This document shows positions 1-64,000 of a DNA stretch of 64,000 nt, piece after piece. The position numbers were made by a program, and so were the translations under genes. Positions within the stretch are counted from its first letter, which is position 1; each line of letters begins with the position of its first letter. The notes below the pieces were generated by a model. The model did not search any database and was not told the origin of the DNA. It saw only the letters and a program-made list of their open reading frames with translations. The DNA comes from Byssothecium circinans (lineage: Eukaryota > Ascomycota > Dothideomycetes > Pleosporales > Massarinaceae), in NCBI GenBank assembly GCA_010015675.1, contig ML977013.1, forward strand, positions 29,816 through 93,815. Reading direction: 5' to 3'.

Positions 1-850
1 TACTTTCTTCTTAGGAGGAGGATATTATATACTAAATAAAGCTATATATAAGTTTAAAGTAAGTAAATACCTTTTAAACTAAAGATCTAGCTAAGGAAGT
101 ATAGATTTTTAGAAAATTTAGACACTGCCTTATTATAAAGCTTATATAAGCTAATCTTTTATAGCTAACTATTTATATTACTACTATATATATATATATA
201 AAGTTTATTAAAAGAAAGGAAGTAAGAATATCTAGCTAGATAAAATATTTATTTATATTTTTCTAATTTTAGGAATCTCTACCCTCCCTACGCTAATTCT
301 CTAATAGGTCTAGGCTGAACGCTATAATTTTAGTGCTAATAGGTGTATTATATATATATAAACTAGCTCTAAAGTTATTATAACTTATTTAGCTAGTTTA
401 GTAGGTATTTATACGCTATATACTAAAAGTAACCTAGTATTCTCTAAACCTATATAGCTTACTAAGCTGTTAGAAATCCTAGAATATTTTTTTATAATCC
501 TTTATATCTATATTATATATATCTGTATTTAAAATTTCAGCTTAATAGCTTTTATATTTAAATTGTTATTAAGATAATACAGTTTGATTTTCCTTGCCAA
601 GCAAAAGTGGCCGTCTCGGTGGTGGAATACGTTACTATATATATCTATATTTAAAATTTCAACTTAATAGCTCTTATATTCAAATTGTTATTAATGGTTG
701 AATATTTGATTTTCTGCCAAGCATTTTTGGGCGGTTCGATGGTGTGGGCGGTTCGATGGTGCTTTACGTTATTATATATAAAATACGTATAAACTAGTCT
801 ATTATTACCTTTTAAAGTCCTAGTGTTAACACTTTACTACCTAAATTACC
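1..850. repeat. TA-rich, RIP-like repeat relic
   Basis: This stretch is dominated by TA, TTA and TATATA words, has no meaningful open frame, and changes abruptly to GC-balanced gene sequence at about 850-900. Such islands in filamentous ascomycetes are usually transposon remnants mutated by repeat-induced point mutation (C to T). That is known for the group; here it is inferred from base composition only. No transposase or LTR can be recognised in it. Confidence 0.6.
513..772 (+). repeat. Two direct copies of a ~120-135 bp unit
   Basis: Copy one runs from about 513 to 634 and copy two from about 635 to 772. Both contain ATATATATCT, then TTTAAAATTTCA, CTTAATAGCT, AAATTGTTATTAA, TTGATTTTC, TGCCAAGCA, a GGTGG/GATGGTG segment and TACGTTA, in the same order. 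Many differences between the copies are C/T transitions, which fits RIP. Copy two holds an extra short duplication of GGGCGGTTCGATGGTG. The element type is unknown. Confidence 0.6.
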
Positions 851-1144
851 ACTAAAAGCTATCTCTAAGAGAACCACCGAGGGTGGCAAAAAACGTGACT
901 CCAATTCCACCCGTGCGCGTGAGTAGTCTGAGGGGTCGCCGAGGCCGAAGAAGAGCCGGAGCTGCATTTTGGCAACCCGTCGCTCTCTCACCCACAACCA
1001 CAGCCAAAGCTTAATCCCCTCCCTCGACAACGACCCCCAACCCCAACCGCGCCTTCTCTCTGCTCTTCTCTGTTACAGCCACATTTTTTTCTTTCCTCCC
1101 TCAACTCATCCATTCTACCTGTTCATTGTCTCACGCCGCACATC

Positions 1145-3154
1145 ATGTCCGAGTTCATCGGGTACGTCGCAGCTTCTATCAAGGTTGAGCTCTCGCTAAC
1201 TCGGATTGCGCAGAGCTCGTATATCCCTCATCTCCAAGAGCGACATCCGGTACGTCGGCACGCTCATTGAGATCAACTCAGAGCAATCGACCGTCTCCCT
1301 CGACAATGTGCGATCGTTCGGCACAGAGGGCCGCCGCGGCGGCAAAGACGAGTTCGCGCCTTCAGACGCCGTCTACGAGCAGATTGTATTCCGTGGCAGC
1401 GATGTAAAGGACCTCCGCATCGAGGAGCCGGCCAAGGAGAAGCCGCCCATGCCGCAAGACCCGGCCATCATAGGAGTATGTCACCCCTCAATTCTCTTTC
1501 TACGGTACCTGTGTAGAAGCCTGGCAAAACCTTACTCGCTTTAAAGTATGGAATACAATGCCAGACTTTTGACACATGACCGTACCTCAGCGTCCTATGA
1601 TTAAACACTTTCGGATGTAAACCTTTTAAACCCACCGAGAGCGCAAAACCGTGTGGATATTTCCGTTGCCTTCCTTCTGAGGACCCTCATCCTATTTGTC
1701 TGTTTAATGAGCTTGTTGAGAGAGACTCTGCTAACGCGGCACATTGGATTGAACAGGTGCAACAGTCGCAGAACCAGCAGGGCGCTCAGCCTGATCAGCG
1801 TCCCCCACAACACCAACAACATCCGCAGCATAACTTCCCTCCGCACGGCAATTTCCCACCACCCGGATACCCTCCCTTTCCATATCAGAGCCAGTTCGGG
1901 CCCCCGCCTGGTGGGTTTCCAGGTGGTCCAGGGCACTTCCCTGGAGGGCCTGGTTATGGCATGCCGCCACCTGGCCCATTTGGGCCTCCTGGTAACTGGT
2001 ACAATGGTCCTGGTGCAGGCCGGGGGTTCAATGGACCGCCTGGCGCATTCCCGCCCCCAATGCCAATAGGGCCACCTGGACTGCAACACCAGAACCAGCC
2101 CCCGACAGGACCCAAGGGCGCGCCATCTGGCCCTCCAGTGAACAAAGACGATAAGTCAAGTGCACAACCCAATGTGGCAGAGGCCGACGGTGCTTCAACT
2201 AAACCTGTGGAACCCAAGTCCGTCGCGAAGCCTGCGGGCACAATGCCTACTCCGGCCGCTGCGAAGCAGCCCCCAACCCCACCTGTCGACTCAAAGCCAG
2301 ATGTCGCCGCCGCACTCGCGCCTCCTGCGCAGCCTGCTCAACCCACCGCTGCACCCAAAACTGCGCCTACTGGTCCTAAGAGTGGTCGAATTGTACCCGC
2401 CATCCCTCTAGCCAGCCCCAACGTCAAGAAGACAGTCCCCAACACCCAGGCCCAGGCAGGTCCTTCGACAGCCCAGCCTACAGCTGCAGCGAACTACCAG
2501 AATGCGACACAAGCAGCAACAGCCGCCGTGGCTGCAGCTATGGCGAAGCTCGATGTTGCGCAAGGCAGGGCGCCTGCACCCGCGCCAGAGCCGATGAATA
2601 GCAACCTACAGGAGCGAATAAATGACATGCGTGATGATCAGGCACGGCGGGGTACTAGCCACCGGGGACGGGGACGAGGCAGGGGCGGACACCATGCACC
2701 AAAGATGGAGATCCCGGCTACGGACTTTGACTTTGAGTCTTCCAACGCAAAGTTCAGCAAGATGGATGCCGTGAAAGAGGCCATTGCGACGGGATCACCA
2801 CTAGGTGAGGGGGTGTCCGCTCCTCCTACTGAGACCGCTACCAACGGTCATTCGAAGGAAGAAGAGGTTGAGATACCCCAAGCTTCTGCGTACAACAGGC
2901 AGAGCAGCTTCTTCGACAACATTTCCAACGAGCTGAAGGACCGAGAAGAGTCAGTCAACCGACGCGGGCAGGAGTTTAGGACTGAGGAACGCCGCAAGAA
3001 CATGGAGACATTCGGCCAGGGCAGCGTTGATGGATTCCGAGGCGGTCACCGTGGCCGGGGTCGTGGCCGTGGACGTGGCAGGGGATACGGCGGAGGTTTC
3101 CGAGGCCGTGGGCGCGGACGAGGCGGCGCGCAGTTCGGGGAGCAGGCGGCATAG
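1145..3154 (+). CDS. SCD6: Scd6/Sum2/Lsm14 P-body RNA-binding protein
   Basis: Translation repressor and decapping-associated scaffold of P-bodies and stress granules. The model has three exons: 1145-1161, 1214-1475 and 1757-3154, giving about 558 residues. The tiny first exon (MSEFIG) joins to ARISLISKSDIRYVG, so the N-terminal Lsm14 LSm fold (residues about 1-75) is complete. Downstream are a proline/glycine-rich linker, an ATDFDFES motif (DFDF box), an FFD-like box with SSFFDNISNELKDRE, a TFG-like box with METFGQGS, and two RGG-rich blocks (around 2640-2690 and 3045-3130). The order LSm, DFDF, FFD, TFG, RGG is diagnostic of the family. Start choice: the upstream ATG is needed for the LSm strand and joins in frame. 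The second intron, 281 nt, is long for this window and could hide another small exon; its ends are the least certain part. Confidence 0.9.
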
Positions 3155-4200
3155 GGTGCTTGTGTGGCTCGACCCGATGCGCTTGCTGGTTTTCTACCTG
3201 CTCTCGGTACATGACTGAGCGAAGAGCATCATGAGTCACATATTAGATGAGGGAAAACTTGTGGTGAATGAGGTTTTCGGGAATATGGCGAGCGTTATGT
3301 ACCATTACAGCCTCTCGGGTAGCAGAAACATTTGGCATAGAGAGTCCGTGTCGATTTGCCAGAGTTTGGTGAGGGGCTCTACACCGGATTGCTTCTGCAA
3401 GCTTTTCTCAAAACGCGAGAGGTCAATGTGTTTGTCCTGCGGGTGGCGTTTTTCTCCTTTATTTTTCATCGATGGGGTCGAGTTTGGGCCGGCGTCAGTT
3501 ACCTAGTGTGACGAGCAAGCGAATTTGTGGCACTAGCTTTCATGCCTTTTGTATTGTATAGTTTAGTCTATCGTGGACAGTGAACAGCGGATAGCAGATA
3601 TCGGATATCGGATATCGGTCACTCATGGTGCTAGACGATCTTGATGAGGACGGAAAAGCAAATGGAAGAGAAAATTCACGATGACGAAGATACGGTTCTC
3701 CTCTGCGTAGTGTTGTACTGTGATGTGACGAAAATCTTGACACGAGTCAATGATCCTGCATGAGTTATAAACCCCTGCCGTAAGTACTCATTTTGTATCC
3801 GTATCCCAGTGCAGTGAGCAATCGTTTATGCCATTGCTTTGGTGGCCGGGACTTGAAGCCTCGGATTCAGTCTGAGAAACTCAATTTTTGTTCTTCGTGG
3901 TGCTTTGGACAGTTCCGGTGGCGTATATCTATGTGGAGCTGGCTTTGAGGATGGAAGGCGGCGGTTTATCTGAGCCAGGTTTTCTTTCCTTTTGAGTATG
4001 TGGTCCTGGTAGCTATGATGTATCCAGTCGGTGGCTTCGAGCGCTTTTCCACTGAGATACGTGCCGTAAGTTTCCTTCCTCAAGTCATTTGTTGAAAGTC
4101 CTGCAACCTTTTCTGTACTTTGGTCCTGCTACAGCACTTCAACTCTTTTGGTATATGCGTGTATAACCGCAGCGTAGCATGCTAGGCGACTGCTCAGCAA
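3155..4200. other. Intergenic, no gene supported
   Basis: This is the 3' flank of the Scd6 gene plus spacer. A short GGATATC direct repeat lies near 3600-3617. Small open frames on both strands show no recognisable domain. Around 3880-3950 on the plus strand there is a short hydrophobic open stretch that could be transporter debris, too weak to call. Confidence 0.5.
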
Positions 4201-4233
4201 CAATGTATAGACAGCGTCACCCTCGTCTTCCCA

Positions 4234-4679
4234 ATGTTCATCCCCCTCCTTTTTTTCCAAGTCCCTCGCTCCATCTTCTCGCTCCTCATCCCCGCAATCG
4301 TCATCCCCGTGGCCATAATCCCACTGAAATCCCTCCTCGTCTATGTAGAGAACTCCCTGGGCATGATCGGGTACTGGTCCGCTGCTTCTATCGGCGTGGT
4401 GCTTACAGGTCATATTCTCTCCCGCCGATAGAATTCCAATTCGTATACGGAGGATGAAGATGCGTGTAATGATGCCTTGCAGTTGCCGCCTGTGTTTGCG
4501 GCCATGGGCGCTGCGGTGGGATGCTTTGGGCCGGTGATGCCGGGGAGGAGTCCGATTTGGTTTTACGGGACCGGCTGCGAGGTCGGCGGGGAATATTGGG
4601 GTTGAGGTTGGCTTTGGTGTTGATTGTGCTGCTTTATGTCTCGTTGAGTATTGTAGAGAAGAAGAAAGTCCGTAGTTAA
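4234..4679 (+). pseudogene. Decayed NCS1 purine-cytosine permease, C-terminal part
   Basis: Read on the plus strand, 4234-4431 encodes VPRSIFSLLIPAIVIPVAI followed by a GYWSAASIGVVLTGHILSRR segment, typical of the late transmembrane helices of fungal Fcy2-type nucleobase permeases. A TAG follows at once. The same frame then continues with SYTEDEDACNDALQLPP and AAMGAAVGCFGPVMPG. The homology then moves to the next frame (GPAARSAGNIGVEVG) and then to a third (LALVLIVLLYVSL, EKKKVRS, stop at 4677-4679). So at least one nonsense codon and two frameshifts separate the pieces, and the first half of the gene is missing. The family call rests on recognised order and spacing of these segments. It is a relic with no expected function. 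Confidence 0.75.
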
Positions 4680-5581
4680 TGGCGATGGTAAGAAAGCTCA
4701 CTTCTAGATATACTACAAGGTAGTACATACATAAAAAATCGTATACATCCCATAGTTATCGTATCCCGCAAATTTCAGTAATATCTCTTGCCTACACTGA
4801 ACGAGGTATGCTGGCAAGGATATTGATTCCTTTTTCAATCGAGCAGTGAGGTTTCCCGAATATAGACGTATTTCCCGATGTCGAAGATGTGCGTAATAAG
4901 CCGAAAACCGGAGCTTGGGGTGCTAGACTTCATTATTCTTCATTTCACAAGCTAGGCGCTGGCACCAATCGCATACTGGCTTTTGACAACATGTGAGATG
5001 GCATGTGTTCAAGGACGCCGTGCATAAAGGAGGAAATTGCGCACTAGGTAGTCGTAGATCTCCAGGGTGTCCCTCCCGGACACGTGAGGACTGTGCGGTA
5101 GGCAACTGTGAGCGGAGTTGCATAAGGTATGCCGTCGATCAAGGCCGTTGGGAGAATACTGTTACCGAGAGTCTCAAGAATGATACAATCATAATATGTG
5201 TATATATGGCTAGTAAATGCACTGGAAGAGTGCTTCGGCGATTTTCCGTTTTCCTTCTTCACAAGATCGAACAATAGCCACCCGTACCACCGCTAACCTC
5301 GGCCCTAAATCGCTGGAATGCGGATTCGAAAGAGAGTGACGTTCACAAGCTAGACGCGGAGCCGCAGCCTTCATAATGCCGCCGCAATCCACTCCTTTCG
5401 ACGCTTTTTGACGCTTCCCTCTGCTGTCACCATCATTACACTTCACATACCCTCCTTTCTCCCAGTACTACTTCTGCAGACGTCCTCTCTACGGGCAACC
5501 AAACCCCGCCGTTCCTCGCAAACCGCACCCGCATCCCCTCCTTTCAACACGCAAACACGTGAAAGCCGCGTCCTCTCCACA
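4680..5581. other. Intergenic and 5' flank of ANT1
   Basis: No gene can be supported here. The last ~170 bases before the ANT1 start are pyrimidine-rich, as is common for fungal 5' UTRs. An in-frame ATG at 5408 would add 58 residues to Ant1, but the extension does not resemble carrier N termini and I left it out. Confidence 0.5.
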
Positions 5582-6868
5582 ATGTCCGAACCCACCTCCA
5601 AAACCGCGCAAACAAAGATCCTCGAGAGCACATCCTCGACGCCAACGAGCGCCGCCGCCCAGCAAAGCGACAATGTCGCCCACGCGCTCGCTGGCGCCGG
5701 AGGAGGTCTGCTGTCCATGGCTCTGACGTACGCATATCCCACGTCCCGTCCCATCCTCACCCTTTTCCGCCTAGCAGAACAAGAGACTGACCAGGCATAT
5801 GTGAAATAATAGCTACCCGCTCATCACGCTCTCCACACGCGCCCAAGTCGAATCAAAACGCGCACAATTGTCCACGCTCAACGCCGCCCGCCGCATCATC
5901 AAGAGAGAAGGCATCACAGGATTATACGCTGGCTTGGAGAGCGCGCTATTCGGGATCAGTGTTACGAATTTTGTGTATTACTACTGTAAGCTCTTTATCT
6001 ACACACCCCCGCATCCTCGCTGGATCGGAAAGGACGAGGTCCAGCATAGCATAGCATGGCATAGCAGAAAGTTCTTCTAACACCACCGGTACAGGGTACG
6101 AATGGACGCGCGCTTTCTTCGAAAAAGCCGCCCTGAAAGCCGGCCGCGCCACCACGAAACTCACAACCCTCGAGTCCATGATCGCAGGCGCCATCGCGGG
6201 CAGCGCAACCGTGCTCATCACCAACCCCATCTGGGTCGTCAACACGCGCATGACGGCCCGCAAATCCGAGTCGTCGGACGACCAGATCCTTCCCGGCGGC
6301 TCCTCCAAGCACGCGAAATCGCCCTCCACACTGGGCACCCTCTTCGCCCTGGTCCGCGACGAGGGCCCCGCGCGCCTCTTCGCGGGCGTCATGCCGGCGC
6401 TCGTGCTCGTCGTGAATCCCATACTGCAGTACACGGTGTTCGAGCAGCTGAAGAACGTGCTGGAGAAGCGGCGCAGAGTCACGCCTAAGGATGCGTTTTA
6501 CCTCGGCGCCTTGGGCAAGTTGCTCGCCACCAGTATTACCTATCCGTATATTACTGTGAAGAGCCGCATGCATGTTGCCGGCAAGGACGGGCCCAAGGAG
6601 AATATGGTGACGACGTTTCGCAGGATCATTCGGGAAGAGGGGTATGCTGGGTTGTATGGAGGTAAGTGTCCCCCCCCCCCTCCTTGAGATGGCGGGAAGG
6701 GCGGTGGTTGTGGGATCAGAGGGCTAACATAATGGTGGAATAGGTATTGGGCCGAAGGTTACGCAGAGCGTTATTACGGCTGCGTTTTTGTTTGCGTTCA
6801 AGGACGCGCTGTATGCGTATACGATTCAGGCGCGTAAGAAGCTTGCGCTTCGTAGTTTGGCGAAGTGA
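5582..6868 (+). CDS. ANT1: Peroxisomal adenine nucleotide carrier (Ant1/PMP47 type)
   Basis: Mitochondrial carrier family member that in yeast exchanges cytosolic ATP for AMP across the peroxisomal membrane, feeding fatty-acid activation. Four exons, 5582-5727, 5813-5985, 6095-6661 and 6744-6868, give 336 residues, close to the usual 300-340. Three carrier repeats are visible, each with its helix-kink signature in modified form: YPLITLSTRAQ, NPIWVVNTRM and YPYITVKSRM. The NPIWVVNTR element and the replaced acidic residue in the PX(D/E)XX(K/R) motif are typical of the peroxisomal subgroup rather than mitochondrial ADP/ATP carriers. Glycine-containing EGITGLYAGLESALFG and EEGYAGLYGG link helices. 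All three introns have GT/AG ends and restore frame. Intron three contains a run of about 13 C bases near its donor. Confidence 0.88.
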
Positions 6869-7431
6869 AGAACGGCACTGCGCCGGTTGCGAAGAGGAGG
6901 GAACGTGGTCTGGTTGGGGGTCGTGGGTTATATTGGATCATGCACGATAGTGTTCACGCAAGGATATGGAATGTCGACGGCGTTGGGTGCTACGGCTCTA
7001 TCGTGATTGTCACGATTGTCACAAGTTGTATATACGTTATATATTCACACGCATGTACGTTTCCTTTCAATTTCAATCGTCACGGTGCTTCATCGATGCG
7101 TGACAAGGCGTTCACGGTACGACAGGTTCAGTCACGGTCAGTAGGAAGCAGTTGATGCAGTGAAACTGAATTGAATTTTGCGTCTAGCAGTGAAGAGGCG
7201 ACAAGGAAGCTATGCTACCGACGTGCCTGTAACGCAAGTCATGCCCCTCCATATCTAGGAAATACCGGAAGGCCTCGCATCTGGGAGACATCTTCACTGT
7301 ACTCAGTCATCCGCTGTCTACAGAAAAAGCCAGAAAGCTCAATGGCATGTTCAGCCAAGGTAGACATACTGTGCAACGTCGTTAGTACTTAGCAAGAGAT
7401 GGGAAGGGGGGGGACATGACTTACCGAGCGC
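6869..7431. other. Convergent 3' flanks, with a likely 3' UTR intron on the minus strand
   Basis: This is the spacer between two convergent genes. On the minus strand a consensus intron is visible at 7369-7424: donor GTAAGT, branch site TACTAAC (7381-7387) and a CAG acceptor, 56 nt in all. It begins only seven bases past the stop codon of the secreted repeat gene, so it is either a 3' UTR intron or part of an alternative 3' exon. Nothing else is called. Confidence 0.5.
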
Positions 7432-8070
7432 CTACTCGCGAGAAGCAACCGAAGTGACGAGAGTAGTCGGCTGCGACACCACGGTCGAGTGACGGTTGAT
7501 GGGGCCGTGGAAAGCGTCGCGTCCCCGAATGGTGGTCGAGTGATGGTTGACAGGGCCGTGGAAAGCGTCGCGCCCTTGAATGGCAGTGGCACGGAGGGGG
7601 CCATCAGTCGGACGGAGGGGATAGGGCAAGATGAATCGCGAAGATGTCGTAGGCTCAGGAACATCACGAGCCCGGACTCCGCTGCTGCTGCTGCAACCCT
7701 CGGGAAGGAAGCACTTCACGGGATCATCGTCGGGGGGTTGTTCGGCTGACGTGCCCGGGACGATGGAGTGCGTCGGCAGCTTGAATGAATGCACCAGCGA
7801 CGGCGGGATGGCCGAAAATTGAGGCACCTTGGAAGGGTCTGCGGGGGGTGCAAGGGAAGTAGGGACAGTGTTGGCATTGGCACCGGCACCTAGGGTCTGC
7901 GTTCGCATCGGCGGCTTGTACGAAGGTACCAGCGACAGCGGGATGACAGAGAACTGGGGCACCTTGGAGGGGTCCGCGGGGGGTGCGAGAGAGGTGGGAA
8001 CAGGGTCGTCGCCAGCGCGGGCAGAGACGACAGCGCCCATGGCAGCGATGAGGAGGGTGCAAAGCTTCAT
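7432..8070 (-). CDS. Small secreted protein with two kinds of internal repeats
   Basis: 212 residues in a single exon. Residues 1-19 form a classic signal peptide (MKLCTLLIAAMGAVVSARA). The mature part has no family I recognise. It contains two copies of a proline-rich ~30-residue unit (VPTSLAPPADPSKVPQFS, at about 25 and 69), then a short acidic segment with the only two mature cysteines (KCFLPEGC). It ends with two 17-residue copies built on GRDAFHGP, spaced exactly. No KR or RR dibasic sites flank the repeats, so a Kex2-processed peptide precursor is not obvious. A TATA-like box lies 135 bases upstream. Size, secretion signal and repeat expansion fit a cell-wall-associated protein or candidate effector; this is inference. 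A consensus intron just after the stop makes the 3' end worth checking. Confidence 0.7.
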   Translation of the reverse strand: MKLCTLLIAAMGAVVSARAGDDPVPTSLAPPADPSKVPQFSVIPLSLVPSYKPPMRTQTLGAGANANTVPTSLAPPADPSKVPQFSAIPPSLVHSFKLPTHSIVPGTSAEQPPDDDPVKCFLPEGCSSSSGVRARDVPEPTTSSRFILPYPLRPTDGPLRATAIQGRDAFHGPVNHHSTTIRGRDAFHGPINRHSTVVSQPTTLVTSVASRE

Positions 8071-8760
8071 CTTGCGTTGGTACGTTGATGCGTTGATGCA
8101 AAGAGTGAGTGTTGGTGTTGAAGAGATTGATTGATCGGAATTGGGAGAAAGGTAGGAAGGAAGAAAGAAGGTGGTGAGGGGAGGTGGTGGGGGGAAGGCA
8201 CTCTCTTATACTGGTACAGCTGCGGCAGAAACAGCACGTGCTTGCGGGCGGTGAGTGTGGGAAAGGAAAGAGCGCGGTGGAAGCGGAAAGAGCGAGGGGT
8301 CTTTGTGGTGGGTGACCTCATTTTGGGAAATGAAAGACGAAGTAAGTTGAGCAGAGGCAAAGGGCGGGCTCGTGCGGTTCCCTGCTATGTACACAGTGAT
8401 TGACTACTCGGTCAGAGTGATTGTGTAACCGTCAGGAGATAGGGCGCAGTTATATCGCAAATTGAGGAGCTGGAGTTGAGATGTCATTGCATTTATCCGA
8501 TATCTTGGGCTGGGGACCTGCTCTTGGGGAACCACCCAACAGACCGGCATCGCAACCGTGACCACTGTACTGGGACTGCTGGGTTGTTTGGTTTGAACAG
8601 TGCGTGTGTTGGATGAGCTTTGGTCATACATGAGGGCGAATTCACATCAGAACAATCGAAGATTGAAAACAAATTATTTCTACGCATTCTATGACGTTAC
8701 CATGAACAAGAAACCCAATAAAATACAAGTTTTTTTTTCTGCAAGAACTGGACCTAGGTC
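8071..8760. other. Intergenic, no gene supported
   Basis: This is the upstream region of the secreted repeat gene and the 3' flank of the large ATPase gene. A minus-strand open frame of 75 codons (8404-8631) shows no domain and no splice partner, so it is not called. Confidence 0.4.
8205..8210 (-). promoter_or_regulatory. TATA-like box (TATAAG) of the secreted repeat gene
   Basis: Read on the minus strand, TATAAGAGAG lies about 135 bases before the ATG at 8070, in a sensible place for a fungal core promoter. The flank on the gene side is strongly purine/pyrimidine biased. Confidence 0.35.
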
Positions 8761-8988
8761 TCACTTAGGCTCAGTCGGACGATGCCTTTTGACCCAATCC
8801 CTCAGCTTCTGTTTGATCCTTGCCCGAGAACTGGGAGAATACTTCACTATGGACTGCTTCCTCAACTCAACCTCATAGCCATCCTGCACCGCGAGCTCTA
8901 CTTCTAGCCCTCCTCCTGGCTCTTCTTCTAGATCTCTTTCTGGCTCTCCTTCTGGTTTCATCGACCCATCCGACCCCTGGGCAACTTT
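8761..8988 (-). other. In-frame open extension behind the TAG of the ATPase gene
   Basis: After the stop codon at 8989-8991 the same frame stays open for 75 sense codons to a TGA at 8761-8763. It encodes an acidic linker (KPEGEPERDLEEEPGGGLE) and a basic tail (ARIKQKLRDWVKRHRP). It may be a former C terminus cut off by a nonsense mutation, a readthrough extension, or chance. No standard intron removes the TAG. Confidence 0.35.
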
Positions 8989-11900
8989 CTACGCGCCCTG
9001 ACTTCCAGCACCAAGATCGCTCAAGAACGCAGGAAGTGCTGCCCGATACGGCTGGCTGAACTCGATAGCAATCTGCTGCTGATACCAATTGTGCCGCGCA
9101 TTGTGGTCCTGTACGAGATTATGCGCCAGCTCGTGGCAAAACGTCAGGAACCAACTGTCCAGTGCCGTCTGCCTTCCCGTTGCCGTCCTATAGTCCTGGA
9201 AGTGCAAGCCCATGAACCATGCCAGGTTGAAGTACAAGGTGTTACTTAGATTGAAAGCGACCGTGTTGGAGCCCTTGTCGAGAAAGATGTTGAGGGCGGC
9301 GGGATTAACGCTGAAGATAGATGCGAGGCCAAAGATAAGAGGCAGAAAGGCCTGGAGCTCGGCGTGGATGTCCTTGGGCTGTTCGGTCTGCTCCCGACCA
9401 TAGTAGACGTCGATATGACGGCCTGAGTATGGGATGGTGAAGGCTTTGTAGAGGTTCTCCCACTGCTCACCAGAGCAATAACCGCCCTTGTCGAGCTCGC
9501 TGGCATCTTGATGGTGCTTGGTGTTGATGTTGTCCATGCCCGCGGGTCGGCACTCCTTGATTGCATTCTTAATATTAGCTTTTGTGGCTTGGATGTCGCG
9601 GTTGATTTGCGGGCCGTCGGTCCTGGTAGACGGTGTCTGCGTCTTCTTGAAGAGGTTCTTGGTGAAGTTACTGAATATGCTGTTGTCGTTGTTGTGTTTG
9701 GAGTTTTCTGCTATCTCCATGTCGTCTGCACCACCAAACGCGCCAGGCATCTTTTGCGTCTTGTCGGGCGTTGGTCCAGGAGACAGTTCTTTCCCGCTGA
9801 AATCGCCTTTCTCTGGCGTGGGAGGGGCAACGCCAGATTTGGCCCGTTCAGCAGCACTCTGTTGCTCTTCATACTGACGCTCGAGTTCCTGCTGCTTAGC
9901 AACGCGAGCCTCGTGCTCTTTCTTCCGGAGGATACGCTCGACGTTGATACCCTTTTCCTGTAGCCGACGAAGAGACTCTGTCAAGATTCGCTCAAGTGCA
10001 ATAGTGTCATTTTGCTTTGGACGCTGGATGAGCTGTCGAACGAGCTCGGAGCTGACCTCGTACAGATCGTACTTAGGCGTTACGTACAGGACGGTGCCGA
10101 CGCCGGTCTTTTTCACAATGACAGCCGTCCGTCTCATGGACGTGGCTACGTTGCGATCCGTCAACGAAAAGCGTATGGAGATGTCAGACACACACTGCAC
10201 TGTGAGATTTAAATTGAGCCATTTTGCATCATGGCGTATGCTCTTCCGTGAGGCGTCGCGTTCATATTCGTGGAGAAACAATCTGGCGCGTTCGAGTATG
10301 TCCTTTCGCAATTGCTGCGCTGGAGTCTGGTCTCGCGTTGGGTTTCCGATGCGCTTCTCCGATTTGATCACTTCAGACAGCCTCTTCACGCCGAATCGAG
10401 CATAGAACTCTTCAAGAACTTCTTCCTGCGGCGCTGCAATGAGAAATTCTCGGAATCGCATGAAGTAGCTGATGTCATCAACGATTACAATATCACTTGG
10501 CTTGTTCAAGGAGTATTCGCGGTGCGTGCCTGGCTCGTCAAAGTCGTCCAGCGGGTCTTCCTCGACGGAAATCAACTTCTTGGAGTCATCTTTGATATCG
10601 CGGTAACCGAGGAACGCACTTGAAGCCATCAACTGTTTGACCAAATCCTTATCCTTCAAAAGGTTGGTGGCGTTCTCAGCTAGCTTGCGCAGCAGGTCCG
10701 TGTATCGTTCAGGTCCGATAGTGTTGAGGAATCGAGCAGGATTCCGGCAAAGAAGACTGGCTAGATCGTGACTACTAGGTTCGTGCTTTGCCCCCACTTT
10801 GAGGAGGAAAGCAGTCGCTTCGGCGCCATATTGCACGTAATCGAGGATGCCCTTGTATTCCTGATCGTGACCAACGAACACAGTTTCCGGAGCGTCGTAA
10901 TGATGAACTCTCATTTCAGCTTTACCAGTCTGCTGCCGTGTACGGTCTTCGAAACCGCTACAGCTGGGATCAAGATAGTATTTCCTGAAAATTGGCACAA
11001 TCCCAGCCCCAGCGAGACCCTCCACCAATTTCCGATCATGGTCCAGCTCAGCCGCTCTGCTTGCCATATAGGCAAACTGCATCTCGGCATCGATTCTGGT
11101 CTTCGGAGGTGACTTGATTAACCGTAGTACACAGTCTTTGATCTCCGGATCGCGTTTGACGCCGAGTTTGTCTGCATAAGGGCGAAAATCGGATCGTAAG
11201 ACGGCGTAGCCTAGACATGCAGCCTGCTCGTTTATGAAGCATTGAAATGGCCCAACTAGAGCAGGGAAAGGCGCCTGCTCTGTGGGAAGGATTGGAACTG
11301 TGACAGAAGCAAGCTGCTTTGCTTCGCTCGAGTAGCTGTTGCTGAAGTAGTTTTGCAGGAAATATTGGATGGTCCGATGGTAAAGCTGCAAATCATTTGT
11401 CTTTCCCGCGCGGTGTAGAATATCCACAATGGTGGCCGTATCAGGCCATTGCTTCAACCCAAGTCGCAACAACATTATCCCTTCGCGAGAAGTAGGCTTG
11501 AAATCAAAAGGCAGCTTGACTTGATTCAGACCCATGGCAACAATGGATTGTTCCGGAGCGTACAATTCTGCCGCCTTGAATAGCTGACCCTGTTTCACAG
11601 AAGCTCCCTGTCCGGGCAAGAACGCGGTCTCCCGTAAGAGATTCAAGTCTTTCTTCGGCAGCTCGTCCATGACGGACGCAAAGTATCGAATGAGGTCAGC
11701 ATGATTCCAGGCTTCCTTCTCCGAGGACGATCCTGGTGCTTGGTTCAGCATACGGTTAAAGACCACCATCAGATCAACCGTCTTCCGCACCCCTAGAGCT
11801 ACCAAGAACTTTTCCTTCCAGTTGAATTGAATGACGGTCGGTAAATCGTCGAAGAGCTTGACGTTCGGGAAGTATGCTTCTTCAGGTTTGCGCATCCCAG

Positions 11901-14166
11901 CTTTCGTTGGCAAGATGGGATGAGGTGTCAAGATGTTGACGACTGCTTCTCTGGAGGCAGGGTCCAGTTGGTCCCAGCACTTCGACGCTAGTATTAGTAT
12001 TTGACTCGCTAGCTTTTCCGAGGTTGTGAATTCTTGAAGCTGAGGGGCGGCTGTCATAAACCGTAGCCATCGTACCATCGAAAGCTCGGCCCAGCCGAAC
12101 ATTTGTAGCTGGCTCAGCGGAATAGACTTCGAGAATTTGAAAGGGATCGTTTCTGGAGGAACTGGTAGTGTCGGTGTTATCCGTACCGCGTTGATGTACG
12201 TATCGACTTCACCGAGAGGCAACATCTTGCCAGAGCTCTGGTCGTCGGTGGCATCGATTCTCGCGATCGTGACTGTGAACAAATTACGAACGCCAGCCTG
12301 ATCGATTTCGCCGCTATCGAGCTTGGCACCGCACCACTTGAGAAATTCCGCAAGCTCTTCCTCGCTCAGAGCCCGGCGTTCCAGGCCATTCCTGATGTCT
12401 GTCATTGTAAGGTCTGAGATGAAACCTCGCTGATGCAGGCTGAGCATGAAAGTATAGGCTTTTGTTGCGAGTTCTTGCGGAACCATGGGAACCTCGCCTA
12501 GAAAGCTCAGAGTTTCTGCGGGCATTCGTACGTCTTTACTCGCCATGACTCCTTTTGAAGACAAAATATCAATAGAGCGGTCTTTGGAACAGTTCCAAAA
12601 CGCCTCGCTCATTGTGTCGCCAAGTAGTGTGGAAGGATGTGAAGCGTTTGCTGTAAACTGCTGGAAGATGTAGGCAGCTTTCTCTACGAGAGTCTCCATT
12701 GGGTCTTGTCCAAATCTTGCTCGTAGTTCAGCAAAGTCAGAAACATATGTGATACGGCAGGCTAGACCGGCAACACGAAGTAGTTCCTTGTTCCAGTCGG
12801 CGATGTTTCGAGCGTGAAGGTCGATGTTCTCACGTTCCACGGTGGGGATCAACGAAGGCGCAGAAACGTGAGCAAGGAAGCCGGTGGTCTGAGCTGTTGG
12901 AAATCCGATAAAAATTCGTCCAGCCTTGGTGGGAAGCACTTCTGAGAATATTCGTGCAGCTAGGTCTGCAGTGGCCCCCGAGCCCATCGACAAAGAAGCA
13001 GACGCATCATGATAGGGCGAGGTCAGGAGGGCCACGCGGGTCTTCTTAGGTGGTGGCTTCTTGGTTGCCCGCTCTATTTCCGCCGCGAACTTCGATGTGA
13101 CGTGAGTAGTGACCTCGACTGTACAAACTTGTAGGAAGATTACTCCCTTCGATTCACCGGATATGTCTCCGTTCGTTGGCCTGCTTTCTGGAATCGGTAG
13201 CGGTTTGCTAGCTTTGGGCGGTGCGGGCGTCGAAGGGGCGGAAAACCTCGAAAAGAAGCTCTTTAAACTAGTCCCTGCATTTCGTACCTCTGCTTGGACT
13301 ACTTCCGCGGCTCGCTTGGGTGGATTCTGGGCCGTGGCAATAACATTGTTCCAAACAGCATCGATCTGAGAATGTTGGCGGTTCACGTGGGAGACACGCA
13401 TGAACTTGCCTTGTGTTTCTGTCTTCAAGCTCTGGGGGACTCGAAGTTCTGTCGCTGGGGACGTTTTCTTGTTGAACGAGATGACTTTGTGATCATCAAG
13501 ATGCAGCTCGATGGAGCTGAGGCCGACAAAGGTAAGACTCGTTGCTAGAAACTGACATAGCGTTGGTATGTTGGGTACCTTGGACGGGCTGTATGACGGT
13601 GATGCTGGGTTGGCTTGTCGGTAGTCGAGCGAGAACGTCGTGTTGGACGTTTGGTGTTCCTGAGGCACTGGCGCCACTTTCGTCGACAAGGTGTTGCCTT
13701 TCCAGTAAAAGGCCATCGTCCGATCACCGGACACAACGAACGGCTCATCACAGTCTGAGAAGACACTGTAGAAGCCTACACCGAAAGCTCCAATCTTTGT
13801 TTCATCAGGGTTACCGTCTGCGATACTTTTCAGGCGGGTCCAGTCAGCGGCAGTGAACGGCTCTCCATTGTTGGACACAATGAGGCGCTTCAATGTATGG
13901 TTCTGGATGATGTGTCTGAGCAAAATCGATCTGTCAGAACTCTGGGGTGATGGTATTGTGAGTGATGGGTCAGTCTCGTATTTGATAACGACACCAGTAG
14001 CCCCTGCATCGGAGGCGTTCTGGATAAGCTCTCGTAAAGTCGTATGTTCGGTGGAATAGCGAGCAAGAACTTTATCGATCAACGCTCGGGTATTCACCGT
14101 CACCTCGCTGTCGTGGCCATCAGCCATGGTCTGGTTGCGCAGCCGCGCAAAGTCGACTGCAGCCAT
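8989..14166 (-). CDS. Sacsin-like GHKL ATPase protein (fungal DUF3684 type) with C-terminal HEXXH
   Basis: Single-exon gene of 1725 residues. Residues about 20-190 form a Bergerat (HSP90/sacsin-type) ATPase: the N box TLRELIQNASDAGAT supplies the Mg-binding Asn, and the G1 region reads DGNPDETKIGAFGVGFYSVF. The long middle is typical of fungal DUF3684 proteins, which are conserved but poorly characterised; a role as a large chaperone-like scaffold is inferred from sacsin. Near the C terminus, WFLTFCHELAHNLVQDH contains HELAH, which matches the zinc-metalloprotease HEXXH pattern. An EF in IAIEF follows about 20 residues later, but I cannot prove it is the third ligand. Start choice: ATG 14166 gives MAAVDFARLRNQT just before the ATPase; an in-frame ATG at 14247 would add 27 atypical residues. 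The gene is divergent from TRS120. The frame stays open after the stop (see 8761-8988). Confidence 0.85.
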   Translation of the reverse strand: MAAVDFARLRNQTMADGHDSEVTVNTRALIDKVLARYSTEHTTLRELIQNASDAGATGVVIKYETDPSLTIPSPQSSDRSILLRHIIQNHTLKRLIVSNNGEPFTAADWTRLKSIADGNPDETKIGAFGVGFYSVFSDCDEPFVVSGDRTMAFYWKGNTLSTKVAPVPQEHQTSNTTFSLDYRQANPASPSYSPSKVPNIPTLCQFLATSLTFVGLSSIELHLDDHKVISFNKKTSPATELRVPQSLKTETQGKFMRVSHVNRQHSQIDAVWNNVIATAQNPPKRAAEVVQAEVRNAGTSLKSFFSRFSAPSTPAPPKASKPLPIPESRPTNGDISGESKGVIFLQVCTVEVTTHVTSKFAAEIERATKKPPPKKTRVALLTSPYHDASASLSMGSGATADLAARIFSEVLPTKAGRIFIGFPTAQTTGFLAHVSAPSLIPTVERENIDLHARNIADWNKELLRVAGLACRITYVSDFAELRARFGQDPMETLVEKAAYIFQQFTANASHPSTLLGDTMSEAFWNCSKDRSIDILSSKGVMASKDVRMPAETLSFLGEVPMVPQELATKAYTFMLSLHQRGFISDLTMTDIRNGLERRALSEEELAEFLKWCGAKLDSGEIDQAGVRNLFTVTIARIDATDDQSSGKMLPLGEVDTYINAVRITPTLPVPPETIPFKFSKSIPLSQLQMFGWAELSMVRWLRFMTAAPQLQEFTTSEKLASQILILASKCWDQLDPASREAVVNILTPHPILPTKAGMRKPEEAYFPNVKLFDDLPTVIQFNWKEKFLVALGVRKTVDLMVVFNRMLNQAPGSSSEKEAWNHADLIRYFASVMDELPKKDLNLLRETAFLPGQGASVKQGQLFKAAELYAPEQSIVAMGLNQVKLPFDFKPTSREGIMLLRLGLKQWPDTATIVDILHRAGKTNDLQLYHRTIQYFLQNYFSNSYSSEAKQLASVTVPILPTEQAPFPALVGPFQCFINEQAACLGYAVLRSDFRPYADKLGVKRDPEIKDCVLRLIKSPPKTRIDAEMQFAYMASRAAELDHDRKLVEGLAGAGIVPIFRKYYLDPSCSGFEDRTRQQTGKAEMRVHHYDAPETVFVGHDQEYKGILDYVQYGAEATAFLLKVGAKHEPSSHDLASLLCRNPARFLNTIGPERYTDLLRKLAENATNLLKDKDLVKQLMASSAFLGYRDIKDDSKKLISVEEDPLDDFDEPGTHREYSLNKPSDIVIVDDISYFMRFREFLIAAPQEEVLEEFYARFGVKRLSEVIKSEKRIGNPTRDQTPAQQLRKDILERARLFLHEYERDASRKSIRHDAKWLNLNLTVQCVSDISIRFSLTDRNVATSMRRTAVIVKKTGVGTVLYVTPKYDLYEVSSELVRQLIQRPKQNDTIALERILTESLRRLQEKGINVERILRKKEHEARVAKQQELERQYEEQQSAAERAKSGVAPPTPEKGDFSGKELSPGPTPDKTQKMPGAFGGADDMEIAENSKHNNDNSIFSNFTKNLFKKTQTPSTRTDGPQINRDIQATKANIKNAIKECRPAGMDNINTKHHQDASELDKGGYCSGEQWENLYKAFTIPYSGRHIDVYYGREQTEQPKDIHAELQAFLPLIFGLASIFSVNPAALNIFLDKGSNTVAFNLSNTLYFNLAWFMGLHFQDYRTATGRQTALDSWFLTFCHELAHNLVQDHNARHNWYQQQIAIEFSQPYRAALPAFLSDLGAGSQGA

Positions 14167-14702
14167 GGTGGGCGGCTTCCAGAATTGCGGATCGGATCCC
14201 AAAAATCGGCGGTGATAGTGTTCGGGCTGAGCCTTTTGAAAGTGCACGGGCGATGCTTAGTTTTCCATGTAGTGACCGGTTGATGGGTGTACTGGAGGAT
14301 TGTTAGAGCGTGGCGGCACCTTAGTGTGGCGAAGTAAGAGGAAGAAAGTGATGGAATATGAGAGAATCCGAATAGGTCCGTCTATATCCTCGCTATGCAA
14401 TAAAAGAATAAAAAGCCGGAGAAGGTTGAAGTTGGGAATGGACGTGATGTATTTGGGTGCATTTCGCATGTGAGGCAGGCGGAAAGATGTCGGTCCATGC
14501 ACGGTTTCGACTAATGACCAGAGAGGCTAGCGCGCCAAGTCTCTAGCGCTTCCACCGTGGATTCAACATCGTTTCTCACCGTTGCTAAGGTCTTTTACAC
14601 TCTAATATCCCATCCATTATGCGTGCGGAGGCGGTATTTGCCTCACGAAAACGATAAACCTGCTCAAGCGACCAACCAGGTCTGGCAGTCCTCGATGTGG
14701 CG
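14167..14702. promoter_or_regulatory. Bidirectional promoter of the ATPase gene and TRS120
   Basis: The two divergent starts are 536 bases apart, so this spacer must carry both promoters. I see no strong TATA box and no clear conserved operator. Open frames inside are short and domain-free. Confidence 0.5.
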
Positions 14703-17700
14703 ATGGCGGTCGATCCTCTCTCCCCTATTGCGCCTGCGCGCATACGGGCTCTGCTACTTCCTGTCGGCCGCATCAAGCGCTCACGGTTCCTAGCCTTTGT
14801 TGAGGCTCTACAGCCATATCGCCTCATTCGCCTTGGAGATGTCAGCCCAGATCCCCGGCCAGATAGGAGTATGGACCCACTGAGGCATCATCATCCCCAG
14901 ATGTATTTGCTGATCTTGGCTCTGCGCAGACATGTTTTCCCCCCTTGCATTTCCGAGTGGAACTCTTTTATATGACCTATCAACATCATTACCACCACCT
15001 TCTCACCTGTCTTTGTCTCCGTTTGAGCAATTCCGGGAACCGCTTTTGATCATTGGCATTGCAGATGGGTCCGAGTACCCTTCGCTCCAGTCACGTGCCG
15101 ATCAAGAAGGTGATGCATCTCAAGATCAGGAGCTGAAGAATGAAAATGGAGCGCAGATCCAGTCAGCGATCGAAGGATTGCAGGAAAACTACCCACGAGC
15201 ATCTCTGCACACTCTCATGATGTTTGATTCGACGAACCAGTGCCCACATCCCCAGCTTCCACCAGAGACCCTATTCGTACCTCCAGCAGCTCAGCTCAGG
15301 GCTACAACTATGAAAACGCTCATGTGCGATCTCACATCCACGCTTCTGGCCGAGCTGACAACTCTTGCGAGGTCTATCCAAGCTTTGCCTACTCTCCTTT
15401 CGCCAGCGTCGCAAACAGGATTGACGGACAGTGTCCCAAACTGGGCTGGTCCAGATCATGCGGGCGCGTCAAACTCTCATCGTAATTCTCAGATTCCCAC
15501 GACCAGTAGGCCGGAGTCTCCAATACCCGGAACCCAAAAAGATCTTCATCGAATGTCCATGCCTGTTTTGCCTTCAGCCTCGGGAGGACCATTGACCGCG
15601 GAAGACCCCAGAGCGACATCGCCCACCGCGCAAGGAGCTCGCACACCACCTACTACTTTCGACGAAATTTCTGGGGTGAATGCTGCAAACGCTCTGCATC
15701 GAACAAACTCTAACCCACTCAAACCCAACGGAGCGACGCGAGATCAGAGTGCCGAAAGGATTTCAATTCACGGATTTGGGTCGGGAGGTGTCAGTGAACG
15801 AGCGCGAAACAAAGCACGCGGAAGAGTGAGCGTCGTTATCGGAACCTTGTACCTGTCTTCTGGGCAGTGGAGCGAGGCTTTGAAAGAACTTACAGAAGGC
15901 GCTACCCGGGCGAAAGCACTTAGTGACCATCTATGGCACGCAAAGGCTCTAGAAAACATCATGGTGTGTTTGTTACTATATGCTTGGTCTGGGTACGAGT
16001 TTCAGGTAAGACTCGGCCTCATGTGTTCAAGGCCATGCTTAACAAGTCTTAGATACCTCAAATTTGCTATCCGACATTAGACAAGTCATCAACCTTAAAG
16101 TCTCCACAATATACTCCATCAGCTAGCGCAGCCGATCTGTCCACTGCGGCGCCCCCTAGGTCTTCTCAGCATGAAGCGGCGCTAGAGAGGTTGAACGCAT
16201 TGCTTCCCGACCTTGTCAACATGATTTTGAACATCTACACGCGTGCCTCGAACTTCGTCGGCGAAAATCTTCCCCCATTAGCTTTCTCAGAATGCGTGAT
16301 ACGGTTCTCGAAGCTCTTAGCTGCAATGAATCTGTCCGCCGGATATCTCGACGTAGACGCATTGCAGTACCTTGTTCAGAACACGCCTTTTCGGGAAAAA
16401 CCAAGGCTCTCGGTGCCCAGATTGAGCATTAATCCTACAAGAAACGACATAGCCGCAATGCTGTTCCGCGCTTTGCCTGGTCCGTTGGAGTCTTCGGGTA
16501 TGGGCCCCACAGATCGTGTGGTAGTGCTAGCAGGAGTTGCGTCAGTTCTATCGGCGTTAGAGCTGCAGAGGAAAAAAGCCATTGTCATGAAAGAATTCAT
16601 CACGTCGCTAATTCCTGGCTTAGTTCAGGCTCGAAAAGTCGGAGCAGCTGAAATGGGAGTTCATCCCGCAGCAGGGCTCGCGGCACTCAACATGGCCAGC
16701 ACTAGCTCGTCTGGCGCTGGTGCTGTGAACCTCGGTGAAGGAGAAGTCGAAAATGGCATCGACGAATTTCTGGGCCTTCTTGGTCGCACATACGGAATAC
16801 CCGACACGAGGAACATCACCTGGTCGCAATCACTGGCTGCAACGGCGAATGGAGAAAACGTTACCTCTCCTAACAATACAAGCCAGGGTGTTGTCGAAGA
16901 GGTTCTGCGCATCTCTTCTCTGAGGTCTTTTGGTAGCCTAGGCCTGAAGCTTGACATACTCCGCATGTGCATCAATTTCTGCGAGGCGCTTCCAGATTTC
17001 AACGGAGTTATACATTTCACAGCCCTGCTTTTACGATTAGCTGGCCCGGGAACAGCACCGAAGCCCAATAGCACCGACGTTTTTGTATCCCTACCGCGTG
17101 AAGAGCAAGTGCGATTGTTCACCAATATCTCCCGGACGGTTGCTGCAGCAAAGAAACTTGGACTTCAGCATGCTGAGACTGAGTATTGGGATGATTTTCT
17201 AGTCCGTGGGTTGTTCATCATGGAAGAGCCTCTTCCTCTTCGCTTGACCCAGCATCGTCCAGCTGAGCTGAAGTCAACCATAAAAGAGGGGCCATTCATA
17301 CACAATCCATGGAACAAGCAGGCTTCGAGCGATGTCGATACAACACTTGTCGCAAACGAAGAATATCGCTTCGTGATAGCTTTACAAAACCCCTACGACT
17401 TTGAGCTGGAGGTTGACTCGCTCCGAATAGCTGCTGAGGGTGTCGACTTTGCGGCGCACGAGGACAAGTTCCTACTTGGCCCCTACAGAACGCAAAAATT
17501 CCCTATCACAGGTGTGGCACGTTCGGTGGGGACTTTGAACGTCATTGGGTGTTTTATCAAAGTCACTGGCTGTCGAGAGCGCCTCTTTCCAATCTTCCCT
17601 GAACCTTGGAAACCCGAACGAGAACTCAAGATGAAGAAGATTGGACTCAAAGCTTGCCTGGGGGTTCCCACGTCTCGACCCGCTTCAGCAGAGGGGACAG

Positions 17701-19355
17701 CGACCAGTTTGGTCAGAACAGGTGCTCCCAAGCCAGAATCCTTGACTTTTAGTGTGATTCCGGACCAACCTGTTGTCATCGTCACTGATGTTTCACTACC
17801 GCAAGGGGCTTTGATGGTCCTTGAAGGGGAGAGAAAGAGGTTTAGAGTTACTGTCCGAAACACTTCACAGACAACAGCTGTCGACTTTGTCCATATCTCG
17901 TTCCAAGATACGGCAACAGCCGCAATCCAAGCCACTACATCGAATCGAGATCTTCCGGCCGCCGAACTGCACGAGCTTGAAGTTCGGCTTGCGCACTATC
18001 CCTCGCTTCGATGGATCAAAGATAAAGATGCAGAGGCCATCTCGATTGGTCCGGGCCAAGATGCTAACTTTGAGATTGAGGTCGTCGGTCGCACGCGGCT
18101 AACAGAAGCAATTGTTCAATTAGATTACGCATATCTCGGAAAACGCCGATCGGAAGTACAAGAGCAATTCTTCACCCGGCAGGTGTCAATTCCCGTATCC
18201 ATTACCGTCAATGCAAGCGTCCAACTTCAACGACCAGATATTGTGCCTTTATCAGGGGACTTTGCTTGGTCACATCAGCTCAACCGACCGTCTTCTGCTG
18301 TCTCCTCTCCATTAGCATCTATTGCGCCTTCTTCATCCTTAGTCGATAAGAACGATGCCCATTTCCAGACTTTCCTACGCCATACACGCATAAAAGGCCA
18401 CGGCGACGAATACTGTATGCTTCTTCTAGACCTCCGAAACTCGTGGCCGAATCCACTTCATATATCGCTACAAGTGAGGCCGACTCAGATCGAAGATGAG
18501 ATATCGGAAGAGTTCTGGAGTAGAGCATACACAGTACACGAAGTTATTCAGCCGGGCCATGTCAAACGCGTTGTCATTATACTTCCGAAGATCTACCTCG
18601 CAAATCCTCACGCCCCTGTGCCTTCCCTCAATCCCGCGAACCAACGTCAGTTCGTTGTCAGCGCAAGCAAAGTTCCTCCTGACGTCGAGCGAGCCAGCAG
18701 AGAAGCCTTTTGGTATCGTTATGAGCTTTTAAAGCTTATCAGAGGGACGTGGACAGAGGATGGCAAAGGTCGACATGGCGAGCTTGAACTGCGTACTATC
18801 CGCTTCACACCCCGCATGGTCGAAGCTGTGAAGCTGGAAGACCTTATCATCGAGACGGCCATTGTACCGGATAGCCCTGCAGAGAATGGAGACGATGTAA
18901 TCACTCAGCTCGGTTGCTCGAGGTTCGAAGTACGAGCCGATGACTTCCTTACGCTCAGGACCAAGGTTTACAATCGAAGTCCAAAGCCAATCTTGCCGCT
19001 CCTGCGACTACAGCCACATCTCGCCGGTCTCCCACACAACGTTGCGCTCGACCTCGACAAGCGCTTTTCATGGAGCGGAGTACTTCAGCGCCGTCTCCCG
19101 CTTGTCCAGCCTGGGCAAGCCGTGGAGACCGAACTCGGCGTCATTGCATTGAACAGTGGGGTATATGAGATCGGAGCTTCCGTCGATGAAGTAGAGATGC
19201 TGGTTGAGGAGAGCAAAGGTGCAGGAAACAGAGCGAGAAGTGGCACGGCCACAATGTTCCAGGCAGATGTGTTAGGCGATCCAAAGTTGAGATCGTGGCA
19301 TATGAAAGAGCCGTGTACAATTGTTGTACGGCGGAGAGACGATGAGAGTGAGTGA
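14703..19355 (+). CDS. TRS120: TRAPPII complex subunit Trs120 (HypA, TRAPPC9)
   Basis: Subunit of the TRAPPII tethering complex and Rab11/Ypt31 exchange factor acting at the late Golgi in exocytic traffic; the Aspergillus ortholog is HypA. Three exons, 14703-14868, 14930-16005 and 16053-19355, give 1514 residues, normal for the family. The N terminus (MAVDPLSPIAPARIRALLLP, then GRIKRSRFL and RLGDVSPDPRP) and the exon-2 start (MFSPLAFPSGTLLYD) match the conserved Trs120 opening. Both introns have consensus ends and restore the frame across conserved text (DRN-MFSPLAF and YEFQ-IPQICYP). A low-complexity serine/proline segment occupies residues about 190-330. The C-terminal half is beta-rich, as expected for the ASPM/SPD-2-like domains of TRAPPC9. 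A GTG at 14697 is in frame but the first ATG is 14703. Confidence 0.92.
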
Positions 19356-19608
19356 GGTGACATATTGAGCGTAGATACCTAAGTATATTTGGAAACTTTT
19401 TGGCAGCTTATATCAGCATGCCAGTGTTTTGTGTGATATGTTCACTGTATGAGGCCTCTTGATGATTGGACGGAATTTGAGACGGTGCAAATTGTCATAT
19501 GGGTAGCGATTGCCTTGCGTTTGTCTATACGTTAGTTCAAAGTCATAGTCACTTCACATACTCATTGCGACTCGGTGCTTTACGCTTTTCACCTCTCTAG
19601 TGTAGTCT

Positions 19609-20516
19609 TTGTATCCTATCCAAAGGCTATATCGAAGCCACATCCAAAGGGCCGACGACCAAGAAGCGCTGACCCCCCTCCCGCTCACGCCCCCTTGCAC
19701 CGGCCTCAACGCTGCCGACATTGCCGCCTTGCGTGCGCTGAACCCTACAACCGACGATGAAGCTGACTTCTTCTCGCTCTTCAAAACGATCAAGGTCACT
19801 CTCTGCCAAGCCAGCATCGATGAGCTTATCAAAATTTCCGAGGTCGACACCCTAGCCGACATAGTCGAGCACCTGATCTTCGGCACCGAGACGCTCGAGC
19901 AATACCTATCTTACATCACGGCTTTCGATATAGACCAGCGCGAAGAGAAGCGGAGGAAGAGGGCGCTGTATATGAAAAGTGTCAACGAGGAGATGAACAA
20001 CGCGCATGAGATGGTTGCTGAATTGACGGAGGCGGTATTCGCTTTTGGAAATCTCAAGACTATAAGTGTGGAGGATAGGCCTGCGGACTGGACAAATGAT
20101 CTAGGCTGGAAAGAGCCATTAGGATATGAGAAGATCAAGATGGAGATGGATGTTGATTTGCGCTGGAATGGGCCATGTGCAGACCCCGCGACGAGACAGT
20201 TACTGAGCTGCATTAGAATGTGCCAAAGAAGAGCAAACAATTCGTCTACGCGGTAGCTTTCATGATCATATGGGAATTGAATAGGGCTTGCCGAATGGTG
20301 GCTCTTGATCTGTCTATTGCTGGGTACATGGCTATGATACGGAAAGAAGAGGACGATGGGCAGACAGACAGAAAGGTGAAGAGGTACTTCATCATGCCTT
20401 TCCATCCCTCTGCCGAAATCTTCCGGCATGTGATGCACAACAATATAAGGTCAATCGAGAGCAGAGACGTGGATACGGACGTTGTAGGGCCTGAAGAAGG
20501 ATCTGGGCCCACTTAG
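19609..20516 (+). pseudogene. F-box/LRR-like hypothetical protein, disrupted
   Basis: Two overlapping open stretches lie in different frames. The first (about 19609-20256) has no ATG at its head. It reads FFSLFKTIKVTLCQASIDEL, then IKISEVDTLADIVEHLIFG, and later FGNLKTISVEDRPADW. This pattern resembles the leucine-rich body of fungal F-box proteins, where a conserved stretch follows a missing F-box. The second (20220-20516) starts in another frame with KQFVYAVAFMIIWELNRACR. No convincing intron joins them. Loss of the start and of the F-box plus the frame change suggest a decayed copy. An unrecognised multi-exon gene remains possible. Confidence 0.4.
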
Positions 20517-20795
20517 TTGAGGGATTTCCTAGGAGGCAGGATGCGGTGAACCTCCGTTCTCAATCAGCGCGCTCGTCTCCGCTATCCCTAACTTTGCTAA
20601 CGTTCCCAACGCTACCTTGCTAGGAGGTATCTACTACGCGGCTCTACTATGGAGAATATCGACAACGAGCTGAGTCTTTTGCCAGGAGTCACCTTGCATA
20701 AGAGAGGAGGTTTTGCTTTTTGAATGCCATGGAGTCGAATTCGGGATGGTGTGGGTGGTGCACATGTGGTCTGGCCAACGCCTAAAAAGAAGGGC
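20517..20795. other. Spacer between the F-box-like relic and the MITE
   Basis: No gene is supported in these 279 bases. They are GC-balanced and contain short repeats of AGGAGG and TCGTCTC but no element boundary I can define. Confidence 0.35.
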
Positions 20796-20798
20796 TTA

Positions 20799-21137
20799 GG
20801 GCCTGTTCGGTGTCATCCCGGACTGTCCGGTTTTTAGTTGAAAACCGGACGCAGGACAACCGAATAGGAAGTTGTGTTTAGTGTAGGTGTCTGGTTTCAA
20901 CGCACAGAAAAATTGGCTCTTTTAGCGGCTCTAGATGGTCCTACTGTCCTTAAAAAGGCTGGAAAACTTGACACCCTTTGACCGGACTCACAATTTTGAC
21001 CGGACGTGAAGAGCGTCCGGTTTTCTACGTTTTCTCCAGTTTTCACGGGTAAATAGAGCTAAAATCCTTAGCTAGGGCTTGGCTGCAGACGCCCAGAGAC
21101 TAAAAACCAGACGGTCGGGACGACATCGAACAAGCCT
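20799..21137. mobile_element. PIF/Harbinger-type MITE, 339 bp, with TTA target duplication
   Basis: The left end starts GGGCCTGTTCGGTGTCATCC; the right end read in reverse starts AGGCTTGTTCGATGTCGTCC. About 38-40 terminal bases are inverted repeats with a few mismatches, extending into GGTTTTTAGT on both sides. The element is flanked by TTA at 20796-20798 and at 21138-21140. A 3-bp TTA duplication with GGGCCTGTT-like ends is the hallmark of PIF/Harbinger elements. Inside there are further direct and inverted GACCGGAC/GTCCGGT words that could be transposase sites. No coding capacity is present, so it is a non-autonomous element. Confidence 0.85.
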
Positions 21138-21140
21138 TTA

Positions 21141-21609
21141 CAATGTGGCGGCCAATAATTGATTTAATTAGTTAAGATTCAGTAGCCCGTGCAGAACGGG
21201 AGGTCCCGTGTTCTACTCGCGTATCACCAGTGGTAGGCTTAATGATCGCCAGCCTTATCGGGCCGAAAGATGGCAAAAGGCCGGAGGAGGCCAGCTTACC
21301 AATTAGGAGTTCCCAGGAGTCTGTCACGCGGGGAGGTGTTGAGGGGTATTTTGGGCCGATATGCATCGATTTGACTTGGCAACTTCTCGTGGCCACAGTT
21401 CTTGCTCATTGATTGGTAAATTCTTTTTTCAGCCCGTAGAGACACGCATCAGATAAGAAGATCACAGGCAAGTTAGCGATGAAGATACGGTGTATGCACA
21501 AATCATCTGATGTTTGGGTGCCGCAGTCTTGGGTAGATGCCGAGTGCCTGCGTCTTTCTATATTAGACTGACTCCTTCCGTGTTATACTGTTCCCGCCTG
21601 GCATAAGGA
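21141..21609. other. 5' flank of MFS gene 1, no gene supported
   Basis: Short open frames exist on both strands (21172-21396 minus, 21230-21412 plus) but have no recognisable domain. The stretch GGTCCCGTGTTCTAC near 21202 recalls a tRNA T arm but no cloverleaf can be built around it. Confidence 0.4.
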
Positions 21610-23440
21610 ATGCATGAGCAGTGTTCCTACACGCAAGCCAGTATGAACTCCGCCAAGAACATCCAACCCACCATCGCCAGCGGAGGCGATGATAGTGCCG
21701 AGAGACGCGGTCACGAATTTGACGGGACGGCTAACCTTACTATTGGAGAGGGCACCATACTTATCCCGGCCCCAACTGCTGATCCACGAGGTACAGCCCA
21801 CTGAAGATTTGCCGGGCTGGGCTCCTAGCTTACACCACTCAGACCCTCTGAACCTGACGACGGTTCACAAGTACATCATCTTGGGGATATTGATCGTGTG
21901 TAAGTTTCGTGTTTGTAGCCCTTATAGCGTGTTTCTAATTCGACCCTAGATGCCGTATCCGGTTTATGTCTTGTAACGGCGCTCGGTGCTCTCATCGTCT
22001 TCTTCCTAGATGACTACGAGAAGGAGGGCATCACACAAGCTCAGATATCCGGGCTTCTTACCTATCCGTCACTGTTTCTTGGGGTTGGTAACATCTTGTC
22101 GATGCCGTTGGCCATTGCAATCGGTCGTCGCCCCGTCCTGCTACTTTCTCTCCTCTTCCTCTTCATCTCCGGGATCCTTTGCGCAACTAATCAGAGTTTT
22201 GCGTGGCACCTCGCTGCTAGAAGCGTAGCCGCATTCTCTGCCGCTCAATGCATGGCTCTGGTCTTATTAATAATCCAGGTACAAAGACCACCTTCCATCC
22301 ACTCACTGTTCCTTGCACTGCTGACAATGCAACGCTCAGGATATATTCTTCCTTCACCAACGTGGCCGAACTTTCCAGCTCTTCTCCTCCTTTGAAGTTC
22401 TGCTCAACTCCAGCTTGACCATTGTGTCTTCATATATGGCCGAGGCAGCCGGTTGGAGGTCTTGGTACTGGCTCTTCACGGCAATGTCCGGAGTTTGTTT
22501 TATCCTCGCCTTCTTCTTCATCCCAGAGACAGCATATTCACGACCGGTCTCGGCATACATGGGGGAAACTGCCCCAGAATATGCAGATATTCACCATTCC
22601 AACGATGTCGAGCAGGAGAACTATCATGCCATCCATACTCCTGTTGTTGAGCCTCTCACAACCCTGAGCGAACGAAAGTTAGACACAGAGAATTTCGAGC
22701 CTCGCACCTTGAAGTCCGACATCCGCATCTTCGTTGTTAAACCAAATTTTGGAAGGGCTCTCGATACTTGGAAGCAAATGTGCACCATTTTCTTCTTCCC
22801 GCATGTCCTGTGGGTTTCTCTGATGAACGGATTTTACCAGGGGACGGACGTCTGCATCCAGATAACTTACGGAACAGCTCTGGTCTCTCCACCGTACAAC
22901 TGGGCGAACACAACTGTGTCGCTAATTCAGATTGGTCAAATCATTGTCGCAATCCTCTCAATTCCCATCATCGGCTGGTTCAGCGACTCCTTAATCCAGA
23001 GAAAAGCTCGTCAAAACAAGGGCATCCATGAGCCCGAACACCGTTTGCCGCCACTTATCGCTCCGCTCTTGGTTTGCATCCTTATGACTGTCATATACGG
23101 CTTTGCGCTGCAAGATCCTGAGAAATACCATTGGTTTGCGCTGGCCTTTACCGTCAACATATGGTTGTTCCTGCTTCTTGCGGCAAGCACGGTTGGCACG
23201 ACGTACCTCCTGGACGCGCATCCTACCCGTGCCGCAGCAATCATGGTTGTAATTCCTGTTTCCAGAGGGCTGGTCAGCTTCGGTATCTCGTATCACACTG
23301 TCGACTATATCAGTGCCATAGGTGCGGCCAACACCTTTGGGATCTTGTCTGGCATTATGGGAATTTTCGGACTGCTGGGTTTAGTGTTTTACTGGAAGGG
23401 CAAGCCAGTCAGGCACTACTTTTCAAGGTGGGCGAATTGA
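21610..23440 (+). CDS. MFS transporter (DHA1-like), gene 1
   Basis: Plasma-membrane major facilitator, substrate unknown. Four exons, 21610-21790, 21843-21899, 21950-22278 and 22340-23440, give 555 residues. The N-terminal cytosolic segment contains GEGTILIPAPTADPRDPLNL, typical of a fungal subgroup annotated as general-substrate MFS. Exon joins restore YAVSGLCLVTALG and DIFFLHQRGRTFQLF, the latter being the conserved loop after helix 4. A long hydrophilic central loop (about residues 255-330) separates two six-helix halves. The end (GLLGLVFYWKGKPVRHYF) is normal. The starts at 21610 and 21643 are both in frame; I took the first. It is related to the MFS gene at 57.5 kb (ILVPQPSDDPNDPL matches ILIPAPTADPRDPL). 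Neighbours are a MITE upstream and an F-box gene in convergent orientation. Confidence 0.85.
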
Positions 23441-24047
23441 GTCTTGGTAGCTTTGGCATTGGGGTCGTATTGAGAATGCGTCGCAGTTCGTCTGGTTCTT
23501 CGGTAAACAGTGCAAGTGTGCTCGCGTCACTCAGCGCCCTCCCCACGCTCTTTCTCGACGGATGTTCCACTATTGCCATGGAAGGATGGAAGGTGGAAGG
23601 AAGGTGACTGAAGTCTTGTCGGCACGTTTATGGCCTCTCTTATTGCATGAAGTACCTAAACCATTGTGTGGGATTGTGATAGATCTGGGGATTTCCATTG
23701 AGTGTATGTTCATACGTCTAAAGTCTGGCAGAGTAATAATGAGTTTTAAGCCAGCTGGCAGCAGAGATTTTGGCCTTATCTAGCAGTCATGCATCTTGCG
23801 CGAGACGTGGTCTCCCCTCTTGTGGAGATCATAAGAAATGACACTTTCATTCACAGCTGTACAATTTGAAGTCAAGACGTGCGTAAGTACGCAGATACAT
23901 TGTTCGTGTGGCTACCAACCAATTGCGCCACTGTAGCACCTTAACCCAAGTTCCTAAGGTGTCCATCAAACTGCCACAAAGTCATAATCCCTTTCACAAA
24001 AAATTACTCAATAATTCACAGCCTTCACAACTGAGTACAGCCTCTTC
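23441..24047. other. Convergent 3' flanks
   Basis: This spacer separates MFS gene 1 and the F-box gene. No supported gene, repeat or RNA was seen. Confidence 0.5.
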
Positions 24048-25268
24048 TTACACCGTAACGTCGTACCCTCGATGCCACAGTTCGATCAAGTTCACGACCT
24101 TGCCTGAGGGTACCTGTTTGAGGTGAATTTCAGGACGAGAGTGATCATCCAAGAAATAAGGACACGCAATCAGTTTCTCCAGAGCCATGAAAATGGCATT
24201 CTGCCCCTCCCATGAACGTCCCAACGGGATGTGTGCATCCGAAGACTTGGTGTAAGATTGTTGTACCGCCGCGGTACAATTGTTCAACTCCAAACGGTCC
24301 AGACTGCAAGTCCGTTCCTCTTCATTGATGAGCACGCGGAACAGCGGCCTCCAAATGTCGCCATCGATATCATCAATGTTGTGGAACCATATTTTCCGAA
24401 GCGTAATCCGATGACGTTCCACTATCTTCATCATAGCGCCCTTTTCAACACGGAGGTCCGAGACTGTGAGTTCGGTAAGATTTGGGTAGTGTGTCATTTC
24501 GGGGATAAAAGGGTCCGCTGGTGTATCATAGATCCACTCATGGAAGTTGGCCTGGGCGGCTTGATTACTCGATGGGAGACCTCGATACTCAAGGGCTCGT
24601 AGACGCTGCTTCAAGACATCGGGGGCTTCGAAATCAGTCCGACCAAACCATGACAGTTGTTGGAAGTCGTTAAGATAACTCGAGTCAAAACAACCTATTG
24701 GCTCAAAACAACCATTGAACCTCAGGGGTTCAGCAGTGACCTTGAGCTCAACATTGGATGGAAGTGTCTCGAAGATGCTTACCGCTATCCAGAACCCATG
24801 TCTGCTTGGCTCGTGGCCGGCGCTTTGAGATAGCGGGTACGAAAGCGATCCTACGAATGCATGATTGCTGATTTCGAAGACCTTTAGATTTGGGAAACGC
24901 CGAAGTATGATGACGAGGTGATGTCGTAAGTATGAGCCGAAGTCTAACATTCCGTCCAAGATGCGCTTGTTCCGCTTAGGGACAGTGATCTTCTTCATTA
25001 CACGTGACTGATCTTTGTTGGAAGTAGGATAAAGGATGACCCGCTCCACCTTTGCGGCAACTTTTTTCTGCAATATCAGCTTCTGGAGCCGTTGGATGCC
25101 GTCTTTGGAACTCGTGACTGTGATTGTCTTCAGGGTCTGTGACATAGACCACACCGTCTTTTCTCGAATGTCCCTGGTGGTAGCATGCAAGGCGCAGATA
25201 CTAATCGGGTCGAGGTATGTGCACACATCAGACCAAATCTCGGCCGGGAGTGCGTTGATGGGAGGCAT
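24048..25268 (-). CDS. F-box protein
   Basis: Single exon, 406 residues. The N terminus NALPAEIWSDVCTYLDPISI followed by CALHATTRDIREK is an F-box, which binds Skp1 in SCF ubiquitin ligases; the target is unknown. The rest is leucine-rich with recurring segments such as RRFPNLKVFEISNH, HYPNLTELTVSDLRV and TLRKIWFHNIDDIDGDIW, as in the large fungal F-box expansions that use degenerate LRRs for substrate binding. The start is the first ATG before the F-box and lies only 21 bases from a 38-bp tandem array on its 5' side. Such genes are often species-specific and variable. Confidence 0.8.
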   Translation of the reverse strand: MPPINALPAEIWSDVCTYLDPISICALHATTRDIREKTVWSMSQTLKTITVTSSKDGIQRLQKLILQKKVAAKVERVILYPTSNKDQSRVMKKITVPKRNKRILDGMLDFGSYLRHHLVIILRRFPNLKVFEISNHAFVGSLSYPLSQSAGHEPSRHGFWIAVSIFETLPSNVELKVTAEPLRFNGCFEPIGCFDSSYLNDFQQLSWFGRTDFEAPDVLKQRLRALEYRGLPSSNQAAQANFHEWIYDTPADPFIPEMTHYPNLTELTVSDLRVEKGAMMKIVERHRITLRKIWFHNIDDIDGDIWRPLFRVLINEEERTCSLDRLELNNCTAAVQQSYTKSSDAHIPLGRSWEGQNAIFMALEKLIACPYFLDDHSRPEIHLKQVPSGKVVNLIELWHRGYDVTV

Positions 25269-25289
25269 GTTGGTGTTGATAGGTTAATC

Positions 25290-25486
25290 GACAAGAGAAG
25301 CTATCAAAGGGTGTTGTGTGGTAGTTAGACAAGAAAAGTTGTCAAAGGGTGTTGTGTGTTAGTTAAATAAGAGAAGTTGTTAAAGGGTGTTATGTGGTCG
25401 TTAAATAAGAGAAGTTGTCAAAGGGCGTTGTGTAGTAGTTAAACAAGAGACGTTGTTAAAGGGTGTTGTGTAGTAGTTAAACAAGG
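25290..25486. repeat. Five 38-bp tandem repeats plus a partial sixth
   Basis: Units begin at 25290, 25328, 25366, 25404 and 25442, and a seven-base start of a sixth follows at 25480. Each unit reads about ACAAGAGAAG, TTGTCAAAGGGTG and TTGTGTAGTAGTTA. Differences among units are mainly C/T on this strand (TCAAAG versus TTAAAG, ACAAG versus ATAAG). The array is directly upstream of the F-box start at 25268, so it is in the 5' UTR or core promoter. Confidence 0.9.
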
Positions 25487-26270
25487 GAGAAGCGGTGTTC
25501 TTGGCGCATTATTCAGCCACGCTAAGGCTAGCGTCGTCCGGTATCATATCTCAGTGAATAGATTTTCACGTGCACAATGGTGAGGCGGAAACCATCCCTA
25601 TTCCGTCTTAGCGAAGAAGCAGCCCCAGGCGAAGTTTGTGTTAATGCCTTGATGATGGCTGCATCTCCCCCACTCGCTTTCTACATCCACAACACATAGT
25701 TCGAATATGTTAATATTGAAGCTCTTTACTTACGCCCGACCACCTCTCTGTCTGCAGGCCCAGGTATAGTATAACCCTAGGGAGACCAGAGCTAAAGATA
25801 GATATCCGGGTAACTACGACGTAAACAGGTATAACGCAGCGGCAACGGGCCGCCCTGTCAGTCCTCTCCGCGGGGATAGCACACTAAAAACGCCACCCAG
25901 AAATATGTAAACCGGACGGTCCGGGGCCGTGCCGAATAGGGCCTTAAATACCTGCGAGTCCGCTGCGGTCACAGCCTCCAAGGTGTTTTCCAGGCCAATT
26001 GCCCCCCCCCCTCACCAGAGACCGGTCAAAAAGATAAGCTGTTTAATGATACACCCATGTAGATCTCAGCCAATTGAGGGCATCACTGCTTCAGCCCAGC
26101 CATGCAGGAATGATTGCAGCTTTATTGACGTCTCCAGGCATTCATGAGTATATTTATATGTCTAGTTGGAAGCCTTCTCGATTTTATTTCCTTAGCTTAG
26201 TCCTTATATTCTTTTTTTGCGCCTGTCTTTTGGATTTGCATAACGTTTACACGTTCAGGAAAGGACATCC
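25487..26270. other. Intergenic between divergent F-box and caspase-like genes
   Basis: No gene is supported. The interval holds the MITE-like end described separately and a run of nine C bases near 26002. The region before 26270 is AT-rich and may hold the caspase-like promoter. Confidence 0.45.
25882..25943. mobile_element. Solo right end of a Harbinger-like MITE
   Basis: The stretch ends with CCGAATAGGGCC followed by TTA. In reverse it reads GGCCCTATTCGGCACGGCCC and then CGGACCGTCCGGTTT, which parallels the terminal sequence of the MITE at 20799 (GGGCCTGTTCGGTGTCATCC, then GGACTGTCCGGTTT). An ACTAAAAAC word occurs inside, as in the other copy. I could not find a matching left end, so this is a truncated or diverged relative. 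Confidence 0.5.
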
Positions 26271-27356
26271 ATGTCAGCATCTCAAGCGGAGCCACCTAAA
26301 GGTGGCGATCGAGCCGATCGAACGACGAAAATGACGACCAAGAGAAAATCCCGTCCGTCACCCAAACCAGGTACCCCAAATCAGCCAACATTACCGCATA
26401 TGGTGGAACATGAGGACCGAGACTATACCATCATCAAAGTCTTGATTCTGTTCTTCGAATACAACGACTTGGGTATAGCGGGGGAAACTGCAAAAGTGGA
26501 AGAAGCGTTCGACCGCTTGAAGTACCGCGTTCGAACTTTCGAGATCCCAATGGTTGATTCAACCACAAAGCTTGAAGAACGCCTGAATGAGTTCCTCGAG
26601 GTCAAAGACGAATCTAAAGCAAACAGCACATTGCACATCATCTACTATGACGGCCACGGAGGCTTCGACGAAACGGAGGATGGAGTCAAGCAATCTCTCG
26701 ATTTTTTCAGGTAGGCAGACAAATCCGAGATTGAAGTATTGGCCACACTCGCTAACCTATTCTTAAGCCATAACCAGCCTACGGAAGCGCATCTTCTTAT
26801 GAAAGAGATGACCGAATTTTGGAAGACTGAACCGGTTTTGGAAGGAGAGAAATTCCACGCCCATCTCAAACAACGGAGGTGAGCGATCAAAGAGATAGTT
26901 AACGTGAGAAAACCCTTACTAACTGAGCAAAGGAGCCCATTCCAGCCTGTCGCAATGGTCAGTTGGCCAGACATCAGTCCTACCATCCTGAAAGCAAACT
27001 CTGATACCCTCATCATTCTCGACTGCTGTAACGCAGGCCTTGCCGCAGCAACCAGCCAGAAACCTGAAGCTCTCAACGATCTCCTTAGAAAGTACCCAAC
27101 TGAACGGAGAAAAGAGCTCATCGGTGCGTGTGGGTGGGAGATCGAAACGGGATACCATCTAGCACCAGCACTGTGCACCGTTCTGAAAAACCGCCTCCCA
27201 ACTGGAGGATCCGATATGTCCACGTTTACGCTCGTGCGCGACATGAACAATGAGCTGGTTGGAAAGAGCAAAGGGTCAGCACCACAAGCAGTTCACTATA
27301 TCCTCCAGAGCAATCCGAATTCGAAGATGATCCTCTCGAACCTGCAAGAGGATTAG
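26271..27356 (+). CDS. Caspase-like (peptidase C14) protein
   Basis: Three exons, 26271-26710, 26768-26878 and 26933-27356, give 324 residues. The caspase fold is suggested by two motifs: HIIYYDGHGGFDE (residues about 122-135), which supplies the catalytic His, and TLIILDCCNAGLAAA (about 208-222), which supplies the catalytic Cys in the DCC setting typical of metacaspase-type C14 enzymes. The region before the His (IKVLILFFEYNDLGIAGE, then EEAFDRLKYRV) corresponds to the first strand and helix. No prodomain, NACHT or repeat domain is attached. Both introns have GT/AG ends and restore frame, and the second has an ACTAAC branch sequence. In fungi, free caspase-like domains occur near incompatibility genes; here pseudokinases and a HET gene follow within 7 kb. 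Activity is inferred from the dyad, not shown. Confidence 0.75.
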
Positions 27357-28109
27357 GCAGCTGAAAGTCCAGAGGAGTGATAAAGAGATTAAGGGAAGCC
27401 GGACACTTTCGTAGTTGCTGGACATGTCTTCGAGTTGGCAATAGTACTTTGAAGCTCTCTTGGTAGTAATGAAGAAATAGCGAACGAGTTATAAGATACA
27501 GGTTATCGAAATTCCCCAAATATTAACACTCTCTCAAACGATCTTACTGTTCGAGACAGAAAGTGTACGTGAGCTTAAATACTTCAACACTAATTGGAAA
27601 GATTCTATATTCAACTACCGCAGGGTAGACCCACTTTGTTAAGGTGAAGCTGGTCATTTATCTATCCGCACACTCACTATTCTTTAAGATAAGTAGCCCC
27701 TTATCGTATCTTAATTAACTAAAAGATCTACTTACAACTAGAACAAGGAGTCTCTGTAGCTAGGAAATAGTAGAATATAAGTTATTTAGTTATTAGGCAG
27801 CGTGTAGGGCTTTAATATATTAGTTAATGTTAAGTGTTAAAGTAGCTTAAATATATCGTACTTGCTTCTTAAAAAGACTCACACGCGGGTCGTGCACAAG
27901 GACGGTGTGCAAGATATCTTTGTTAAACAAATTGATTTTCCGACAACTATATATACTCCTCCAAGCAGCCTTTCGAAGCCCGCTCTCCAACAACACCTTC
28001 CTTTAATCCACTACACATCAACGCACTAGGACCTCTTTCAACACTTCTCGACACTTCCCGATACATTCGATAACCTACGTCCAAACCACACTCACCTACA
28101 CCAAACAAA
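27357..28109. other. Intergenic with an AT-rich decayed stretch
   Basis: 27580-27870 is TA-rich with no open frames and looks like a RIP-mutated remnant, similar in texture to 1-850. The sequence after 27950 is the pyrimidine-rich leader of the kinase-like gene, with repeated CACTTC and CGACACTTC words. Confidence 0.5.
27948..27955 (+). promoter_or_regulatory. TATA box upstream of kinase-like copy 1
   Basis: TATATATA occurs about 160 bases before the ATG at 28110 and is followed by a C/T-rich leader, the usual layout of a fungal promoter with a TATA element. It suggests the locus was expressed before it decayed. Confidence 0.35.
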
Positions 28110-29016
28110 ATGTCAAGCGCACAGAACCACGGCCTACCAGCCGCGTACTGTCACCTGCATGACCTCGAAGCAGGAGGCGGGAACAATGTGGGCGTCTCCG
28201 TGGTACAGCACAATCCCACAGGCCAGATCCGCTTCTGCAAGGCTGTGCGCAACAAGTACGCCGCCAAGACAGAATCAAAATACCTGAAGCCGATCCAGTA
28301 CCACCCGCACATAACGCACCTGTTCGACGACGTGCCGAAAGCCGAACGCTCAGCCACCGCTCACCACGTCTTCATGGAATATTGCGATGGTGGGAGCTTG
28401 GGCGACATGATCAAAAAGCTGGAACAGAACAACGACCGAGTCCCAGAAGCCTTCATCTGGCACGCCTTCGAGTCGCTGCTACGAGCCCTCTGCATGTGCC
28501 ACTACGGCTGGACCGGCGGTGCGGACGAGGACCTCGACAACATCTGCCCACAGGATAGAACCACGTGGCCGCCCATAAACCACATCGACATCGTATCCGA
28601 AAACGTGATGCTGTCCCGGTTCACCGACCATACAGGCTACAGGCACGACTCGCATCCCCGAATCGGAATATCCACGCGTTATGCTCGCCGACTTCGACAA
28701 TGCCATTTGGCGGGCTTCAATAATCAAACCTCGACGACTGGACGAACTGCTGGAGGTCGACATTCGGGAGGTGAGAGCTGTCATGTACGCTCTGTGCTTC
28801 AGCGACATAGATTGCTCTCCGCATCTTGACCTGACCGAGAAGGAGTGGGTGAATTCGATAGAGCTGTAGGAGGTACTGAAGAAGTGCTCGACGGCAGAGG
28901 AGGACAAGCAGCCTGGGGAGATACGCAGGGCGGATGAGGTACTGAGGATGGTGGTAGGAGCGAGGAGTAAATTACAGCAGGAAGGGAAGCTTGAGGAGCT
29001 ACCCCTTCCCGTGTAA
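28110..29016 (+). pseudogene. Protein-kinase-like gene, copy 1, frameshifted
   Basis: The first frame (from 28110) gives an N lobe with IRFCKAVRNKY (candidate beta-3 Lys), a hinge HVFMEYCDGGSLGDM and a helix FIWHAFESLLRALC. The catalytic loop is INHIDIVSENVML, where the usual catalytic-loop Lys is Val. Between about 28606 and 28660 the homology shifts one frame to EYPRVMLADFDNAIW, so DFG has become DFD. A TAG at 28867-28869 interrupts that frame, yet kinase-tail-like sequence (EVLKKCSTAEEDKQ and QQEGKLEELPLPV) runs on to a stop at 29014-29016. A 43-nt intron could mend the frame only by cutting the catalytic loop, so I prefer an indel. The gene is homologous to the copies at 32.4 and 32.9 kb. 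Confidence 0.65.
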
Positions 29017-29399
29017 GTTTGAAGCTCACTTGGCTACGAGGCAAGGAAGAAGAAATAGGAACTAAAGCTTTGGAAGAAAATATAGACTAAATCCAGTGAA
29101 CTGCTTCAAAAGGTATGAGAAAGAGTGAAGTGATATACTAATCCAACGGAGTTGCGGCCATCGCGAGTTGGATGGAAGGCCATGAGGGCCAAGTTTGTAG
29201 CGGTTAAGCGCTCCCGCGTCATCCTCCTCCCTTCTTTTTCCTTGTTCAACCTTTGGTCGTACCATAGAGCAATTTCCTGTTGTATAAATTGCCTATCACT
29301 TATTACAAGTCCTACTATAAGCGGACCTAGACCTAGTGAATCGAAGCTGTAACTTGTAGCGAAAACTAGCTTGCCTGCTTAGTGGTACTAGCTGTAATC
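29017..29399. other. Convergent spacer between kinase copy 1 and the HET gene
   Basis: No gene is supported. The interval is moderately AT-rich with only short open frames. Confidence 0.4.
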
Positions 29400-31560
29400 T
29401 TATTGCTCCCTCGCATCTTGGCCACTTGAATAGCTCTTCCAAGGGTCTTCGTCATAGCAACAACCCGGACCGACAGCCTCCAGTCTAAATGCTTCTCCGC
29501 CTTGGATATCGATCCAATAAATTTTCTTGCCGTCTCTTCTCCCTTTACGAATTTCGAGCTTCGCGCACCCACCTCCCGGTAGCTCTAGTCTCATTCGGTC
29601 CAGATTCTCCCATCTCGCAGGCCCCTTGTCTCCATTCCAGTACTCGTGTGCGATCCGGTTTATGGTTTCATATGGCTTCCCCGTGTCAATATCACAGCCA
29701 AGGTCACTCCAGATGTTGTAGTTATGCATCCCCATTATGGTGTAGAACATGCCCCCTTTGCCATCCCGGAAGAGGAGCACCGCGCAGCACCCGCTCCCGG
29801 CAAATCTGAGTCTCAGCTCCCCATCTTCGTGATCGGGGATCGTCCATTGTTTATGTATCTGGTGGTAGGTGAGGATGGGGATGCCTTGGGGCCGCGATCG
29901 GAAGCAGAAGAGATATTCGGGCGCCGGCGCCATCCACCTGGAGAGCTCAAACTTGCAGGGATCCCGGTTCCTTGCGCCGGTCAGGCTCATGTCGCTCATA
30001 TGGGCGTTGATGGCATGCGCTTCTTCGATCCAGTGGGGTTCCTCCTGGACACAGATGTCCTGGAAGTCGTTCTTGCCGAAGGACACTCCCCGGGTGTCTA
30101 GCTTAATGGTGTCCGTTCTGATGCGGGCGTACATTGGATACCCTTCGTCGTCGTCTCCAAGCTTCTTGAGGTAGATTGCCATGGGTGGCGTGTCGTAGTA
30201 GTTTATTTCGGGCTTCTTGTGGCACGCCATGACCGCCAAATACACGTCGTCTTCGCCCGGCGACCCATCGGGGTCCGGAATCAACGGTAACCGGATCCGG
30301 AGACCCTTCTTGGAGAAGGTCAATCGCTTGGGCGCATGACGGCGCTCGCGCGGCTGGTAGAAGCGACGGCAGTTCTTGAAGTGCCGCGGAGACCGTGCCA
30401 GTAAGCCTGCCGATGGCCTGTTCTCCCCTGGCGGTTCCTGCCAGCAAAACAGGGACTGGTCGTCCGACGTCTTGAGCATCTGAACCTGCAGCCGAAAGAA
30501 CGCCTTTTCTTCGTCTTCTTCAACCTCTTCCCCGTCGCTCTTCTGCAGCTTCATTGGAATATTCACCCCCAAGAGCCCCATGAGACAGCAGACTTGGGAA
30601 CAATCAATTAAGTGGGGCTGGCGCAGTGAAATTGAATTGATTGATTACCTATTTGGGCTAGAGAATTCCCTGTATAGGTTTAACCCCTACTTAATTGGGT
30701 TAGCGGTGGTTTCTACAGAGCCGATTGAATTGATTGTTCCCAAGTCTGTGAGACAGTATGACTTGTCGGCGGCCACCTGCGTCTGTCTTTCAGCAGCCCA
30801 CGCGAGCCTCTGCGCGACGCTTACGTCGCCTCCTTGGTTCAGAACCACGATGGACGGTGCGATTCCCGTGATCTCCGCGATGATACCTTTGAAGCTAGAC
30901 TTTGTCCCGATCTCCTCCCAGTCGTGGTTGAAAAAGATGAGGTAGAGAGGAGCCAGTAGCTCTTGAAGAGTCCAGCCACGCGTGAACCACTGGCTCGTGC
31001 GGAACTTGGAATCCTTGTGCTCTAGGTCGAGATCGTTTTTGGGTACGTCATACATGTAGCAATAACATACTTGAGACTTGCGATACCACGCAAACATGGC
31101 ATTGATGGCGTACGCAACCTCGTCCTTGTCCTGCTTGTTGACGCAGCACGTATCGATCCAAACGTCTGATGGGTTCTCGTCAGTGATCGAGACTTTGGCT
31201 CTTTTCAACCTAAGCGGAAAGTTATTGGCGCTTACAATCGAGACCTACGCTCGCCGCTTGCTTGCAACAGTGGACAATCTTCTTGTATCCATTCGTCTGC
31301 TTTATTTCATCCGTCAAGTTGAACATGTCCGAATAGGAGACTTCATATTCCAGCCATCTGTGAGAAAGGATTGCGTAATCTGGCACTCGGGAGACGCGAA
31401 ACTCGGTAAAAGTCAAAGTCCTCGTGTGCAGCAGCCTCATCATCTCGGTGACGGGTATCTTGGACGCGGGCTTGACCTGGACCTCGTTTCGGGCGGCGTC
31501 GGGGGTCTGCTCGGCCCTGAAGAAAGCCTGAGACAAGAAGTTGAAGAGTTTCTTCAGCAT
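29400..31560 (-). pseudogene. HET-domain (heterokaryon incompatibility) gene split by a MITE
   Basis: Exon 1 is 31236-31560, with an intron at 31166-31235; exon 2 runs from 31165. All three HET blocks are present: DYAILSHRWLEYEVSYSDM, then DYVWIDTCCVNKQD with EVAYAINAMFAWYRKS, then RTSQWFTRGWTLQELLAP. After the block ending ADKSYCL the frame runs into the MITE at 30589-30748 and stops within 17 codons. On the other side of the MITE the frame resumes with MGLLGVNIPM and EKAFFRLQVQMLKTSDDQS, which normally follows directly in HET proteins, and stays open for 393 residues to 29400. Removing the element and one 8-bp duplication would leave an uninterrupted reading frame, so the gene was intact until a recent insertion. 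The N-terminal HET half may still be made as a truncated protein of about 280 residues. The C-terminal half has no recognised domain. Confidence 0.8.
30589..30748. mobile_element. hAT-type MITE, 160 bp, inserted in the HET gene
   Basis: The ends are perfect 21-bp inverted repeats starting CAGACTTGGGAACAATCAAT. The flanks carry an identical 8-bp duplication TGAGACAG at 30581-30588 and 30749-30756. CAG...CTG termini and 8-bp duplications define hAT superfamily elements. There is no coding capacity. Perfect repeats and a perfect duplication indicate a recent insertion with no detectable RIP. Confidence 0.93.
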
Positions 31561-32397
31561 TTTTGCTGCCGTGATTTCTTTGTTCGAAGGTTCTGTGTGT
31601 GTGATGCTCGACGGTCTGGCAGCTCATCCGCGAGAACAACAATGACAGGAATTCTTCGCTTATGGGAGGAATGTTCAGTGTCGGATATACAGTACTGGAA
31701 TGTTATGCACGGTTCTCCTCTCCATCTGGTCTAGCCCCAGCCACTCGCCTATATAGTCTCGTCTCTTGAGCTTCTCCGCTCCACAAACAATTCATCCTTT
31801 TCTCTCCATTCTCTCGGTGCTCGGCTGTCCAACATTCAGCTATGTTCAGCCGCCCTATCAGACGTGTAGATAGGGCACGTCTGTAGGGGGAAGCAACGCA
31901 AGAGAAACTTCATTCCAGCGAAGCGGGCGGTATGGGATCGAATCGGTACTGCCCATGTCAGCACACCGAGCACCAACTTTCGAATTCCAATAGAAGGGCC
32001 CTTTTTAGCCCTTTAGAATGGAAGATGGAGTGGCTACGCCCCTACGTCCTCCACCGGGGGACTCCCCTAACTCTAGGCCCCCGGAGCCCGAGTCCGCGCG
32101 ACAATATAATATAGACATCTGAAGGACACTCGCCGTAGGTGGGGTTGTCAACATTAACAAAGCCGCCGGAGCAGGCCCTATGATAGCCAGCGCGATTACC
32201 GCGCACCTTAACGCCGCCCGCAAGGCAGCAGAGCACGCGAGAATATTACGAAGGATCTACGAGCTCCTTCGTATTACCGCTCTTGCAGAAGCAATGGATA
32301 AATGTATAGAAGCCTACCAAGGACTAGAGGAGGCCCCAGTTGCCGACGAGATACGACAGCACGTCCTCTAAGCCCCGTTAACTTCCGGCATCACCGC
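31561..32397. other. HET 5' flank and spacer
   Basis: A palindromic CTATATAG (31749-31756) lies 189 bases before the HET start and could be its TATA element. A compound inverted repeat follows at 31852-31883. A 63-codon open frame (32180-32371) ends just before the kinase fragment but has no recognised domain. Confidence 0.4.
31852..31883. repeat. Two overlapping short inverted repeats
   Basis: GCCCTATC (31852-31859) pairs with GATAGGGC (31869-31876), and CAGACGTG (31859-31866) pairs with CACGTCTG (31876-31883). The two palindromes interlock within 32 bases, upstream of the HET gene. Possible readings are a protein-binding site, a transposon footprint or chance. Confidence 0.5.
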
Positions 32398-32625
32398 GGG
32401 GAATCAGTGAGAGCGGGCGCTGGACTCCGATTTAAGCACTGCGAGATCTACCCTTCTAATATCCTCTTAACTTCCACAGCTTCAGCCTTAGCCTTTGCCT
32501 CAGCCTTAGCCTTGAGCTCCTCCTCGCCGTCATCAGAGACTACATATGCGTATCCCCGCGTCCTCCTCGCTGACTTCAGTATTCACTCAGCGATGAATTC
32601 TCATCGGACCACCTTTTGTCCAACA
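32398..32625 (+). pseudogene. Truncated kinase-like fragment, copy 3
   Basis: Homology to the gene at 32939-33888 begins sharply at GAATCAGTGAG and covers only the catalytic centre. It reads FKHCEIYPSNILLTSTASA, then a longer Ser/Ala-rich loop, then TYAYPRVLLADFSI. Relative to its neighbour the catalytic-loop Asp is Glu and DFG is DFS. The N lobe and the C-terminal tail are missing. It looks like a partial tandem duplication that has decayed. Confidence 0.65.
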
Positions 32626-32938
32626 ATACTCAAGCCTCGCTTTTGTATCAAAATGCCACTAACATCCTAGTATTTATTTATGCCCTAGTTAACCCTAAAC
32701 TATGACATAAAATTTAAAAGGAACCATCTAGGCGCGGTAATTAGCATCCCTCAGTAATCCCATTACGTAGATACATGCTGCTAGTCATGGTACCACTACA
32801 GCTTCCGCTCCGTGCTTTTAAGTCCTAGTAAATATTTGCTTTCTGACTGTTTACGTCTAAACTTGAAAATGATTGATAGCCTAGAGATCATACTTGAAAA
32901 GTTCCAACGAGTGAATATTTGAAATTTTCACCCACACA
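32626..32938. other. AT-rich spacer between kinase copies
   Basis: No gene is supported. The interval is AT-rich without long open frames and is probably decayed duplicate sequence. Confidence 0.4.
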
Positions 32939-33888
32939 ATGCGCCCCTTACGATCCACTCTACCGTTGACATTGAATCGTAACTCATCGTATAGTACCAC
33001 CACCCTACAAGCGCGTACCTACTTCCCGGCACCACTTAACACTTACATTGTAAGCATATTCTCCCCAAAGCCCTCACCAACCACAACAACAAAGAGCCCC
33101 CACACACCCTCCTCATCCGTAAGACCCTCTTCCACGGCAACGGCGAACACGAAGCCAACATCCTCGCGCATCTCCTTAACCACGCCAACATCACGCATCT
33201 ACACGACTACATCCGCGGAACAATCGACAACACCGCCGAGGGTCCGGGAAATGCACTGACACGGTACGACCAAGTATACCTAGAGTACTGCAACAAAGGC
33301 ACCCTGCACGACATGAGGCGCAAACACCGCCGCTCGGGTACCAAGCTCCCGGAAGCGTTCCTCTGGCACGTTTTCGAATCGCTCTTACGCGCGCTGTGCG
33401 CGTGCCACTATGGATTGACGAAAGGCGATGATCTAACCATAACCCAGATGGATGCTTACGCTGGTGGTAAAGAGACTGAGGAGGGAATCAGTGAGTGTGC
33501 GCGCTGGATTCCGATTAAGCACTGCGATATCCACCCTTCTTATATCCTCTTAACTTCCACAGCCTCAGCCTCAAACTCCTCCTCTCACTCAGAGAATACA
33601 TATGCATATCCCCGTGCCCTCCTCGCTGACTTCGGCATCGCGCAGACTGCGGAGGAGCTGCCGTGGCGCCCTTATCGTAAGCGTTATGGGTTCATGAAGC
33701 AGCGCGCCTTGGTTTTGCAGAGTGATGTGACGATGGTAATTTACCGCATTATGTGGCCTTTGTGTGGTTTGGAGCTGCATAAGAGCGGTGGTGAGCGGTG
33801 GGGGTACTCTGAGGAGTTGAAAGATGTGGTGTGGAGACATTCTTTGGATGGAGATGGGAAGACTGCGTGCTTGAACGCTGATGAGTAG
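32939..33888 (+). CDS. Pseudokinase-like protein, copy 2
   Basis: A two-exon model, 32939-33014 and 33071-33888, gives 297 residues and is the only copy that can be read through. Exon 2 shows HTLLIRKTLFHGNGEHEANI (candidate beta-3 Lys and helix-C Glu), a hinge QVYLEYCNKGTLHDM, WHVFESLLRALCACH, a catalytic loop IKHCDIHPSYILLTS and ALLADFGIAQ. DFG is intact, but the catalytic-loop Lys is His and the Asn is Tyr, so catalysis is doubtful. The glycine-rich loop is not visible. The proposed intron has GT/AG ends but a weak branch site. The stop at 33886-33888 is followed in frame by 24 more kinase-tail-like codons (LRRAVEGRMKLESEG), so the stop itself may be a nonsense mutation and the gene a pseudogene. 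Confidence 0.45.
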
Positions 33889-34326
33889 TTGAGGCGTGCG
33901 GTGGAGGGGAGAATGAAATTGGAGAGCGAGGGGAGGTTGGTGAGGGAGCTGCTGTTGGTGTAGGAGGGACTGTGGGGGGTCTTTCCTCTAGATTAAGGCT
34001 GGAAGGTAAATGTAAGGAATATTTTTCGTTGAACAAAAACTATCGAGATTTGGCAAGTGAATCTCGAATTGGTCCGCGACTACGCTAAGCCAATTATAAG
34101 GCATGCGTATCAACAAGTGGAAACCGTATAAAGTAAGCTACCCGCCTACAATAACACTTCGGAATGCAGAGAACTCGTTTGAAATACCGGGGCTATCCGC
34201 TGAGCTCCTGATCCCCTAAGCATCCTGAACAATGAGTCAAGACCTCCATCTTGTAGACCAAACCCACCATTTCCGAACACCCATCCCAATACAACCCAAG
34301 AAGCCATAAGTCAAACTCCCAACCTC
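33889..34326. other. Convergent spacer, including an in-frame tail of kinase copy 2
   Basis: 33889-33963 continues the kinase frame to a second TAG. The remainder contains no supported gene. Confidence 0.4.
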
Positions 34327-35106
34327 CTACTTCGGAATCGCCCCCCCGAAAACCATTGCCCAACCCCCTTTCATCCCAAACCCCTTCAAATCATACCCCC
34401 CACTCCCCGCCACCGCCCTCTTATACGCCTCCCTCGCCCTAATCCTCTCCCCCCACTTCTTCAACTTCGGAAACTTGCCCCCCTCGAAACTAATATACCC
34501 CCGCTGCTCCGCCATATCCATCCCAAAGCTCGCATTCAGATCCGCAACCCCCAACTTCGCCCCGGAGAAGAAGGGCTTCTCCTCGGAAAGCGCTTCCTCC
34601 ATGATCTGGTAGATACCCTGCAGATCGTCCAGGAAGCGCGACACCATGGGGTATCCGGTAAGTTTGAAGGGGAGGTTGAAAGGGAACGGGGCCATTTGTG
34701 CAGGTGCCTCGAAGATGACGCAGAAATCCGCTTTCAGGGTTAGACTGCCGCTTGCGAACATGGTGAAGAAGATGTCGCGGTTTTTATCCTCGGCGGAGGG
34801 CGTGAAGAGTCCATCGGCGTATTCTGCGCTGATGAAGTCTAGGATTAACTTTGATTCGCTGAGGATCCCGGGTTGCAGTTGCACGGTTGGTGGGAGACTG
34901 CCGTCGGTCGTTTCGAGCGTCACGACGGGCGATTTTCCGAGGGGGTGGATCTTTTTTAGTTCGCTGTTGGTTACGGTGCGCGGGTAGTTCTTTTGGTGGA
35001 ATTGGAAGGACGGGTTTGCGAGGCGGATTTCTTCGAGCGCCCAGGATATGCGGAGGGATTGCGAGTGGGCGAGGTTGTGGAGGGTGGGGATGGTGGTTTG
35101 TGGCAT
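34327..35106 (-). CDS. Glutathione S-transferase-like protein
   Basis: Single exon, 259 residues. The N-terminal thioredoxin-like domain reads TLHNLAHSQSLRISWALEEI (active-site region, with Ser in the SQS motif as a plausible catalytic residue). HPLGKSPVVTLE, with its cis-Pro, and LSESKLILDFI, with the Ser that contacts the glutathione gamma-glutamyl group, follow. The all-helical C domain includes FFSGAKLGVADLNASFGMDM, the N-capping box with conserved Asp. The pattern matches the yeast Gtt1-type class of small cytosolic or ER-associated GSTs used in detoxification. The start is the only ATG in front of the fold. Confidence 0.85.
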   Translation of the reverse strand: MPQTTIPTLHNLAHSQSLRISWALEEIRLANPSFQFHQKNYPRTVTNSELKKIHPLGKSPVVTLETTDGSLPPTVQLQPGILSESKLILDFISAEYADGLFTPSAEDKNRDIFFTMFASGSLTLKADFCVIFEAPAQMAPFPFNLPFKLTGYPMVSRFLDDLQGIYQIMEEALSEEKPFFSGAKLGVADLNASFGMDMAEQRGYISFEGGKFPKLKKWGERIRAREAYKRAVAGSGGYDLKGFGMKGGWAMVFGGAIPK

Positions 35107-35562
35107 TGTGGAAGTGTGGATGAGTGGAGGTCGTGAATGTTGAAGGTTTTTGTGGAAGGATGTTTGGGTGAGATGACGGCAGCCCTTTTATGTTGTCGTT
35201 GATGATGTCGTGCGAGAGATGTATCGATGTGGGAGTGTATACGCTACCGCGCCGCGTAAGGTTCTTTAGCCCAGCACGATGGCGCTGTTCAACTAAACCC
35301 AATCGAGTGTCGCTCGTTTGTTTTGGGAAGGTGAGATTGACAAAGTGAGAGGGCCAGAAGACTAACAGAAACATACAAACAAGGACTACTACAAGTCTTT
35401 CCGACCACTAGGAACACCAGCCATCAGAAATCCCATCTGTCTCAAAAGCTTATGTATACCGAAGTCACCGCACCCTCCAGTAACACGTCATGTGATCTCA
35501 ACATTCAACGCACTGTGTACTAGTAGACGAGCAGACCCAAGAATTACGCATACACCCACCTC
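35107..35562. other. Spacer between GST and BOR1
   Basis: The GST 5' side has an ACATAAAAGG sequence about 80 bases before its ATG (minus strand), a possible TATA-like element. No other gene is seen. Confidence 0.4.
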
Positions 35563-37715
35563 TCAAGACTTTGTCAAGTGATCCAACTCAATCCCCTCCG
35601 CCGTCCTAAAACTGCTCCTCCTCCTACTCGCCCCCTCAGCATTCGCGCGCCCCTCATGCACAACATCCTTCCCCTCACTACTTCCCCTCGCTTCCCCCCT
35701 CTCCGCCTCATCGCTCTCGTCCAAAACCTCCTCATTGCCAGCTGTCTCCACACCGACCGTCTCCCCATGATTCCCGCCCACACTCTCCATGGTAAACGGA
35801 CTCGCCGTCGGCGCATCCAAAAGCCCCAGTTCCTGCGCCGTGAACCATCTCGGCATCCCCCACGTGCGCAGCGGAATGTAAAGCAGGATGAAGACGGGGA
35901 AACCGATGGCGGCGATGGTTTGTGTGATGGCGAATGTGGCGCCGAAACCTATAAGCTCCAAGGCTACGAAAGCCCAGATGGCTTTGCGACGCTCGATGCG
36001 CATTAAAGGGTCTGAGCGGGGCGTGAGTGCTTTGTCTTTGGCAAGGAAGAGGATCTTGAGGGTTATGCCGTTGGCTTCGAGGGCCTGGATACCCATGACG
36101 AAGAAGAGACCTGCGAGGACGGCTTGCGGGATGAGATGGAGGACGATGAGAAGGGGTCCGGTCATGGTGCCGAGGGTTAGCAGGCCTTGGGCGAGATTGG
36201 AGACGCGTTGTTCGACTACGTGGTCGACGATGCGGCGAGTGTGGCCTTTATTCGCTTCATCATCTGAATCGGACTCCGTTCGCGTAACGCACAGAGAGGT
36301 TGTGTGGAAGGGCGCTTGGGGGATCAGACCGTTGGGAAACGGGATACCGAGGAGGCCGGCGACGCCGGTAGTGAGGCCAAGGAGGAAGATATCCCAGTGG
36401 AAGCCTGCGGGTTTGCGGAGTGGGAATTCTGTTCCTTGCGCGATCAGGGAGGAGACGTTGTGGTCGAACCAGAAGAGGATTGTGAGGAGGATGGCGAAGG
36501 GGATAGCGAGGAAGACGTCTCCGATGCTGATGTCCCAGAAGTGAATGAACCAGCTGCGGTCGGTAGTGGGGAAGAAAGCCTTGGAGGTTGGGAGTTTGAG
36601 GAGCTCGATATTAGCCATTTTGCCGATATGCACGAATCCAGTAAAGAAGATGACGGTCAAGGGCGTTCCGTAATCTTCTATGAACTTTCTGATGTGGCGT
36701 TGGAAGAGGGTTGAGTGGCCTATGATGCCGCAGAGGTATGCGACTACCGTGACGAGCAAAGCGATGACGATGGAGAGGTAGGCCGAGGCATCGTTGACCT
36801 CCCATTGACGAGTGAGTACTTGAATTCCCTTTTGCAGGTATATAAAGGCGACATAGAAACCGAAGATGTCGCAGGAGAACCTCGTAACGTATCGCAGGCC
36901 GTTGCAGGAATTGGTGATGGCAAGGATCCAGTGGAATATGAGCGACCATCTATGGCAACATCAGTACCCGTCTCATGAGTCGTATAGGATCAACTTACAT
37001 CCCAATCCAAGCCATAAAGGCAAAGTAGTTCGTGCCTCGAGGTGTGATGATATCGTAGACAGTATAATTGAACACGGTAATCGGACCCGTAACCCCTACA
37101 ATGACCAGCGGCTGACAAGCCGCCAGCGAAAACACCACAGACGCAAGTACAGACGCAAGTAGCACCTCGTTGACGCCAAAGCTCTGGTTCGTCTTCGCGA
37201 ACATGTCCAAACTGAAAGCTAGCGCAGGTAAAATACTATTCCCACGTTAGCGGGTGAACTACACACCCCATATTCATTTTCCTTCTATTCTCTGCAGACA
37301 TAGGATGATCACAAATTCGCTGTAGGAGCAAAGCCTGATGACATGTATGCAAAAGTTCATTAGATCGAGACAAAGGGCCTACATACTTTGCAAAGTACAT
37401 ATAAACCGTAGCCGGCACCACTCGATAATCCCACGCATCCTTCCAATCACTCCAATAGAACGGCACCCGTCTTCTCACATCATTGTACATGCCCGCAAAC
37501 AACTTCGTCTTCCACCATGCCGATTTCTTCGACGCCCTCGATCGCGCAGACTGCCCTGTGTTCTCGCGGCTCAGACGGCCATCATTCGAAGGTTGTGTGC
37601 GATTCTTAGAGAAGAACGGGACGCGCGGTTTCTTCGAGCGATTCGGTGATGCGGATGAGCGCATTGAGACGCCGTGGCGCGTGGTGGGCACCGTGAGGGT
37701 TTCTGCGGGTGCCAT
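35563..37715 (-). CDS. BOR1: Borate/bicarbonate-type anion exporter Bor1 (SLC4 family)
   Basis: Plasma-membrane SLC4-type anion transporter; the yeast homolog exports borate. Three exons, 37387-37715, 36999-37235 and 35563-36949, give 650 residues. After a basic, serine-rich N-terminal tail, WKDAWDYRVVPATVYMYFAN leads into ILPALAFSLDMFAK. QPLVIVGVTGPITVFNYTVY carries the substrate-site region of the first inverted repeat. GLLGIPFPNGLIPQAPFHT is the second-repeat signature (NGLIPQAP), and MGIQALEANGI and ERRKAIWAF match the closing core helices. The C-terminal 110 residues are acidic and disordered. Introns have consensus ends and restore frame across conserved helices (YFAN-ILPALAF and WIGI-WSLIFHW). 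Confidence 0.92.
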
Positions 37716-38780
37716 GGCGGTAAGGTCAAGGTAGCGGATTAAATATTAAAAGACGACGAGGGCTAGAGGTGAGTAGACCGATGCTGCCATTTCTCTACAC
37801 ACGATGCGTGCAGAAGGGGGTGGAGAAAGTAAGGAACAGAGATGGTGTGGAGATGAGATTGATCGGATATAAGCATTTGCCGTCGTCGGGTGTGTGACGT
37901 GACGTGGGCGTGCTTGCATTTGCGACCTACAAGAAGGCGCTTAATAATTATTTCGATGTGCTGCTTTCCAACACATTATTTGAGGATGGCCCGTGCACAA
38001 TTCAAGTCGGCGCACAGCGATCGATCCTTAAAAGTGAGATCTGATAAGATAATGATAATTGCCTAAATAGGAAGGTCGTGCATGCGATTGAAGAATGTTG
38101 CTGCTAGGCATGAACCTCTCTTTCCGCACCATTATTATTGTCACTCTGGCAATAGCCTATTTTATCACTACTCTGTTTCGAGTCCTTGGGATCAGAAAGA
38201 CATCATTTTCTCTTGGGGAGTAAGAAACGTTCTTAGACCGGCTGGCTTGGCTGCCGTCACGTTGATCCGTGGATCATGCTTGGGTATTGACGGTTCATTT
38301 CTGAATCAGTTTTTCTAGAGAGCAGCATGAGCAGTTTGAAAAGAACTCATATAATGACTTGTGCATCTTGTGATGCAAGTGAGCCTCCGTAGGCGGTCTG
38401 GCTATACACACCTTTAAGAAACAGGATTCTCCAAAGTATCGAAGGGGGGGATATGGCGCCCAGTACTTCATGCAGAGGAAGCACCCTTGCCATCTCAAGA
38501 GTGAAGTTTATGTAACTACGACATATCCCGCTTTTACCGCCACGCGAGCGTCATGGCCAAGGTTAGTTCAAGGTACCGTAGAGTAGCCAGATGTAAGTTC
38601 AATAAATCGCATATGCATAGTAGCCAATGCACATACATAGACTTCTCTAAACTGCTAATACATTAACACTAGGCTAGAATAAACCCAAGGCACAATACCC
38701 AGCCAGCTCTCCACCTCTCCAGCTATCCATAGATGCCTTCACTTCTCTTTACAACGATAATACAGTATAGCTAGATCCTC
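37716..38780. other. Intergenic, no gene supported
   Basis: About 1.06 kb containing the BOR1 promoter and the 3' flank of the zinc-finger gene. No open frame with a recognisable domain, no tRNA and no clear repeat were seen. Confidence 0.5.
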
Positions 38781-40831
38781 TCAAGTCCAAACAGGCGTCG
38801 ACACCGCCCTCTCACTCCCGACCCCAGGCGGGAAAATAGCATTCCAATCAATCCAATCAGATGAAAAATCAGTATATCCTACACCTAAAAGCTGACCTTG
38901 TTGCCCCCCAGTCATCTCCGCATCTTCATCCAACGGATGTTGCTGCTGCTGCTGCTGCGGCTGCTCCTGCTGTCGCTGTACCGGAGGCTGCAATACCGGG
39001 ACACTCCGCGGACTCATCGGCGGTTCCACATGCTGTGTCTGAACCGTCGGAACCGTCGAACCCTGCGCAAACGGCGCCGTACGAAACGACGGTCTTCGAG
39101 GTGATGCCGACACGGGATGATCTTGCGTCGTGGGGCCAGAAGGACGAGGACTCGGGTTCGCCGGCATCAAAGGATGCGCATTATTCCCCTCCTCCGCATA
39201 AAAAGAAGCCAAAAGCTCGCCCTCGCATCTTTGAATAATCCCAGCGACTTGACGCAGAAGTCTCTGCTCCACAGGCCCTGGTTCGCGCTCCGCGGTTGCG
39301 AAGAGTTCCTGACGGACGCGCTCGAGGAGCTCGCGCCGGAAACGGCGGGATTCTTCGGTGGGGGTGTCGGTGTCGTAATCTATTTGCCGCATGTCATGTC
39401 AGCCAAGTCGTTTATAATTCGAGACGATAGGGCGGTAGAAGAGGCCTGGGGGGAAGGAAATACCACCATGGTATGGTAAGGTAAGGTAAGGACAACTTAC
39501 AGGGCGATGGGATATCATTCGCTCCAACGTCGGGAAATAGCAAGAGATATGTATCCCTCCACTTATCCTCTTCTAACCTTAATGCGGGACTTCGCTTCCT
39601 CAGTCCCTTCAGCGTTTCCCTATCAATCCCCTCAATAGGCTGCGGCACGGAGATCTGGCACGGGATCCCCCTTAAATGGTTCGAGAATTCGTTATCAGAA
39701 TCAAACATCGCATAGCACCTGGGGCAGAAGATAGGCTGGGCATGGGAGCGGTACAAGTGCTCCTTCATTCGATGAACGGTGGGCCAGCCTGGGCCAGGAC
39801 AGGTGCGGCGGTTGCGGTAGCGGTTGGGGTCGTGTTTGAAGAAGGGGCAGGCAAAACGGGGCCCGGATTCCGAGTCTTCGGTAGTAGTGGTGATGGAGAT
39901 ACGACGACGCTTGTTGGTACCATCGTCGTCGGGGTCGTCAGGTGGAAGGTGGTCATCCAGGCGGGATTTGCGTTTCCCGTTGTTGGTTTGTGGACGACCA
40001 CCGCTACCGCGAGTGCTGGCACTTCCTTGCGCTCTTGAACTGTGGCTTCCGGCGCATTGTATGTATGCGGCATAGCTGAGGTTGAGCTCGATTTTACGCA
40101 TGATGAGTTCGATAGTCGTCAACGTAGCTTTGGAGAGCGTGCTTGGGGTAGCGTCGAGTGTCTCCTCGTCTTCGCTGTTGTCGCCGGTAGAATACATGTC
40201 GCAGCTACCAGTAGAAGATAGCGACGTAATGGATTGTTTGCGTTTTTCAGAGAGGTCTTGGGGCCGCAAGTTCCTCGTGATCCACTGCTCGACGTCTTCG
40301 TCACGTGATGAAGAGACTTCGAGCGATGCTACCTGTGCAGGCGTGTCATTCTTGAACGCGTTCGTCCAGTCTGGCTTGCTTTGATGATCTGCGACCTCTG
40401 GGCAAGATGTCGGACACTTGATAATATCGACCTTAGGCGGCAACAAGGATTTCTGGAGATTCTTGTGCTTCTTGAAGAAAGTCAAAGTCGTTGGCTCCTT
40501 GCCGTATTTCGGCTTGTGTGAAACGGCTTCTTTGACTTGTAGTAAGGCTGAAGAATCGAAGATGAAATTAGACGATGTGTAAGGCGCTACATCTAAATCA
40601 GCATCCATTTACCACCCCATCATACCAAGAAGTAGACTCACACTCCGGCGCGCCAAACTCCAAAGGCGAAAGCGAGATATCCGGATCACTATTATACCCC
40701 GAGTCCCCTGTTCTCGAGGAGCTCAATGAGTCTCTTCTCGGCGGACTGCACGCGTTTTGTGCCGTCTTCAACTTCGGCAGCCTTGTCCCCAGCTGCGCAG
40801 TACCATTCGTAGTCCGCATCCGAGAATCCAT
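38781..40831 (-). CDS. C2H2-like zinc-finger nuclear protein
   Basis: Three exons, 40642-40831, 39501-40592 and 38781-39379, give 626 residues. The middle carries a conserved fungal block, FACPFFKHDPNRYRNRRTCP, then GPGWPTVHRMKEHLYRSH, then IFCPRCYAMFDSDNEFSNHL, with paired Cys/His positions that should bind zinc. It is followed by EEDKWRDTYLLLFPDVGAND. This block is common in uncharacterised Pezizomycotina proteins. Before it lie a basic NKRRRIS segment and acidic serine-rich stretches; the tail is glutamine/proline-rich with a CAG-type poly-Gln run. Start: the nearest long frame begins at 40608, but a 49-nt intron (40593-40641) joins an upstream exon with DSGYNSDPDISLSPLEFGAP directly to the conserved VAPYTSSNFIFDSS, so I prefer ATG 40831. 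A role in transcription is likely but not shown. Confidence 0.75.
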
Positions 40832-41908
40832 TGCGCAAAATCGAAAACAATATCAACGCGTCTCGAGTCAAGAAGCAACTCGCAGTGTGAGCACACTTCT
40901 CACAAAGAGGAAGAAGCGAAGTGGACGGACGAAGAAGGCGCTCACATGAACAACGCATTCTTAAATGTCTGCCTAAACGTTCAAGGATGGGACTCGAAAT
41001 CATCGACGAACCGACCGCGCAAACGCGCAAACGATTCCTTGGGCAAGCATGCTTACTCGGCACGGGAAGCTCAGCCCATGCGGGAGATGGGGTAATGGGG
41101 GCGGCTTCGCAGCACGGATGGGGCAGTTGGATGGATCATCGGAAGTGCTCTATCTAGCCTAGCAGCAAAAGTGGGATGCAACGCAGCTACCCAACCTCAT
41201 TCTCGAGGCAGTAATAGGTTGCTCGCTGAGTGAAGTACTAGACACTGAGTCCCTTCTTGGATAGGTTTCACTGTGTTTGCAGCTAGAGCTCTTTCTTTTA
41301 CATCCCACTGTTAAAATCGTAAAAACCGGTGAAGTGGTTCTGGCCCGACCGGTTCCCACACCTCGAAGTGCCAATGAAACGTGGGCAGGGCGCTAACTAC
41401 ATCGGGACTGTCATTCGCACCTTGTTTGTCAACGTGTACAAGGTGTCAAGGGTGCGACAATCAGGACGACGATCAGCTTCGAACTGACGGAGCTGAGAGA
41501 CATTCTGGTTCTGCACACGAACAGCACTTGCAACTTCAGGAAGGAGATTGTCAAGATTCCAATCACATTGATTCTAGCTAGAGCAGCTATCACCATGAAG
41601 CCACCAGCTGCGCGCGGGCGAGCAAATATCCTCTCCGTCCAAATGGCATGCCGTGTGAGCAAAGCCTGATGCCCTGCCATCTAGATCCATCACCCTTGAG
41701 CCTTGGACCCCAAAGATGCGTGTCTCAAACCATTGGTCCGTGTTAACATCCCTCGCCGCAGGGTAAACTACTGGCAAAATGTTGTACACACCTTCTCCAT
41801 CGAGAATGTGTGAGTCTCTATCCTCAGATATTGGCGACATGAATTACCAGTAATACTTGACCTATACCGTCAGTTAGATGAGTCTATCTTCCCGCCATCG
41901 GTAAGAGC
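40832..41908. other. Intergenic, no firm gene
   Basis: Open frames of 65-125 codons occur on both strands but lack domains. 41574-41840 (minus) may be the 3' UTR of the next gene or a small unknown protein. A consensus intron downstream of the exonuclease-like gene, donor at about 41939 and acceptor at about 41861, may fall partly here. Confidence 0.35.
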
Positions 41909-44179
41909 CTAGGTGAGATCGATAAGATCGTTGCATACCTGCGGTCCAGCAGCCAGTGATCCGTCGTCCGAGGTGGTGTTGGCGTTGGTACCACAACCGC
42001 GGCCACGGCCCCGTCCTTGTCCTTGAGAACGACCTCTGCCACGACCATCGCCCCGGTAAGAAGATTGAGAGCTATATCCGTTGGCTTGAGGGCGACTAGG
42101 TTGTCGGTAGCCACCAGCTTCGTAACCATTGGTGTAGGTGTTTTGAGCCCTGTATCCAACGTTCATGTTTGCATAGTCTCCGCGTCCACGACCACGGCCA
42201 CGTCCACCACCATTCGTAGAGGCTAGCGCAGTCATTGGTGGCTTCAGGGTCTCCTTCATGACGATCTTGACCGGAGCTCCACCATCACCATTCGCCTCGT
42301 TGTCGCTCCAGCCTTCCGCATCGTCCTCTGCGCGCTGTTTAGCTTCCACGAGAGCTGCTGCGGCCTTGGCTGCCTTGTCTTCCTCACGCGTGGCTTTCAA
42401 CTCGGAAGTGCCCCGGATAGACGCTTCTCGCACACAGACCGCCAGCATGGCCTGAACCGTGAAAACGGCGTCGTTTCCAGCATTGTGGAGGTTGAAGCCA
42501 GCGATGTCGAAGTCGTACAGGATGTTACCGAGCTTCGCGGTCTGCTGCTCACGACGCCAGACACGGTACAGAGACGCAGTGTCCAGGGACTCCAGCATGT
42601 TGGGCAGCGCAGTCGCATCGAAGCCCAGGTTTTGGAGATACCTGATATCGCCTTGCGTATCGTGCCCAAGGAAGATCAGGTTGCGCTGCTCGTACTCTGA
42701 ACCAGCGATGGCCGTTCCGCAGAAGGGAGGTTTGAAGCAGTCTGCCACGAGAGTAGGGGCATCCACCAGCTTCACCCACTCTGACTCGCCAAAATCGAAG
42801 CGCTCGGGGCATCCACTCACGAATTCAGAGTTGACCAGGTGGGCGTGGTCCTGGATGCGGAAATGGCGGGCCTTGATTTTGGGTCGCCAGTCCTCGCCAT
42901 CCCTACCCGGAGCAACACCGACCAGGTCACGAGTGTCTAACGTGGCAATACCGATCTCAGTGATCTTGTTGTGCGCTCTCTCATATGACTCGACGTCAAC
43001 GCAGACAAAGACCACGGATTTATCGAACGGAAACGGCGCAGGTAACGACACATTCGTAGCTGTCAAGGCAGGAGTATGGCCTGGTGGACCTGCATGTCAG
43101 GTCAGCGTCGTGTTTGTTGATAAATAAAGAACTTTACGTACCATTTGGGGCAGTCGGGCGGAGACCAAGGTAGCGCTGGGCACGTTTAAACTCGTTTGCA
43201 TACTCCTTCTGCTTCGTCAAGCGTTCGAGCTTCCTCTTTTCCCTGGTAGCTTTATTCTTAGCCCTAGTCAAATCCCACATATCCTCTGTCATCTGCTTGA
43301 AGATTTGCAGCCTGTCGTCGTCAAGCAAAGCCGCTGCCGGCTCTGTCGCTGGTCGTACCATGACGCTCGGGACGTTGTCGGTCAAAGAGTCGTACTCGTC
43401 CTTGGAATGTGATCGGCCTAGGAAGCGTGGCTGACAGCGTGGGTGGTCTGGAAAGCGACCAACAAGACCGTCGTTTCGCTGACGGCTCGAAATCTCGAGA
43501 CGGAGATTGAGAGCGCTGTTGATTTCGCCGATCAAGTCTTGGAATTGCTTCTCAGAGACAAGAATGAGAGGCTTGGTCTCGTCGATATCCCAGACGTAGT
43601 ACCTTGGCAAGTTAGCTTCGATTGTAAGTGAAAGTGAGAGGAAACTCACAAATCCCACTCACGAGCCCAAAACTTGCCCACGTCAAAGAAGGCCGAGGCA
43701 ATGTCCTGAATATATGCCTGGTCGCAGAACTTGTAGGGATACTTGGACAGTGCCACTATGGGTGCGAAAGACGGCTCGGTCGCAAGCTCAGTCTGCTTGA
43801 GGTTTGTCGGCGGCAACTTGACGCTCCGGATGGGGACCACAGAGTGCTTGGGCATGGAGCCTACGTTGTACGAGCTGGTAGCACCCGGTTGCCAAACGGC
43901 TCGATTCTCGGTGTTCTGACCAAAGGATCCCTTGTCGGTGTGCTTGCCAGAGCCGGGAGCAGAAGCAGGGCCTTTTTCGACGACAGTTTCTGGGGTTGGT
44001 ACAGGGGTTATCTGTTTGCTTGATGGGGCAAGGGAGATGCCGCCTGGCGTGTCGTCGTCGCTCACCGTCTCCGAATCCAGCGGCGGAGTAGGAGGCCTAT
44101 CGGGGAGCCCAGACAGGTCAGACTGTACCAGCTTCGAGAGCCGTGCGAGGCGGGCGGCGCGAGCTGATGATGAGGCCAT
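41909..44179 (-). CDS. DEDDh exonuclease-like protein (Gfd2/YDR514C type) with RGG tail
   Basis: Three exons, 43650-44179, 43142-43602 and 41909-43089, give 723 residues. The C-terminal RNase H-like fold keeps DEDDh residues: VFVCVDVESYE (D.E), LGHDTQGDIRYLQ (second Asp) and HNAGNDAVFTVQ (H....D). This resembles the fungal Gfd2/YDR514C domain; yeast Gfd2 was linked to the mRNA-export helicase Dbp5, so an RNA-related role is plausible. Upstream is a conserved unknown region (PYKFCDQAYIQDIASAFFDV, YYVWDIDETKPLILVSE). The tail has several GRGRGRG and YRGDGRGRG blocks, fitting RNA binding. ATG 44179 (MASSSARAARLARL) is preferred over in-frame 44317. The end is uncertain: a donor CAG|GTATGC close to the stop and an acceptor near 41861 would replace the last eight residues with VKYYW. 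The gene is divergent from the ING gene. Confidence 0.78.
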
Positions 44180-44888
44180 GGTATGTATTGGGAAAGCGGT
44201 GTGTGGATAGAAACAAGGAGTGGTGGTTTGCGGAACAGTTAGGCGGGCGGGCATCGACAGTAGGAGATGAAAGCGTTTGTCCAAGTGTTTGACGCTGCTT
44301 GGAAAGAGAAGGGGCATTGGAGCAAACAGCGGGAGCAGGGGCAGGAGCAGAAAGAACAGAGAGTAGAGCGACTGGTAAGGGAGATTGCCTCAGCCGCGCC
44401 ACCAGGACAGGCTCAGAAAGGAGATAGCTAAGTGGTACTTTACCGTGGCATATACAGGCGAGAAGATGTTTGTATTTTGCAGATATCACTGCATGTTTAG
44501 AAACGTGCCGGCTTTCCGGAGCGGAGAGCTGCTGCTGCCAGTGCAGTACGAGACTGTGCTAAAGAGCAATATATGTATCCACATGTGCGTGGATGAAGCA
44601 GGAATAACAATGCATGTGGGCTTACGGCCTGCAAACGGTGCCTGCGTGCAGCGTTCCTGCGGATCTGATCGCCAAGCTATCGCGGCCGCTCAGTATGGTT
44701 AGCGTACCAGCGTCGTTGAGGTTGCACACCTCCACGAGTACTTAGGTAGCCCACCCCCCGCCCATCCCTATCTCGTCGCGCTGTCTGCCCTTCAGGTTCC
44801 AATCTTCAACTCCATCGACGCGTGGCTGCAGTGTCTGACGCGCCCCTCTGCCGTCTCTCACAAAGCGCGCGCCCCGCAATGCGACATC
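44180..44888. promoter_or_regulatory. Bidirectional promoter region
   Basis: 709 bases separate the divergent exonuclease-like and ING-family starts. The interval includes a GC-rich part with a NotI-like GCGGCCGC (about 44684-44691). No clear TATA box or operator is seen. Confidence 0.45.
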
Positions 44889-47381
44889 ATGGCTGAAGAC
44901 GGAGGAGTGACGACGCCCCAGCCCGCCGCGAACCCAGACGCACATGCGACTGTGAATGATTTCCTCGACTACACCGAATACTTCCCCTCCGACCTGCAGC
45001 GCTCGCTGCGCCTGATCAAGGACCTCGACTCCACCTACGAGGAGGCCACGCAGCGGGTCCACGAGCTCGCCGTCAAATATGGCACCCTCCCCACCATTCC
45101 TGCCAACGAGCGCCCCGACCCGACTGCACTGCGCAGGGAGATTGCCGCCGCAATTGACAAGGCCACCTACTGCCGGGAGTCGAGCTATGCGGAGGCCTCG
45201 CGACTCTACGAGGTGGCCGAGCGCCACACTCACCGCATCAAGATAATCAAGACGAAGCTCAAGGCCCTGCCCGAGCCGCCGTCGCGCGACCCGACACCCG
45301 CTCCTGTGTCGCCGCGAGCTACTCGACCCGCTCCTCCAGAACGTCCCCGATACCTGAAGCTGAACAACAGCCGCCACACCGCGAATACCCCTGCGCGCGG
45401 TCGGGCGGAGAAGAGGTCCAGAGTTCCGCTGCCAGGGTCGAGAGTCCGCAGCCGTAGCTCGTCTGGCACGGAGACGGAGTTGAGGTCGAACATTGATCTC
45501 ACGACTTCCAGGAAGCTGAAATCCCTCAAGGACAAAACCCCGAGGCCGCCAAAACCACGCGTCCGCCCCACAGGCTCTGGTACGAATGTCCACAGTTCTA
45601 TCGCTGGCATATCTACGAGCAATGCTCTCGCGAGGCTGTCACCGCCGCCGCCCGATGCTAAACCGGGAAGCAAGTGGGCGCCGTGGTTCCAGCTCACCGA
45701 GTATGAGATGGCCGTACTTAGGAAGAAAATGAAGAAGAATGCTGTCTGGACTCCGAGCGAAGCCATGATCAAGAAACAGCTAAACGACAGGAATCGTGGG
45801 CAAGCTTTCTACGAAAAAGAGAAGGCCCGCTGTGAAGCCACCGGCGAGGAGTTTCTCAACGAGGAACCCGTCGCAGCTACGCTGAGGAGGTCTCTCGTTC
45901 CCCAACCCGCCCAACCCCAAGCCGTCCAACCCCAAGCCGTTGAAGAAGCGCCGCTCGCAATCAATACTGCAGTGCCGACCGTAGTGCCTGAGGAAGTCTC
46001 AACAACTCCTCTTGGACCACCGAACGAAGTAGCGAACGATGACACTGTCATGGCTGAGGCCAGCAGTGCAAAGAGCCCAAAGAGCCCAAAGAACCCCAAA
46101 CGTGAGTCGCAACGCCGTCAAGCCATGCGCGATGCGCAAAAACTGCAGGAGGCTTCGAAGAGACTCAAGCAAGCGGCAGACAACATTCAAGAGCTCGAAT
46201 TCTCGACGCCTAACACGAGGAAGAAATCGACTGCACGGTCGAACAAGCGTAAGCGCGATCCTTCTCCAGCGCCGGCTGCGACGCCTGCTGCTGCGACACC
46301 TGCTGCTGCGACACGGGAACAGTCACCTGCTTCACAAGACAGCGGCACGAAACCCCCCGATCCCAAGCGTCTTCGCATACTGCCTCCGTTGGCCCCAGCG
46401 CCCGGCCCGGCGTCCAGTACGACACCGCAGACAACACCCGTCGGCCCTTCACCCGTTAGCCGAACCCCAATACCTCTTCCGGACAATATAAAAACGATGT
46501 CTGTCCAAGTTCCACTTGGCCCGGCAGGTCCCAGCACTCCTAAGGTTGCAAAGTCTCAAAGCAGAGCCGCTAGTAGGCATGCTACTCCTGCCCTACCTTC
46601 GCCTATCGTTCCAACGCCGGAGCCCCCAAAGTCGCCTGTCCTGCTGCCCCCTTCGAATGTTACAGCAGCTTCGACTCGCCCTAGGAGAGAGTCGGTAGCT
46701 CCAAAAGCCTCCAGTCCTCCGCCGCCCCCGCCTCCCGCACAACCCGCACAACCCGCGAAGCCTCAGAAGAGTGCAGCTTCCGTCCCCGAGCCTGTCCTTC
46801 CTTCGCGACCACGATCTGCTCGCGGCCATGTTCCGACCCCGAAAGCCCAAAGCGAGGAACCGAAACCAATTGAAGGTGAGCCATCGAGGCGTGAACTCCG
46901 TCGGCATAGCATCTTCAGCCAGGCCTCACTCACCGGCCCTACCCGTGTCAGTACAAGGCGAAAGCCTCCGCCAAAGGGCGAAATCACCGTCGGAGAGGAA
47001 GGTCAAAAGACTGTGACGAATGTCAAGCGTGCACAAGGAAACAAGAACAAGAAAAGGAAGAGGGCTGATAATGAGCCCGCTGAAGAAATTGGTCCTGACG
47101 AGCCACGGTATTGTTATTGCGATGATATTAGCTATGGCTCGATGATATCCTGCGACAACCATGTAAGATATTGAGCCTCCACCCGCGATACAAAAGCTAA
47201 CAGAAGACAGTGTGACAAGGAATGGTTCCATCTCGAATGCGTCGGCATGACTGAAAGCGATATTCCCGCTCGACGCAAAAAGTGGTTCTGTCCCGACTGC
47301 CGCAGGCGTCTGCATACCGATGCACACGGGAACCCTGATGTACCACCAACCCTACCAGGAAGGAATAGGGGCCATCGGTAG
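44889..47381 (+). CDS. ING-family PHD-finger chromatin protein
   Basis: Two exons, 44889-47162 and 47211-47381, give 814 residues. The N-terminal ING domain (about residues 18-125) starts VNDFLDYTEYFPSDLQRSLR and continues LIKDLDSTYEEATQRVHELA as a helical bundle. The C-terminal PHD finger is YCYCDDISYGSMISCDNH joined to CDKEWFHLECVGM, then WFCPDCRRRL, with the Cys4-His-Cys3 zinc ligands. ING PHD fingers bind H3K4me3 and anchor histone acetylase or deacetylase complexes (yeast Yng1, Yng2, Pho23). I cannot tell which paralog this is. Between them lies about 600 residues of low complexity with KSPKSPK, AATPAAATPAAAT and poly-Pro runs, and one conserved-looking helix block (KWAPWFQLTEYEMAVLRKKM). 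The intron splits the zinc finger and restores it in frame. Confidence 0.85.
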
Positions 47382-48073
47382 GCATTCTCTTCTCTCGACT
47401 CATTGTGTACGTACTGAGTTTTCGGAGAGGTTGGAGTACATGAGGCTCTAGGTCCGTCCCATACCTATACCTTTTGCGACCGAACCTTTGTAGGAATAAT
47501 AAGGGCTGGGCATACTGGACGGCGTTTGGGATACATGGATTGTCGGACATACTGTCCGAGGACGAGAGCGCAGATAAATCATTGCCGGTTTAGGATTGCT
47601 TGGGAAGCATCTTTGGGAGGTATGGTGGCTAGCGTGGAGTCTGGAAGCGCGTGTAATAGTATTCACCGGGTAGATTTTCAGACCATTAGGTTTCATGAAT
47701 TCATGATTAAGAATAGCACACATACCTATACATGCAGCTATCAAGTTCGGAAAGGTTTGATGTCGCTAGCGGGAATTTTTAGCGAGTACGATGGACGCGA
47801 GGATGAGGGGTGGGGGCTTGGAGCTGAGCTGAGGCGGTCTCGAATGCGCCTTGACTTGGGCTGCTCTCGTTTGCTCGTTGACTTCCTCTCTCTTTCACTC
47901 CACCCACTCTCGATTTAACCTTTCGATGTTCTGATACCCCTAGGTACCCGGATCTTCGGTTTTTGCGACGCAGTCTTCGCTTCCTTTTCCACGGATCAAC
48001 GCTACCCTCGATTCGCGTTCCCCAGACTTTCAGCTCATATGACATCGAATCAGCACGCACATTCACAGTCACC
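47382..48073. other. Intergenic, no gene supported
   Basis: 692 bases of 3' and 5' flank between two plus-strand genes. The leader of the next gene is C/T-rich. Nothing else can be called. Confidence 0.45.
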
Positions 48074-49304
48074 ATGACCGTCTTCGTCAACTTCATAATG
48101 GGCAAAAAAGAAGCCTACTTCTTCAACAGTCCCACGCACTGGGCATGGCACAACCTGCCCCCCGACGTAGAAGCCCTCTTCACGCAACAGCCGCCTATTA
48201 AAGACGTTCTCGAATTCGCACTGGGCGACGCTGGCGCCTACTTTATCAGTTTCAGAGACGACACCGGCACCATCATGTGCAGGCACTACAACCTCCCCAA
48301 CCCTCTAACAGAATACTTGTATCACGGGCATCCACACGTTGTCAGAGATCTTAGTACTCTTTCCATTACCCTCGGGCCTTATGAAGCTTACTACGCACAT
48401 GATAAGACGACGGCTAGTTGGGCGAATCTTCCACCGAATCTGGAGAAAGCGTTGTTGGGGAGGTTGGTGAGTCAGGATGGGTCGAAGACGGTTTGGAAGA
48501 ATGGGGGGAGGGATGCGCCGAGTTTTGTGTCGTTGGGGGCTGATGGGAGTTATTTCATGCGAACGGTGGCTGGGGGAGGGAGTTGGGATTTGAAGAGTAA
48601 AGAGAAGGAGGAGGGGATGAACGGGACGAATAAGTTTCTTGAGGAAAGTAGAGATTTCACCGGTGTGGCTGTGAGTTTTGCATCTTTCCTTTCGCCCTTC
48701 GAGTAGGCCCTTGAGATTTTGTGGAAGGCGTGCGTATGGAATGAGAGAAAGATGGTATGTGCTAACGAGCGTGTTCTAGGGCTTATATCTCTTCCCCCAC
48801 AACCCAGCATCCTACATCCTGCTCCTCACCTCAGGAAAAGCCTTCTCCAACCTCCCCGAATATACATGGGCAGACTACAACAAAATGGCTCCCCACCTCC
48901 CTCGACTCAAACAATCCGCCTCCCCAATCCCATGTGTACCATCCCAACCCTCTCAACCCGCCCCCCAGCAACAACAGCAATATCAACGTCAACCTTCCCA
49001 CGCACCACCCGCGCCCGGATGCTGCCCCAACGCCCCCACCACTGCATCGCACAACTGCTGTCCGCAAACCCCGCAAAACGGCTCCCTCGTCGTTGGTCTC
49101 CCTCCCTCTTATGTTAATCCGCTCAATAACCGCTTCTACAATATCGGCTACGGGGTTGGGTACGGACAGCCTGTGCATGTGATTCAACCGCAGCCTGCAA
49201 TGGCAAATCCACAGGTTGGCCCGAGGTATTATACGTTTGATCCCGCGCAGGGACCGGTGCAAGTTGCGCCGCCTGGTGGGCCTGCACCGGTAGTTTACAG
49301 ATGA
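48074..49304 (+). CDS. W/LP-repeat protein of unknown function
   Basis: Two exons, 48074-48670 and 48780-49304, give 373 residues. I do not recognise a named family. The first ~240 residues contain a recurring pattern of an aromatic strand, then W.NLP..(L/V), then a strand with G..GAYF: EAYFFNSPTHWAWHNLPPD, ALGDAGAYFISFRDD, EAYYAHDKTTASWANLPPN and SLGADGSYFMRTVAGGGSW. This resembles blades of a degenerate beta-propeller. Exon 2 continues with GLYLFPHNPASYILLLTSGK and then a Q/P-rich tail with two Cys pairs (GCCPN and NCCPQ). There is no signal peptide. The intron has GTGAGT/TAG ends and a GCTAAC branch site and keeps frame. A soluble protein-protein interaction role is a guess. Confidence 0.65.
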
Positions 49305-49717
49305 GGGTGGGTATGGGGGGAGTGCTGGGATTTCGTGTTTGAACTTTGGTGTTTATTGGGTAGATTTTGAGATACCATTTTCTTTGGCTTAGGGTGGCTT
49401 ATGTTAATGGAATATGTGTCGCTATGTTGATGTTGAGGTTTGTGATAGACAAAAACTTCTTGTGTGGTTAGGCGAAGAACGTCGAAGGCATTTATTTGTG
49501 CAGAGTTTAGAGATCGATATTATAAACAATTGGAATATCGCTTGCATTATGAAACTTTTGGGCTTGGACAGTTCAGACCTGGATGGAAAGGCCGAAAGTG
49601 CGCTAGTCGAATCTGGGCTAGCTTAGACGTCAAACCTTCCCTTCGATGTCGAATGTTGGAAAAGTTCGCGCAACACATGCAGTCGCGACTGTCCCAAATC
49701 TCTACACCAACCCATTG
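49305..49717. other. Intergenic
   Basis: This is the 3' flank of the W/LP-repeat gene and the leader of the IF3-like gene. The frame of the latter is open upstream to 49646, but the added residues are unremarkable. Confidence 0.4.
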
Positions 49718-51676
49718 ATGTCGCCCGCACGCATACCTCGAATCCGATCCCTCGCATTTATCCCTCTCCTATCGCCGCCGCTCCGAGTCTCGCTACGATC
49801 GCTACAATGGCTGAACCGCAGCCCCCTTCCCTCGAGTCGACCCGTCCCCGTGCAACGTCGCTCGGTGCATCTCTACAAGACAGCCAAGACGAGGACAATC
49901 CACGGAATGCACAAAATCATTCCCTTCTCTCTCTATACTCCGCCGCCTCCCTCGGAGTCTGCGCATCGCATCAATCTATGGAAGGACAAATCAGAAGAAC
50001 TGATAGCGAAGGACATCACGCTGGAAGAGTTATATAACGACCACCTTAAGCCTGGAAAGCTCCTGTATCTACGGGAGCCACCGACAAAAAGCCTAGCAAC
50101 AACCATAGAAAAGCAGCAAGAGCTTGGTGTACCTCAAAAACACAACAACTACGGGCTTGTAGACGCCTTGAGTATCCGGGGAATACATATCAATGTCACA
50201 CCGCCGAAGGTGCTCAAGCTGGACAATCCTCTCTTCAAACAACTGGCCATGCTGAAAGAGATCCACCTCCAGCTGGCCAGCCCGGCTGCATACACTAAAA
50301 TGCAAATGGACAAGGCATACCGCTTCCTCATGTCCGCCTGTCCAGTCGAGGTTGCTATACGTTTTGCTGGGGCCAAGGTTGCGAAGAAGGACAAACTCGA
50401 GCCTGGGCCCAGTGACCGTTGGCCGTGGATGAACAACCACTGGGCACATCTGCGACCCGACTTCATTATGAAGAGCATGCCCAAGGGCGCATACTACATG
50501 ATCGAGCCCTTTAGCGACGGTCGACATGTGCAATGGGTCATGGCTATGCCAACAGAACAGCAAATGAATGCCGAGAATTTGACAAAACGGCTGCTCAAGG
50601 TGAAGAAGGCCGTCGCCAGGAACATAGATCAGGGAATGCAGGCCGAGCTGCCCATGCCTATGCGACAGGGCTTGATCAAGGCTGGGAATAACGAGTACTC
50701 GGTTGAGACGGGCGCGCCCCGAAGATCCGATTACGCGCAGAGAGTCGTCCAGAAGCTCAGCCAAGCTCCTGCACCGAAGGGAAAGTGGAAGGGAATTACA
50801 GCGATCACGTGGGGCGACGGTTCTGAGGAGACGCTCGAGGGCAGTGATGAGAAGAGGGTCGAGGACGTTGATGAGAAGAGGGTCGAGAGCAGTGATGAGA
50901 AGAGGGTCGAGGGCAGCGATGAGAAGAGGGTCGAGGGCAGTGATGAGAAGAGGGTGGAGGACAGGGATGAGAAGAGGGCAAGATTGCGGCAACGCGAAGC
51001 AGAATTGGCGAGGAGATACATGCCTAAGGTCGAAGAAAAGCCCGATCGGGTGGCATTCATGGTGAAACGCGCCTTCAACAAGGCAAAGATTTCTAACGAG
51101 AAAGTATATGAACGTGAATACCAGCCACCACGTATGTTCCAACGACCGGCTTGGCACTCAACCGCAGACGATGCACTAGCTGCGGAGGAAAAATCGATGG
51201 GATTCCGGGATGGGAGGAGGGAGACAGGGCAGCGGAAAACGAACTTTGGGATGAGATCGGACTTTACAGAGAGGAGGACGAACTTTGCAAAGACGAGACC
51301 GGAGTTCACAGACAGGAGATCGAACTTCTCAGAGACGAGGCTTGACTTTACAAGGACGAGATCGAATTTTACAGACAGGGGATCGAACGGTACAGACAGG
51401 AGATCGAACGGTACAGACAGGAGATCGAATGGTGCAGACAGGAGATCGAACTTCACAGAGACGAGACCGGACTTTACAGATAGGAGATCGAACTTCACAG
51501 ACAGGAGATCGAACTTCACAGACAGGAGATCGAACTCTAGAGAGACGACACCGGACTTTACAAGGACGAGACCTGATTTTACAATGAGACCTGGTTTGAA
51601 TAAACCCGGGGCCAAGTCATATGGACCAATGCAGGACAGGCGGCGTGCTACTCCCTCTATCACCTATCGCAAGTAG
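49718..51676 (+). CDS. Probable mitochondrial IF3-like protein with two coding repeat arrays
   Basis: Single exon, 652 residues from ATG 49718. The N terminus (MSPARIPRIRSLAFIPLLSP, then basic and Ser/Arg-rich) looks like a mitochondrial presequence. Residues about 165-240 contain LKLDNPLFKQLAMLKEIHL, then KMQMDKAYRFLMSACPVEVA and IRFAGAKVAKK. This matches the layout of the IF3 C domain (KEI..L, then a helix with FL, then V.I.FRG), so a translation-initiation-factor-like role in mitochondria is proposed with moderate doubt. The remaining half is fungal-specific: six 8-residue units (GSDEKRVE) at 50840-50983, then sixteen 7-residue units (RRSNFTD-like) at 51251-51586. Both arrays are in frame and highly charged. 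Alternative: an unrelated mitochondrial RNA-binding protein. Confidence 0.55.
   Translation: MSPARIPRIRSLAFIPLLSPPLRVSLRSLQWLNRSPLPSSRPVPVQRRSVHLYKTAKTRTIHGMHKIIPFSLYTPPPPSESAHRINLWKDKSEELIAKDITLEELYNDHLKPGKLLYLREPPTKSLATTIEKQQELGVPQKHNNYGLVDALSIRGIHINVTPPKVLKLDNPLFKQLAMLKEIHLQLASPAAYTKMQMDKAYRFLMSACPVEVAIRFAGAKVAKKDKLEPGPSDRWPWMNNHWAHLRPDFIMKSMPKGAYYMIEPFSDGRHVQWVMAMPTEQQMNAENLTKRLLKVKKAVARNIDQGMQAELPMPMRQGLIKAGNNEYSVETGAPRRSDYAQRVVQKLSQAPAPKGKWKGITAITWGDGSEETLEGSDEKRVEDVDEKRVESSDEKRVEGSDEKRVEGSDEKRVEDRDEKRARLRQREAELARRYMPKVEEKPDRVAFMVKRAFNKAKISNEKVYEREYQPPRMFQRPAWHSTADDALAAEEKSMGFRDGRRETGQRKTNFGMRSDFTERRTNFAKTRPEFTDRRSNFSETRLDFTRTRSNFTDRGSNGTDRRSNGTDRRSNGADRRSNFTETRPDFTDRRSNFTDRRSNFTDRRSNSRETTPDFTRTRPDFTMRPGLNKPGAKSYGPMQDRRRATPSITYRK
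50840..50983 (+). repeat. Coding tandem repeat, six 24-bp units
   Basis: Units encode GSDEKRVE, DVDEKRVE, SSDEKRVE, GSDEKRVE, GSDEKRVE and DRDEKRAR. The 24-bp period keeps the frame, so copy number can change without breaking the gene. DNA identity between units is high, which suggests recent expansion. Confidence 0.9.
51251..51586 (+). repeat. Coding tandem repeat, sixteen 21-bp units
   Basis: Units follow the pattern R-(R/T)-S-N/D-F-T-(D/E/R), for example RRSNFTD, RRSNGTD and TRPDFTD. The DNA reads GACAGGAGATCGAACTTCACA with small changes. Two subtypes (SN-type and PD-type) alternate, suggesting higher-order duplication. Confidence 0.9.
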
Positions 51677-51930
51677 CAGGGAATGGCTGCACTTCGGACT
51701 TGTACAGCACAGTGGAACAGATGGACAGCGGTATCGAGCATCGGACGGCGCAATTGGAATTGGTCTTTGGACCAACGTGTACAGTACATCATCACATTAG
51801 ACGCAGTATATCCATGTGTATAACATTTGTACATTAAACCCGATATCAAGCAGTAAAATAATTCAATCATGCGCTGGTGAAACATGCAGGGACCCTGCCG
51901 ATTGGTGTCGATTCGGCGGCGCATGCGGGT

Positions 51931-52239
51931 ATGGTTGATGTTTCTGTTCGTCATCGTGGCAGAGCTAGCGGCACAGGGCTGAGAGTTCACAGTGACCACA
52001 TTTCCACCACCGACAACCCCGACGCGCCTTTTCTTTCCTCTTCACCTCCCGATATCAACCACCGGGTTGCATTCTTCGCTGCAGCAGATTCCTTCACCTT
52101 CCTGTCCGCCGTCATTGATTGGACGCTCAGCGCCCCTTCCGCGACACATCCGCCGCTAGTCTCCTACGAACTGGCCCGGAGAGTTGAGGAGATAGCAAAC
52201 GCGCTGCTGAATTCACTGATTGAGGGGTTTGAAGAGTAG
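51931..52239 (+). CDS. Possible small protein upstream of EFR3
   Basis: 102 codons from the first ATG at 51931. The second half uses GC-rich third positions and reads like real protein: INHRVAFFAAADSFTFLSAV, then IDWTLSAPSATHPPLVSYEL and ARRVEEIANALLNSLIEG, with predicted amphipathic helices. I recognise no family. It sits 113 bases before the EFR3 start in the same orientation, so it could also be EFR3 leader sequence. Confidence 0.35.
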   Translation: MVDVSVRHRGRASGTGLRVHSDHISTTDNPDAPFLSSSPPDINHRVAFFAAADSFTFLSAVIDWTLSAPSATHPPLVSYELARRVEEIANALLNSLIEGFEE

Positions 52240-52352
52240 TAATCTAGAACCTATATTCTTCTACCCGAACCCGGTGTTGCCTCTCATATACCTGGTCTTG
52301 CTCACGCTCTCAAGTGCACTCCCTCCGACCTCTCCTCCGCGCCACAGTCTCG

Positions 52353-55300
52353 ATGAGTTCCGTACGCCAGAAATGCCGCCCAAAACACCAGCAGCTGGTG
52401 CTCAAATGCTACCCACGGGCGCAGAAGAATAGTGTCGAGGTCAAGGCTAATTCGAGCGAGCTGAGCTATCTGCTGTACTATGCGAGCACGCGTCGCAGCA
52501 AGCTGCAGAAGGTCGGCGACTTTTTGGATAAGCGGATGACGACTGATGTCTGGAGGGGCAGGATAGGGTGCGTATACTATATCCGTGGCGTCTACATGTG
52601 GAATTGGGATTAGGATAAGGAACTATTAGGCTGACAATGTGTAGCAATGTGCAGGTTACGCTTGAGATACTGAAGGCGCTCATCGAGAAATGCCCGCGCG
52701 ACCTCCCCCTTTTCGCCGCCTCGGTGCTGAGCAGTCTGCGCACTATTCTCAAATCTAACGATATCGCCATGGTGGAGGAATCCGTCCCTACCTTCGAAGC
52801 CCTCTGCGCTCACCAAGACCCCGCCAATCTCGCAGCTGACCAGGGCTACATCAGTCAGTACGAAGAGGCGGTACAGTTATATGCGCACTTTGCGTCCCGA
52901 GATGTGGCCAGCAGTGGGAAGACGCCCATGAGCTGGCCGGTTGCGATAAGATATCGGAAGTCTGGACTACGAGCGCTAAAAGCAATTGCTTCGTCGGAAT
53001 CTCTCGGATCGGAGACGGGGCGCCAGATCGCGGCTATAATACCTGTTATCCTCAACAGCATCTATTCGGACAATGGACACTATCTTGAGAGGCTTGCGGA
53101 GCGCGAGAGTGGGCAGGAGGTGCAGGAGAAAGACGAAGGCGTGCGACGGCGGCATAGTGTGTCTACCGCGCGGACGGACGAGGAAGAAGGAGACCCTGTG
53201 GCGGCTTCGGGAACTACAGAAGAGGCGGATAAGCTGGCTGAAGAGGAGGTGGGCGTGCTTGCGCTGCAAGCTCTGCGACACATTTTTACGGGCGTTAATA
53301 GGGGACACATGCGGCTCGCGACGTCCGCCGTGCTCACGTTCATCGGAAACCACGTCAAGCCACCAGAGAATGCGTCTGATGCTGGTACCAGTAATTGGGC
53401 GACGACGCTCATGCAGATGATATGCGGCTGGCCACCTGTCCAAGACCGGTACATGATTGTCGTGTTCGCCGTGGAAACCCTCGTCCGAAGTCCCATCGTG
53501 GAAGAGAATCTGGAACGCCAATTAGTCCTTGCGACTATCATCAACTACCTCCTCAGCTCATCCATCAATTTCATCGGCCTGAGCGTAATGGACGTTCTGG
53601 TCGGGCTTATTTCTCACACATTGCTACTTCTTCAGCTTGGCGGCCCTGGGTCGGCCATAATGCCTCACCATCAGCAGACTTCATCGGTAGTTTCGGAGAA
53701 GACGTCGAGTGATCCCAAGTCATCGGGAAATCTAGGCGGTGTAGTGATGGAGTTGGTAAAGGGCGCGTCGCAGTTCAGAGTGCAGTTGCTCGACACCGTG
53801 AAGCAGTGCATGGCTAGCTTGGCTACCCACGTCTACTACACCGACCAGATCCACGACATGGTGGCTGCTATTCTCAATCGACTCAAGCCTTCCCCCGCCT
53901 CGGAGATCTCCAACACTGCAGAAGCTATCGAGGACCCTGCAGGAGCAGTGAATGCTATTGCTAGTGCCGCCGGCTTGCAAGAGAAGGTCCAGCATGCAGA
54001 TCGGTTTTTTTCTTTTGAGACGGCGCGCTTAACTGCGCTCGAAACTATCACGAACATCATCAAGACCGCCAATACTCGCAGGCCCGATGGCTCCGCTGCG
54101 TCTGTATCCCGGGGCTCGGTCGGCGTTGGAGCATGGGAGGGTACGCAGTGGCTTCTTCGCGATCCCAGCGGCCAGGTACGAAAAGCGTATGTTGGTGCAT
54201 TGCTCACCTGGTTGAATATGGAGAAAAAGAAGAAGGACTTGAAGCTTGCAGATGAGTATCGGAGGAAAGAGAAGGACAGCGACAAGGGAGGATTGGCTCG
54301 ACGAGCGGTGTCGAACGCATCGCAGCGAGAGAAATCACCGAAACGAGTGAAGAACACCTTCCTCGCTCTCCTTCACCTCGCCATATACGAGAATGCCTTA
54401 CAATACGCCGATTCGGAATCGGATCTACTACTGCTGCACCTTCTTCTCACGACCTTAGTCAACAAGCTCGGTGTTAATACTGCGCGAAGCGGCCTGCCCA
54501 TGATTATGCGATTGCAAGAAGACATCTCAACAATCAGCAATCCGGGCTCGAAAGTGCGTATAGGCAGTCTTGTGCATGGCTATCTGTGGGCTCTTAGCGT
54601 AGCCTTAGACTTCGAGACCTCGTCTGTTGGGCGGACAATCCACGCAGAAATATCAAGACGCAACAACAAGGGCCTCTGGGTAAAGGACATTCGCGTACCG
54701 CCCATGCCCTTCGACCGCATTGAAACACCACACAACGATCCTGCAAAACTACCGGCTGATGTAGTCCAGACGGAGGCACTCAAGCCGTTCGACCTCCGCG
54801 AAGCACTCGTCGACAGGATCGCAGACGGTTACACATTCTCGCTGCTCTCGCCACCTTCGAGTCCACCAAGCTCTCCTGGCCGATCCATGTCTATAGCCAT
54901 GACAGCTCCTGAAACACTAAAACCCACACCACAGCTGCCTTTTAAAGTCAAGGAAGAACTCCTCTCAGACTGGACTCGCGACCTTTGTCTTGCATCTAAT
55001 GCCAAGGAACCTTCTTCCGCCTCCATGACCGGATCCCGCACCGCCGCCTCCAATCAGCACAAAAGCAACTTTCTCAACGTCGCGATCCCTAACGGCAACC
55101 TCGACAGTGCCAACAACTCTCCCGTTCCCTCACCCCGCCGCGCACATAGTCGCAGCCGTCCACCCTCCACAGCCTACGGCCTCGTTGGACGCCTCTCCTC
55201 TCCGCATCGTAACCGCAGCCCGTCTAGAACACCCGGCAGCACCTCATCTCTTCAATCCGCCCTTCGCGTCGAAGACCTCAAACGCGTCCTCTCCACCTCC

Positions 55301-56179
55301 GGCTCCGTGCCACGAACTTCTTACTCTGTCCGTCCGCCAACCCAGCGCGGCGACCACCCAAGCAGATATCAAGACTCGCACCCCGACTCCTCGGCCTCAG
55401 ATTCTATGGTTAGTGTGCATAGCCTGACGGACGCGTCGTTCGTCACCGCAGACCCCATTGCCCCTGCTCAAGATTTCACTCCTTCCATCCCCTCAGTCAC
55501 CATAACACCGAGACCGCGCTCCCAGTCACAAACATCCGCTACAGCAACAGCGCCATCCCCGGTCTCACCAACGAACGCCCAGTCTGCGCGGGAACGAGCA
55601 TACTCGCTTGAGAAAGTCCCACCTGTTCCCCCGATTCCCGCGGGCCTGAGGGATAGCAGCGCCAGTCCGCCCGGTGGCAGTCCGAACCCGAGATATCCTC
55701 CTGCTTCTAGCAACGGCAACGGCAACGGTAACGGCATCGGGAATCCAAGTTCCAACATCGTTGTCAACGCCGCCAGCGAGAGACCTAAAACCGCACCGAA
55801 TGGCAGCGTCACTGTTCACAAGACACGTAGCGTTAAATCGGGCATCGGGTCCAAGAGCGGCGGCAGTGGAGCGAGGAGCGTGAGGGAGAGGAGCGCGAGT
55901 CGGGGGCGTAGTGGGACGGTGGGGAGTGTGTTTGGGGAGGAGAGGATCAGTCTTGGCGCTGGCGTGGGAGCGGGGGGTCTGGGGGTGGGGATTGGTGGAG
56001 GGGGAGGAGGAAGGGAGAGACGGGGGAAAGCGAGGAGGCCGGATTTCTCGGGGTTTTTGGATAGTATTGATGTTGGGGATGAGGGGGATGCGGAGGAGGT
56101 GGGGATGGTGAGGGAGACGGGGAGGGAAGAGGAGAGGGAGAGGGAGGGGAGGAGGCCGGTTAGTAGGGCGCCTTATTGA
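52353..56179 (+). CDS. EFR3: Efr3, plasma-membrane anchor of the PI4-kinase complex
   Basis: Efr3 recruits Stt4 PI4-kinase with Ypp1 to the plasma membrane, supporting PI4P synthesis. Two exons, 52353-52567 and 52645-56179, give 1249 residues. The N terminus MSSVRQKCRPKHQQLVLKCY followed by PRAQKNSVEVKANSSELSYL is the conserved opening with basic and Cys residues used for membrane binding. The intron restores RIGNVQVTLEIL. Residues to about 830 form the ARM/HEAT-like helical rod (for example KALIEKCPRDLPLFAASVL and SSINFIGLSVMDVLVGLISH). After about 850 the protein is Ser/Pro-rich and disordered, ending in GGGG and basic stretches. The long low-complexity tail is common in Pezizomycotina orthologs. 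Confidence 0.9.
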
Positions 56180-57504
56180 TGGAACATTGGGGTGGGGGGG
56201 GGGGGGGTTTGAGGTTTCTGCGGCGGGCAAGGCGTGAGGCGGAGGCAGTGTATATCCCTTTTCCCCTCTTCCTTTTTGGTACTAGTTTGCCTCTTCTTTC
56301 CTTCTTTTTTTTTTCATTCTTCTCTTCTTCTTGTGTAAGACATTTTTGTATGTGTGTGTGTGCGTGGGCGTAGGAGAGTCTATCTAAAAGCGAGCGAGAG
56401 AGTCGAGAGTAGTAGGAGCGAGAGTGAGAGCGAGATATCCCGTCCCAGTCTGACAAATCATCCTTTTTACTTTCCTTTTGGCTTTTTCCTGTGGCAGTGG
56501 AAGTGGAAGTGTTTGTGCTTGTGTTTGTGGTTTATTGCGTTGCAGGCGTGAGGTTATCCTTGTTGTGTCTCTGTGTGTATGTGGTCGCCTACCCGCGTGT
56601 CTGTCTGGCTATAAGTGGAGTGTGGATGTTAAATAATAACGGGGGAAGAAGGGAGGGGAAGAGGGGTAGGTGAGTAAGTAAGTGCGTATGAGTATGATTG
56701 AGAGTGAGTAAGGAGGACGGTACGATTAAATATTAAAGAGGGGAGGGCTGAGGGCCTGGGCTCTGGGCTCTGGGGTCTAGGGTCTAGGGTTTCGTTACAT
56801 ATAGTAAGTAAATAGAGCTTTACAGCAAGCAAGCCACCATGCCCAAAAAAAAACAAAAAAACATTTAGTTAGGTGAGGTGAGCTTGCTTTTAAGGGGGAA
56901 ACATAGCTATAGCTGTGAGGGTTGTTTTGGAAAGAGTGCGCCGGTCTGTCTGTTGTTTATTAAGCGCTGGGCAGAAAGTGCTGAGCATCAAGTGCGGAGA
57001 TAACATGCGGGACTGTTTCCTTGTTACGATGGGATGGGATGGGATGGGATGGGTAGTAGGTGTCGGGCTTGTAGGGGGGAGTGGCGATAGTGAGGCTGGG
57101 GATAGGGATGGAGGTAGAGATAGAGATAGAGATGGAGAAGAAGACGGATAGATGTGGATAGAAAGCGGATGCATGGAGATTTGTATTAGATATTTCGTAA
57201 GGTGGAATTATGCTGCTGCTTTTTTGCTACTGTTTCCAAATGCATACTTTACTCTGTTTACTCTGTTTACTCTGTTTACTCTGTTTACTCTGTTTACTCT
57301 GTTTACTCTGTNNNNNNNNNNTTTACTCTGTTTACTCTGTTTACTCTGTTTACTCTGTTTACTCTGTTTACTCTGTTTACTCTGTCAATCGCCGGGCTTT
57401 CCTTTATCTTTATCTCCATCATATCCACCATCCCCGACAACCCACCTAACCCAAACCAACAGCATACCCAGCACATTCTGCATCCCGCCCACCCCCTCGT
57501 ACCC
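56180..57504. other. Low-complexity intergenic region with an assembly gap
   Basis: It contains a ~14-G run near 56192, several GAGAGT and GTGTGT stretches, CTCTGGGG/TCTAGGG words around 56755-56790, and a GATGG pentamer run near 57030-57050, before the 9-bp microsatellite. No gene is supported. Confidence 0.5.
57248..57384 (+). repeat. 9-bp microsatellite (TTTACTCTG) interrupted by a 10-N gap
   Basis: Seven perfect units occupy 57248-57310 and seven more 57322-57384, with N at 57312-57321. Perfect identity on both sides implies that the assembly stopped inside the array; the true copy number is unknown. It lies 120 bases past the end of the MFS gene 2 CDS. Confidence 0.95.
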
Positions 57505-59542
57505 CTACCTCCCCCTCTCCCCTAAATACCTCGCATACTTCTTATGCACCCAGACCCTATTTAGCTTCCCAAAAACATACATGGGCACACATGTACTAAA
57601 CCCGCATAAAGTCACAATCCCCCACACCTTGGCCATATGCGCGGGGCCCTCGGTGGCAGTGAAGTCGTTGATGAAGGTGCTGAAGGCGTAGAAGAGGAAG
57701 TTTTTGATCATCATCTGGAGGATGAAGATCTCGGTGCTGTGGGTGCGGAACGCGTCGCTGGTGGGCAAGTTAGCCAGTTTCTTTGGAGTGTCGAGGTGTG
57801 GATGCAATAAAGTGGAGTAGGATGGATGGGATGGGTACGGGGAATTCGCGGGGGTTGGTAGGTGAGGCAGAAAGGGGAACGTACAGAATATACAACCCCC
57901 CACTGGTCGAGGCAACGCTCGTCCCGAAACACACAGCCCCGTAGCAGAAGGAGCATAAGTATACTCGTTGTTTCGTCGGATGGTCCAGGGCCCATGAGAA
58001 AGTGAACCATCCCACTGCGAAAACGATGACGGAGAGGATGCAGACTGGGATCCGGAACTCGGCTTCGTAGACGCCCTTGTTACTGCGGGCGAGTCTGCGC
58101 GCTGTGAAGTCGCAGAGCGGGCCGGCGGAGACGCCGAGGATGCCGCCGATGAGGGCGCCGGTGAAGAAGTAGCCGTTTTGCGAGACGCTGAGGGAGTAGG
58201 GCGGTGGGGAGAAGATTTGCGGGATCGTGTAGGCTGTGCCTACGAAGAAGGACTGGGGGGTTTGTCAGTGGGTATGTTGGGGGTAGTAGTGAGGGTTTCA
58301 AAGTTGGGGAGAGATACAATAGGAGGTGAGGAATCGTTATACGTACCACGAGGACGGCGCTGACGATTTGTATCCAGATAACCGCCGGATTAAGCAAATG
58401 AACAAAGATCTCGCCGAGTAACTTGACCATGCTATCGTGGTTGTAAACGCCCGAAGTAAGCCTCATATCCTGCACAAAGCTGCGTCGCGGAATCGTGCTT
58501 TCGCCATGATGCGGTGCCGGTGCTTCTGTAAGAGAATGTCCCTCCTGCTTCTCCACCACAACTTTATCTTGACTAGTCTCCGGCGTAGTCCCCAAAATCT
58601 CCCTCCTGAACTGCATCTCCGGCAAAAAAGCTAGCGTTCCTGCGAATCCAAAGATTTGAATCGGCAATAGAACCACGAAGAGATTCCTCGCGCCTAGATT
58701 CTCGAACATGACCCCCGCGCACACGGCGACGAAACTCGATAGACAGGCGAGAGTCAATACGAGGAGCGCAGTTCGTAGACCACGCTCGTGGAGGAAGAAC
58801 ATGTCTCCTATCGCAGCAACCGAGAGTGATTCATATGCGGTGGTGCCAATGCCTTGGATCATGCGGCCAGCGAGAAGCACGTCGTAGGATTTCCCGAGGG
58901 ACGACTGGTCGAAGCCAGCGATGCAGATTCCAGTGCCGATAACGCCGAAGACGGACGCGATGAGGAATTGAGGACGTTTGCCGTATTTTTGGGCGAGGAC
59001 GGAGACTACGGGGCTGCATGATAGAATATGTCAGTATCCTGAACGTGTGGATGGCTTGGACTGGGTCTACAAACCCTAAAGCTCCAACGACCAAGAGTTG
59101 GTAGCCAGAGAGCTCAGCTACATGTTTTATGGGGACGTTGAGTTGCTGGGCTAAGGCGACGGTTGCTGGCGCTATCATTGGCCCTGGACATGCTGCGAAG
59201 ATTATACAGTTGAAGAAGATGAAGGCAAAGGCTGCTTCGCGTTTCCATCTTGCCCAAAGCTGAGTATGTTAGCACGTCGCCTTCATGTTCATTACTCCGG
59301 GAAACTCACAAGTGGGTCGTTTGGATCATCGGACGGTTGCGGGACGAGGATGATGTTTTCTTTCTACGCCATTCAGCACAGTCTACAGTAGCAGATGTGA
59401 TGTCTATGCCTACCCTTCCCGTTACACGCTTGATATTTCCATGTTCGTGCTGGTTCTCGACGCTTGTTGCTTGCGTATCCACGAGGAGCTCAGAGCCTGG
59501 AGGTCGAACATCCGTCTTCGGTTCGATAATCCCAAGCGCCAT
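57505..59542 (-). CDS. MFS transporter (DHA1-like), gene 2
   Basis: Six exons, 59414-59542, 59310-59363, 59075-59259, 58347-59013, 57885-58252 and 57505-57757, give 551 residues. All joins restore frame: KENIILVPQPSDDPNDP with LLWARWKREAAFAFIFFNC, VVGALG with PVVSVLAQKYGKRPQF (the A-loop GKRP motif), and VLVSFFVGTAYTIPQIFSPP. MIQGIGTTAYESLSVAAIGD and MFFLHERGLRTALLVL are the conserved helix 4-5 segments. The central loop is hydrophilic with EKQEGHSLTEAPAPHHG. It belongs to the same fungal subgroup as MFS gene 1. The substrate is unknown; members are often drug or metabolite exporters. The Zn2Cys6 gene lies 1.7 kb away on the same strand. Confidence 0.88.
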
Positions 59543-61250
59543 CCTGTCTTCTCGAGTTCGTCTTCTACAGTAACCCGCTCCACGGAAAAAGACGTGCTTT
59601 TCAGCAACTGTAGGATTCTCGAAAACAGGAAATTATTTATTCACTGGGGGTATTTCAACCTTATGTCCCAAGCTTAACACTGTAAAAACCTCATCTCATG
59701 CCTCACAGGCAAATATTTTCCCACATCTACGCGATACTGCACTTTTAATGCCCCGCATATACAAGAGCTCAAAGCATGCTCCATCCCTGCGATGATACGA
59801 GGACAACGGGCGCCAAGATATGGGAGAACAAGAGCAGCAATCTGCCGGACCCGGCACTGTGGCCAGCACCGTCATCAACGAACCGGAGTGAAAGGGCTGA
59901 TGAGGGGTATATTGGGGAAGTTCTGCGAGTAGAGCGACCTTGTATTGGATGTTTCTTATTTTCAATGAGCGGAGAGGAGGGCGGTGAAGTGTAACTAGGT
60001 AACTTAGGTACTGGGCGCCGGAGAAGCCGACTGAAGAGCCCGGCATTCTGTCTGAGGTATAGGGAGAGATGAAGCCGATGGCCGGCCACGATTTTGTTTG
60101 ATGGAGCATCATGGATGTGTGTTCGTGGAGGTGGAGGTGGAGTGGTGGGCGAGCGGCATTTGAACGTGTACATGTGGGGGTGCGCTAAAGTCACATCAGG
60201 CAAAGCGTGAACGACACATTGACCTCGCATGTGCAGTGCTCATCAAAACACGATCAATATCATGTCGACGCACTAAAGTAGAACTACTACATGGACCTAG
60301 TTAAAATCCTACGCGCACTGCACAAGAGCGAGCAATAATGTGCCAACCCGACTAAATCACCTATCTGTCTCCCCATCATCCCCCGAATGTTCCATTCCCT
60401 CCTTCATTCGCAATGCCGGTCTTTGCCTCAACGACATCCCTTGCTTCTATCCTTCTAAAATACTCTCAAAGCCCTCGAGTTTCAGCTGTAACTGCATGAG
60501 CATCTTCTTCAAGTCTTCATATTGCCATTCTATATCTTCTTCCGCGTAAAGTTGTGCCACATTGACGGCAAGCTTTCTCCCTTCTCTCGAGTTTTAAAGG
60601 AACGCATCGTACACTAGATTTGCCTGTCAGGTCATCATAGTGTGCTGCAGCTGGGGGGTTTTTAAGTAGAGGATGGGAAGCTTTGGAAGAGGCATGCTTA
60701 TATATTTCAAGCGTTCGGATTTATTATACCTCCTCCTCCTCTTCCTCCTCCCCCTCCCCCTCCTTCCGTTCCTGGGACTTTGTATTATCCAAGATATCAA
60801 CTAAGCCTGCCAGCCATTACAGCGAGGAAGCTCCGCTCCCATCCTTCACGTCCACCCTATGACTGTTCCTCCTCTGCTATCCATTAACGCCTGATGTTTC
60901 ATGCCCATCGCGTCGTGTCGCGTATACACCTCTGGACGCATCAAAGCCCCGCGTTAGCTAGCTAGATGGCTAGCTGTATGTATATGCATCCTTCCTTCCT
61001 TCCCACAACCTTGGCACAAAACCCCTAACCCCTCCCCTTGAACTCAACCACATCTCTCCCTACCTACGCCTCACTCTCTGAAAAGAGCTCCTTCCACTCC
61101 ACGGCTTTACCAGCATAAGCCGGACTTGTGCTGCTCTTGCACCCATCTGATCCAGCACAATCCCCCGTTTCCGCAGTCCCCTTGTATATACATACACCTC
61201 GCTGTACGAAAGCCCTTCAAATCATCATCGTAGCCCGGGCGGGTGTGGTA
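59543..61250. other. Long intergenic region between MFS gene 2 and the TF
   Basis: 1.7 kb without a supported gene. It contains a CCTCCT/CCCCTC pyrimidine tract at about 60727-60770. A few frames of 70-150 codons lack domains. It should contain the MFS promoter and the TF terminator. Confidence 0.45.
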
Positions 61251-63912
61251 TTACCGGAAATCAAAGCTCGAGTACACCTGCGACGGATCGATAGCAATCG
61301 AATCGTCCAAGCTGGTAAAATACAACATCTCGGAACTCATGTCGAAACTGCCCACGTCGTCGAAGGCTAGGTCGAGGGTTTGTTGGTTTTGGAGGGGCGT
61401 CATGAATTCTCTAACATCAAGCGCCGTACACATTAGCCTCTCATTCTGGGTTCCTGAACCCGGAAATCACAAACGCCCATTCCATTTCCCATAAGGTGGC
61501 AAATAAGAGAGAAGACGGAAAGACTTACGGATCATAGTTATTCCACAGCTGCGCAATCAACTCGTCATTTAGCAGTACACCCGTCCGCCGATCTTCTTTA
61601 TTCTCAACTATGATGCCCAAATCCGCAACCCAGATCGGCGTCTCTTCCGTCACCATCTTGCAAAACCCAATCTGTTCCATTTTGCGCAGCAGGGAGAAGC
61701 CCGTCTCGATATGCGTCCGGTACTGCGGCGTCTTCGTATGTGCATATGCCAGGATAAAAATCATAACAACGCGGAGGAGACACGTGCTGTCGAATGCGGT
61801 AAGCGAGGAAAGGACGCCGTCGTCACCCATGGTTTGCAGAATGCCGATGGATTTTTGAGCCGCGTCGATGCATGTTTTCCCCATTCGTTCGAACCAGACT
61901 TTTCGCCCTGTTTCGTTGGCGAGGGTGGAGTGCTTTAGTACCAGGTAAAGCAAGAATGGGCGGCAGAGCAGGATCGTGGTACCCCAGTAATGGAGATGGA
62001 GTACGGAGACTGCGCGCTTGTGCGTCGGGGGTAGAGGGACATCGTGTTTTAGGTGGGGAGGGATCAGGGAGGCCCAGCCTTGGAGCGAGATGAGGAGCTG
62101 GGTGACGGTGGAGAAGGAGATTAGACGACTGTTTGTGGGGCGCTCGGTGTAGATTGCTTGGATTATTTCGCGTTTGAGACGGGAGAGGGTTACGGAGGTG
62201 CTGAGCCAGGAGAGAGGCGTGTGTATGCCGGGGTAGATAACCTAAGTATTGTAAGACTTCGCTTTCTGTCGCAAGCCTCTAGCAGTCGGACTTACTTGTT
62301 CCGATGGTAGGGGAGTCGTGATCTTCAAGTGCCGTTCATCGATCAGCGTTGGAGTACCACCCCGCGATGCTATTTCTTGATCGAGAGTGAACAATGTCCA
62401 CCATATTCTGCGGTTCTGCTCGCGTTCCATGGCCGCTGCTGCATCGGGTATTTGGTCGCGGTGTAGGCCGAGGGAATACGCCATCTGGATACTCGCGCCC
62501 ATGAACAAGTACGAACTAGTTCTCGACAACACGTTCTCAAGCGCGATACTCTGCTACACGTCAGCTCCTCCTTCCGTGCAAGATCTTTCCATCTCATCCT
62601 ATCCTGTAATAGTGGGCACCATACCAATATAGCCATAGCCCGTATACTATCAATATCCGCCTCATCATAGACGGTGGGAATCAGCTGTTTCGCCAAATTG
62701 ATATAATCCGTCGAATTTCTCTCATCTTCGGCAGCAGGCGAGCCAACCGCCAACGGACTCCTCCCCGTTGGTTCCTCGTAATTTGCCGCACCAATCGCAA
62801 AGATCGTATACAAGGAGCACATCCATGAAGTCGACGGGTATGCATCATTACCCGAGTATGTTCTGTCGACGCGGTCGAGAAAGGTATCCGTAGAGTAGAA
62901 CCAGTACGTACAATGCACGTCTTGGAGGAAACGTGAGATGTACAGGTTGCCAAGGTCGCGGCGGGGTAGGTAGAGTTGGGAAGAAGAGGAGTCTGGAGAG
63001 GAAGCGATCATGAGGGGCGGTGGGTAGGATCCGACTTTTGGAGGGCCAATAATTTTTGAGTTTGCGCGGCTTTGGCCCATGTAGCAGACGGCCGCATTAA
63101 AGGGGATTTCCGAGTGTGTGCCGACGTATCCTGTTCTTGTCAGTTTCCGACACCGAGCATCATGATGGCAGTGACACCTACGGAACCTTCCTGTAGAGTC
63201 TTGCATCAGACATCCCAAGGGCTCATGTAGTTCGTTCGCATTCTCCCCTCCCGTCCCTCCACCTACATCCGCACCTTCTACCTCGCCTTCTCCGTCGCCT
63301 TCCTCTTTGATGCCGTCGGGACTGCTCCCCATAGGGCTTGGTTCCAAATTGCCTCCATGGATCGGCAATCCGGTTAATGGGTTCACTAACCTTTTTCCCT
63401 CGGTGATGTCTTTAGCAATCGCCCTCAAAGTAATGAGATTGAGTTCCTGGTCCGGGAAGATGTGCTCCAAGATTCGCATGGAGCACTGGTATTCTTCCTC
63501 GGTGACATGGTAGTATGGACGCTTGCGGCGGGGCGTGGCAATCTGGCAGGTTGAGCCGGTACGGGCACAGTAGCGGCACGGTCCCGGGACTGCAAAGGGT
63601 CAATATAGAAGGAGTTGTGGGAGGAATTGAGGCAAGACGGGATGATAAAACAAAAAGAAGCGAAGTGGAGACGTACTCGGATCGATGCACTACACGGGCG
63701 GTCAATCGGCTTGGCAGGTACACGATGATAGCCAGGGGTGTACATACCTTTGTTTTCCGACTCCTGCAGCGATCACAGCTGCTATGCACACGGTGGGTTC
63801 CAGGCGGTCTGACATTCGGACCCGCACTCGCACTACCGCTGCTACTGCCACCGCCCCCTCCTCCTCCTCCGCCGCCGCCGCCGACATTCACATTGCCTGC
63901 GAGGCCGGCCAT
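61251..63912 (-). CDS. Zn2Cys6 fungal transcription factor
   Basis: Seven exons, 63748-63912, 63677-63689, 63182-63589, 62625-63130, 62296-62553, 61529-62241 and 61251-61410, give 740 residues. After a poly-Gly run the binuclear zinc cluster reads CDRCRSRKTK, CIDPIPGPCRYC and ARTGSTC, a perfect CX2CX6CX7CX2CX6C. It is assembled only if a 13-nt microexon (63677-63689) supplies the third Cys. A basic TPRRKRPYYHVTEEEYQCSM linker follows. The fungal-specific TF domain includes RFLQDVHCTYWFYSTDTFLD, ASIQMAYSLGLHRDQ and REQNRRIWWTLFTLDQE. The end is acidic (LDLAFDDVGSFDM), suited to activation. ATG 63912 may not be the true start: upstream, a GTAAGC donor at 63973 and a TAG acceptor keep a frame (SESWPKY-ETSSTSASA) running toward the window edge, so the gene may be cut off. 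Confidence 0.88.
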
Positions 63913-64000
63913 TGCAGAAGCCGACGTCGACGACGTCTCTAGTATTCGCGAGGGGTGTGGGTTGATTAGCTTACCGTACTTCGGCCAAGACTCGGAGGTC
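63913..64000 (-). other. Possible additional 5' exon of the TF gene at the window edge
   Basis: On the minus strand SESWPKY, an intron-like GTAAGC...TAG of about 36 nt, and ETSSTSASA lead in frame into the called start. A 36-nt intron is short, so this may be UTR. The sequence ends before it can be resolved. Confidence 0.3.

Follow-up and report, generated by a model that had tools for sequence, protein, structure and literature searches.

A 160-bp non-autonomous hAT-type MITE interrupts a HET-lectin gene of Byssothecium circinans in the window (the whole 64,000-nt stretch of DNA that was analysed), and it is very probable that this element, using transposase supplied from elsewhere, was recently cut-and-pasted into exon 2 of what had been a single gene. 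Judging from the reading frames, the insertion has most likely knocked the gene out. In the course of events proposed here, a transposase made elsewhere in the genome would have mobilised the MITE in trans, as suggested by the ends that it shares with longer elements; the MITE would then have inserted by cut-and-paste into exon 2, duplicating the 8-bp target TGAGACAG, and the transcript would now stop inside the element, yielding a lectin-less protein and probably a receptor null. The features are as follows.

29400..30588, minus strand: downstream part of exon 2, from MGLLGVNIP... through the stop, with 393 open codons
29601..29831, minus strand: match to the fruit-body lectin domain (PF07367), E 3.4e-8, with a fold match on the relative P0002
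30581..30588, no strand: left copy of the target-site duplication (TGAGACAG), from the sequence
30589..30748, no strand: 160-bp non-autonomous hAT-type MITE, 16 copies genome-wide, 97.5-100% identical to the window copy
30589..30609, plus strand: left terminal inverted repeat (CAGACTTGGGAACAATCAATT), common to three 3.2-kb hAT elements
30687..30689, minus strand: first in-frame stop, reached within the element once 20 residues have been added
30728..30748, minus strand: right terminal inverted repeat, from an end-pattern search of the window
30749..30756, no strand: right copy of the target-site duplication (TGAGACAG), from the sequence
30749..31165, minus strand: upstream part of exon 2, which encodes the HET domain and closes with ADKSYCL within the duplication, from the open frame and Pfam
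31166..31235, minus strand: predicted intron 1, 70 nt (GTAAGC...CATCAG), in agreement with the exon border of P0005
31236..31560, minus strand: exon 1 of the HET-lectin gene; an in-frame ATG lies upstream at 31560, compared with a start at 31440 in the public model P0005

The original prediction had described a 160-bp element with perfect 21-bp inverted ends and a perfect 8-bp duplication, and this anatomy was confirmed to the base. The ends start with CAG, and the inverted repeat reaches 28 nt at 89%. When the window was scanned for inverted ends of at least 8 bp spanning 60-700 bp and flanked by an 8-bp direct repeat, the element was the sole match, and none of 20 first-order Markov shuffles of the 64-kb window contained such a place. 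Furthermore, the 21-bp end, with up to three mismatches allowed, occurs within the window only at the two ends of the element (0.00 expected in 100 shuffles). The element together with one duplication measures 168 bp, which is divisible by three.

When the genome (48.4 Mb in 109 contigs) is searched at the DNA level, at least 16 copies of the 160-bp element are found, 97.5-100% identical to the window copy, so that the element is short, non-coding, multi-copy and homogeneous and has inverted ends, the features by which a MITE is recognised. All 16 short copies are flanked by perfect 8-bp duplications, no two of which are the same. Nine of the 16 are identical to the consensus; over 16 x 160 bp the others differ from it by 10 substitutions and a single 1-nt insertion in all, and the window copy has one private change. 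By these sequences the family is young, and the insertion itself can be considered fresh, as the original prediction had held, because the duplications are perfect at every copy and more than half of the copies equal the consensus.

The frames that the element separates are, by comparison with their relatives, one gene. On the minus strand, the coding sequence ends in ADKSYCL and resumes with MGLLGVNIP at the duplication, just as first described, and the downstream half contains no stop. The upstream half scores 35.2 bits for the HET domain (PF06985; cut-off 22.5), and the downstream half, in which the original prediction had missed the lectin domain, scores 34 bits for PF07367 (cut-off 25). 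A search with the downstream half returned 21 proteins, including P0005. Three of these (P0001-P0003) are 78-82% identical over the whole downstream half. HET and FB_lectin are both listed for them, as for P0004, whose lectin match of 24.9 bits lies just below the cut-off of 25. It might be supposed from the separate open frames on either side that the element lies between two neighbouring genes. However, the insertion point is unbroken in all six of the relatives aligned across it (P0001-P0004, P0006 and, from Bimuria novae-zelandiae, P0007; six of the 20 others found), each of them a single protein. Such continuity in six of six relatives is why one gene, not two, is concluded; the two-gene reading, which had been named in advance as a possible refutation, is itself refuted by these proteins and retains practically no probability. 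The same comparison supports the claim that the element entered a single intact gene.

Within the genome, PF07367 matches only the interrupted gene, compared with at least 153 HET matches; no second FB_lectin gene was found by the genome search with PF07367, which more divergent HET-lectin genes would escape. A structure model of P0002, built on an alignment of 19 sequences, has a mean pLDDT of 70 and is weak within residues 461-580, where ten-residue blocks reach only 44-62. Its C-terminal part matches the lectin structures of Xerocomus, Sclerotium, Agaricus and Boletus (XCL, SRL, ABL), with E values down to 8.6e-9, and the next structure matches are bacterial hemolysins, at E 7e-5 to 2e-4 and with lower TM-scores.

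This architecture recalls a characterised incompatibility gene. According to PMC10890737, the BH protein of Podospora anserina het-B consists of a HET domain, a middle region, and a C-terminal fruit-body-lectin fold, and it is the lectin region that decides the specificity of recognition. The interrupted gene has the same domain order as Bh, the likeness being one of domain architecture rather than of directly compared sequence; by that architecture the host gene is of the Bh type, and its role in incompatibility is putative. Among the neighbouring frames scanned, no Pfam match to a PII-like (Bp) partner was seen; introns, divergence or frames outside the scan could hide one.

What the insertion does to the protein can be read from the frames. 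In a straight read-through from the host frame, a stop is reached 20 codons into the element. A transcript that now stops there would yield a product of about 267 residues counted from the upstream ATG, or 227 if translation begins where P0005 does, without 393 host residues that comprise the end of the HET region, the HET-lectin middle region and the whole lectin domain. From this we infer a loss or truncation of gene function, the likely outcome being a receptor null. Most of the HET region is kept in the read-through product, and overexpressed HET domains can kill cells, so it might be argued that the truncated protein is itself active, either as a lectin-less HET executioner or as a dominant-negative form. 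However, the insertion precedes the conserved RLQ...SDDQSLFCW segment, and the conserved last ~50 residues of the region (214-263 of P0002) are lost; in the alignment of 19 relatives, 10 of the 40 invariant columns lie between the insertion point and residue 263, and in the P0002 model the missing segment is predicted to form two further helices (H240-254 and H258-261). A fragment with some activity is thus unlikely, and less likely than the receptor null.

A public gene model bears on the same question. P0005, annotated as a B. circinans HET-domain protein of 272 residues (HET 43 bits, no lectin match), maps to the window in 271 residues, the remaining one spanning the first intron, and it includes the element-encoded residues TDLGTINSIGSVE; this match points almost certainly to that species as the source of the window. 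The model predicts a splice that joins a donor at 30716, within the element, to an acceptor at 30525, in the host exon; the frame is kept by this splice but shifted by the second predicted intron. Across window positions 30525-30748 the annotation hides the insertion behind transposon-encoded residues and a predicted element-to-host-exon splice; the case shows how a public gene model came to hold residues encoded by a transposon.

If such splicing occurred in vivo, the element would be acting as a new intron, or introner, and the gene could still function. P0005 does remove most of the element by splicing and preserves the frame where the ends are joined. TSDs and TIRs are described for some introner families, and for one family the addition of codons upon splicing (PMC9860276); introner-like elements have also been reported in Dothideomycetes (PMC4457414). 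Introners resemble the MITE in being short inserts, nearly identical to one another, within coding sequence, and in the TSDs and TIRs that some of them have, but unlike them the window element lacks GT-AG sites for exact removal: none of the nine registers of exact excision starts with GT and ends with AG, a result that contradicts, on the sequence side, the exact-intron refutation foreseen in the original prediction. Inexact in-frame splicing is possible on paper, with 23 frame-keeping, stop-free GT-AG pairs; because 100 shuffled elements gave a mean of 25.8 such pairs (range 11-95), splicing can be regarded as possible but not specially favoured. In addition, the best site score was reached by 72 of the 100 shuffled elements. 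The usual splice consensus is GTRAGT at the donor and YAG at the acceptor, which the GTAGAA donor and GAG acceptor of P0005 fit poorly. The P0005 model goes on to lose the lectin domain in any case, and four of the 15 other short copies have no open frame of at least 60 codons reaching the element. A functional gene with the element as an intron is therefore quite improbable, and interruption of the gene by the MITE remains the preferred reading.

The assignment to the hAT superfamily comes from longer elements elsewhere in the genome. The search of the genome for the 21-bp ends that had been proposed as a check (up to three mismatches) yielded 85 ends, compared with one for a reversed control pattern, and among them were three pairs lying 3.2 kb apart. 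These long elements (L085, L086 and L087) have MITE-type ends and 8-bp duplications in all three cases, and each contains a match to PF05699, the hAT dimerisation domain (E 2.3e-18 in L085). Since three 3.2-kb elements with the same ends contain this domain, the MITE is assigned to the hAT type, in support of the original prediction, and by its sequence is a young member. An 8-bp duplication by itself is not decisive, KDZ and P elements also making duplications of that length; the dimerisation domain argues against any such superfamily, and an origin outside hAT is extremely improbable. The hAT target preference is nTnnnnAn, which the duplications of the family fit in full in 5 of 19 cases, with T2 or A7 in 13 of 19. 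The significant matches between the MITE and the 3.2-kb elements are confined to the terminal 20-26 bp, the remainder consisting of short motifs of the TTGATTGA type. With only those termini in common, there is no support for an origin of the MITE from the 3.2-kb hAT by internal deletion.

For the autonomous donor that was expected elsewhere, candidates were found, namely the three 3.2-kb hATs, but the transposase frame is broken in every one of them. In L085 a single in-frame stop separates the first long frame from the second, and an intron probably precedes the third; the frames of L086 and L087 are more broken. In L086 (C27:193821-197016), C>T and G>A changes account for 185 of the 188 private substitutions, 123 of the 185 lie in a CpA/TpG context, and the substitutions show the pattern of RIP. 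It would fit these data if short elements escape RIP while their long relatives decay. Two related hATs with open frames of 976 and 935 residues (on C7 and C19) were also considered as intact donors and rejected, the frames being mostly N (848 and 834 unknown residues). The transposase may come from another copy, from a related element or from an unread stretch of the genome.

Elements of these kinds have been described in other Dothideomycetes. According to PMC3538342 and PMC4522978, hAT elements and MITEs are present in Pyrenophora tritici-repentis and Mycosphaerella graminicola, respectively, as they are in B. circinans, the likeness to the 160-bp family being one of description and not of sequence. 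A RIP-like CpA bias is seen in the repeats of M. graminicola, and ten MITE families, with an average match length below 200 bp, are named among the repeats without dinucleotide bias (PMC4522978).

Other members of the family also lie in genes. When the flanking frames of 19 members (16 short, 3 long) were examined, those of L003 and L012 being readable in part, a Pfam-recognisable gene was split or entered at seven, one of them the HET-lectin gene of the window. Another MITE copy (L007/L101, on C51) sits in a NACHT-ankyrin NLR, flanked on either side by ankyrin repeats and with NPHP3_N lying 1.7 kb upstream, and a 3.2-kb relative (L087/L097, on C55) sits in a probable SesA/NACHT NLR, with a SesA-like frame (below cut-off) on one side and NACHT on the other. 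An AA9 gene (L008, C19) and a DUF4419 gene (L006, C99) are interrupted with the domain recognised on both sides, and the frames of a 2OG oxygenase (L005, C30) and a short-chain dehydrogenase (L086, C27) are entered with the domain recognised on one side. At an eighth site (C13:452k), a DUF7703 frame extends as far as the element. For the other 11 of the 19 members, no Pfam domain was found at the junction in the frames scanned, some of which are open frames that remain unmatched.

Related hATs are also seen within or next to recognition genes. At G000:C23:51527-54567 (L102, L103), a related hAT of about 3 kb with the duplication GGCTCAAC splits a HET domain at YAALS|HCWG, and at G000:C13:134926-135390 (L104), a related hAT end adjoins a NACHT domain just before the Walker A motif; the far end of the latter element was not found.

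Whether the hAT clan lies near HET and NLR genes more often than expected was asked post hoc, after these cases had been seen. The 85 ends were collapsed to 55 sites, and 261 matches were used: 150 of at least 153 HET matches, all 110 NPHP3_N matches and the window gene, which was added by hand. If a uniform genome is assumed, four of the 55 sites lie within 500 bp of a HET/NACHT match (0.42 expected, P 8e-4) and nine within 3 kb (1.90 expected, P 1e-4). If the window site is left out, three of the remaining 54 sites are within 500 bp (P 0.008) and eight are within 3 kb (P 5e-4). The HET coordinate of the window gene was approximate, 176 bp having been used and 302 bp being obtained on remeasuring. 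As a control, p450 and Zn-cluster genes (231 matches listed, 100 and 131) have none of the 55 sites within 3 kb; 1.69 were expected, and this shortfall is itself within chance.

Five of the nine near sites (on C37, C23, C13, C55 and C51) appear to touch the gene. Those on C32 and C14 were rejected as insertions into a HET/NACHT gene, the open frame of the gene falling short of the junction. L004 (C43, element at 1501-1660) was likewise set aside: the distance to the nearby HET sequence is 880 bp, that sequence is a short fragment for which no N-terminal part was found, and no open gene was found at the element.

These results allow the tentative and rather improbable suggestion that the hAT clan inserts again and again into the cell-death and recognition repertoire, or that selection retains its insertions there. 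Alternatively, the excess near HET/NLR genes could arise because dispensable genes tolerate insertions, or because hATs occupy the same dynamic compartment as those genes. If the suggestion is correct, transposition would erode, and perhaps diversify, the allorecognition set of B. circinans, and null alleles of recognition genes would arise directly from transposons, as the inactive nwd2 of Podospora does from REPA.

To our knowledge, no HET-lectin gene of the Pleosporales has been tested so far, and the interrupted gene offers a clean candidate for a natural knock-out of a gene with the Podospora het-B architecture in this order. Its halves carry no other break, so that strains with and without the element, if they exist, could be used as a natural allele pair. 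The kind of event is already known: according to PMC3321046, the REPA transposon inactivates nwd2 in het-s strains of P. anserina, in all het-s isolates analysed. There, as in the candidate knock-out described here, a transposon insertion affects a self/non-self recognition gene, inactivating it in natural isolates; the REPA target is an NLR next to het-s, whereas in B. circinans the target is a HET-lectin gene, the transposon a hAT MITE, and the observation from one genome. What is new is the locus and the HET-lectin target and, less surely, the clan bias; no report of a MITE in a HET gene was recognised in the literature searched, most subscription journals lying outside its reach.

Other frames in the neighbourhood of the HET gene may be mentioned. 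At 26244-27356 on the plus strand lie caspase-like frames (YYDGHGG and DCCNAG, by eye), which have no Pfam match and a weak NCBIfam caspase match far below the cut-off. Two kinase-like frames, with Pkinase matches below the Pfam cut-off, flank the gene at 28074-28869 and 33040-33888, both on the plus strand, and the first of these seems to shift frame.
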